A stretch of 35,870 bases of DNA, taken from contig SVRR01000019.1 in the NCBI GenBank assembly GCA_015064745.1, forward strand, positions 1 through 35,870, written 5' to 3'. Below, in pieces: positions 1-35,870 of this stretch. This stretch comes from Oscillospiraceae bacterium. GTDB lineage: Bacteria; Bacillota; Clostridia; Oscillospirales; CAG-272. The notes below the pieces were generated by a model. The model made no database searches, was not told the origin of the DNA, and saw only the letters and a list, made by a program, of their open reading frames with translations. How positions within the stretch are numbered: position 1 is the stretch's first letter; every line of letters starts with the position of its first letter. Position numbers and translations under genes: made by a program.

Positions 1-1
1 T

Positions 2-751
2 CCCGATGACGTCGGCGGCAGATTTTCCGTTTTTTCCGCTGTGGGACTTTTGCCCATCGCTGTTGCCGGGATTTCGATCACCGATTTGATGGCAGGTGCT
101 GCAAAGGCGCGTGAGGAGCTTTTAAACGACGACGTGGCAAACAATATTGCTTTGCGTTACGCCATGTATCGCAACATCTTCTATCGCCAAGGGAAGCTTG
201 CGGAGGTCATGGTCAGCTATGAGCCTTATGCCGCAATGCTTAACGAGTGGTGGAAGCAGCTGTATGGCGAAAGTGAAGGGAAGGACCGCAAAGGTCTTTT
301 GCCCGATTCCGTTATCTTCTCCACCGATCTGCACTCGCTCGGGCAGTTTATTCAAGACGGTACTCGCATGATGTTCGAAACAGTGCTTTCCGTCGAAGAC
401 TCTGGAGCTCGCTTCTCTATTCCCAACGACGAAGCTAATATCGACGGTCTCAACTTCCTTTCGGGATGCGAGCTTGATTATGTGAATAAACAGGCAATGC
501 TTGGTACGCTTCTTGCCCACAACGATGGTGGCGTTCCCAATCTTCTTCTCGAGCTCAAGGATAAGAGTGAGTACTCCATGGGTTACCTTCTTTATTTCTT
601 TGAGCTTGCATGTGCCGTTTCGGGCTACACACTGGGAGTCAATCCCTTTAATCAACCTGGTGTAGAATCCTACAAAAAGAATATGTTTGCTCTTCTTGGT
701 AAGCCCGGATATGAGGAAGAGAAGAAAAAACTCACAAAAAGACTGAAATAA
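2..751 (+). CDS. pgi: Glucose-6-phosphate isomerase, C-terminal part (5' end outside window)
   Basis: Interconverts glucose 6-phosphate and fructose 6-phosphate in cytoplasmic glycolysis. The frame is open from base 2 with no need for a start codon: the first residues read [15 protein letters not shown], which is the first PGI signature (GGRFS followed by small residues). The GTG at 41 is therefore internal. Near the C-terminus, [18 protein letters not shown] matches the second PGI signature with the conserved NQPGVE and catalytic Lys. About 249 residues are present, roughly the second half of a bacterial enzyme of about 450 residues. It ends in a Lys-rich tail. No clear hairpin follows before the promoter at 775. 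Identification is firm; only the missing N-terminus is unknown. Confidence 0.95.
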
Positions 752-774
752 TTTTAATTTTTTTGTGCAAGTAC

Positions 775-803
775 TTGAAAAAAATATTTTTTTGTAGTAC
801 AAT
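775..803 (+). promoter_or_regulatory. Sigma-A promoter for the P-loop protein gene
   Basis: TTGAAA at 775-780 and TACAAT at 798-803 are separated by exactly 17 bp. The downstream ATG is at 846, behind GGAGGT at 833-838. Seen directly; function inferred. Confidence 0.8.
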
Positions 804-845
804 AAAGGTGGGAAAACCAATTCATAAATTTTGGAGGTACACACC

Positions 846-1253
846 ATGGTAAAATTGATCGTTGGCTTAAAGGGAACCGGCAAAACCAAGACTCTCATCG
901 AGCTTGTCAACAAGGCAGCCGCAGAGAGTAAGGGCGCAGTCATCTGCATTGAAAAGGGCTCTAAGCTGAACTATGATATTACTCATAAAGCGCGGTTGAT
1001 CGATACGGACAGCTTCATGGTAACGGACGCGCAGGCGCTATACGGATTTATTGCGGGTATCACGGCGTCAAACCACGATATTACCGATATTTTTGTAGAC
1101 TCGGCACTTAAGATCTGCGGCGATGATATGGCGGCATTTGCCACCTTTGTGAAGGAAGTCGATAAGCTTTCCTCCATCGCAGGCTACACCTGCGTGATGA
1201 CCGTTTCGGCGGCAATTGAGGATTGTATGGAGAATCTCCGCGAGTATCTGTAA
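846..1253 (+). CDS. Small P-loop NTP-binding protein, conserved clostridial type, function unknown
   Basis: A 135-residue protein. The open frame extends to a TTG at 831, but the ATG at 846 is chosen because GGAGGT lies 7 bp upstream and the TTG overlaps that site. A Walker A motif GLKGTGKT lies at residues 6-13, and a hydrophobic strand ending in Asp (DIFVD, about residue 85) could be Walker B. The protein is too short for a full RecA or AAA fold with accessory domains. It resembles short proteins of Clostridia that I recall being annotated only as ATP-binding or PilT-like; I cannot assign a role. It is a single-gene transcript, with its own promoter at 775-803 and terminator at 1262-1296. 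That suggests an independent cytoplasmic function. Confidence 0.8.
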   Translation: MVKLIVGLKGTGKTKTLIELVNKAAAESKGAVICIEKGSKLNYDITHKARLIDTDSFMVTDAQALYGFIAGITASNHDITDIFVDSALKICGDDMAAFATFVKEVDKLSSIAGYTCVMTVSAAIEDCMENLREYL

Positions 1254-1261
1254 TTTTTGAA

Positions 1262-1296
1262 TAAAAAAGGGCTGCCGTAGGCAGTCCTTTTTTTCC
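1262..1296 (+). terminator. Rho-independent terminator after the P-loop gene
   Basis: AAGGGCTGCC and GGCAGTCCTT pair around a short GTA loop (one G-U pair), followed by a T run. Confidence 0.85.
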
Positions 1297-1326
1297 GTCC
1301 GCCTCGGGGCATTTTTCCTTTCGTTG

Positions 1327-1355
1327 CATAAGATAGTATTGAGGTGAATACCTCA
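1327..1355 (+). promoter_or_regulatory. Possible sporulation-type -10 element and adjacent palindrome
   Basis: CATAAGATA at 1327-1335 fits the CATANNNTA pattern of sigma-E/sigma-K -10 elements, 44 bp before the ATG at 1379. No well-spaced -35 was found, and no good sigma-A promoter is visible in 1297-1378. Just downstream, TGAGGT-gaat-ACCTCA (1340-1355) is a perfect 6-bp inverted repeat that could be an operator or a transcript hairpin. Weak evidence on its own. Confidence 0.25.
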
Positions 1356-1378
1356 TATCATTTTTAGGGGGAAATACC

Positions 1379-2266
1379 ATGGCAGATAGCAGATGCTCCT
1401 GTGGCCAGGGTAGCTTGACCTCGGGCTCTCGCGAAACCGTTTGCATCAGCACGATGCGTGTTCTCGATTCCTGTCGTGACAGGGATTGCTTTGAAGACAG
1501 CAGAGTTTACTTGACGCCCTTCGGTCAGGAGATCATCGACCGCACGGCTACCGTAAGAACCGTGGACGCAAAGATCGTTGCCACTTCGATCAGCGTTGAC
1601 GAGGTACCGTTTAACTGTGGCTTTTATCAGATTACCGCGCGCTTCTATATTCGTTTAAAGTTTGAGGCTTGCATGGCACCCGCGCGTCCCCAAGAATTTT
1701 GCGGACTTGCAATTCTCGAAAAAAATGTCGTTCTTTACGGCGGCGAAGGCAGTGTACACATTTTCCGTTCCGATGCGGGAAGCGGCTTTTGCTCGACGCC
1801 CGTTTGTGCTGACGGGTGTAACAGTCTTCCCACTGCCGTCATTGAGACGGTAGATCCCATTGTTCTTTCGACCCGTATCGCGGCAGATTGCGGTGCTTGC
1901 GGCAATTCGTTTGGCTGCGGTTGCGGCAACGATGCTTGCGGCCGCGCATTCAATTGTGCTTGCGGCTGCGGTTGCGAGGGATCGACGCTTCCGCTTGAGG
2001 TCACGGGGTTGTTCCCTGAGGGCTTTTCCGATGGCGGTGCCAATCGCCTTCAGGTGTGCATCGGCATGTTCTCGGTCATCCGTCTTGAGAGACCTGCACA
2101 GTATCTCGTAAGCGCCTCCGAATATTCGGTGCCCGACAAGGAATGCTCGCCCGCAACCAACGAGGAGGACCCCTGCGGCCTCTTCCGCGCAATGGCGTTC
2201 CCGGTCAATGAGTTTTACCCGCCTTCTTTGAAGGAGGGACAGGGAAAGGGCGGTTGCTGCCGCTAA
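1379..2266 (+). CDS. Cysteine-rich conserved clostridial protein, function unknown, possibly spore-associated
   Basis: 295 residues with 25 cysteines by my count. Many are in Cys-Gly/Cys-x-Cys clusters at about residues 165-203, and the C-terminus ends in Cys-Cys-Arg. There is no signal peptide or membrane segment. The N-terminal pattern VLDSCRDRDCFEDSRVY followed by a beta-rich stretch resembles an uncharacterised family I recall as widespread in spore-forming Clostridia. The beta-rich part is also loosely reminiscent of SPOCS/DUF3794 domains, but I would not assign it. The ATG at 1379 follows an AGGGGGA site. The gene is flanked by terminators on both sides, so it is monocistronic. Cysteine richness and a CATANNNTA element upstream suggest a disulfide-cross-linked spore-layer protein (inference). 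Metal binding is the alternative. Confidence 0.75.
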   Translation: MADSRCSCGQGSLTSGSRETVCISTMRVLDSCRDRDCFEDSRVYLTPFGQEIIDRTATVRTVDAKIVATSISVDEVPFNCGFYQITARFYIRLKFEACMAPARPQEFCGLAILEKNVVLYGGEGSVHIFRSDAGSGFCSTPVCADGCNSLPTAVIETVDPIVLSTRIAADCGACGNSFGCGCGNDACGRAFNCACGCGCEGSTLPLEVTGLFPEGFSDGGANRLQVCIGMFSVIRLERPAQYLVSASEYSVPDKECSPATNEEDPCGLFRAMAFPVNEFYPPSLKEGQGKGGCCR

Positions 2267-2271
2267 ACAAT

Positions 2272-2301
2272 AAAGAAATCCGCCCGTGGGCGGATTTCTT
2301 T
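2272..2301. terminator. Bidirectional terminator between the Cys-rich gene and cysS
   Basis: A long perfect hairpin: AAAGAAATCCGCC pairs with GGCGGATTTCTTT around a short loop, with T-rich tracts on either side. It sits between convergent genes ending at 2266 (+) and 2305 (-) and can serve both. Confidence 0.85.
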
Positions 2302-2304
2302 GTT

Positions 2305-3720
2305 TTATGCTTTGTTGATCTTGTATTTTGTGCCCTGGGGGGTATCCTCAAGAATGACACCGCGCGACGCAAGCTCAGCGCGAATACGGTCAGCTTCGGC
2401 ATAGTTCTTGGCTTTCTTAGCTACCATGCGGGCTTCGATGGCTTCCTCGATTTCCTTGATAAAGGCATCGTCGCCTTCCTCTTCCTTAACGAAGCCGAAA
2501 AGGAGAGTGAGCTCGTCAAAGATCTCCTTGCCCTTTTCAACCGCGGCACGCGATGCGGGGGTAGTACCGTTCATCGCTTGATTCAGCTTGCGGATAAGGT
2601 CGTAAATGGCTGCAATACCGCCGCCCGTGTTGAAGTCGTCGTCCATTGCCTCGATCATTGCGGCACGGCAAGCCTCAAACTCGGCAACGAGAGCCTCTTC
2701 GCCTTCGCGGAGAGCATCTCCCTCGGCGTTCTTGACGTAGAATTTAAGGGCGTCGGCACAACCGAAGATGCGCTCTAACGCCGCCGCGGACTGCTCAATA
2801 ATATCCTTTGAGAAGTTGATGGGGCTGCGGTAGTGAGAGGAGAGAAGGAAGTGGCGGATGGGAAGATAGCCGTATTTCTCTGCGATCTCACGAACGGTGA
2901 AGAAATTGTTTAGGGATTTGGACATCTTCTGATTGTCCACGTTGATGTAGCCGTTGTGCATCCAGAAGCGTGCGAAGGGCGCACCCGTGCAGCATTCGGA
3001 TTGTGCGATCTCGTTCTCGTGATGCGGGAAGATAAGGTCTTGACCTCCGCAATGAATGTCAATGGTCTCGCCAAGATATTTTTTGACCATGGCAGAGCAT
3101 TCAATGTGCCAACCGGGACGACCCTCGCCCCAAGGAGACGACCACGCGGGCTCACCCGGCTTTGCCGCCTTCCAAAGCGCAAAATCAAGGGGGTCCTCCT
3201 TCTGCTCCGAGATGTCAATGCGCGCGCCGGACTCCAAATCCTCAACAGCAATGCCCGAAAGCTTGCCGTAGTCCTTGAACTTGCGCGTGCGGAAATATAC
3301 GTCGCCGTTTGAAGGGTAAGCATACCCCTTTTCGACGAGCGTGCTCACGATAGCGAGAATGGTATCAATGTTGTCGGTCGCCAAGGGGTGTACGGTTGCC
3401 GGACGGACACCGAGTCCTTGGGCGTCTGTAAAATATTCCTTGATATAACGCGCGGCGATCTCGCTGTACGTGACGCCTTCCTCGCCCGCGCGGCGAATGA
3501 CCTTGTCGTCAATATCGGTGAAGTTCTGCACGAAGGTCACCTTGTAGCCGCGGTATTCAAAATAACGGCGGAGCATATCGAATACGGTAAAGCAACGCGC
3601 GTTTCCAACGTGAAAAAAGTTATATACGGTCGGACCGCAGGCGTACATTTTGACTTCGCCGGGCGTTAAGGGAATGAATTCCTCTTTTTTAAACGAGAGT
3701 GTGTTGTAAAGCTTTATCAT
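2305..3720 (-). CDS. cysS: Cysteine--tRNA ligase
   Basis: Class I aminoacyl-tRNA synthetase that charges tRNA-Cys in the cytoplasm; 471 residues, the usual length. Visible are the HIGH-type motif HVGN at residues 37-40 and KMSKS at 265-269. The zinc-binding Cys of YACGPT is C28, with WHIECS and PHHENE supplying the other expected zinc ligands. A DALR-type helical anticodon-binding region follows, and a C-terminal tail contains AKNYAEADRIRAELASRGV, typical of CysS. The ATG at 3720 has a CGAGG site upstream. A perfect-consensus promoter lies at 3754-3782, partly inside the 3' end of the upstream permease gene. No partner cysE is adjacent. Confidence 0.97.
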   Translation of the reverse strand: MIKLYNTLSFKKEEFIPLTPGEVKMYACGPTVYNFFHVGNARCFTVFDMLRRYFEYRGYKVTFVQNFTDIDDKVIRRAGEEGVTYSEIAARYIKEYFTDAQGLGVRPATVHPLATDNIDTILAIVSTLVEKGYAYPSNGDVYFRTRKFKDYGKLSGIAVEDLESGARIDISEQKEDPLDFALWKAAKPGEPAWSSPWGEGRPGWHIECSAMVKKYLGETIDIHCGGQDLIFPHHENEIAQSECCTGAPFARFWMHNGYINVDNQKMSKSLNNFFTVREIAEKYGYLPIRHFLLSSHYRSPINFSKDIIEQSAAALERIFGCADALKFYVKNAEGDALREGEEALVAEFEACRAAMIEAMDDDFNTGGGIAAIYDLIRKLNQAMNGTTPASRAAVEKGKEIFDELTLLFGFVKEEEGDDAFIKEIEEAIEARMVAKKAKNYAEADRIRAELASRGVILEDTPQGTKYKINKA

Positions 3721-3753
3721 GGGAAACCTCGTTATCAGTTGTTGTTATAAGAT

Positions 3754-3782
3754 ATTATAATGTTTTTTTTACGGTTTGTCAA
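3754..3782 (-). promoter_or_regulatory. Consensus sigma-A promoter for cysS
   Basis: On the minus strand, TTGACA (3782-3777) and TATAAT (3759-3754) are spaced by exactly 17 bp. The -35 hexamer lies within the last codons of the TauE/SafE gene ending at 3769. Confidence 0.9.
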
Positions 3783-4170
3783 GGGAATGAGAGGGGAGTT
3801 TTGACGAGAGTTTTATCTTTTTGAGAGAAATGAGGCTAAAAACGCCGGAGCCGAGCAAAAAAAAGCCGAGAAAGAGATGCAAAAGAGTAGGTGAGAGCAG
3901 GCGTGCGATCCATCTTCCCGTCAAAGTGCCCGGTATACCGAAAAGAAGAATGATGCCAAGCATGGAAAGAGAAAGACGGCGACGGCGCAGGTGTCCCATT
4001 GCTGATGCCAAGAGTGCCGAAAGGAAAAAGACGAGATTTAAATAGACCGAGCTATCCCTTGAAACGCCCAAGGCATCTCCGAGATAAATTAAAAATATTC
4101 CTCCGCCTCCAATGCCTAATCCAAGCGGCAATGCCAGCGCAAAAACGATCAACGAATTAGCTAAAAGCAA
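3769..4170 (-). CDS. TauE/SafE (DUF81) half-size membrane permease, second subunit
   Basis: 133 residues with about four hydrophobic helices, roughly at 4-26, 41-58, 66-85 and 93-113, and a charged C-terminal tail. The GLGIGGGGIF motif early in the protein is the glycine-rich TauE/SafE repeat motif. Full-length family members have two such halves in one chain; this gene carries only one. The TTG at 4170 is supported by a strong AAAGGAGAT site just upstream. It overlaps the 3' end of the preceding half-size gene by 14 bp, so the two are translationally coupled. Family members move sulfite, sulfonates or other small anions across the cytoplasmic membrane; the substrate here is unknown. Adjacency to cysS hints at sulfur metabolism, but cysS has its own promoter. 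Confidence 0.85.
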   Translation of the reverse strand: MLLANSLIVFALALPLGLGIGGGGIFLIYLGDALGVSRDSSVYLNLVFFLSALLASAMGHLRRRRLSLSMLGIILLFGIPGTLTGRWIARLLSPTLLHLFLGFFLLGSGVFSLISLKKIKLSSKLPSHSLDKP

Positions 4171-4543
4171 GATAGATCTCCTTTCCTACCGTGTAACCGC
4201 CCGAACCGAGTAATAAAAGCCCAAATATTAAGCGCAAAGTAAATGAATTGACCTTGCCGAGAAGAAAAGCCCCCAATGCTCCGCCGGCAACGGCGAGAAA
4301 GGGAAGAAGAGGGGTGACGGCTTCGAGAGGAACGGAAGCGGAGCGATATAAAAATAGGGTTTGTAAGGAAAGAAGAAAAATACCGACAGATGCCGTGGCG
4401 TACGCGCGCTTATCGCCGCCCTCTTTGCTCAAAAGAAAATAAAGAGGTACACCGCCCCCCGTTCCGAGAAATCCGTTGAGCATACCCGCGAAAAACGAGG
4501 TCGTAATTCTGATGAAGCGTCTTTTTTGGTTTTTGTTTTGCAT
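4157..4543 (-). CDS. TauE/SafE (DUF81) half-size membrane permease, first subunit
   Basis: 128 residues if it starts at the ATG at 4543, which has AAGGA close upstream. The frame stays open to a GTG at 4588, which would add 15 basic residues without a clear binding site. The N-terminus is strongly basic (KNQKRRFIR), followed by the TauE/SafE motif in FFAGMLNGFLGTGGG and about four membrane helices. It pairs with the overlapping downstream gene, which carries the second half-motif. Together they would form an eight-helix transporter equivalent to one fused TauE/SafE protein. It lies divergent from ftsK. I did not find a convincing promoter for it in 4544-4678. Confidence 0.82.
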   Translation of the reverse strand: MQNKNQKRRFIRITTSFFAGMLNGFLGTGGGVPLYFLLSKEGGDKRAYATASVGIFLLSLQTLFLYRSASVPLEAVTPLLPFLAVAGGALGAFLLGKVNSFTLRLIFGLLLLGSGGYTVGKEIYLAFS

Positions 4544-4588
4544 TTTCCTTGCCCTTTTGAAAAAACTTACACTTTTTTTATGAAACAC

Positions 4589-4617
4589 TTGTATTTCTCG
4601 TAATTTTTTGGTAAAAT
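4589..4617 (+). promoter_or_regulatory. Sigma-A promoter for ftsK
   Basis: TTGTAT at 4589-4594 and TAAAAT at 4612-4617 with a 17-bp spacer. The ATG is at 4679, with AAAGGAGA upstream, giving a short AT-rich leader. Confidence 0.75.
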
Positions 4618-4678
4618 AGAATAGATATTTATACTTAAAGTTTAGTTGTATTTATACACACGGTGAAAGGAGACGCAC

Positions 4679-7531
4679 ATGGCAAAGGAAAACAAAGAGA
4701 AGCCCAAGACGACCCCTGAAAAAGAGTGCGAAGAAAACGCATCGGGAGCTCCTAAGCATAACAAAAAATCCGAGAATAAAGGAAAAAAGGAAAAGGTACG
4801 CCGTCGCCTTTCGCCGGATGCCCCCTTGCACCAGGTTATGCCTATTCTCTTAACGGCGCTTGCTGCTCTTTTTGGGGTGTGTATCTATACACAGATCGAG
4901 ATGGGGCTTTTGCGCTCCTTTGTGGCAAACGTTTGCTTTGGAATGTTGGGCGGCGGTGCGTACGTGATTCCCATTTGGTTTTTGATTGCCGCCCTACGTT
5001 GGCGTGACGATGCGCGCGCGGACGTGCTTTTGCGCAGCCAGGTGTTTGGCGGTGTTCTTATTTTTCTCGTTTCGGTGCTTTGCTATACTTTCGGAATACC
5101 GGCGAATACGTCATTTTCTTTGAAAACGTTCGTTGATCTTGGTGTCGAAAGAGTTGGTGGCGGTGTTGTCGGCGGCGTTTTCGGCTATGTTTTCGACAAA
5201 CTGGTCTCTAAGGTCGGTACGGTTATCATCGCACTTGCTTTGTTTTTCTCATTCTTTCTCCTTGCGTACGGAGCTGTCGTCAAAAAAAGGCTTATGCTTT
5301 TTTCCGCGCGCATGTCCGAGCGTGCTGAAAGAATGCGGGAACGGCGTCAAATCGAAAAAGAAAAGAGGGTCGCTGAGGAAGCAGAAGCGCGCAATGAAAA
5401 GATCCGTACCGAAAGCTCCTTTTACGATACCCTGCCTGCCGTTGTGCCCACGGAGGGCGGCGCAAAGGAAAAAACGACGTCTCGCGTATTTTCAAGCGAA
5501 ACGGCAAACAAACCCGTTGTTCGACATTTGTTTGATGCGGATGCCGATAACACTCCGATAATTCCAAATGGGATGAGAGGCAGTCTTTCGCCGAGCCCAT
5601 CGGCAAGAGCGGTTGCGTCGGACGGTGTCCCCGCTTCTTCGAAGAATTTTTATGACGCAGAGGCGGAGAGCCCCGCGCCGACGCCCACACCGCCAAAGCC
5701 GGAAGGCTTTGCTTTTCAGGAGGAGCCTGAAATTCGTATCGTGTCAAGCCGCCCGATTCCCGCAAACCGAAGCAATCCCTTCGGAAAGACGGATGCGCCG
5801 ACCGAGAGGGAGAAGCAGTTGCCTTTTATGGACGATGCGGACGATACGCCGCCTGAACCGACGCAAACCTCCTCGGAAGTGATCGCTTCTGCGCTTCCTT
5901 CCACCGCGGAAATTCCCTCTGATTCTGCGCCGTCGACGGAAGAATCCTCGCTTGTGATCAATAAAGCACACGTCGTTGAGCATATCGGCGCCGAGACACT
6001 TGCTTCCAAGGAGGATATCGATAAGCATGCCGCCGATACCTTCTTTTACAGCTTTCCACCGCTTTCGCTTCTGCACGAGGACGATGAGATCAACAAGGAA
6101 GATAGCGATCTTGAAATTTCCGCGAAGGCGGACAAACTTCGTGAAACCTTGCACAACTTCGGTGTCGCCGCCGATATTACCTGTGTTTCTCGCGGTCCGC
6201 GCTTGACGAGATACGAGCTTGTCCCCAAGCCGGGTGTTCGTATTAGCAAGATCGAAAATCTTGTGGATGAGATCACCATGAATTTGGAAGCCATATCGGT
6301 GCGCATAGAAGCGCCGATTCCCGGTAAAGCGGCAATCGGTGTTGAGGTACCGAATATCAACACAACGACGGTAAGGTTGCGCGGGCTTCTTGATACCGAT
6401 ACCTTCCGCGACGCACCCGGTAAGACTACCGTTTGCCTCGGTGTTGATGTTGTAGGCAAGCCTGTCTTTGCCGACCTTGATAAGATGCCGCACCTTCTCG
6501 TGGCCGGTGCTACGGGTATGGGTAAGTCCGTTTGTATCAACTCTCTCCTTATCAGCCTTCTTTACAAGGCGCGCCCCGATGAGGTCAAACTGATCCTCAT
6601 CGACCCCAAAAAGGTCGAGTTCCAATCCTACGCCAATATTCCTCACCTGCTCGTTCCCGTCGTCACCGAGCCGCAAAAGGCGGCAGGTGCGCTCTCGTGG
6701 GCTGTGAACGAAATGGAACGCCGATACGACCTTATTGAAACGGCGGCGGTGCGTAATATCGTTGCTTATAACAAGACGGTAGACGATCACCCCGGCAGAG
6801 TGAAAATGCCGCAGATCGTTATCGTTATTGACGAGCTGCACGACCTTATGCTTCAAGCGAGAGATGCCGTGGAGGATTCTATTGCGCGTATTGCGGCTAA
6901 GGCGCGTGCCGCAGGTATTCTCCTTATCATCGGTACACAGCGTCCCTCGGTCAACGTTATTACGGGCGTTATCAAGGCGAACATTCCTTCCCGCATTGCC
7001 TTCCACGTTGCCTCTCAGGTCGACTCGCGTACCATTCTTGACGCCGTGGGCGCAGAGAAGCTTCTCAACAACGGTGATATGCTCTTCCTTTCGCCCGGTA
7101 TGAAAATGATGACGCCCAAGCGCGTACAAGGCGCCTTCCTTGATGACGACGAGGTCAACCGCGTGGCTGACTATCTGCGTAAGAATTCCTCCGCTGTTGA
7201 ATACGACGAGTCGGTTATGGCAGATATGGAGCGCGAAAGCGAAAAATGTAATAAGGATAAGAAGGGCGCCGATATGGGTGCTGTCGAAAACGGCGCCGAT
7301 ATGGGAGAGGACGAGCTCTTTTATAAGGCGGTTGAGGTTGCCCTTGAAAGCGGAAAGATATCCACCTCGCTTTTGCAAAGACGGCTTTCTCTTGGCTTTG
7401 GAAAGGCGGCGCGAATGATTGACCGCATGTGCGATCTCGGTATCGTCAGTCCTCCGAATGGTCAAAAGCCGCGTGACGTTCTTATTACGGCAGACGAATA
7501 CCGTGCTATGCGCTTGCGCAACGACGAATAA
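4679..7531 (+). CDS. ftsK: FtsK/SpoIIIE-family DNA translocase
   Basis: 950-residue membrane-anchored, hexameric ATP-driven DNA pump that clears chromosomal DNA from the closing septum or moves it into the forespore. The order seen is: a Lys/Glu-rich cytoplasmic start (1-45), about four membrane helices (roughly 55-75, 85-108, 120-142, 178-203), a long low-complexity Pro/Ser/Glu linker (about 205-440), then the alpha/beta motor. Walker A GATGMGKS is at 610-617 and Walker B VIDE at 716-719. The C-terminal winged-helix gamma domain (about 880-945) begins at DELFYKAVEVALESGKIS and reads DNA orientation sequences. The short repeat GADMG occurs twice just before it. Sequence alone does not separate vegetative FtsK from SpoIIIE. 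It leads a probable operon with the DJ-1 gene 30 bp downstream. Confidence 0.95.
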   Translation: MAKENKEKPKTTPEKECEENASGAPKHNKKSENKGKKEKVRRRLSPDAPLHQVMPILLTALAALFGVCIYTQIEMGLLRSFVANVCFGMLGGGAYVIPIWFLIAALRWRDDARADVLLRSQVFGGVLIFLVSVLCYTFGIPANTSFSLKTFVDLGVERVGGGVVGGVFGYVFDKLVSKVGTVIIALALFFSFFLLAYGAVVKKRLMLFSARMSERAERMRERRQIEKEKRVAEEAEARNEKIRTESSFYDTLPAVVPTEGGAKEKTTSRVFSSETANKPVVRHLFDADADNTPIIPNGMRGSLSPSPSARAVASDGVPASSKNFYDAEAESPAPTPTPPKPEGFAFQEEPEIRIVSSRPIPANRSNPFGKTDAPTEREKQLPFMDDADDTPPEPTQTSSEVIASALPSTAEIPSDSAPSTEESSLVINKAHVVEHIGAETLASKEDIDKHAADTFFYSFPPLSLLHEDDEINKEDSDLEISAKADKLRETLHNFGVAADITCVSRGPRLTRYELVPKPGVRISKIENLVDEITMNLEAISVRIEAPIPGKAAIGVEVPNINTTTVRLRGLLDTDTFRDAPGKTTVCLGVDVVGKPVFADLDKMPHLLVAGATGMGKSVCINSLLISLLYKARPDEVKLILIDPKKVEFQSYANIPHLLVPVVTEPQKAAGALSWAVNEMERRYDLIETAAVRNIVAYNKTVDDHPGRVKMPQIVIVIDELHDLMLQARDAVEDSIARIAAKARAAGILLIIGTQRPSVNVITGVIKANIPSRIAFHVASQVDSRTILDAVGAEKLLNNGDMLFLSPGMKMMTPKRVQGAFLDDDEVNRVADYLRKNSSAVEYDESVMADMERESEKCNKDKKGADMGAVENGADMGEDELFYKAVEVALESGKISTSLLQRRLSLGFGKAARMIDRMCDLGIVSPPNGQKPRDVLITADEYRAMRLRNDE

Positions 7532-7561
7532 TTTTGCCTCTTTCGAGAGAAAGGAAAAACT

Positions 7562-8110
7562 ATGATCTATATGCTTCTTGCTGACGGCTTTGAAGAAGTA
7601 GAGGCGTTAACACCGCTTGACCTGCTTCGCCGCGCGGGAAAACAGGTCTTAACTGTCAGCATTACCCAAGAGCGCGCCGTCACGGGCGCGCACGGCATTA
7701 CCGTGCTTGCTGACCTTACCGCTAACGAGCTTTCTGTACCTTGCGACGAAATGCTGATCCTTCCCGGTGGAATGCCGGGGACGAAAAATCTTGATGCTTC
7801 CTTGGTTACCGATCGCTTGATTGATGAGACTCTTAAAAATGAAGGTCATTTTGCCGCCATTTGTGCCGCGCCCATGATCCTCGGTAAGCGAGGGCTTTTG
7901 AAAGGGAAGCGCGCGACCTGCTATCCGGGCTTCGAAGAGAGTCTTAGCGGTGCCGATGTTCTCTCGGCTTATGCGGTAACGGATGGAAACGTAACCACTG
8001 CAACGGGGGCTGGGGCTGCCATTCCCTTCGCGGGGGAACTTGTGAAGCTTTTATGCGGCGATGCGGTGGCGAAAGAGCTGCTTTCCGCTATTCGCTATAC
8101 GATTGATTAA
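7562..8110 (+). CDS. DJ-1/PfpI family protein
   Basis: 182-residue cytoplasmic protein of the class I glutamine amidotransferase-like fold, DJ-1 branch. The nucleophile-elbow cysteine is C101 in AAICAAP. The acidic residue that tunes it in DJ-1 corresponds to E14 in FEEVEALTPLDLLRRAG. LPGGMPG (about 67-73) is the conserved oxyanion loop. Reported activities in this family include deglycase/glyoxalase-like and chaperone roles; which applies cannot be told from sequence. It follows ftsK by 30 bp with an AAAGGA site and is followed 20 bp later by a zinc-ribbon-like gene, so it is probably in that operon. Confidence 0.9.
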   Translation: MIYMLLADGFEEVEALTPLDLLRRAGKQVLTVSITQERAVTGAHGITVLADLTANELSVPCDEMLILPGGMPGTKNLDASLVTDRLIDETLKNEGHFAAICAAPMILGKRGLLKGKRATCYPGFEESLSGADVLSAYAVTDGNVTTATGAGAAIPFAGELVKLLCGDAVAKELLSAIRYTID

Positions 8111-8130
8111 AACGAGGAAAATTAAAAGAC

Positions 8131-8808
8131 ATGATACTTGAACCAAAACAGACGCACGTTGCCTACCACTGCCCGCACTGCGGTACGGCTGTACTCGGCT
8201 ACGTCGGCGAGTTTGCGCTTTCCGCGGATATGCTGAAGATCAAATGCGACTGTGGAAAAAGCCTACTCACCGTCACCTACACGAACGACAAAAAGATTCG
8301 TCTTGCCGTGCCGTGCCTCTTTTGCGAAAATCCGCATCATTTTGTTGTTTCGCAAGAGCTTTTCTTCAGCAAGGATATCTTCTTGCTCGGATGCCCTTAC
8401 ATGGGGATGGACGTTTGCTTTATCGGTAAGCCGGCGCCCTTACAAAAGGCATTAAACGAAAGCGCTGCCGCGCTGAACGACTTTTTTGAAAAGAACGGAC
8501 TCGTTTTGCCCGCGTTGGAGGAGCAGGGGGAAGAACTGCAAGGCGAGGAAAACGGGGATGAAGAGCTCTTTTTTCCCGACGAACAGGTCTATGACGTGAT
8601 CCATTTTCTCGTGAAGGATCTGGAAGCGGACGGTGCCATTGATTGCCCTTGCGGTACAGGTCCCTACGAAACAGAGATCATGGCAGGCGGTATTCGCGTT
8701 TTTTGTGGCGAGTGCGGTGCGGAATATTTCTTTCCCGTCGAAAGCGTTTCAGCGGCAGAGGATTTTTTAAATCTCAACGCTCTCACGCTCTTGCCTAAAG
8801 AAAATTAA
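8131..8808 (+). CDS. Zinc-ribbon-like protein of unknown function
   Basis: 225 residues, soluble and acidic. Paired cysteines suggest two or more metal-binding ribbons: CPHC near residue 14, CDC near 39, CLFC near 62, CPC near 173 and CGEC near 192. The middle (about 115-165) is Glu-rich and probably a flexible helix or linker. No enzymatic motif was recognised. The ATG follows a GAGG-containing site 20 bp after the DJ-1 gene. Its 3' end overlaps the convergent amidase gene by 4 bp, with no terminator between them. Antisense interference between the two transcripts is therefore possible (inference). Confidence 0.7.
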   Translation: MILEPKQTHVAYHCPHCGTAVLGYVGEFALSADMLKIKCDCGKSLLTVTYTNDKKIRLAVPCLFCENPHHFVVSQELFFSKDIFLLGCPYMGMDVCFIGKPAPLQKALNESAAALNDFFEKNGLVLPALEEQGEELQGEENGDEELFFPDEQVYDVIHFLVKDLEADGAIDCPCGTGPYETEIMAGGIRVFCGECGAEYFFPVESVSAAEDFLNLNALTLLPKEN

Positions 8809-9365
8809 CCGTAATAACGAACGATACCGTTGTATATCCCTTGCGCGAATAACGTGGGGTTATCCCGCAGCAAAATGGCATCTGATGGATTGGTGATGAA
8901 TCCCAGTTCAAGCAACACGGCAGGCATTGCCGTGCGTCTTAGAACGTAAAGTCCCGGTCTCACGAGCACACCGCGATTACGAAGCCCCGTTGCCTCGGTG
9001 AGCGAGGTCAGTAACACCTCGGCGATGTTGTATGACGTGCCAAAGCGTGAGAAAACAAGCGCCTCGCTGCCGGAGACAGTGGTATCCACCGAGGCGTTGC
9101 AGTGAAGTGATAAGAACAAATCTGCGCCCCATGCATTTGCATCGTCTACGCGCGCGCGTAGGCTTGATGCGTTGGACGTGCCGAGCTGTGTGTCTATGGT
9201 GGGGCGTGAAAGCCTTGCTTCAAAATCGGGGTTTGCGTCTAACAGCCGTTTTGTCTCGATGCCGATGCGGAATACGAGATCCTGCTCACGCAAGCCGTTC
9301 CCCTCAGCACCGGCGTTGGGGCTCTCCGGGTTATGCCCTTGGTCAATGTAAATTTTGATTGCCAC
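8805..9365 (-). CDS. N-acetylmuramoyl-L-alanine amidase (Amidase_3)
   Basis: 186 residues, essentially one Amidase_3 domain. This zinc hydrolase cuts the amide bond between MurNAc and L-Ala in peptidoglycan. Expected zinc ligands are H11 (DQGHNPE), E27 (LREQD) and H88 (LSLHCN). The catalytic Glu is E153 (LLELGFITN). There is no signal peptide, membrane helix or wall-binding repeat. It could be exported by a non-classical route, act in the mother cell during sporulation, or be phage-derived; CwlD/CwlC-like sporulation amidases are an obvious comparison. The start is GTG at 9365, supported by AGGAGGAG immediately upstream. It is monocistronic and convergent with the zinc-ribbon gene. Confidence 0.92.
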   Translation of the reverse strand: MAIKIYIDQGHNPESPNAGAEGNGLREQDLVFRIGIETKRLLDANPDFEARLSRPTIDTQLGTSNASSLRARVDDANAWGADLFLSLHCNASVDTTVSGSEALVFSRFGTSYNIAEVLLTSLTEATGLRNRGVLVRPGLYVLRRTAMPAVLLELGFITNPSDAILLRDNPTLFAQGIYNGIVRYYG

Positions 9366-9430
9366 AGGTCTCCTCCTAAATAAGCTTTACTGTTTCCATT
9401 TTATGCAAAAAAAGAAAGGTTTGCCATCAC

Positions 9431-10183
9431 GTGAAGGAATTGCAACGCATACTTAGCTTTACAAGGCGTGCTTTATCGGATTATGACATGATCGCGCCGA
9501 ACGATAAGGTCGCCGTGGGGATTTCGGGAGGGAAGGATTCCATGACCCTTCTCGCCGCGCTTGCCGCGCTGAGACGCTTTTATCCCATTCCCTATGAGCT
9601 TTGTGCTATCTCTGTGGATATGGGCTTTGAGGGCATGGATTTCTCGCCTGTAGAACGCTATTGTGACGGTCTTGGTGTAGAATATCGCGTGGTCAAGACG
9701 GATATCGCGGAGATCATTTTTGATGTGCGCAAGGAAAAAAATCCTTGCTCACTCTGCTCGAAAATGCGTCGCGGCGTATTGCACAGCACCGCGAAGGAAA
9801 TGGGTGCATCGCGCGTAGCACTCGGACATCATTTTGACGATGCCGTTGATACTTTCATGCTCAACCTCTTTTTTGAGGGACGCATCGGGTGCTTTTCGCC
9901 CGTTTCCTATCTTTCACGCGCGGACCTCTATCTCATACGCCCACTTATCTATGCGCAGGAAAAGGACGTGCGTTATTTTGTAGGGCACAGCGAGATCCCC
10001 GTTGTAAAAAGTCCGTGCCCCGCCAATCACAACACCGAGCGTGAGCGCATGAAAAAGCTGCTTGTGTCGCTCGAAAAGGATTACGACGGACTTCGCCATC
10101 GCATCTTCGGCGCCTTGTGTCGCGGTGAGATCGATGGTTTTCGACCGGTTGGCAAAATGCCTGTCTTTCAAGACGAGGAATAA
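9431..10183 (+). CDS. ttcA: TtcA-family tRNA 2-thiolation ATPase
   Basis: 250-residue PP-loop ATP pyrophosphatase. TtcA proteins adenylate C32 of certain tRNAs and insert sulfur using a [4Fe-4S] cluster. The PP-loop motif SGGKDS is at residues 32-37. The cluster ligands expected in TtcA are visible as C106 and C109 (CSLC) and C196 (CPANHN). LGHHFDDAVDTFMLN matches the family's second conserved block. The start is GTG at 9431, with a purine-rich AAAGAAAGG site upstream. It is convergent with rsmI, sharing a bidirectional terminator. Related Clostridia proteins may act on positions other than C32, so the exact base is uncertain. Confidence 0.85.
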   Translation: MKELQRILSFTRRALSDYDMIAPNDKVAVGISGGKDSMTLLAALAALRRFYPIPYELCAISVDMGFEGMDFSPVERYCDGLGVEYRVVKTDIAEIIFDVRKEKNPCSLCSKMRRGVLHSTAKEMGASRVALGHHFDDAVDTFMLNLFFEGRIGCFSPVSYLSRADLYLIRPLIYAQEKDVRYFVGHSEIPVVKSPCPANHNTERERMKKLLVSLEKDYDGLRHRIFGALCRGEIDGFRPVGKMPVFQDEE

Positions 10184-10213
10184 AAAAAGGACGAGATACC
10201 TCGTCCTTTTTTT
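10182..10213. terminator. Bidirectional terminator between ttcA and rsmI
   Basis: GGACGAG-atac-CTCGTCC stem extended by an A run on the left and a T run on the right, so both strands get a U-tract. The ttcA stop codon is at its left edge. Confidence 0.9.
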
Positions 10214-10221
10214 ATGTGATA

Positions 10222-11121
10222 TTATTTTGCTTGTAATTCTTTATAAAGTACACTTTTGGCAACGCCGAGATCCTTTGCTGCCGCTTTAATGGCATCCATA
10301 CGGGAAATTCCGCGACTTTCGTATGCCAAAACGTGTTCCTCGTGTGAAAGGGAAGCGTACCACGTATCCTCCTTGGGCTTGCTTTCTTCGGGCAGGGCAT
10401 CTTCCCCTTCAAGCACCAAAACATATTCGCCGCGCGGTGCGACCGTTTCATATAATGTGACCGCTTTTTCAAGGGTCGTTCGAAGAATTTCCTCGTTGCG
10501 CTTGGTCATTTCGCGGCAAAGGGTGATGCGACGGTCGCCAAAGGTAGAAAGCAGGTCGGAAAGCGTCGCTTTGAGCTTGTGTGGCGCTTCGTAAAAGATC
10601 ATCGTGCGCTTCTCGCGCGCAATTTCGGAAAGGCGCTTTTTCCGCTCGCCCATATTGGTTGTCAAAAAGCCTTCAAAGGCAAATCGCCCCGTTGCAAGCG
10701 CGGAGAGAGAGAGAGCGTTGATAGCGGCGCACGGACCTGGAACGGCAGTGACGGGAATGCCGCGCTCTTCGCAAAGACGAACGATATCCTCCCCGGGATC
10801 ACTGATGGCGGGCGTGCCTGCGTCGGTTACAAGCGCCACGGAAAGACCGCTTTCTAACTTTTCCGCAAGCACCTCACCGCGTGCGCGCTTATTGTGCTCA
10901 TAATAGCTGATCAGCTCCTTTCCGTGAATGTCTAACATGGAGAGAAGCTTTTGCGTGTTTCTCGTGTCCTCAGCGGCGATCACGTCTGCTTCCTTAAGAA
11001 CCTTGACAGCGCGCGCCGTGAGGTCGGAAAGATTTCCTATCGGGGTTGCGACAAGATAGAGCGTCCCTCCCAAGATCAAATTTTTTTCTTCGTCGTTGAT
11101 CATGTCCTCAAAGTGCGGCAT
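10222..11121 (-). CDS. rsmI: 16S rRNA (cytidine(1402)-2'-O)-methyltransferase
   Basis: 299 residues. SAM-dependent enzyme of the tetrapyrrole-methylase fold that methylates the ribose of C1402 in the ribosomal decoding centre. Recognisable blocks are LYLVATPIGNLSDLT (about 21-35), AEDTRNTQKLL (about 50-60), DAGTPAISDPG (about 99-109) and AVPGPCAAINALS. The ATG at 11121 has AGGAG upstream and lies inside the 3' end of trmN6 (22-bp overlap), so the two are coupled. The Firmicutes order holB-ricT-yabA-trmN6-rsmI is kept here except for yabA. The C-terminal helical region ends in a helix-turn-like DAIKAAAKDLGVAKSVLYKEL stretch, usual in clostridial RsmI. Confidence 0.95.
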   Translation of the reverse strand: MPHFEDMINDEEKNLILGGTLYLVATPIGNLSDLTARAVKVLKEADVIAAEDTRNTQKLLSMLDIHGKELISYYEHNKRARGEVLAEKLESGLSVALVTDAGTPAISDPGEDIVRLCEERGIPVTAVPGPCAAINALSLSALATGRFAFEGFLTTNMGERKKRLSEIAREKRTMIFYEAPHKLKATLSDLLSTFGDRRITLCREMTKRNEEILRTTLEKAVTLYETVAPRGEYVLVLEGEDALPEESKPKEDTWYASLSHEEHVLAYESRGISRMDAIKAAAKDLGVAKSVLYKELQAK

Positions 11122-11882
11122 GGCGTTCTCCTTTCGTATGGCGCGGGAAATTTTCCGTGCTCTAAAATATAAGACATTTCCTCGGTGTCAAGCCCGTCTT
11201 TCTTCAAAATAAGAGTCGGTGTTACGAAAAGTCCGGGCTTTCCGCCACGGCGCGCTTCGAGTAGTACCATGGAGGGCGGGAGCTCCGAGCGCGCTGACAC
11301 AAAGCATAGGCGCTTTGGCTCAAGATTGGATGCGCGACAAGCGGAGATCAGGTCGGCAAGGCGTTCGGGAAGAAAAACCGCGTAAAAGGCGCCGCCGTAT
11401 TTTAACGCGCGTGATGCGGTGGCGGCAAAATCGGCAATGCCGCCAAAGTGCTCGTGTCTGGCGATCTCTTTGGTGTCGCTGTCACAAGCGGCACCCGAAT
11501 CTACCGTCATATAGGGGGGATTGGAAAAAACGGCATCGTAGCTCCCCGTATCGGCGCGCAGGGGGAAGGCGCGGGCGTCGGCGCAGACGGCATTTACTCG
11601 TCCGTCCAAGCCGTTTAAATGAACGTTTCTCTCAATCAGCGCGGCGTAGGTCTCTTGTACTTCAAGACAGTCGATATATGAGCAACGCTCGCGCGTTGCG
11701 AGAAGCAGGGAAACGATGCCGCTGCCGCCGCCGATTTCAAGCGCTCTTTTGGCCTTCTTTGCAACGAAAGCGGCGAGAAGTAAGGCATCTGTTCCAAAGG
11801 TAAGTCCGTCGGTTTTTTGTATCAAACGGAGCTTATCGTTGACCTCGTCCAAGCGTTCGTTTTCTTCCAATATAATTTTCAT
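11100..11882 (-). CDS. trmN6: tRNA1(Val) (adenine(37)-N6)-methyltransferase family protein
   Basis: 260-residue Rossmann-fold methyltransferase, cytoplasmic. The open frame extends upstream to 12017, but that stretch runs through the terminator and ferredoxin gene. The ATG at 11882 with a perfect AGGAGG 5 bp upstream is the true start. LEIGGGSGIVSLLLA is the SAM-binding motif I, and SNPPYMT is the adenine-N6 methyltransferase NPPY motif. The first residues contain LIQKTDGLTFGTDALLLAAF, typical of the YfiC/TrmN6 family. It overlaps rsmI by 22 bp. Substrate assignment follows the E. coli family member and is not proven for Clostridia. Confidence 0.9.
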   Translation of the reverse strand: MKIILEENERLDEVNDKLRLIQKTDGLTFGTDALLLAAFVAKKAKRALEIGGGSGIVSLLLATRERCSYIDCLEVQETYAALIERNVHLNGLDGRVNAVCADARAFPLRADTGSYDAVFSNPPYMTVDSGAACDSDTKEIARHEHFGGIADFAATASRALKYGGAFYAVFLPERLADLISACRASNLEPKRLCFVSARSELPPSMVLLEARRGGKPGLFVTPTLILKKDGLDTEEMSYILEHGKFPAPYERRTPCRTLRT

Positions 11883-11896
11883 GGTTCCTCCTACGT

Positions 11897-11938
11897 AAAA
11901 GGAAGAAGGGGTTGCCGCCAAAGCGGCAACCCCTTCTT
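11897..11938 (-). terminator. Strong hairpin after the ferredoxin gene
   Basis: A 16-bp perfect stem (11903-11918 with 11923-11938, loop of 4) followed on the minus strand by CC and TTTT. It separates ferredoxin from trmN6; the U-tract is short, so partial read-through into trmN6-rsmI is likely. Confidence 0.75.
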
Positions 11939-11946
11939 TGAGAAAA

Positions 11947-12117
11947 TTATTCCTCAACAGGAGCGCCAACAGGGCAAACGCCTGCGCAAGCGCCGCATGC
12001 GATGCACTGATCAGCATCGATTACGAACTTGCCGTCTCCTTCGGAAATGCAGCTGACGGGGCACTCAGCCTCGCATGCGCCGCATGCAATGCACTCATCG
12101 GTGATTTTAAAAGCCAT
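11947..12117 (-). CDS. 2[4Fe-4S] ferredoxin
   Basis: 56-residue clostridial-type electron carrier, too short to have been picked up as a long open frame. The translation starts MAFKITDECIACGACEAECP and contains two CxxCxxCxxxCP motifs: C9/C12/C15/C19 and C38/C41/C44/C48. Each set, with exchange of the last cysteine, holds one [4Fe-4S] cluster. GGAGGT lies upstream of the ATG at 12117, a near-consensus promoter is at 12150-12178 and a strong hairpin follows. It is inserted between ricT and trmN6, where other Firmicutes have yabA. It could serve general fermentative redox metabolism or the neighbouring Fe-S protein RicT (inference). Confidence 0.95.
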   Translation of the reverse strand: MAFKITDECIACGACEAECPVSCISEGDGKFVIDADQCIACGACAGVCPVGAPVEE

Positions 12118-12149
12118 GGTTCATACCTCCATTATGTTTTGCAACTACC

Positions 12150-12178
12150 ATTGTAGCAGTATTGCCATCAAAAATCAA
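12150..12178 (-). promoter_or_regulatory. Sigma-A promoter for ferredoxin
   Basis: On the minus strand, TTGATT (12178-12173) and TACAAT (12155-12150) with a 17-bp spacer, in the gap between ricT and the ferredoxin gene. Confidence 0.85.
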
Positions 12179-12237
12179 GATGTTTTGACAAAAAAATCAA
12201 AGAAAACGAAAAAATCTTTCTTTTCAGCCGAAGCGGG

Positions 12238-13134
12238 TCAATTTTCTTCCTTCTGCGGGGGCTTCGGTTTTTTGCCCTTTCCGGCAGAAAGAATCTTGAT
12301 TTCATTACAGCCGTAGAGCTTGACGTTGTTGTTTCCCTCGTCGTGTCTGACCTTTACAGTCTGTAAAAGCGGACGGGTCTCAATCACGATACCGGGACCG
12401 CCGGGGGTTTCTACGGTAGAGCCGACGGGGGGCGTCGTCTTCAGTGCCTCCTCGTACGCCTCGTGCTCGTAGCGCAGGCAGCACATCAAACGACCACAGC
12501 TTCCGGAAATCTTTGCCGAATTGAGCGAGAAGTTTTGCTCCTTTGCCATTTTGATAGATACTTGCACGAAGTCGGGGAGAAAGCTGGAGCAGCAGAAGGG
12601 GCGTCCGCATACACCAAGTCCTCCCATCATCTTGGCCTCGTCACGAATGCCGATCTGGCGAAGCTCGATACGGGTACGGAAAACGGAGGCGAGGTCCTTG
12701 ACGAGGTCGCGGAAGTCAACGCGGTTTTCCGCCGTAAAATAGAAGAGAAGCTTTTGGTTGTCAAAAGTATATTCGACGTCAACGAGCTTCATGTCAAGCT
12801 TGTGCTTGGCGATCTTTTCCTCGCAGATCTTATGGGCGCGTTCCTCGGCGGCTCGGTTTTCCTCGTTTCGCTTCGCATCTTGCTCGGTTGCGATGCGGAT
12901 GACTTTTTTTAAGGGGGAAACGATAGACGATGTAGGCACCTCGCGGTTTCCGAAGACGACCTTGGCGTATTCCATGCCACGTGCTGTTTCAACGATGACA
13001 AAATCACGCGTCGTGACGGTTAACGCTCCCGGGTCAAAGTAATAGGTTTTTGTGGCTCCGCGGAAGGAGACACCGACGACGGTCGTCGTTTCTTTGTGCT
13101 CGTTTTCCGCTGTTTTGATTTCGGATTCGTTCAT
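12238..13134 (-). CDS. ricT: RicT/YaaT-like PSP1-domain protein
   Basis: 298 residues. RicT (YaaT) forms the Y-complex with RicA and RicF in Bacillus; this complex carries [4Fe-4S] clusters and stimulates RNase Y-dependent RNA processing. The PSP1 core is clear: GLGVCGRPFCCSSFL (about 173-187) and SGSCGRLMCCLRYEHE (about 211-226) contain the conserved cysteines, and NFSLNSAKISG sits between them. The N-terminal half begins with VVGVSFRGATKTYYFDPG, also typical. The C-terminus adds a short Lys/Pro-rich tail. The ATG at 13134 is 2 bp after the holB stop, with a GAAAGAGAG site, so translation is coupled to holB. RicA and RicF are not in the window. Confidence 0.93.
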   Translation of the reverse strand: MNESEIKTAENEHKETTTVVGVSFRGATKTYYFDPGALTVTTRDFVIVETARGMEYAKVVFGNREVPTSSIVSPLKKVIRIATEQDAKRNEENRAAEERAHKICEEKIAKHKLDMKLVDVEYTFDNQKLLFYFTAENRVDFRDLVKDLASVFRTRIELRQIGIRDEAKMMGGLGVCGRPFCCSSFLPDFVQVSIKMAKEQNFSLNSAKISGSCGRLMCCLRYEHEAYEEALKTTPPVGSTVETPGGPGIVIETRPLLQTVKVRHDEGNNNVKLYGCNEIKILSAGKGKKPKPPQKEEN

Positions 13135-13136
13135 TG

Positions 13137-14177
13137 TTATCTCTCTTTCTGTGCGTTGCGCAATTTTGCGGCAAGCATGGTGACGGTGCTTTGCAGACCC
13201 GCATTGCGGTCCAGCTGCTCGACGGCTTCCTCAATAGCATCCGTGAAGGCGAACAGCATATGGATACGCAGGGCGGCAATGGATTCCGGAAGCTCCTCAG
13301 CGCTCGGGAAAAAGGAAAGCGGAGGGCGCTCCGCGCGCTTTAAAAGAATTAAGTCGCACAGAGCCGTGTGAAGCAGAAGAAGTGACTGCTTTAATTCTTC
13401 GCGCTTTGCGGGAAGCGCCGCAAGCGCTAAGGAAAGGGGCGCATACGATTTTCCTGAAAGGGCATTCAGAACGGCAAGCGTTTTGTCTCGCTCTTTTTTG
13501 ACGGTAGCGGCACTTTCGGGAGACAAAAGGCGTATAGCCTCGCCGATGCTACCGCCTGCAAGCAACAGAATAGCTTCAAGCTCTTCCGGTCGGGAGGAAT
13601 AGGGACGGATAAGCTCCGGTTCGTTTTCTTGCAAGTACGCTTTGATCTCATCTTTGGTGAAGCGTTGCATCCGAAGAAGCCTTGCACGGCTGCGCACAGT
13701 CGTGAGCATGCTGTCAGCGCTTTCTGTCAAAAGGATAAGCTTGACACCCTCGGGCGGCTCTTCCATCGTTTTTAGCAAAGCATTTTGCGCGCCTGCCGTC
13801 ATCGTGTGAGCATCCTCGAAAACGTAGATCTTATGCGAAAATTCGGTGGAGGACATGTTTGTATCCTCAATCACCTCACGCACCGTGTCTACACCGATCG
13901 TGGCTCGTTCGCCCTTCGTAATGAAATGCAGGTCTAAGGCAAGCTCGTGATCGACTAAGTAGCAGGCACGGCACTCGGAGCAGGGAAGGGGCATACTCTT
14001 GTTTTCTCTGTTTTCACAGAGCATTGCCTTTGCGACCTCCTTGGCGAACGTCCGCTTTCCGCTTCCCGCATCGCCTTCTATTAAGAGGGCGTGAGAAAGT
14101 GCGTTTTTTTCTATGCTTTCGCCAAGGGAGCGACAGCTCTCGCGATTGCCGAATATGGCATCCAAATACTGTCGCAT
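13137..14177 (-). CDS. holB: DNA polymerase III subunit delta' (clamp loader)
   Basis: 346-residue AAA+ clamp-loader subunit that helps load the beta sliding clamp. Residues about 8-40 read FGNRESCRSLGESIEKNALSHA, then a Walker A-like GDAGSGKRT (about 35-43). Four cysteines (AMLCEN and CSECRAC, about 53-71) form the usual zinc module. KIYVFEDAHTMTAGAQNALLKTMEEPP is the conserved Walker B/sensor region of DnaX/HolB proteins. Where many family members have an SRC trans-acting arginine motif, this one reads VRSRARLL (SRA). It heads the holB-ricT unit with a consensus promoter at 14212-14240, divergent from rplS. Confidence 0.92.
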   Translation of the reverse strand: MRQYLDAIFGNRESCRSLGESIEKNALSHALLIEGDAGSGKRTFAKEVAKAMLCENRENKSMPLPCSECRACYLVDHELALDLHFITKGERATIGVDTVREVIEDTNMSSTEFSHKIYVFEDAHTMTAGAQNALLKTMEEPPEGVKLILLTESADSMLTTVRSRARLLRMQRFTKDEIKAYLQENEPELIRPYSSRPEELEAILLLAGGSIGEAIRLLSPESAATVKKERDKTLAVLNALSGKSYAPLSLALAALPAKREELKQSLLLLHTALCDLILLKRAERPPLSFFPSAEELPESIAALRIHMLFAFTDAIEEAVEQLDRNAGLQSTVTMLAAKLRNAQKER

Positions 14178-14211
14178 CTCAGATTCCGCCCTTCATCCTT
14201 GTTATTTATAT

Positions 14212-14240
14212 AGTATAGCAAATAAATTAAATTCTGTCAA
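14212..14240 (-). promoter_or_regulatory. Consensus sigma-A promoter for holB-ricT
   Basis: On the minus strand, TTGACA (14240-14235) and TATACT (14217-14212) separated by 17 bp, 34 bp before the holB ATG. Confidence 0.88.
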
Positions 14241-14386
14241 GTCCAATGCTTTAAAAAACAGGAATGTTTCACGGGGGACGGCGGGAAAGGACAAGCCGTT
14301 CCATTTCTCGTCAAAAGAGGAAAAAAAGAGATCATATTTCGTTTTTTTAAAGTAAGAAAAAAGATGCTATTTTTTTGAAAAAAGGC
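14241..14386. other. Spacer inside the holB/rplS divergent intergenic region
   Basis: The gene-free stretch 14178-14510 is 333 bp. Apart from the two promoters and the rplS leader, this central 146 bp shows only AT-rich sequence and A/T runs; I recognise no gene, operator or RNA in it. Confidence 0.5.
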
Positions 14387-14415
14387 TTGATTTTTTAGAA
14401 TCAATATGTTATAAT
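14387..14415 (+). promoter_or_regulatory. Sigma-A promoter for rplS
   Basis: TTGATT at 14387-14392 and TATAAT at 14410-14415 with a 17-bp spacer. Confidence 0.88.
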
Positions 14416-14510
14416 ACACGTTGGTGTTTTGCGCAAAATGCAAAAAACACGATTTAGAACAGTCCTCTGCGTAGCTCTGCACGAATGTTCGATGTAAGGA
14501 GGAAGCTATA
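14416..14510 (+). ncRNA. Possible structured leader of rplS
   Basis: The 95-nt 5' leader between promoter and ATG contains a hairpin: GTGTTTT pairs with AAAACAC across about 14424-14450, with the palindrome TTTTGCGCAAAA inside. An L19 leader class is known in Firmicutes as a presumed autoregulatory site. I cannot confirm a match by eye. Confidence 0.35.
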
Positions 14511-14852
14511 ATGGAAAAGATTACGGCTTTTGTAAGTGAGCAATTGAAGACCGAGGTCCCCTCGTTCAACATCGGTGACACCGTAAAGGTGCACAACCGT
14601 ATCAAAGAGGGCGACAAGGAGAGAATCCAGATGTTTGAGGGTACCGTCATTGCAAAGCATGGCGGCGGAATTTCCGAGACCTTTACGGTTCGCCGCGTCA
14701 GCTTCGGCTGCGGCGTGGAGAAGACCTTCCCCATCCACTCTCCCAACGTTGTAAAGGTAGACGTTATCCGTCAGGGTATCGTTCGCCGTGCAAAGCTCTA
14801 CTATCTGCGCGACAGAGTCGGTAAGAGTGCCAAGGTCAAGGAGAAGATCTAA
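14511..14852 (+). CDS. rplS: 50S ribosomal protein L19
   Basis: 113 residues, normal L19 length. L19 sits at the 30S-50S interface. Diagnostic blocks are [22 protein letters not shown] (about 19-40), [21 protein letters not shown] (about 43-63) and the C-terminal [40 protein letters not shown] precedes the ATG. It is transcribed alone from its own promoter; the trmD-rimM neighbours common elsewhere are absent. Some Firmicutes also separate rplS from trmD. Confidence 0.98.
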
Positions 14853-14875
14853 GATCTTCCCGCAACAAGGAAAGA

Positions 14876-14907
14876 AAAACGGCCGACAAATGTCGGTCGC
14901 TTTTTCC
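14876..14907. terminator. Bidirectional terminator between rplS and the HIT gene
   Basis: GGCCGAC-aaat-GTCGGTC stem (one G-U pair) flanked by an A run on the left and a T run on the right, between convergent genes. Confidence 0.85.
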
Positions 14908-14919
14908 TTTTATGTCGAT

Positions 14920-15258
14920 TTACGCCATCGTGTCGGTGAGCTGTTTGCCGCCGAGAATGTGAAAGTGCAGATGCTTTACACTCTGGCAGGCGTCGCTACC
15001 CACGTTTGACACGATGCGGTAGCCGTTTTCGAGCCCCTCCGACTTTGCGATCTCGGGAATGGCTTCAAAAATGTGCGTAACGAAGGATGCATTCTCCGCG
15101 TAGATATCATCCGCCGACGCAATGTGCGCCTTGGGGACGATCAAGATGTGAACGGGTGCTTGCGGAGCGATATCGCGAAAGGCGTAGACCCATTCATCCT
15201 CGTACACCTTGCTTGAGGGAATTTCCCCGGCAATAATTTTACAAAAAAGGCAATCCAT
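14920..15258 (-). CDS. HIT-family (HinT-like) nucleotide hydrolase
   Basis: 112 residues. The ATG at 15258 (MDCLFCKIIAGEIPS) is chosen because GGAGGT precedes it; the longer open frame to 15432 crosses the promoter. The histidine triad is KHLHFHILGG near residue 98. N-terminal C3 and C6 may bind zinc, as in many HinT proteins. HinT enzymes hydrolyse purine nucleoside phosphoramidates and lysyl-AMP-type adducts; the physiological role in Clostridia is unclear. Its promoter is at 15284-15312, so the gene is monocistronic and divergent from the FkbM gene. Confidence 0.95.
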   Translation of the reverse strand: MDCLFCKIIAGEIPSSKVYEDEWVYAFRDIAPQAPVHILIVPKAHIASADDIYAENASFVTHIFEAIPEIAKSEGLENGYRIVSNVGSDACQSVKHLHFHILGGKQLTDTMA

Positions 15259-15283
15259 GCTGTGACCTCCGAGTTTTTTCTTA

Positions 15284-15312
15284 ATTATACAACACTTTGG
15301 CATCAAATACAA
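15284..15312 (-). promoter_or_regulatory. Sigma-A promoter for the HIT gene
   Basis: On the minus strand, TTGTAT (15312-15307) and TATAAT (15289-15284) with a 17-bp spacer. Confidence 0.87.
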
Positions 15313-15355
15313 GAGAAAACCAAAAGTTTTTTGCAAAGCGAAAGGGAATTTGCGT

Positions 15356-16474
15356 ATGAATAACGTGGCTTTGCCCCCTCCCGATATAAGGGAAGATCTT
15401 TGGGAGATGCTCCGCACGGCGGAAAGACCCATCCTTCTTTACGGTATGGGAAACGGCGCGGATAAGCTGATCTCTCGCCTTGCGACTATGGGAAAAACGG
15501 TAGCGGATGTGTTTGCGAGTGACGGGTTTGTGCGCGGACAGTCCTTCCATGGAAAAAGAGTGCTATCCTTTTCCGAGGTGATGGAAAAATATGATGACCC
15601 CATCATTCTCGTCGTGTTTGGCTCTTCGCTTCCACAAGTGCTGGATACCGTTTTTGGGGTGGCGGAGAAGCACGAGCTTTATATTCCCGATATGCCCATC
15701 GCGGGAGATGAATATTTCACGGCAGCCTTTTACAGGGAAAATTACGAAAAGTTTGAGCATACGTACGAACTGCTTGCCGACAGCGCCTCGAAAACACTTT
15801 ACGCGAGTCTCTTGTGGTATAAGCTCACGGGAAGCCCCGGGTACATCCGTGAAGCGGTCGCGACAGGGGATGAGCGTGCGCTTTTGGGATATGACACCAT
15901 GAAGTGCGCTATGGACGTAGGTGCTTACCGCGGCGACACGCTTTCCGAAATGTTAAGCTACGCGCCTTGCCTTCAAACAGTCTTTGCTCTTGAGCCGGAT
16001 GCGAAAAACTTTAAAAAGCTTTTGGCGTATGCGGAAACGGTTAAAGACAGGGAAGTGTTCCCATTATGTGTCGCAGCGTGGCATTCGTCGGGTGAGCTTT
16101 TCTTTGCCGCATCGGGCAATCGCAACGCAACTCTCGGTAGTGAAACGGCGAAGCTTGCGGGGACTGCCTCCTTTGAATACTGTGCTTCTCTTGTGAAAAC
16201 GGATAAAATAGATAATATAATACAAGGCAGAAGCGTTGATTATATCAAATACGATACGGAAGGTGCGGAAATGGCGGCGCTGGAAGGAAGTCGGGCGACG
16301 ATTGAAAACGAGCACCCTGCCTTGCGGATATCCGTTTACCACCGCTCGTGTGATCTATTTGCGCTTCCGCTTTGGCTTTACGAGCAGGTGGGCAGTGACT
16401 ACGCCTATTACCTGCGCCGCCGCTTGTCTATTCCCGCTTGGGATATAGATCTTATCGCCGTCCCCCGAAAATAA
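15356..16474 (+). CDS. FkbM-family methyltransferase with N-terminal nucleotide-binding-like domain
   Basis: 372 residues from the ATG at 15356, which has AAAGGG 9 bp upstream; a TTG two codons earlier is less well placed. The N-terminal part (about 25-115) starts ILLYGMGNGADKLISRL and looks like a small Rossmann-type domain such as those attached to polysaccharide enzymes. The C-terminal half is the FkbM methyltransferase: CAMDVGAYRGDTLSEML holds the SAM-binding glycine region, and YIKYDTEGAEMAALEG is the FkbM signature block. Such enzymes methylate sugars or other small acceptors, but no glycan genes are next to it. It precedes the U32 gene by 21 bp, so the two may be co-transcribed. Confidence 0.82.
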   Translation: MNNVALPPPDIREDLWEMLRTAERPILLYGMGNGADKLISRLATMGKTVADVFASDGFVRGQSFHGKRVLSFSEVMEKYDDPIILVVFGSSLPQVLDTVFGVAEKHELYIPDMPIAGDEYFTAAFYRENYEKFEHTYELLADSASKTLYASLLWYKLTGSPGYIREAVATGDERALLGYDTMKCAMDVGAYRGDTLSEMLSYAPCLQTVFALEPDAKNFKKLLAYAETVKDREVFPLCVAAWHSSGELFFAASGNRNATLGSETAKLAGTASFEYCASLVKTDKIDNIIQGRSVDYIKYDTEGAEMAALEGSRATIENEHPALRISVYHRSCDLFALPLWLYEQVGSDYAYYLRRRLSIPAWDIDLIAVPRK

Positions 16475-16495
16475 AACGACGAGAGGAGAAGAAAA

Positions 16496-17725
16496 TTGCC
16501 TGAACTGTTATCACCCGCGGGCAACCGTGAAAAGCTGGAGGCAGCCATCCGTTACGGCGCGGATGCCGTATATCTTGCGTCAGACCGTTTTGGGATGCGC
16601 GCCTTTGCCGACAATTTTACTCTTGAACAATTGAAGGATGCCATCACCTACGCCCACGCGCGCGGAGTGAAGGTATACCTCACCGTCAATACCATGCCGC
16701 GCGAAGCGGAATATCCTCTTTTACGCGCTTATTTCGAGGCGCTTGCCGATATTCGCCCCGATGCCCTCATCGTTGCCGACATCGGTGTTTTGATGCTGGC
16801 AAAGGAGATGCTTCCCACGGTGGAGCTTCATCTTTCCACGCAAGCAAACGCCATCAGCGCCGCTTCCTGCCGTGCTTGGCACGCAATGGGTGTCAAGCGC
16901 ATCGTGCTTGCCAGAGAGCTCACGCTTGAAGAAATCAAAGCTATTCGCGAAAATACGCCCCATACCTTAGAGCTTGAAGCATTTATTCACGGCTCTATGT
17001 GTGTTTCTTACAGCGGCAGATGCCTTTTGTCCGGATTTTTTACAGGCAGAGATGCCAACCGCGGTGCCTGTGCCCAGCCTTGCCGTTGGAGCTACCACGT
17101 CAAGAGCGTGACCGTCACCGAGGATAAGCGTCCCGACCTTCCCTTGACGGTAGAGGAATGTAAAGGGGAGAGCTTTGTCTTCAGCTCGAAGGATACCTGC
17201 ATGATCCGCCATATCCCCGAGCTGATGGAAAGCGGTATTGATAGCTTTAAGATCGAAGGACGTATGAAAAGCGCCTATTATGCCGCCGTTGTGACAAATA
17301 CCTATCGTATGGCGATGGATGCCTACGCAAAGGGAAACTACGCTTTTGACGAAAGGTGGCAAAGGGAGCTTGAAAGTGTCAGTCACAGAGAATACGCGAC
17401 GGGTTATTATTTTGCCGATAGTCGTGAGGACGCCAATCTTACGAAGATAGACGGGTACATTAAGGAAAAGGCGTATCTTGCCACCGTCGTGGGCTACGAC
17501 GAAGCGAGTGGGGAAGCTGAGTTCGTGCAGAAAAATAAGTTTTGCGTGGGCCACTCGCTTGAACTTTTGACCCCCGGAAAGACGGGAATACCTCTTGTGG
17601 CAGGCGCGCTTTTTGATGAAAACCACAGCCCTATCGAAAGCACGCCTCACCCCTATATGCATTTTTACATGAAAATGCCGTTCCCAGTGAAAATTGGGGA
17701 TATTATTCGTTCTGCCCAAGAATAA
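16496..17725 (+). CDS. trhP: U32-family protein (TrhP-like tRNA hydroxylation enzyme)
   Basis: 409 residues. Members of this group (E. coli YegQ/TrhP, Bacillus YrrN/YrrO) are called peptidase U32 but act in prephenate-dependent formation of 5-hydroxyuridine at tRNA position 34. MPELLSPAGNREKLEAAIRYG is the conserved start. The U32 signature ELEAFIHGSMCVSYSGRC contains the first conserved cysteines. Further cysteines follow in NRGACAQPCRW, fitting an iron-sulfur site. IEGRMKSAYYAAVV is another family block. The TTG start at 16496 is supported by GAGGAG a few bases upstream. Clostridia often have more than one U32 paralogue, so the tRNA role is probable rather than certain. Confidence 0.88.
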   Translation: MPELLSPAGNREKLEAAIRYGADAVYLASDRFGMRAFADNFTLEQLKDAITYAHARGVKVYLTVNTMPREAEYPLLRAYFEALADIRPDALIVADIGVLMLAKEMLPTVELHLSTQANAISAASCRAWHAMGVKRIVLARELTLEEIKAIRENTPHTLELEAFIHGSMCVSYSGRCLLSGFFTGRDANRGACAQPCRWSYHVKSVTVTEDKRPDLPLTVEECKGESFVFSSKDTCMIRHIPELMESGIDSFKIEGRMKSAYYAAVVTNTYRMAMDAYAKGNYAFDERWQRELESVSHREYATGYYFADSREDANLTKIDGYIKEKAYLATVVGYDEASGEAEFVQKNKFCVGHSLELLTPGKTGIPLVAGALFDENHSPIESTPHPYMHFYMKMPFPVKIGDIIRSAQE

Positions 17726-17773
17726 ATGCAGAAACGCCGACATATAATTTCCAAGATAAGAAAGGAAGTTATG

Positions 17774-18616
17774 ATGTCGGCGTTTTATCTTTTTTTATGT
17801 GCCGCCGTAATCGGCGTGGTAGAAGGGGTCACCGAGTGGCTTCCCGTCAGCAGCACGGGGCATATGATACTCATAGATGCGTGCCTCGGCATGAAGGAAC
17901 ACGTGTCAGAAAGCTTTTATAGCTTTTTTCTCGTCGCCGTTCAACTTGGCGCCATTCTCGCCGTGATCGTTTTGTATTTTAAGCGGTTAAACCCATGGCG
18001 AAGAGAGGCGTCACTACCCGAGAAACGGCAAATATTTCGTCTTTGGCGTTGTGTTTTTATCGGTATGTTGCCCGCCGCGCTTTTGGGGATCCCGCTTGAT
18101 GATTTTATAGAAGAAAAGCTGTACGGCGTGCCTGTGATCGCTACAGCGCTTATTCTTTACGGTGTTTTGTTTATCCTGATCGAGCGCAAAAAAAAGAACG
18201 GCTTTGACCGTATCGAGAGCGTCTATGACCTCACGTACTGTGACGCTTGGATGATCGGCTGCTTCCAAGCCCTTTCCTTGATTCCGGGGACGTCGCGCTC
18301 CGGCTCTACCATTCTCGGCGGCATGCTCCTCGGCGTTTCACGCACGGCTTCGGCGGAGTTTTCCTTTTTTATGGCAACCCCCGTGATGGCGGGCGCCTCC
18401 CTCATCCGCGGCGCAAAGCTCTTCGCCACAGGCGTAAAAATGACGGGCACCGAGCTTTCCTTGCTCCTTATCGGTATGCTTACAGCGTTTGCGGTCTCGC
18501 TCCTTGCCATACGCTTTCTGATGAATTTCGTCCGTCGCCACAGCTTCGAGGCGTTTGGATGGTATCGCATTCTTTTCGGTATACTTGTACTTTCCATTTC
18601 ACTGCTTGCAAGATAA
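17774..18616 (+). CDS. uppP: Undecaprenyl-diphosphatase (BacA type)
   Basis: 280-residue polytopic membrane enzyme that dephosphorylates undecaprenyl diphosphate, recycling the lipid carrier for peptidoglycan and other wall polymers. The two catalytic regions are clear: GVVEGVTEWLPVSSTGHMI near the N-terminus and PGTSRSGSTILGGML near residue 185. About eight hydrophobic helices are visible. The open frame reaches an ATG at 17726, directly after the upstream stop codon, but AAAGGAAG at 17761-17768 favours 17774; the adjacent ATG at 17771 is also possible. It is probably co-transcribed with the U32 gene. Confidence 0.95.
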   Translation: MSAFYLFLCAAVIGVVEGVTEWLPVSSTGHMILIDACLGMKEHVSESFYSFFLVAVQLGAILAVIVLYFKRLNPWRREASLPEKRQIFRLWRCVFIGMLPAALLGIPLDDFIEEKLYGVPVIATALILYGVLFILIERKKKNGFDRIESVYDLTYCDAWMIGCFQALSLIPGTSRSGSTILGGMLLGVSRTASAEFSFFMATPVMAGASLIRGAKLFATGVKMTGTELSLLLIGMLTAFAVSLLAIRFLMNFVRRHSFEAFGWYRILFGILVLSISLLAR

Positions 18617-18620
18617 AAGG

Positions 18621-18655
18621 ATAAAAGCACAGAACCGTTTTGGCTCTGTGCTTAC
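18621..18655. terminator. Terminator between uppP and the DUF3048 gene
   Basis: AGCACAGA and TCTGTGCT pair, extended by CC/GG past a mismatch around a GTTTT loop. The T-rich tail (TTTTAT) is on the minus strand, so it mainly ends the minus-strand gene; the plus-strand tail is poor. Confidence 0.7.
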
Positions 18656-18659
18656 TTAT

Positions 18660-19760
18660 CTATTTCGCAATTAAAGAAGAGGAATCTGTCACGCGGAGCA
18701 TCCCGATATAGGTCTTTCCGCGGTTTAAAAGAATTTGCTCTCCCGTGTCGTCCACGACGGCGAGTGTTCCGTCCTCGCGGTAGCTCCAATGCACGGAAAG
18801 CACGCCGCCGCCCGTGTAAAGGTATCCGTCTCCGCCGCTTTTCGTATCTAACGAGAAGGAGGTGTTATTTGACGTGTGATAGTAGCTTACGTTGTGGAAG
18901 AGCAAGAGAAGATTTGAAAAGGAGAGCTGCTCGTTCGTGGATGCATCCGTATGCGCAGCACCGCTTTGCTCGCGATAGTAGCGACCGCTTTCTGCGTCGT
19001 AACGGAAGCCTACGGTGTTAGCCATAGAATACCGAAAGGTGAGGGAACGGATAAGGTTGCTATTGGGTGTAAAGGGGGTGCTCACATCGGCAAGACGGTA
19101 GGGAAGAGCGGTTCCCTGATCGGTTAAAGAATATTGTCTGCCAAGGGCGGCGCTTGCCAATGCCTTGGGGGTGGTTGAAATGATACCGCTTGTGTCCTTT
19201 TCAAAGGTTGATGAGAGGTTATGATGCAGGTAATCAAGATGCTCCCCCTCGTATACCGTTCCGGTTGCTCCTACGGTATCCGTTGTTCCCGCGTATGCAC
19301 CGATAGCACCAAAGGCGCCTAAAACGGGCATCATGTAGTCACGAACGGTGGCAACCGAGGAAACGGTGCTTGTTTTCGTGTGGTCGGTATAAATCGCCCA
19401 AAGTCGTGTTTTGTCGCCGTCGGTCGGGGCTTCAATAAGAATATCCGCGAAGGAGAGCCCTGCTTGTCGTGTTCCGTCGAAATTGCCTATACAAACAGAA
19501 ATCGGGCGGCAGGATAAAAGTGCTTCATCACATGCGAGCCCAGTGTATCTGTTATAATAAATTGTCGGCGGGGGATCTGCGGGGGCGATGGTGGAAAGAT
19601 CTTCATCGTCGTTGGTGTCGGTCGGCGTATTCTTGCCGTCGTCCGGGTTTTGAACGAAGGAAAAACGGGAACAGCCGACAAGTGACACCAAAAGTGAAAG
19701 TACAGTCAAAAAGAGAATCGAAATTGTCAATACGCTTTTTTTCTGTTTTGCAGACTTCAT
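18660..19760 (-). CDS. DUF3048 (YerB-like) lipoprotein
   Basis: 366 residues. A basic start and hydrophobic segment lead to a lipobox LVGC with the lipidated cysteine at about residue 30. An Asp/Pro/Thr-rich linker follows, then the DUF3048 domain. PISVCIGNFDGTRQAGLSFADILIEAP is the hallmark block (normally with PQSGLSQADIVYE-like sequence). The C-terminal half ends with a DUF3048_C-like region containing GVLSVHWSYREDGTLAVVDDTGEQILLNRGKTYI. It should be anchored on the outer face of the cytoplasmic membrane. The family is widespread in Firmicutes with no settled function. It is 35 bp downstream of the small unknown gene and has GGAGGTACC as its binding site. Confidence 0.88.
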   Translation of the reverse strand: MKSAKQKKSVLTISILFLTVLSLLVSLVGCSRFSFVQNPDDGKNTPTDTNDDEDLSTIAPADPPPTIYYNRYTGLACDEALLSCRPISVCIGNFDGTRQAGLSFADILIEAPTDGDKTRLWAIYTDHTKTSTVSSVATVRDYMMPVLGAFGAIGAYAGTTDTVGATGTVYEGEHLDYLHHNLSSTFEKDTSGIISTTPKALASAALGRQYSLTDQGTALPYRLADVSTPFTPNSNLIRSLTFRYSMANTVGFRYDAESGRYYREQSGAAHTDASTNEQLSFSNLLLLFHNVSYYHTSNNTSFSLDTKSGGDGYLYTGGGVLSVHWSYREDGTLAVVDDTGEQILLNRGKTYIGMLRVTDSSSLIAK

Positions 19761-19795
19761 TTGCTTTCCGTCAAAGACGGTACCTCCTTTGATCT

Positions 19796-20086
19796 TTATG
19801 CGCGGTTTGCGCGTTCAAGCCAGGCGGTTCCGAGGTCAAAGGCTTCATAGAGACCCGAGACCATTTTTTGCTTTTCGATATTTCCGGACCCGTCGGTCGG
19901 AAGGATCTGTACCAAAATCTTATCGGGGATCTGCATATCAAGGCGGGACGCCTTCTTTTCGCTCATGATCATCATGAACAGATAGAACTTGTCCGACATA
20001 AAGCCGTAATAGATCTCATTTCCCTCGCGAACCAAGGGTTTACCCTTGTATTCGATGAATTTTCCTTGGATTCCATTCGTTTTCAT
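19796..20086 (-). CDS. Small conserved protein of unknown function
   Basis: 96 residues starting at the ATG at 20086 (MKTNGIQGKFIEYKGKPLVREGN), with AAAGGAG upstream at a slightly long spacing. The longer frame to 20128 lacks a site. No signal peptide, helix pair or catalytic motif is seen. The N-terminus looks like a short beta-rich module (GKPLVREGNEIYYGFMSDKF). The protein ends in an Ala/Arg tail. It is the first gene of a two-gene unit with the DUF3048 lipoprotein, from a consensus promoter at 20141-20169. It resembles short uncharacterised clostridial proteins; I assign no role. Confidence 0.7.
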   Translation of the reverse strand: MKTNGIQGKFIEYKGKPLVREGNEIYYGFMSDKFYLFMMIMSEKKASRLDMQIPDKILVQILPTDGSGNIEKQKMVSGLYEAFDLGTAWLERANRA

Positions 20087-20140
20087 GTAAATTTTCACTC
20101 CTTTCCATAGAATGAGGCGGCACAGCAACCTTCTTTCTTT

Positions 20141-20169
20141 ATTGTAACGCTCACTTCCGCGCTTGTCAA
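20141..20169 (-). promoter_or_regulatory. Consensus sigma-A promoter for the small protein-DUF3048 unit
   Basis: On the minus strand, TTGACA (20169-20164) and TACAAT (20146-20141) with a 17-bp spacer. No terminator separates it from the tmcAL stop at 20217, so read-through may also contribute. Confidence 0.88.
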
Positions 20170-20216
20170 TTCATCCGACAAAACTAGAAGAAAAACAACA
20201 AAGAAAGTGCTCGACA

Positions 20217-21425
20217 TTATTTGCGATAGGGTGCTGTGCGCAAATAGCTGCTCGCTTTTTCGGGTGTCGGCGTTAAGAGCGTATATACCGAGTCTGCGCG
20301 GTAGGAAAGCTCTGCTTGCAGACGGGCGGCAGGAGATAACTTGTGGAGATCTGCCGGCTTCGTCAAAAGCGAAATTTGTGCCGTTTTGCGTATATCGCCA
20401 AGGATTTTTTGTCCCTTGTCGTCCATTGCCAAAACCTGCGTATAAAGAGGTTTTTCCTTTATTTGCGCAGGGGTAACGCCAAAATAAGAAAATAGGGGAG
20501 CGCGCCGCAGTCGCGCTGTGGTATATTTTTTTGTGGCGGCATAGGCGTAAAGCTCATCGAGGTCGCGTGCCTCGTTCGCCGCCTTTTTAAGAAGACGTAA
20601 AACGCCGCCGCCCGAATCTGCGGTTGCTTTTTCGGAGATGCTTCCAATACGAAGATGGGATAAGAGAAGGGGAGACATTGCGTTTTCCAATACGGGCGCG
20701 AGCCCCGCGCAAATTGCTTCTCGCCACAGCGCATGGGTTTCCGGCGGAAGGTGTGAAAAAGCTGTATCAAGATTGTCCGAGTGCAAGAGGGAACGCAGAT
20801 GCGTTGCCCCCGCAAAAGCTCCCTCTTTTGCGCCGTCTTCGTCCGTTCCGTGACGGAGAATGGTGTGCGGTGCGATGGAAGAATTTAATTTTTTGAGCGC
20901 GGAAATATAAGAAATAGCAAGAATATTGTTCGGCAGGAATAGCGTGTCCGAGAAATCTCCCTCGAAGTGCTCACAAAGCATCTCCGAGAGGATACGCGGG
21001 TATCCCTTCGCTTTTTCCTCTTTGGAAGAAAGACGCTCACGGAGCGCGCGAACAAAATCATCCTCCCGCATTTTTTCAGCGATGTTTGAAAGTTGGGCTA
21101 TGTCTCCGCATTCGCTTCCAAAGGAGAGCGCGTCTACGATCCCGAGATCGTTTGCTACGGATACGCCGGCAGATGCAAAATACTCCGCCGAGGCACAGGA
21201 AAATGGGAAGGGTAGCTCAAGCACAAGGGAGACACCGCAGTCAACCGCCATGCGCGCACGGTCAAATTTTCCAAGCACGGCAGGCGTTCCGCGTTGTACG
21301 AAGCTACCGCTCATGATGGCTATAATAGCGGTATCGCTTCCAAACTCTTCCTTGATTTTTTGAATCTGATAGGCATGTCCCTTGTGGAAAGGATTGTATT
21401 CCGCGATCACGGCAACCGTTTTCAT
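20217..21425 (-). CDS. tmcAL: tRNA(Met) cytidine acetate ligase
   Basis: 402 residues. TmcAL (Bacillus YlbM) makes N4-acetylcytidine at the wobble base of elongator tRNA-Met from acetate and ATP. VAVIAEYNPFHKGHAYQI holds the HxGH nucleotidyl-transfer motif. FVQRGTPAVLGKFDRARMA and SLVLELPFPFSCASAEYFA are the other strong family blocks, and the length matches. The ATG at 21425 has AAAGGA upstream. It is divergent from ackA. That pairing may be more than chance, because acetate kinase determines the acetate pool this enzyme uses (inference). The C-terminal third is less conserved, as in relatives. Confidence 0.93.
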   Translation of the reverse strand: MKTVAVIAEYNPFHKGHAYQIQKIKEEFGSDTAIIAIMSGSFVQRGTPAVLGKFDRARMAVDCGVSLVLELPFPFSCASAEYFASAGVSVANDLGIVDALSFGSECGDIAQLSNIAEKMREDDFVRALRERLSSKEEKAKGYPRILSEMLCEHFEGDFSDTLFLPNNILAISYISALKKLNSSIAPHTILRHGTDEDGAKEGAFAGATHLRSLLHSDNLDTAFSHLPPETHALWREAICAGLAPVLENAMSPLLLSHLRIGSISEKATADSGGGVLRLLKKAANEARDLDELYAYAATKKYTTARLRRAPLFSYFGVTPAQIKEKPLYTQVLAMDDKGQKILGDIRKTAQISLLTKPADLHKLSPAARLQAELSYRADSVYTLLTPTPEKASSYLRTAPYRK

Positions 21426-21459
21426 AAAGACGTCCTTTCAACAAAAAATCAAAAAATAC

Positions 21460-21488
21460 TTGTATTTTGGAAAAAAATTCTGTATAAT
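21460..21488 (+). promoter_or_regulatory. Sigma-A promoter for ackA
   Basis: TTGTAT at 21460-21465 and TATAAT at 21483-21488 with a 17-bp spacer; AGGAGG then precedes the ATG at 21521. Confidence 0.88.
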
Positions 21489-21520
21489 AAAAACGGTAAA
21501 TACACTCTTAGGAGGATTTT

Positions 21521-22732
21521 ATGAACGTACTCATCGTTAACGCGGGGTCCAGCTCGCTGAAATATCAGCTGTTTGACACCGCAAGCAAATCGGTTCTCGC
21601 CAAGGGCGGATGCGAGCGCATCGGCATTGAAGGCGGTAAGGTGGAGCATAAGGTGCCGGGACGCGAGCCTTACGAATTCGCAAGCGAGATGGCGACCCAC
21701 GAGGATGCTATCCGCAACGTCATCGCGCTTCTTACGGATGCGGAGCGCGGCTGCATCTCGTCCATGAAGGAGATTGGTGCTGTCGGTCATCGGGTAGTGC
21801 ATGGCGGTCCTTATTTTACAAGCTCGGTGCTTGCCGACGAGGACGTCCTTGCCAAGGTGGAGAAGTGCCGCGATCTCGCGCCGCTTCATATCGGTCCCAG
21901 CTTAACGGGTATCCATGCTTGTATGGACGTTATGAAGGACGTACCGCAGGTCCTTGTTTTTGACACCGCGTTTCACGCTACCATGCCCGAGGAGGCTTAT
22001 CTTTATCCTATCCCTTATGAATATTTTGAAAAGTATCATATTCGCCGTTACGGCTTCCACGGTTCGTCGCACAAGTATGTTTCCCGCGAAATGATCAAGT
22101 TGCTGGATAAGCCTGCGGAGGAGACGAAGATCGTAACGTGCCATCTCGGCAACGGCTCGTCTATTGCCGCTGTCAAGGGCGGCAAGGTCATAGATACCAC
22201 CATGGGCTTTACGCCTCTTGACGGTCTTATTATGGGCACGCGTTCGGGTGCTATCGATCCTGCTATCGTTACATTCCTTATGGAAAAGGAAAACCTTTCC
22301 CCCGCGGAAATGAATGCTGTGCTCAATAAAAAAAGCGGTCTTCTCGGTGTTTCCGAGAAATATTCCGACTTCCGCGACTGCCGTATGGCAATGGACAACG
22401 AAAAGGATCCTAAGGCAACAGCCGCTATTCGCGTGCTTGCCTATCAGGTGAAGAAGTATATCGGCGCGTATGCCGCCGCAATGGGCGGACTTGATGCGGT
22501 CGTCTTTACCGCGGGTATCGGTGAGAACAACAATATCATTCGCGCGATGCCGCTTGAAGGACTGGAATATCTCGGCATTGACTTCGATCACGAAGCGAAC
22601 GATGCTATTCGCCGTCCGGTTTCCACAACTTGCATTTCAAAGCCATCGTCGCGCGTCAAGGTATACTTGATTCCGACCAACGAGGAGCTGATTATTGCTG
22701 AGGATACCGAACGAGTCGTTTCTGAACGGTAA
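21521..22732 (+). CDS. ackA: Acetate kinase
   Basis: 403 residues. Transfers phosphate from acetyl phosphate to ADP, the ATP-yielding last step of acetate fermentation. Conserved blocks: VNAGSSSLKYQLF at the N-terminus, GHRVVHGG (about 87-94), YGFHGSSHKYVS (about 176-187), GHLGNGSS-type CHLGNGSSIAAV (about 207), GTRSGAIDP (about 240) and TAGIGENN (about 330). The first and second acetate/butyrate kinase signatures are intact. The gene has its own promoter and terminator, and no phosphotransacetylase (pta) is adjacent. Butyrate kinase is the main alternative, but length and motifs favour AckA. Confidence 0.97.
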   Translation: MNVLIVNAGSSSLKYQLFDTASKSVLAKGGCERIGIEGGKVEHKVPGREPYEFASEMATHEDAIRNVIALLTDAERGCISSMKEIGAVGHRVVHGGPYFTSSVLADEDVLAKVEKCRDLAPLHIGPSLTGIHACMDVMKDVPQVLVFDTAFHATMPEEAYLYPIPYEYFEKYHIRRYGFHGSSHKYVSREMIKLLDKPAEETKIVTCHLGNGSSIAAVKGGKVIDTTMGFTPLDGLIMGTRSGAIDPAIVTFLMEKENLSPAEMNAVLNKKSGLLGVSEKYSDFRDCRMAMDNEKDPKATAAIRVLAYQVKKYIGAYAAAMGGLDAVVFTAGIGENNNIIRAMPLEGLEYLGIDFDHEANDAIRRPVSTTCISKPSSRVKVYLIPTNEELIIAEDTERVVSER

Positions 22733-22758
22733 CATTGAGCGCGGTTCGTCTCAATATT

Positions 22759-22789
22759 TTGGGTGTCGCCCTTTGGGTGACACCCTTTT
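22759..22789 (+). terminator. Rho-independent terminator after ackA
   Basis: GGGTGTC and GACACCC pair (extended by CCC/GGG past one mismatch) around a short loop, followed by TTTTC. No comparable U-tract exists on the minus strand for the convergent gene. Confidence 0.8.
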
Positions 22790-22861
22790 CATATTTTAAT
22801 CAATTATAGCATTCTTTTTTCTTTTTGTCAAGGTGGAGTATTATCCTTTTTTGCTAAGACG

Positions 22862-23923
22862 TTAAATGAGAGATAGAATTTGCGTGGACTTTTTATCTTT
22901 GTAGGCGCGAAGTGCCTCAAAATCCATGCTATCAATGTAAAATTCCTCCATAGCAGCGTGCGCCTTTTTCGCTTCGCTGAGAGCGGAAAGTGCCATTGCC
23001 TTAACGCCCTCAAAGCTCATGCGTTGCTCCTTGGAGGTTTCAAGACAGGCGGTAAAAAAACGGTCGGCAACGATGCGTCGCCCTCGTCCGCCGTTTCCTT
23101 TGAGAGATTCCTTTAAAAGGAGGGTTGCGCTTTCTTCAAGGTAGATTCCGTCCACGCTTTTTCCGTCAAGCGGGGAAAGAAAAACAGTCCTCTTCATTGA
23201 TGAATTTTTCAAAATTTCCTCGAAATAAGATAAATAAATTTCGGCAGCAACGCAATTTCCGCTAACATATACAATGTTTTGTGCACTTTCCGTTAAGGCA
23301 TGGAGAATAAACTCTCCCATCCCCGAAAAGCTACGCATGAAACGGTAGGTTACCTCTCCGGTTTGCTTACTGGCGCCAAGCTTATGCCTTATTTGCCGCC
23401 TTGCCTTTTCTTTGTCAAAATAGGGAGCGTAGCAAAGTCGCCGTTCTTCCCAAAGCGCTCCTGCGGCGGAGAGAAGTGTGTAAGCCCTTGCATAAGAGTG
23501 CTTTTTCTTCTCGCCAAGCAATTGGAGCTCGTTTTTATGGACAGCTATTCTTTCCGCATCCCAAAAAACGCCAAGATCGATAATTTCTTCGCAAAACGCG
23601 GGGGCGGTAATGATCCTGCTGTGTGGGGCGGTGCCGTCAAGAACGCCGATGCGTTTTTCACTCGTTTTGAGAATAACGCCGTCAAGTGAAGACGGATCGG
23701 AAGAGCAGAGAATTTCTTCGACGGATATTCCGTCTTCCTTAGCCTTTTCGGAAATTTGACGTAAAAACGTACTTTTTCCCGTTCCCGGCCCCCCCAGAAT
23801 GACATAGATGCGGTCAAATGTTTTTGTTTTAAAAACCGTATCATACAGGCTGAAAAAACCATTCTTACTATTGGCGCTGATAAAGGATTGGGGAATGCTT
23901 GCTGCGCTATGTTCGTTTTTCAT
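22862..23923 (-). CDS. PRK06851-like tandem P-loop ATPase, second site apparently degenerate
   Basis: 353 residues, soluble. The N-terminal NTPase module has a clear Walker A GGPGTGKST (about 44-52), then the family blocks SSDPSSLDGVIL and VLDGTAPHS, and EEIIDLGVFWD. The layout is that of the PRK06851 family, in which two similar P-loop modules are joined. The second module can be traced by RFMRSFSGMGEF, NIVYVSGNCVAAEIYLSYFEEIL and LSPLDGKSVDGIYLEE. Where a second GxxGxGKS would be expected it reads SGNCVAAEI, so nucleotide binding there is probably lost. The ATG has a GGGAGAAG site. A TATAAT lies at 23949-23944 upstream with only a weak -35. The function of the family is not known to me. Confidence 0.8.
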   Translation of the reverse strand: MKNEHSAASIPQSFISANSKNGFFSLYDTVFKTKTFDRIYVILGGPGTGKSTFLRQISEKAKEDGISVEEILCSSDPSSLDGVILKTSEKRIGVLDGTAPHSRIITAPAFCEEIIDLGVFWDAERIAVHKNELQLLGEKKKHSYARAYTLLSAAGALWEERRLCYAPYFDKEKARRQIRHKLGASKQTGEVTYRFMRSFSGMGEFILHALTESAQNIVYVSGNCVAAEIYLSYFEEILKNSSMKRTVFLSPLDGKSVDGIYLEESATLLLKESLKGNGGRGRRIVADRFFTACLETSKEQRMSFEGVKAMALSALSEAKKAHAAMEEFYIDSMDFEALRAYKDKKSTQILSLI

Positions 23924-24031
23924 ATCTTCTCCCTCGTTTTTTTTACCATTATATGTAGAAAAAGCGAAAAATGTACTTTGTACGGCAAAAAAACGATAAA
24001 AAGAAAAGAAAAGGAAAAATTCGGAAAGCGA

Positions 24032-24060
24032 TTGACAGTGAAAAGATTTTTATGTATAAT
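24032..24060 (+). promoter_or_regulatory. Perfect-consensus sigma-A promoter for the coaE operon
   Basis: TTGACA at 24032-24037 and TATAAT at 24055-24060 with exactly 17 bp between. It would drive coaE, the M18 aminopeptidase, prfA, sua5 and perhaps the topoisomerase gene. Confidence 0.92.
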
Positions 24061-24101
24061 ATAATTTGTGGTTTTATATTCTAATTTAAAGGAGGTGCGA
24101 G

Positions 24102-24746
24102 ATGAAGATACTCGGATTAACGGGTCCCAGCGGTAGCGGAAAAGCAGTTGTCGGACAACGCTTTTCGGAACGTGGTATTCCCGTTTTGGACACCGATGCC
24201 GTTTATCATGCTTGGATCGAACGTCCCACCCCTTGTACGGAGGAGCTTGCACGCACCTTTGGCAAAGAAATCCTCACCCCCGACGGTGCTGTCGACCGTA
24301 AACGGCTTGCCGCCATCGTTTTTTCGGATGACGATGCAGAAAAAACGCGGCTTCGGACGCTAAACGCCATTTCCCACCGTTACGTGCTTGAAAGCTGCCG
24401 CACGTGGCTTGAAGAGCAGAAAAAGGCGGGAAAACGCGCTTGTATCATCGATGCACCTCTTTTGATTGAGGCGGAGCTGCACAAAGCGTGCGACTACGTT
24501 ATTGCCGTGCTTGCCCCGCGCGAGATACGGCTTGACCGTATTGTGAAGCGTGACGGTATTTCGCGAGAGGCGGCGGAAGCGCGCATCTTAGCGCAGAAGC
24601 AAGACGAATTTTATAAGGCACACGCCGACTTCCTATTTGTAAACGACGGCAGCTTATCTATGGCGCAAGAATTCGTTGAAGCAGTAATTTCAAATATATT
24701 TCGGCATTCCGAAACAGAAAAAAAGAAGGAGCGATATCATGTCTGA
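24102..24746 (+). CDS. coaE: Dephospho-CoA kinase, with atypical Walker A
   Basis: 214 residues. Phosphorylates the 3'-OH of the ribose in dephospho-CoA, the last step of CoA synthesis. Typical CoaE blocks are ILGLTGPSGSGK at the start, VLDTDAVYHAWIE with the conserved DTD/DAD acidic motif, IDAPLLIEAELHKACDYVIAV, and the late RILAQ. The P-loop is G8-P-S-G-S-G-K14-A15-V16, where most CoaE proteins have K-S-T, so the magnesium-binding Ser/Thr is an alanine. AAAGGAGGTG precedes the ATG. The 3' end overlaps the aminopeptidase gene by 8 bp. Confidence 0.92.
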   Translation: MKILGLTGPSGSGKAVVGQRFSERGIPVLDTDAVYHAWIERPTPCTEELARTFGKEILTPDGAVDRKRLAAIVFSDDDAEKTRLRTLNAISHRYVLESCRTWLEEQKKAGKRACIIDAPLLIEAELHKACDYVIAVLAPREIRLDRIVKRDGISREAAEARILAQKQDEFYKAHADFLFVNDGSLSMAQEFVEAVISNIFRHSETEKKKERYHV

Positions 24747-26142
24747 AATGAGCAAGGGCAAGGAACTTCAAGATAGACTTTCTTATCAAAAGAAATCATA
24801 TTATGAAACGGCAAGCGCCGAGGAAAAAACGGCGATTTTTGACTACGCGCGCGGCTATATGGCGTTTCTTGACGCAGGAAAAACAGAGCGTGAGGCTGTC
24901 GAAGAGGGTATCCGTATGGCAGAAAAAGAGGGATATACCCCGTATTCCTTCGGTGAGAAATTAAAGGCGGGCGATAAGCGCTACTATAACAATCGCGGCA
25001 AAAATCTGTTTCTCATTCAAAAGGGCAGCGAGCCGCTTGACAAGGACGGCATTCGTATTCTTGCGGCACACGTGGATGCCCCTCGCATCGACCTGAAACA
25101 AAATCCCTTGTACGAAAGCGCGAATATGGCGTTTTTCAAGACCCACTACTACGGCGGTATTCGCAAATATCAGTGGACAGCTATCCCTCTTGCGTTGCAT
25201 GGGGTCGTTTTGAAGGCAGACGGAGAGACGGTGAATATTCGGATCGGCGAAGACGATACCGACCCCGTCTTCTATATCACCGATCTCCTTCCTCACCTTG
25301 CCCAAAACCAGAACACAAAGCCTCTCGGCACTGCTTTTACGGGTGAGGATATGAATATTCTCGTGGGCGGAATGCCTTACAAGGATGCCGATGTTGCGGA
25401 TAAGGTCAAGCTAAACGTTCTTGCTATTCTCAACGAGAAATACGGTATTACCGAGACTGATTTTTTGTCCTCAGAGCTTTCCATTGTTCCTGCCTTCCGT
25501 GCCCGTGATATCGGCTTTGACCGTGCCCTCATCGGTGCATACGGTCATGATGACCGCGTTTGCGCGTATCCCGAAATGACGGCAATGTTTGCGGCAAAGG
25601 ATTCCCCGCATACCCTCCTTACCATTCTTGCTGACAAGGAAGAGATCGGCAGCGAGGGTAATACGGGAATGAGAAGCCGATTGCTTCTCGACATTATCGA
25701 GGATATGGCGAAAGCCGACGGTGTTTCCGGTGCCGCGGTACGCGCGCACTCCTTCTGTCTTTCGGCAGACGTTGCCGCCGCGTACGATCCGAATTTTGCC
25801 GATGTATACGAAAAGAACAACGCATCCATGCTTTCTTGCGGCGCTACCTTGACCAAGTTTACCGGTTCGCGCGGGAAGAGTGGATCGAGCGATGCCTCTG
25901 CGGAATTTGTCAGCTATATTCGCCGTATTTTTGAAAAGGCGGGTGTTCCTTGGCAGACATCTGAGCTTGGTAAGGTCGATATAGGTGGCGGCGGTACGGT
26001 TGCCATGTATATTGCTAATCTGAATATTGATACCGTTGACGTTGGTGTCGGTGTCATTTCAATGCACGCTCCCTACGAGGTCGTTTCCAAGTGTGACGTG
26101 TACGCGCTTCATAAGGCGTTTCTTGCCTTTTGCCGCGGCTGA
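24739..26142 (+). CDS. M18 family aminopeptidase
   Basis: 467-residue cytoplasmic metallo-aminopeptidase with two zinc ions, usually removing acidic or hydrophobic N-terminal residues from peptides. Candidate metal-site segments are LAAHVDAPRIDLK, AYGHDDRVCAY, DKEEIGSEGNTGM (catalytic and metal glutamates), AHSFCLSADVAAAYDPN and SMHAPYE near the C-terminus. The length agrees with the bacterial branch (about 430-470). The ATG at 24739 follows GAAGGAG and overlaps coaE. The stop codon overlaps the prfA start by one base (TGATG). Confidence 0.94.
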   Translation: MSEMSKGKELQDRLSYQKKSYYETASAEEKTAIFDYARGYMAFLDAGKTEREAVEEGIRMAEKEGYTPYSFGEKLKAGDKRYYNNRGKNLFLIQKGSEPLDKDGIRILAAHVDAPRIDLKQNPLYESANMAFFKTHYYGGIRKYQWTAIPLALHGVVLKADGETVNIRIGEDDTDPVFYITDLLPHLAQNQNTKPLGTAFTGEDMNILVGGMPYKDADVADKVKLNVLAILNEKYGITETDFLSSELSIVPAFRARDIGFDRALIGAYGHDDRVCAYPEMTAMFAAKDSPHTLLTILADKEEIGSEGNTGMRSRLLLDIIEDMAKADGVSGAAVRAHSFCLSADVAAAYDPNFADVYEKNNASMLSCGATLTKFTGSRGKSGSSDASAEFVSYIRRIFEKAGVPWQTSELGKVDIGGGGTVAMYIANLNIDTVDVGVGVISMHAPYEVVSKCDVYALHKAFLAFCRG

Positions 26143-27218
26143 TGCTTAAAAGGTTAAAGCTGGCGGAGGAGCGGCTTTTACAGCTTGAATCGCTCTTGGC
26201 GGCATCTGATGCACCATCGAGTGCGCAGCTTTACCGCACCCGCTTGAAGGAATATAACGCGCTTCTCCCGCAAGCGGAGGCATACCGTACCTACCGTGCT
26301 TTGGAGGAGGAGCTTGCCGCGACGCGGCTTCTTTATGAGGATGTGACGCAAGAGAAGGAGCTTCGTGCCCTCGCCTTTGAGGAAATAAAATGCCTTGAAG
26401 GAAAAATGACGGCGATCCTTCGTGAGGCGGAGATCCTTTTGCTCCCGAAGGATCCTAACGCTGACCGCGACGTTATCGTAGAGATCCGCGGATGTGCGGG
26501 CGGAGAGGAAGCGGCGCTTTTTGCCGCCGTTTTGTACCGTATGTATTCCATGTACGCGGCACAGAACGGTTATCGCGTAGAGCTGCTTTCGGTCAACGAG
26601 ACCGAGCTTGGTGGCTTTAAGGAGATAGACTTTCAGATTTCGGGTACGGGCGCTTATTCACGCTTTAAATTTGAAAGCGGCGTTCATAGAGTTCAGCGCG
26701 TGCCGCAAACCGAGTCGCAGGGAAGAATACAGACCTCAACCGCAACCGTTGCCGTTCTCCCCGTCGTGGAGGACGTGGATGTCGAGATCAACCCCGCCGA
26801 TGTCGTAATGGAGGCATTCAGAGCCAGCGGCGCGGGCGGTCAGCATATCAATAAAACAGATTCCGCTGTGCGACTGACGCATAAGCCGTCGGGCATTGTG
26901 GTGGAATGTCAAGAGGAGCGCAGTCAGTTTCAAAATCGCGATAAGGCGATGAAAATGCTTCGCGCCAAGCTCTATGACATCGAATGTCGCCGACAGCACG
27001 AGGAAATTGCCTCGGCGCGCCGCGCACAGGTGGGAACAGGCGACCGTTCCGAGCGTATTCGTACCTATAATTATCCGCAGGGAAGGGTGACAGACCACCG
27101 TATCGGACAAACGCTCCACACCCTTGACCGATTTTTGAACGGTGATATCGGCGGACTTCTTGAGGAGCTTTCCCGCGCGGAGCTTGCCCTATTATTAAAA
27201 GAACAGCATAAGGATTAA
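26142..27218 (+). CDS. prfA: Peptide chain release factor 1
   Basis: 358 residues. Recognises UAA and UAG and triggers release of the finished peptide. The catalytic GGQ is at residues 232-234 (SGAGGQHINKTDSAVR). The stop-codon-reading PxT tripeptide is P-Q-T in RVPQTESQGRIQTS, identifying RF1 rather than RF2. The ATG at 26142 is chosen; its A is the last base of the upstream TGA (TGATG). No good ribosome binding site is visible, so translation is probably coupled to the aminopeptidase gene. A TTG four codons earlier keeps the frame open but has no binding site either. No prmC gene follows. Confidence 0.96.
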   Translation: MLKRLKLAEERLLQLESLLAASDAPSSAQLYRTRLKEYNALLPQAEAYRTYRALEEELAATRLLYEDVTQEKELRALAFEEIKCLEGKMTAILREAEILLLPKDPNADRDVIVEIRGCAGGEEAALFAAVLYRMYSMYAAQNGYRVELLSVNETELGGFKEIDFQISGTGAYSRFKFESGVHRVQRVPQTESQGRIQTSTATVAVLPVVEDVDVEINPADVVMEAFRASGAGGQHINKTDSAVRLTHKPSGIVVECQEERSQFQNRDKAMKMLRAKLYDIECRRQHEEIASARRAQVGTGDRSERIRTYNYPQGRVTDHRIGQTLHTLDRFLNGDIGGLLEELSRAELALLLKEQHKD

Positions 27219-27223
27219 CTATC

Positions 27224-28285
27224 GTGGAAGATAAAAGGCAAAGAGAAACGGTATATGCGGCGGTTTGCGCCGACTGTCTTACGAAAAAAAACGAAAGCCT
27301 TGCCTTGGCAGGGAAGCTTTTACGCGAGGGCGGCACCGTCATATTCCCAACGGAGACGGTCTACGGTCTGGGGGCAAACGCTCTTGATCCCGATGCCGCG
27401 GCACGCATTTACGCCGCAAAGGGACGACCCGCGGACAATCCCCTGATCGTTCATATCGCCGAGCCGGAGGAGGCAGATACCCTTTGTGACTGTCCGCCCC
27501 TTTATGCGCGCCTTGCCCGTGCCTTTATGCCCGGACCTCTCACGGTTATTATGACGGCTAAGCCCTGTGTGCCTAAAACGGTGACGGCGGGACTTCCTAC
27601 CGTAGCCGTGCGCTGTCCCGCGCACCCCGTAGCGCATGCCCTGCTTCTTGAAGCGGGTGTTCCCGTTGCCGCGCCGTCAGCCAATCTTTCAGGCTCCCCC
27701 TCGCCGACGTGTTTTCTTCACGTGAAAGAGGATATGGACGGACGGGTGGATATGATCATCGACGGCGGCGAATGTGACTATGGCGTTGAGTCGACCATAG
27801 TAAAGCTTGAGGAGGACGGTACGCTTCTCCTTCTTCGTCCCGGGGCGGTGACGCTTGAGGACCTTACCGCCTTCGGCGCGCGCGTTACTGTTGCTCCCGC
27901 CGTTCTCGGTGCGTTAAAGGAAGGGGAAACGGTGCTTTCTCCCGGCATGAAGTACCGCCACTATGCCCCGGAAGCGCCCCTCTATCTCTTGGACGGTTCT
28001 TTTGAAAACATAAGAAAATTCTTGGCAGATAGGGAAGGACGTGTTGCTTATCTCGCATACGACGAGGAAATGGCATCCATAGCTTTGCCGCACGTTACCC
28101 TATATTCCTTGGGCGAGATGGCAGATACGCCCTCGCAGGCAAAAAGCCTTTTCCGCATTTTAAGAGAGGCGGATAAGGAGAATTACGACGCGATCTACGC
28201 GCCCCTGCCCTCCATCCGGGGACTTGGTATGGCGCTTTATAATCGAATGATCCGCGCGGCGGCACATCAGATCATCAAACTCTAA
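27224..28285 (+). CDS. sua5: L-threonylcarbamoyladenylate synthase (Sua5 type)
   Basis: 353 residues. Makes threonylcarbamoyl-AMP from Thr, bicarbonate and ATP for t6A37 in ANN-decoding tRNAs. The YrdC-like domain (about 20-210) shows GGTVIFPTETVYGLGANA, AAKGRPADNPLIVHI, RPxxxPGPLT-type FMPGPLTVIM, AAPSANLSGSPSPT and LLRPGAVT. The C-terminal Sua5 domain (about 230-350) starts after SPGMKYRHYAPEAPLYLL, so this is the long Sua5 form rather than YrdC alone. The GTG start at 27224 follows AAGGA at a spacing of about 9 bp, 5 bp after prfA. The prfA-sua5 adjacency is common in Firmicutes. The partners tsaB/D/E are not in the window. Confidence 0.95.
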   Translation: MEDKRQRETVYAAVCADCLTKKNESLALAGKLLREGGTVIFPTETVYGLGANALDPDAAARIYAAKGRPADNPLIVHIAEPEEADTLCDCPPLYARLARAFMPGPLTVIMTAKPCVPKTVTAGLPTVAVRCPAHPVAHALLLEAGVPVAAPSANLSGSPSPTCFLHVKEDMDGRVDMIIDGGECDYGVESTIVKLEEDGTLLLLRPGAVTLEDLTAFGARVTVAPAVLGALKEGETVLSPGMKYRHYAPEAPLYLLDGSFENIRKFLADREGRVAYLAYDEEMASIALPHVTLYSLGEMADTPSQAKSLFRILREADKENYDAIYAPLPSIRGLGMALYNRMIRAAAHQIIKL

Positions 28286-28309
28286 TTCCCCCGAAAGGAA
28301 GTAAAAGCC

Positions 28310-30553
28310 TTGGCTCGAAAGACGAAAACAACCATAAATATTCCGATGAAGGAAGCGGAGATCACCTATCAGCCCATCACGGAGACGCTGGAAAAAAACT
28401 ATATGCCCTACGTAATGAGCGTTATCATCTCGCGTGCGCTCCCTGAGATCGACGGCTTTAAGCCCTCCCACAGAAAGCTTTTATATACCATGTACTCTAT
28501 GGGGCTTCTTACGGGCGCAAGAACGAAAAGCGCCAACGTTGTCGGACAAACCATGCGTCTTAATCCGCACGGCGATGCCGCTATTTACGAAACGATGGTG
28601 CGTCTGACGCGCGCCAACGAGTCCTTGCTTCACCCCTTTATCGATTCGAAGGGAAGCTTTGGTAAGCAGTATTCTCGCGATATGGCGTACGCCGCCTCGC
28701 GTTATACCGAGGTGAAGCTGGATGCCTTCTGTGCCGAGCTGTTTAGCGGCATTGAGAAGGATGCGGTGGATTTCGTTCCCAACTACGATAATACCATGCA
28801 AGAGCCCACCCTCTTGCCCACCACCTTCCCGAACATTCTCGTGTCTCCTAACCTTGGTATTGCCGTCGGTATGGCGTGCTCCATCTGCTCCTTCAATCTC
28901 TCCGAGATCTGCGACGGAACGATCGCTCTTTTGAAAAATCCCAAGGTCACGGTCGACCGTATGCTTGAAATCGTCAAAGCACCCGACTTTTCGGGCGGCG
29001 GCACCCTGCTTTACGACCGTGAGCAGATGAAAAAGATCTATACGACGGGTGTGGGAAGCCTCCGCCTGCGCGGCAGGTATACCTTTGACGCACAGCGCAA
29101 CTGCATCGACGTTTTCCAGATCCCATACAGCTCTTGCACCGAAAGCATTCTCAAAAAGGTGGGAGACCTTGTCAAGGCAGGGAAGATGAAGGATATCGTC
29201 GACTATCGCGACGCGACCGACCTCGGCGGCTTGCGCTTGACCTTTGACCTCCGCCGCGGTGCCGATCCCGACGCCGTGATGGACAAGCTCTTCTATCTCA
29301 CCGAGCTTGAAAACACCTTTGATTGCAACTTTAATATTCTCGTCAACGGCTCGCCGAGACAAATGGGCATCGTTGAGATCCTCACCGAGTGGATCTCCTT
29401 CCGCCTTGGCTGTATGCGTCGCGAAATGACCTTCGATCTTGGCAAAAAGAAGGATAAGCTCCACCTGCTTCTCGGTCTTGCCACCATTCTTCTCGATATT
29501 GATAAGGCAATCGCCATCATTCGCTCCACCGCAAAGGAGTCCGAGGTTGTCGTCAACCTCATGAAGGGCTTTGACCTTTCCAAGGTGCAAGCGGAGTACA
29601 TTGCAGAGATCAAGCTCCGCCACCTCAACCGCGAGTATATCACGCACCGCATTGAAGAGGTGGAGTCGCTCCAAAAGGAGATTGCCGAGCTTGAGGAAAT
29701 TCTTGCCGACGAGCTTAAAATGAAGGGTGTTCTTATCGAGCAGTTGAAGGAGATCAAGCGCAAGCACGGCAAGCCTCGCAAGACCCAGATCATGGATGCC
29801 GGAGAAATTCACGTGTTGGATAAAGCGGCGTTTATTGAAAATTATAACGTGCGTCTCGTCGTAACGGCGCAGGGCTATTTCAAGAAGATCACTTCGCAAT
29901 CATTGCGCGGAAACGATTTGCAAAAGCTGAAGGAGGGAGACTTTATTCTCTCCGAGGAGGATACCGATAACCTTGGCGAGATCATAGTGTTTACCAATAA
30001 AGCGCAGATGTACCGTGCTAAGGTCGCCGATTTTGAGCCGGTTAAAGCGTCCGCAATGGGTGATTTTCTCCCCGCCAAGCTGAAAATGGATGCAGGCGAA
30101 ATTCCGCTTCTTTGCAAGGTCGTCAGCGACCTTAACCCTGATCACCAGGTGCTCGTCGTTTTTGAAAACGGTAAGGGCGTGCGTATTCCCATGTCGCTTT
30201 ACGAGACCAAATCAAATCGCCGCAAGATTACGGGTGTCTACTCCACCAAATCTCCCGCCGTCGCGGTGATCTACCTCGATAAGCCGAGGGATGTCGTGAT
30301 CCGTTCGAGTCAAGAACGCGCCATTCTCATCTCCTCTGAGCTCGTACCGCAGGTAGCGACCCGTACCGCGGGCGGAAACACCCTCTTTACCGTCAAGCCG
30401 CCAAAGATCCGTGTGATAGGTGCAGAGCTTCCGACGGAGGCGCTCTATGAGAACGCCGAGGGCTATCGCAAGCGTAAGGTGCCCGCGACGGGCAATCCCA
30501 TGACGAAGCGCGACGTGGAAACCTTCAAGGAGCGCGTGTTGGATACAGAATAA
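28310..30553 (+). CDS. parC: Type IIA DNA topoisomerase subunit A (ParC/GyrA family)
   Basis: 747 residues. The breakage-reunion subunit cuts and passes duplex DNA. RALPEIDGFKPSHRKLLYTMY is the conserved entry. The catalytic tyrosine is Y132, next to R131 in AASRYTEVKL. GMACSICSFNLSEICDG and a coiled-coil stretch (about 440-500) follow, then a six-bladed-type C-terminal domain (about 510-710). I see no GyrA-box (QRRGGKG-like), which argues for a topoisomerase IV-like or lineage-specific paralogue rather than true gyrase. The TTG start at 28310 is supported by GAAAGGAAG upstream and by the ARKTK start typical of such genes. No parE/gyrB partner is adjacent. It is 24 bp after sua5, so probably last in that operon. 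Confidence 0.85.
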   Translation: MARKTKTTINIPMKEAEITYQPITETLEKNYMPYVMSVIISRALPEIDGFKPSHRKLLYTMYSMGLLTGARTKSANVVGQTMRLNPHGDAAIYETMVRLTRANESLLHPFIDSKGSFGKQYSRDMAYAASRYTEVKLDAFCAELFSGIEKDAVDFVPNYDNTMQEPTLLPTTFPNILVSPNLGIAVGMACSICSFNLSEICDGTIALLKNPKVTVDRMLEIVKAPDFSGGGTLLYDREQMKKIYTTGVGSLRLRGRYTFDAQRNCIDVFQIPYSSCTESILKKVGDLVKAGKMKDIVDYRDATDLGGLRLTFDLRRGADPDAVMDKLFYLTELENTFDCNFNILVNGSPRQMGIVEILTEWISFRLGCMRREMTFDLGKKKDKLHLLLGLATILLDIDKAIAIIRSTAKESEVVVNLMKGFDLSKVQAEYIAEIKLRHLNREYITHRIEEVESLQKEIAELEEILADELKMKGVLIEQLKEIKRKHGKPRKTQIMDAGEIHVLDKAAFIENYNVRLVVTAQGYFKKITSQSLRGNDLQKLKEGDFILSEEDTDNLGEIIVFTNKAQMYRAKVADFEPVKASAMGDFLPAKLKMDAGEIPLLCKVVSDLNPDHQVLVVFENGKGVRIPMSLYETKSNRRKITGVYSTKSPAVAVIYLDKPRDVVIRSSQERAILISSELVPQVATRTAGGNTLFTVKPPKIRVIGAELPTEALYENAEGYRKRKVPATGNPMTKRDVETFKERVLDTE

Positions 30554-30565
30554 ATTTAAGCATTT

Positions 30566-30595
30566 AAAACGGCAGAGCGATCTGCCGTTTTTTTA
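30566..30595 (+). terminator. Rho-independent terminator after the topoisomerase gene
   Basis: ACGGCAGA-gcga-TCTGCCGT stem followed by seven T residues. Confidence 0.92.
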
Positions 30596-30663
30596 TTGTG
30601 CGACGCATGATTTCTTTTTTTTGAGTCAAACTAACGCTAGATAAACCGAAAAGGAGGAATATC

Positions 30664-31989
30664 ATGAAAAAGATACTTTTATTTGCCCTTCTTTGTATGA
30701 CGCTTTTAGCGCTTGGCTCTTGCGGAAAAAAGGATGGGGTATATTTCTTTAATTTTAAACCCGAGATCGCGGAAAAATACGAGGAGATCGCTCGTGTCTA
30801 TGAAAAGGAAACGGGTGTCCCCGTCCGTGTCGTGACCGCCGCGTCGGGCACGTATGAGCAGACCTTAAAATCAGAGATCGTCAAATCCGACGCTCCCGCC
30901 ATCTTCCAGATCAACGGTCCTGTCGGCTACGCCGCATGGAAGGATTATTGTCTTGACCTCTCGGGCAGCGAGCTTTACAAGCATCTGACCGATAAAACGC
31001 TTGCCATTACCGACGGTGAGGGGGTCTATGGTATCCCGTATGTGGTGGAAGGCTACGGTATTATTTATAACGAAGAAATTACCGACAAATATTTTGCCCT
31101 CACAAACCGCGCTACTTCGTATACCTCCATGGACGAGATCCGTTCCTTTGCCGCCTTGAAGGCTGTTGTTGAGGACATGACAGCGCGTAAAGCGGAGCTT
31201 GGTATCGACGGCGTTTTCGCTTCCACCTCCCTCAAAAGCGGAGAGGATTGGCGCTTCCAGACGCATCTGGCCAACGTCCCGATCTATTATGAATTTCTTG
31301 ACCGCGGAGTAGACCTAAAGAAACCGGAAAGCTATGCGAGTGTTGAATTTTCTTACAGTGATGGCTATAAAAATCTTTTTGACCTCTATATCAATAATTC
31401 CGTTACCGATAAAAAACTGCTTGGCAGCAAGCAGGTCGCCGATTCGATGGCGGAGTTTGCGCTCGGCAAATGCGCCATGGTGCAAAACGGTAACTGGGCG
31501 TATAGCCAGATCGCTTCGGTATCGGGCAATACGGTAAAGGCGGACAAGGTGCATTTTCTCCCTCTTTATATCGGTGCATCCGAGGAAGAAGCGCAAGGAC
31601 TTTGCACGGGCACGGAGGGCTATTTCGCCATCAACAAGAATCTTGATGCCGATAAGCAGAAAAAGGCGCTTGATTTTCTCACATGGCTCTTTACGAGCGA
31701 AACGGGAAAAGCCTTCGTAACCGAGGAGCTTGATTTTATTGCTCCCTTTGATACCTTTGACGAAGGCGATAAGCCGAAGGACCCCTTGGCGCGTGAGGTA
31801 ACCGAGTGGTTAGAGAAGGAAGAGGTTTATAATATCCCTTGGGCATTTACCGTATTTCCCGGACAAAACTTTAAAAATGATTTCGGCGCGGCACTTTTGC
31901 AATACGCGCAGGGAAGTATGTCATGGGACGACGTAAAGAACACCTTTACCCGTCGTTGGAAGGAGGAGGCACAGTCCGTCCTCTCATGA
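30664..31989 (+). CDS. Sugar ABC transporter substrate-binding lipoprotein (family 1)
   Basis: 441 residues. A signal peptide MKKILLFALLCMTLLALGSC ends in a lipobox with the lipid-anchored Cys at residue 20. The mature protein has the family 1 solute-binding layout: EKYEEIARVYEKETGVPVRVVTA near the start, PYVVEGYGIIYNEEI, then FALGKCAMVQNGNWAYSQI and the late CTGTEGYFAINKN. Relatives bind oligosaccharides or sugar polyols outside the membrane. It heads an operon with two permeases and no ATPase. GGAGG precedes the ATG. I did not find a convincing sigma-A promoter in 30596-30663, which may mean activator-dependent transcription (inference). Substrate not predictable by eye. Confidence 0.93.
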   Translation: MKKILLFALLCMTLLALGSCGKKDGVYFFNFKPEIAEKYEEIARVYEKETGVPVRVVTAASGTYEQTLKSEIVKSDAPAIFQINGPVGYAAWKDYCLDLSGSELYKHLTDKTLAITDGEGVYGIPYVVEGYGIIYNEEITDKYFALTNRATSYTSMDEIRSFAALKAVVEDMTARKAELGIDGVFASTSLKSGEDWRFQTHLANVPIYYEFLDRGVDLKKPESYASVEFSYSDGYKNLFDLYINNSVTDKKLLGSKQVADSMAEFALGKCAMVQNGNWAYSQIASVSGNTVKADKVHFLPLYIGASEEEAQGLCTGTEGYFAINKNLDADKQKKALDFLTWLFTSETGKAFVTEELDFIAPFDTFDEGDKPKDPLAREVTEWLEKEEVYNIPWAFTVFPGQNFKNDFGAALLQYAQGSMSWDDVKNTFTRRWKEEAQSVLS

Positions 31990-31990
31990 T

Positions 31991-32839
31991 ATGAAAAAAC
32001 GGTTCTTTCGCTATTTTCCCATCTTTGTGCTTCCGACGCTTGCGGCGTTTGTCATTTCCTTCCTCGTCCCCTTTTTGATGGGGCTGTATCTTTCCTTTAC
32101 CGAGTTTACGACGGTAGGAAACGCAAGCTTCGTCGGGCTCAAAAATTATGTGACCGCGTTTTCGGGCGGCAGTGGATTCTTGAACGCCCTCTTTTTCACC
32201 GCCAAGTTTACCCTCGTCAGCACTCTCACCGTCAACCTCATCGCTTTTGTGCTTGCCCTTCTTTTGACGAGGGGCAAGCGCGGTACGAATTTCTTTCGCA
32301 CCGTGTTTTTTATGCCCAATCTCATCGGCGGTATCGTACTCGGCTATATTTGGCAGCTCATCATCAACGGCGTGCTCTCGTCGCTTGGCGTCGATATCAC
32401 CTTTGATGCCTCCTACGGCTTTTGGGGGCTCGTCGTGCTGACCAATTGGCAGCTTATCGGCTATATGATGATTATTTATATCGCGGGTCTCCAAACCATT
32501 CCGCGCGAGATGCACGAGGTCGCCGCCATCGACGGAGCCTCCCCTCTGCAAGAGCTGCGGCATATCACGCTTCCGCTTGTCGCCCCCTCCATCACCATTT
32601 GCGGCTTTTTGACACTTACCAATTCCTTTAAAATGTTTGACCAAAACTTCGCCCTCACGGGCGGCGCGCCGGGAAGAGAAACGTCTATGCTTGCCCTCGA
32701 TATCTATCAAACCTTCTACGGAAGCGTCGGAAGCGAGGGCGTAGGTCAGGCAAAGGCGGTTCTGTTCTTTCTGCTCGTTGCTCTGATCGCGGGGCTTCAG
32801 CTCTATTTTTCAAGAAGAAGTGAGGCGAAGACAGAATGA
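31991..32839 (+). CDS. ABC transporter permease, MalF/UgpA type
   Basis: 282 residues with about six membrane helices. The EAA loop that contacts the ATPase is EVAAIDGASPLQELRHITLPLVAPSI (about 176-201). The ATG at 31991 is one base after the upstream stop. The nearest strong purine site lies within the end of the binding-protein gene, so translation is probably coupled. It forms the membrane channel with the next gene, whose ATG overlaps by 4 bp. The family is CUT1, carbohydrate uptake. Confidence 0.93.
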   Translation: MKKRFFRYFPIFVLPTLAAFVISFLVPFLMGLYLSFTEFTTVGNASFVGLKNYVTAFSGGSGFLNALFFTAKFTLVSTLTVNLIAFVLALLLTRGKRGTNFFRTVFFMPNLIGGIVLGYIWQLIINGVLSSLGVDITFDASYGFWGLVVLTNWQLIGYMMIIYIAGLQTIPREMHEVAAIDGASPLQELRHITLPLVAPSITICGFLTLTNSFKMFDQNFALTGGAPGRETSMLALDIYQTFYGSVGSEGVGQAKAVLFFLLVALIAGLQLYFSRRSEAKTE

Positions 32840-33669
32840 AAGAGAAGCGCATCCCCCATATTCTTTGGTATGTCGCCCTTATCGCTCTTACCGCGCTGTT
32901 CCTTTTCCCGATTGCCATCGTTCTTATGAATTCCTTCAAAGGACAGTTTCACATCGCGGGCGATCCCTTTTCGTTTCCCACCGCCACCACCTTTGCGGGA
33001 ATCTCGAATTACCTGAACGGCATTCGTAAAATCGGCTTTTTCAAAGCCGCGGGGCTTTCCCTCTTCATCACCGTCGCGTCGGTTGCCCTCATCGTTGTCG
33101 CAACCTCAATGACCGCGTGGTTTCTCGTCAGAAACAAAAACAGACTATCATCTGCCTTGTATTATCTGTTCGTTTTTAGCATGATAGTGCCGTTCCAAAT
33201 GGTCATGTTTACCATGTCTAAGGTCGCGAATACCCTGCATCTTGAAAACCCCGTCGGCATCGTGCTTCTGTATCTCGGCTTCGGGGCGGGGCTCTCCGTC
33301 TTTATGTTTGCGGGCTTCGTCCGCGGCATCCCGCGCGCCGTTGAGGAAGCTGCGGAGATCGACGGCTGTACTCCCGTCACCACCTTCTTCCGCGTCATTT
33401 TCCCCCTCTTAAAGCCCATCACCGTTACCGTCGCCGTCCTCAACGCCATGTGGATATGGAACGACTATCTCTTACCCTATCTCGTCATTGGCAGCAAATA
33501 CCGCACCATCCCCGTCGCCGTGCAGTATCTCCAAGGGGGCTACGGCTCACGCGATATGGGTGCTTTAATGGCAATGCTCGTCCTCGCCATCATTCCCATC
33601 ATCGTCTTTTACGCCCTCGCCCAAAAAAGCATCATCAAGGGCGTTATTGCCGGCGCTGTAAAAGAGTAG
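32836..33669 (+). CDS. ABC transporter permease, MalG/UgpE type
   Basis: 277 residues, about six membrane helices. The EAA loop reads EEAAEIDGCTPVTTFFRVIFPLLKPI (about 173-198). The N-terminus has the HILWYVALIALTALFLFPI helix followed by a MNSFKG-type stretch characteristic of MalG-like subunits. Its ATG lies in an ATGA overlap with the first permease. It ends the operon; a strong terminator starts 5 bp after the stop. The transporter must borrow an ATPase of the MsmK/UgpC kind encoded elsewhere (inference). Confidence 0.93.
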   Translation: MKEKRIPHILWYVALIALTALFLFPIAIVLMNSFKGQFHIAGDPFSFPTATTFAGISNYLNGIRKIGFFKAAGLSLFITVASVALIVVATSMTAWFLVRNKNRLSSALYYLFVFSMIVPFQMVMFTMSKVANTLHLENPVGIVLLYLGFGAGLSVFMFAGFVRGIPRAVEEAAEIDGCTPVTTFFRVIFPLLKPITVTVAVLNAMWIWNDYLLPYLVIGSKYRTIPVAVQYLQGGYGSRDMGALMAMLVLAIIPIIVFYALAQKSIIKGVIAGAVKE

Positions 33670-33673
33670 ATCT

Positions 33674-33708
33674 ATGAAAAAACCTTTCGAGGAAAGAGTT
33701 TTTTTCAT
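33674..33708 (+). terminator. Terminator of the ABC transporter operon
   Basis: CTTTC-gag-GAAAG stem extended past one bulged A into an A-run/T-run pairing, ending in seven T residues at 33699-33705. The left arm begins ATGAAAAAA and the right arm ends TTTTTTTCAT, so it is nearly symmetrical. Confidence 0.85.
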
Positions 33709-33778
33709 TTCAAGCGCGCCCATCGGGCGCGCATTTCAAGACGGCGAAGCCGTTATTTCAAATGCACAGCACATTTCA
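33707..33778. repeat. Array of mini-hairpins separated by ATTTCA
   Basis: ATTTCA occurs at 33707, 33733, 33755 and 33773. Between successive copies lie three perfect small inverted repeats: GCGCGCCC-atc-GGGCGCGC (33714-33732), ACGGC-gaa-GCCGT (33741-33753) and TGC-aca-GCA (33763-33771). An inverted copy TGAAAT lies at 33837-33842. The hairpins differ in sequence but share short loops and the same spacer. No coding capacity. Confidence 0.8.
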
Positions 33779-33781
33779 TGT

Positions 33782-33826
33782 AAAAAAGCGCATACTATCG
33801 GATCACGACGGTATGCGTTTTTCCTT
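33782..33826. terminator. Terminator-like hairpin downstream of the array
   Basis: CGCATAC (33789-33795) pairs with GTATGCG (33811-33817), flanked by an A run on the left and a T run on the right, so it could act on either strand. A small TCG/CGA inner stem is also present. Confidence 0.65.
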
Positions 33827-33864
33827 TTTACATAAATGAAATTGTAAACTTTGGAAGGAAAACA

Positions 33865-33893
33865 TTGCTTTTTTATGGAAAATGTGCTACAAT
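33865..33893 (+). promoter_or_regulatory. Sigma-A promoter for the LRR surface protein
   Basis: TTGCTT at 33865-33870 and TACAAT at 33888-33893 with a 17-bp spacer. It implies a 5' leader of over 200 nt. Confidence 0.75.
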
Positions 33894-34118
33894 GATTTAG
33901 CCAAATAAACTGAATATTTGTCAGTAGAACCTCTCCCTTTGCTTCAAAGGCCTTTTTTCGTACGTCTATCACACTGAATTTGATAAAAATGCAAATTCCC
34001 ATGTGGTAGGTGTGTACATATCTTCTACTGACAGTTTGTTTGGCGACAATCGGGGCTTGCGTTTTTTGTGCGACGGCTTCGGTCATCGCACTTTTTGCCT
34101 TATCATCGGGAGGTATGT
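33894..34118 (+). ncRNA. Long structured 5' leader of the LRR protein gene, or embedded MITE-like element
   Basis: The leader holds a perfect 11-bp inverted repeat, TGTCAGTAGAA at 33919-33929 and TTCTACTGACA at 34023-34033, enclosing 93 bp. Inside are CCTTTG-ctt-CAAAGG (33936-33950) followed by six T residues, which looks like an attenuator terminator, and a long irregular hairpin (about 33960-34018). That hairpin is built from GAATTTG/CAAATTC plus CTATCACA/TGTGGTAG. The remaining bases to the ATG are unstructured and end in GGGAGG. No known riboswitch class was recognised. Confidence 0.55.
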
Positions 34119-35870
34119 ATGAAAAAGAAAATTTTACTGTTCGCCGCTCTTCTCGTGGCATGTCTTTCCCTTGTGGGACTTTTGACCGTTGCCTCCTCGG
34201 CAGCAACGGAGGGGTATTACACCTACACGGTATCGAACGGCGAAGCCACCATCACGGACGTAACCACAGGTATTTCGGGCAATGTCACCATTCCCTCCAA
34301 TTTAGGAGGCTATCCTGTCACAAGCATCGGCTCTTATGCCTTCTCGAATTGCGCGGGCTTGACGTCGATCACTATCCTCGATAGTGTAACGAGCATCGGC
34401 TTGGCTGCCTTCTCGGATTGCACGGGCTTGACATCTGTCACCTTTGGCGAAAATAGCAAGTTGACGAGCATCGGCTATCGGGCATTCTATAATTGCACGG
34501 GCTTGACATCAATCACCATCCCCGATAGTGTAACGAGCATCGGCTCTGATGCCTTCCGGGGTTGCACGGGCTTGACGTCGATCACCATCCCCGATAGTGT
34601 AACGAGCATCGACTCTAATGCCTTCTGGGGTTGCACGGGCTTGACGTCGATCACCATCCCCGATAGTGTGACGAGCATCGGCTCTTGGGCCTTCTCGGGT
34701 TGCACGGGACTGACTTCAATCACCATCCCCGATAGTGTAACGAGCATCGGCTCTTGGGCCTTCTATAATTGCACGGGCTTGACGTCGATCACCATCCCCG
34801 ATAGTGTAACGAGCATCGGCAATTCTGCCTTCTCTAATACCGGGTATTATAACAACTCGTCTAATTGGGAAAACGGCGTTCTTTATATAGGAAAGCATTT
34901 GATCAAAGCAAAGAATACGCTCTCGGGTGCGTATTCTATTAAAGAAGGAACGCTTTGCATCGGCGATGATGCCTTCTATAATTGCACGAGCCTTACGTCG
35001 ATCACCATCCCCGATAGTGTAACGAGCATCGGCTCTTCTGCCTTCTATTATTGCACGGGCTTGACGTCTGTCACCTTTGGCGAAAATAGCAAGTTGACGC
35101 GCATCGGCGATTATGCCTTCCGGGGTTGCACGGGCTTGACATCGATCACCATCCCCGACAGTGTAACGAGCATCGGCGATTATGCCTTCTCGGGTTGCAC
35201 GGGCTTGACGTCGATCACCATCCCCGATAGTGTAACGAGCATCGGCTATTCTGCCTTCTCGGGTTGCACGGGTCTCACCTCCATCACGGTTAAAAATGGA
35301 AATAGCAATTATCACAGTGTGGGCAATTGCCTGATCGAAACGAAAAGCAAAACATTGATTGCGGGATGCAAAAACAGCATCATTCCGAGCGACGGCAGTG
35401 TGACGAGCATCGGCTATTATGCCTTCACGGGTTGCACGGGCTTGACGTCCATCACCATCCCCGATAGTGTAACGAGCATCGGCTATTATGCCTTCTATAA
35501 TTGCACGGTCTTGACGTCGATCACCATCCCCCATAGTGTAACGAGCATCGGCTCTTCTGCCTTCTCTAATACCGGGTATTATAACAACTCGTCTAATTGG
35601 AAAAACGGCGTTCTTTATATAGGAAAGCATTTGATCGAAGCAAAGAATACGCTCTCGGGTGCGTATTCTATTAAAGAAGGAACGCTTTGCATCGGCTCTT
35701 CTGCCTTCTCGGGTTGCACGGGCTTGACGTCGATCACCATCCCCGATAGTGTGACCAGCATCGGCGAGGGTGCCTTCTATGATTGCACGGGCTTGACATC
35801 GATCACCATCCCCGATAGTGTGACCAGCATCGGCTCTTCTGCCTTCGAGGGTTGCACGGGCTTGACATCT
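34119..35870 (+). CDS. BspA-like leucine-rich-repeat surface protein (3' end outside window)
   Basis: Open from the ATG at 34119 to the window end (584 codons, no stop), with GGGAGG 5 bp before the start. A signal peptide (about 1-30: MKKK, hydrophobic core, then ASSA-A) targets it for export. A short domain (about 31-68) follows, then LRR_5/BspA-type repeats of 23 residues with the core TSIGxxAFxxCTGLTSITIPDSV. I count 19 units. Some are interrupted by TFGENSKL variants, a SxxYHSVGNCLIETKSKTLIAGCK segment and two copies of an NGVLYIGKHLI block. Such repeats form a solenoid and in other bacteria mediate adhesion to host proteins or cells. Anchoring domains would lie beyond the window. Variable residues are almost only S, Y, D, N, W, G and R. 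Confidence 0.93.
   Translation, partial: MKKKILLFAALLVACLSLVGLLTVASSAATEGYYTYTVSNGEATITDVTTGISGNVTIPSNLGGYPVTSIGSYAFSNCAGLTSITILDSVTSIGLAAFSDCTGLTSVTFGENSKLTSIGYRAFYNCTGLTSITIPDSVTSIGSDAFRGCTGLTSITIPDSVTSIDSNAFWGCTGLTSITIPDSVTSIGSWAFSGCTGLTSITIPDSVTSIGSWAFYNCTGLTSITIPDSVTSIGNSAFSNTGYYNNSSNWENGVLYIGKHLIKAKNTLSGAYSIKEGTLCIGDDAFYNCTSLTSITIPDSVTSIGSSAFYYCTGLTSVTFGENSKLTRIGDYAFRGCTGLTSITIPDSVTSIGDYAFSGCTGLTSITIPDSVTSIGYSAFSGCTGLTSITVKNGNSNYHSVGNCLIETKSKTLIAGCKNSIIPSDGSVTSIGYYAFTGCTGLTSITIPDSVTSIGYYAFYNCTVLTSITIPHSVTSIGSSAFSNTGYYNNSSNWKNGVLYIGKHLIEAKNTLSGAYSIKEGTLCIGSSAFSGCTGLTSITIPDSVTSIGEGAFYDCTGLTSITIPDSVTSIGSSAFEGCTGLTS
34827..34964 (+). repeat. 138-bp block, copy 1 (second copy at 35559-35696)
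   Basis: The stretch from AFSNTGYYNNSSNW to GTLCIG recurs 732 bp downstream. By eye, the two copies differ at two bases only: GAA/AAA after TGG, and AAA/GAA after TTGATC. Each changes Glu to Lys or Lys to Glu. Confidence 0.9.
35559..35696 (+). repeat. 138-bp block, copy 2
   Basis: Direct repeat of 34827-34964, 244 codons further on and in frame. The charge pattern is reversed relative to copy 1 (WKNG and LIEAK here, WENG and LIKAK there). It suggests a multi-repeat segment was duplicated as a whole. Confidence 0.9.

Follow-up and report, generated by a model that had tools for sequence, protein, structure and literature searches.

In the array of LRR units that closes the analysed stretch of DNA, four codons per unit are hypervariable and almost all else is constant, and this is probably the outcome of concerted evolution of the repeats together with diversifying selection at the four codons, with the rule that governs their third bases as a by-product. 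The third base of a variable codon is set by the column in which it stands, omega (dN/dS) is well above 1 only at variable columns, the backbone of the repeats evolves in concert, and such arrays occur across the genus. The stretch, called the window here, is the whole of contig C18 (35,870 bases) of an Oscillospiraceae genome assembled into 1.70 Mb and 41 contigs (89.9% complete), and the array reaches the contig end. This genome is labelled G000, contig C11 also belongs to it, and other G-numbers denote other genomes of the genus.

In the explanation that we prefer, the gene would belong to a gut bacterium and encode a BspA-type LRR protein that is secreted; the tandem units of this protein would be amplified and exchanged, which would keep the backbone nearly constant. 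The four xx residues of IGxxAFxxC would be under diversifying selection at the amino-acid level, and the third base of each variable column would be an inherited one (T for columns 1, 2 and 4, either T or G for column 3). Changes from T to C, being silent, would be unfavoured and about as rare as at fixed codons. Purine third bases would enter with the residues that need them, as in GAG, TGG and TTG in the window gene and GAA, AAA, AGG and CAG in relatives, and the G-ended codons of four-fold boxes (TCG, CGG, ACG and GGG; 13 of 96) would descend from such residue-required purine codons. The third-base rule would thus follow from the inherited base of the column and the selection on residues. 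The variable residues are presumably exposed, and the protein is presumably secreted with a role in binding. Because of its signal-like start and its many driven residues, the product is most likely a binder, that is, a putative adhesin, receptor or decoy.

The gene and its repeat array

Table 1. Features at the 3' end of the window.
Feature	Position	Strand	Remarks
Structured leader RNA	33898..34066	+	between the upstream permease gene and the BspA-type gene; from folding, covariation and model search
BspA-type LRR gene, 5' part, 584 codons	34119..35870	+	open at the contig end
Putative signal peptide MKKKILLFAALLVACLSLVGLLTVASSAA	34119..34205	+	from the translation alone, without a predictor
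LRR array, 19 cores ATC GGC xxx xxx GCC TTC xxx xxx TGC	34326..35870	+	xxx, hypervariable sites
Insert block copy A, 39 codons, between two cores	34842..34958	+	from sequence comparison
Insert block copy B	35574..35690	+	compared with copy A over 39 codons, 2 amino-acid-changing and 0 silent differences

The product of the gene reached 472.7 bits against the Pfam LRR_5 profile (curated cut-off 27.7) and matched the solved TpLRR structures 6mlx (E 1.9e-26) and 4fs7 (E 6.5e-67); judged by its sequence, it is a BspA-type (LRR_5) LRR protein. From the first core to the contig end, the array holds 18 cores of the form IGxxAFxx and one IDxxAFxx, often spaced by 69 bases.

Contig C11 begins inside an array with the units and the insert of the window, five units of which lie there, and its product continues with the end of the array, a dockerin type I domain (Dockerin_1, 27.3 bits) and a Flg_new repeat below the cut-off. 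Since the units and the insert recur at the start of C11, and since a paralogue that lies in one frame (G004:C107) has a domain plan like that of C18 and C11 combined, C11 is probably the 3' part of the window gene. The dockerin thus sits in a region (L227; G000:C11:1-8000) that is likely part of the same gene. Cohesin partners for it, as membership in a cellulosome-type system would call for, gave no match in 6 of 6 genomes.

On the minus strand, an in-phase antisense frame over the array is open for 384 codons (window 34716-35870), because codons ending in T, G or C are read on the opposite strand as codons starting with A, C or G, which are never stops.

Third bases of the variable codons

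The preliminary description had counted 76 variable codons in 19 units, all ending in T or G, among fixed codons that mostly end in C. Both counts hold: none of the 76 ends in C or A, and the fixed codons of the cores are C-ended in 99%. The 20 variable codons of the five C11 units likewise all end in T or G. Over these 24 units (19 in the window and 5 on C11), C-ended codons make up 0 of 96 variable codons, while 47.2 are expected from the codon usage of the genome (246 genes with 101,385 codons in total, taken from the window and 20 further stretches of G000) and 49.5 when the next-base context is included. The nominal log10 P for the absence of C is -29.5, a value that assumes independent codons, which they are not. 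For D, N, Y, S, G and H, the variable sites of the window gene use C over T in 0 of 59 codons, compared with 43 of 85 at the other positions of the units and 22 of 45 in the gene beyond the units. Genome codon bias, which predicts about half C-ended codons, was therefore rejected as the source of the T/G endings, as was next-base context. None of the other LRR_5 genes examined follows the T/G rule.

Among the 69 genomes of the genus, arrays with the core of the window are also found in G004 and G024, where third-base A is present at variable codons too (GAA, AGA, TTA, CGA). In a strict count of units, C-ended variable codons are found in 0 of 40 cases in G004 and 0 of 32 in G024, and a looser unit pattern gives 1 of 36 in G024. 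In G008, columns 1, 2 and 4 are T-ended with one C in 117 codons, whereas column 3 is C-ended in 24 of 39. For example, the counts of TAT and TAC for Tyr in G008 are 25 and 0 over columns 1, 2 and 4, and 1 and 9 in column 3. Third bases are mixed in column 3 of the array G005:C42. A Ruminococcaceae array (L042) has GAT/AGT with T in 14 of 14 codons in column 1 and GGC with C in 15 of 16 in column 4, and its column 2 departs from the majority third base in 5 of 15. Arrays from other taxa vary at the xx sites as well, and the other genes of the genus include some with T enriched at the variable sites and some that are C-rich there.

The statement that all variable codons have the form NNT or NNG is therefore correct for the window and C11 and fails in the relatives, with A in G004 and G024 and C in column 3 of G008; a strict NNK rule was rejected for the same reasons. 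Since relatives use A and column 3 of G008 uses C, the rule comes nearer to a single third base that each column has inherited and that depends mostly on the column and hardly on the residue. First and second bases at the variable sites are highly diverse, and the third is nearly fixed per column.

In order to compare silent change at variable and fixed codons, T/C departures from the majority third base were counted in columns with the same majority base. In a set of 25 arrays (19 stretches chosen through a match to a T-ended core pattern), T-majority columns depart in 8.2% of variable (95 of 1152) and 12.7% of fixed codons (106 of 833), and C-majority columns in 20.6% (14 of 68) and 14.7% (383 of 2597), respectively. 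In 34 arrays of the genus, mostly gathered without the T-ended pattern and partly overlapping the first set, the values are 13.2% (81 of 613) and 23.0% (177 of 769) for T-majority columns and 23.8% (103 of 433) and 15.7% (252 of 1608) for C-majority columns. Arrays of other taxa gave 102 of 403 variable and 121 of 389 fixed codons for T columns, and 422 of 2071 and 634 of 4115 for C columns. The window itself has departures in 0 of 60 variable, 0 of 91 core fixed and 3 of 106 tail fixed codons. Across arrays, silent differences at variable and core fixed sites are correlated (rho 0.56; 68 of 115 arrays with enough data). Silent change at variable third positions is thus roughly within twofold of that at fixed positions with matched bases. 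There remains an extra T preference at the variable sites of 1.4- to 1.7-fold, for which the preferred explanation does not account. A universal lock on T was considered from an unmatched comparison, in which columns 1, 2 and 4 were about three times more conserved than fixed columns (49 of 962 vs 512 of 3543), and was rejected, as matching by majority base leaves a T preference of less than twofold.

Selection on the codons themselves, with T-ended codons preferred for translation speed, mRNA structure or recombination control, could produce such a preference, though we regard it as unlikely. It agrees with the findings that several genes of the genus are enriched in T at the variable positions and that, relative to fixed columns, T-majority variable columns keep their base better and C-majority ones worse. 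It also agrees with the pattern matches in the genus, where the T-ended core pattern is matched 227 times across 32 of 69 genomes (five arrays went into the selection model) and the C-ended pattern 48 matches in 33 of 69, the reversed patterns used as controls giving 3 and 15 matches, respectively. However, a general preference for T fits poorly with a third column that has C endings in G008 and mixed endings in G005:C42 and with other genus genes that are C-rich at the same sites; next-base context gives no prediction, and the size of the effect stays below twofold.

Purine third bases were also counted. In split boxes, where a purine changes the residue, purines outnumber the other pyrimidine 72 to 6 (seven arrays from six genomes of the genus), and for the window alone the count is 6 to 0. 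Four-fold boxes, in which purines are silent as well, give 29 to 7; because the two excesses do not differ significantly (Fisher P 0.11), the 72 to 6 ratio is weaker evidence for selection than it appears. Of the G-ended variable codons in the window, 10 of 16 lie in four-fold boxes and are thus silent. Outside the genus, the ratio of purines in split boxes to the other pyrimidine in all boxes is weaker (8:6, 2:1 and 6:2). It had been proposed that mutation may be confined to the first two codon positions, an idea that finds no support here because third-base A and G arise where they change the residue, a test that is not decisive alone.

Selection and exchange among the units

Omega was estimated with our own codon-likelihood script on a tree built from the fixed codons only. 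The first run covered five arrays from four genomes (G000, G005 with two arrays, G008 and G011) and used units with the standard tail only, 16 of 24 for G000 and 27 of 37, 58 of 79, 16 of 23 and 25 of 32 for the other arrays. Across the five arrays, omega of the fixed codons lies between 0.15 and 0.30 and that of the variable codons between 3.6 and 9.6, with 2dlnL of 79 to 154 under a shared silent rate and 18 to 58 when the variable codons have their own rate. These omega figures are rough, because recombination between units violates the assumption of a single tree. In the own-rate fit, omega ran to very large values with a silent rate near zero for G000 (both runs) and G005:C27.

A column-wise run used 19 of 24 units of G000 and 62 of 79 of G005:C42. 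In the G000 gene, the four variable columns have omega of 10, 10, 16 and 6 (2dlnL 25, 33, 41 and 22), and none of the other 19 columns of the unit is significantly above 1 in this column-wise codon model. In G005:C42, the variable columns have omega of 2.5, 4, 10 and 1.5, the last of which is not significant. The earlier observation that diversity is limited to four codons per unit is thus matched by the selection results, these being the only columns of the window gene significantly above omega 1. A small number of positions per unit, the four columns, with dN/dS well above 1 is also what characterizes the regime of the fungal HNWD repeats.

As controls, six arrays from other taxa (L108, L063, L073, L021, L042 and L050, with 20, 26, 8, 10, 14 and 14 units) were fitted. 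Under the shared rate, their variable sites have omega of 1.0 to 4, with five of the six exceeding 1 (2dlnL 5.6 to 40); in the own-rate fit, only L042 stays significantly above 1.

The repeat shuffling proposed in the preliminary description is supported by two lines of evidence, namely near-identical inserts that carry different variable codons at their sides and fixed codons that cluster by array. The three copies of the 39-codon insert, two in the window and one on C11, differ by 1 to 3 amino-acid-changing and 0 silent differences, while the cores that flank them differ in up to 5 of 8 variable codons (5 of 8 for copy A vs copy B). At copy B the tail codons differ too, as though a whole unit had been swapped. 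Tail values from this comparison, some of whose columns are out of register behind the inserts, were set aside. When units from 12 groups were compared by fixed codons, 81% of 150 units have their nearest neighbour in their own array, compared with 40% by variable codons and 11 to 15% with shuffled labels. The fraction by fixed codons is 0.91 for G000, and small groups are low (G004:C18, 0.33 with 6 units; G001, 0.25 with 4; G005:C30, 0.0 with 3). Repeats from the same gene therefore resemble one another more closely than those from different genes.

The orthologous array of a sister species, G004:C18, lies behind six syntenic genes with 79 to 98% amino-acid identity. Its 10 units share 0 four-codon combinations with the 24 units of G000 (23 distinct), and single pairs recur. 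Between G000 and G004, identity is 45 to 61% at flanking four-fold sites, 71% in the array tails and 99% at core silent sites; the last value rests on five columns, and we count it against the preferred explanation, which does not account for it.

Reverse transcriptases, known systems and a genus-wide repertoire

The genome with the most T-ended pattern matches is G005. The largest array observed, with 79 cores in one frame of 3,060 residues, belongs to a BspA gene inside a 74 kb contig of this genome (G005:C42:33000-43500, L316).

The window had been described as holding no reverse transcriptase (RT) or template repeat, and neither was found when the search was widened to the whole of G000. 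RVT_1 has no match in G000 (89.9% complete) or in G004, G008, G011, G022 and G024, all of which have such arrays; as the genomes are 75 to 94% complete, absence from any one of them is no proof. A backbone-exact search of G000 for a template repeat gave 17 matches, all within the C18 and C11 arrays, and a looser core pattern gave 4 further places, 2 of them in another LRR gene. G005 holds an RVT_1 protein, and the 12 kb surrounding its gene contain nothing core-like. In total, RVT_1 was found in 11 of 69 genomes, 6 of which also carry T-type units, and about 5 are expected. No core-like sequence was found in 6 to 12 kb around eight RTs of the genus. A DGR was rejected, given the lack of RVT_1 matches in G000 and five relatives and of a template repeat in G000.

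A further RT lies in G001:C18 (L338:4164-5297), in a genome with three T-ended pattern matches. Its motifs are, we assume, DGR-like, and the 9.5 kb around it hold no LRR core-like sequence.

Targeted hypermutation, in which a DGR or another machine rewrites bases 1 and 2 of the codons from an AAT-like template, is on these results improbable, and more so than codon-level selection. It would suit the high diversity of the first two bases next to a third that is nearly fixed per column, the presence of T-type units in 32 of 69 genomes, and the RVT_1 protein of G005, the genome richest in such units. However, six array-bearing genomes have no RVT_1 match, the overlap of RT-bearing and T-type genomes is close to the expected number, the backbone-exact matches of G000 stay inside the arrays, the surroundings of the eight RTs hold nothing core-like, and third bases also turn to A or G.

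Two further explanations have hardly any probability. The first, in which codon usage and the copying of a single founder unit suffice and the residues are unselected, draws on the fact that the units are copies, so that their codons are no independent trials, and is already contradicted by the half share of C-ended codons that codon usage predicts and by omega well above 1 at exactly four columns. A short-read assembly artefact that mixes strains or paralogues within the repeat would agree with arrays at contig ends in G000, G004 and G024 and with a passage in PMC12222747 that reports short-read assemblies of comparable fungal repeats as unreliable, but the 79-core array inside its 74 kb contig behaves alike, and because the unit has 69 bases, codon content is safer than the order or number of units.

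With concerted repeats under selection at four codons as the preferred explanation, the closest known regime is that of the fungal HNWD (het-d/het-e) repeats. These WD40 repeats have high internal conservation (PMC1805685, PMC4986451, PMC12222747) and evolve in concert, and positive diversifying selection acts on four of their codons, arranged as two pairs (PMC1805685). Similar units, exchange of units and four diversified codons in two pairs are common to HNWD and the window array. HNWD proteins are intracellular NLR sensors of fungi that have a beta-propeller and whose repeats are about 85% identical, whereas the window array belongs to a bacterial LRR protein with 74% mean residue identity (17 units), in which no signalling domain was seen. 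In the PRDM9 zinc-finger coding minisatellite, unit diversity is mostly non-synonymous at three binding codons (PMC3890296); PRDM9 is a vertebrate DNA-binding protein and the window gene encodes a bacterial protein, but both are coding repeats with driven codons.

BspA/TpLRR proteins (Pfam LRR_5; PDB 6mlx, 4fs7, 4gt6) form the same repeat family with the IGxxAFxxC signature. The xx sites vary in BspA arrays of other taxa as well, with omega significantly above 1 in one of six controls under their own rate. Among the papers listed in a search of the open-licence PMC literature, none was found that reports codon-level diversification of BspA repeats. DGRs resemble the window array in that variation is limited to chosen codons and the third base is mostly kept. 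However, DGR targets have one variable region, while here many units are variable and neither an RT nor a template repeat was found in G000.

A wider reading, which we offer tentatively and hold to be possible rather than probable, is that this genus of gut Clostridia has a repertoire of secreted LRR receptors or adhesins diversified at four codons per unit by repeat exchange and strong selection and perhaps co-regulated, which would be a bacterial counterpart of the fungal non-self recognition repeats. Apart from this wider reading, the results point, in uncultured gut bacteria, to an evolutionary design shared with fungal allorecognition and PRDM9, with near-constant repeats and few driven codons. 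They also supply a gene list for a ligand search, account for a codon pattern reminiscent of a designed library, and offer a candidate RNA regulator ahead of such genes. The repertoire may be a co-regulated surface-recognition system because several of the genes sit behind the same leader RNA.

This leader RNA is a candidate for a new, apparently undescribed class of structured RNA. It is about 170-190 nt long and consists of a closing stem (GCCAAAC/GTTTGGC), a core hairpin (GAATTTG-ATAAAAATG-CAAATTC) within a helix of variable sequence, and a tail (GGCGACAATCGGAGTTTGCGTTTT). The fold has a z of -6.5 (166 bases), and 21 copies folded singly range from -4.4 to -10.4, with -4.4 for a longer piece from the window. 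Changes on both sides of a pair were found in 9 of 11 cases in the closing stem and 0 of 7 in the core hairpin, and the covariation score of the whole element is above all 500 shuffles. Rfam gave no match at gathering scores and only a chance-level match below them. Within the genus, a model of the leader has matches in 49 of 69 genomes, at up to 13 places per genome, and across the order in 87 of 295 sampled genomes (56 of 148 genera), where many of the matches are weak. A scan of 50 leader loci, some of which overlap, yielded a downstream frame in 33 cases. With loose patterns, which let some unlikely cases pass, 27 of these frames are classed as beginning like secreted proteins or lipoproteins and 8 as holding LRR units.
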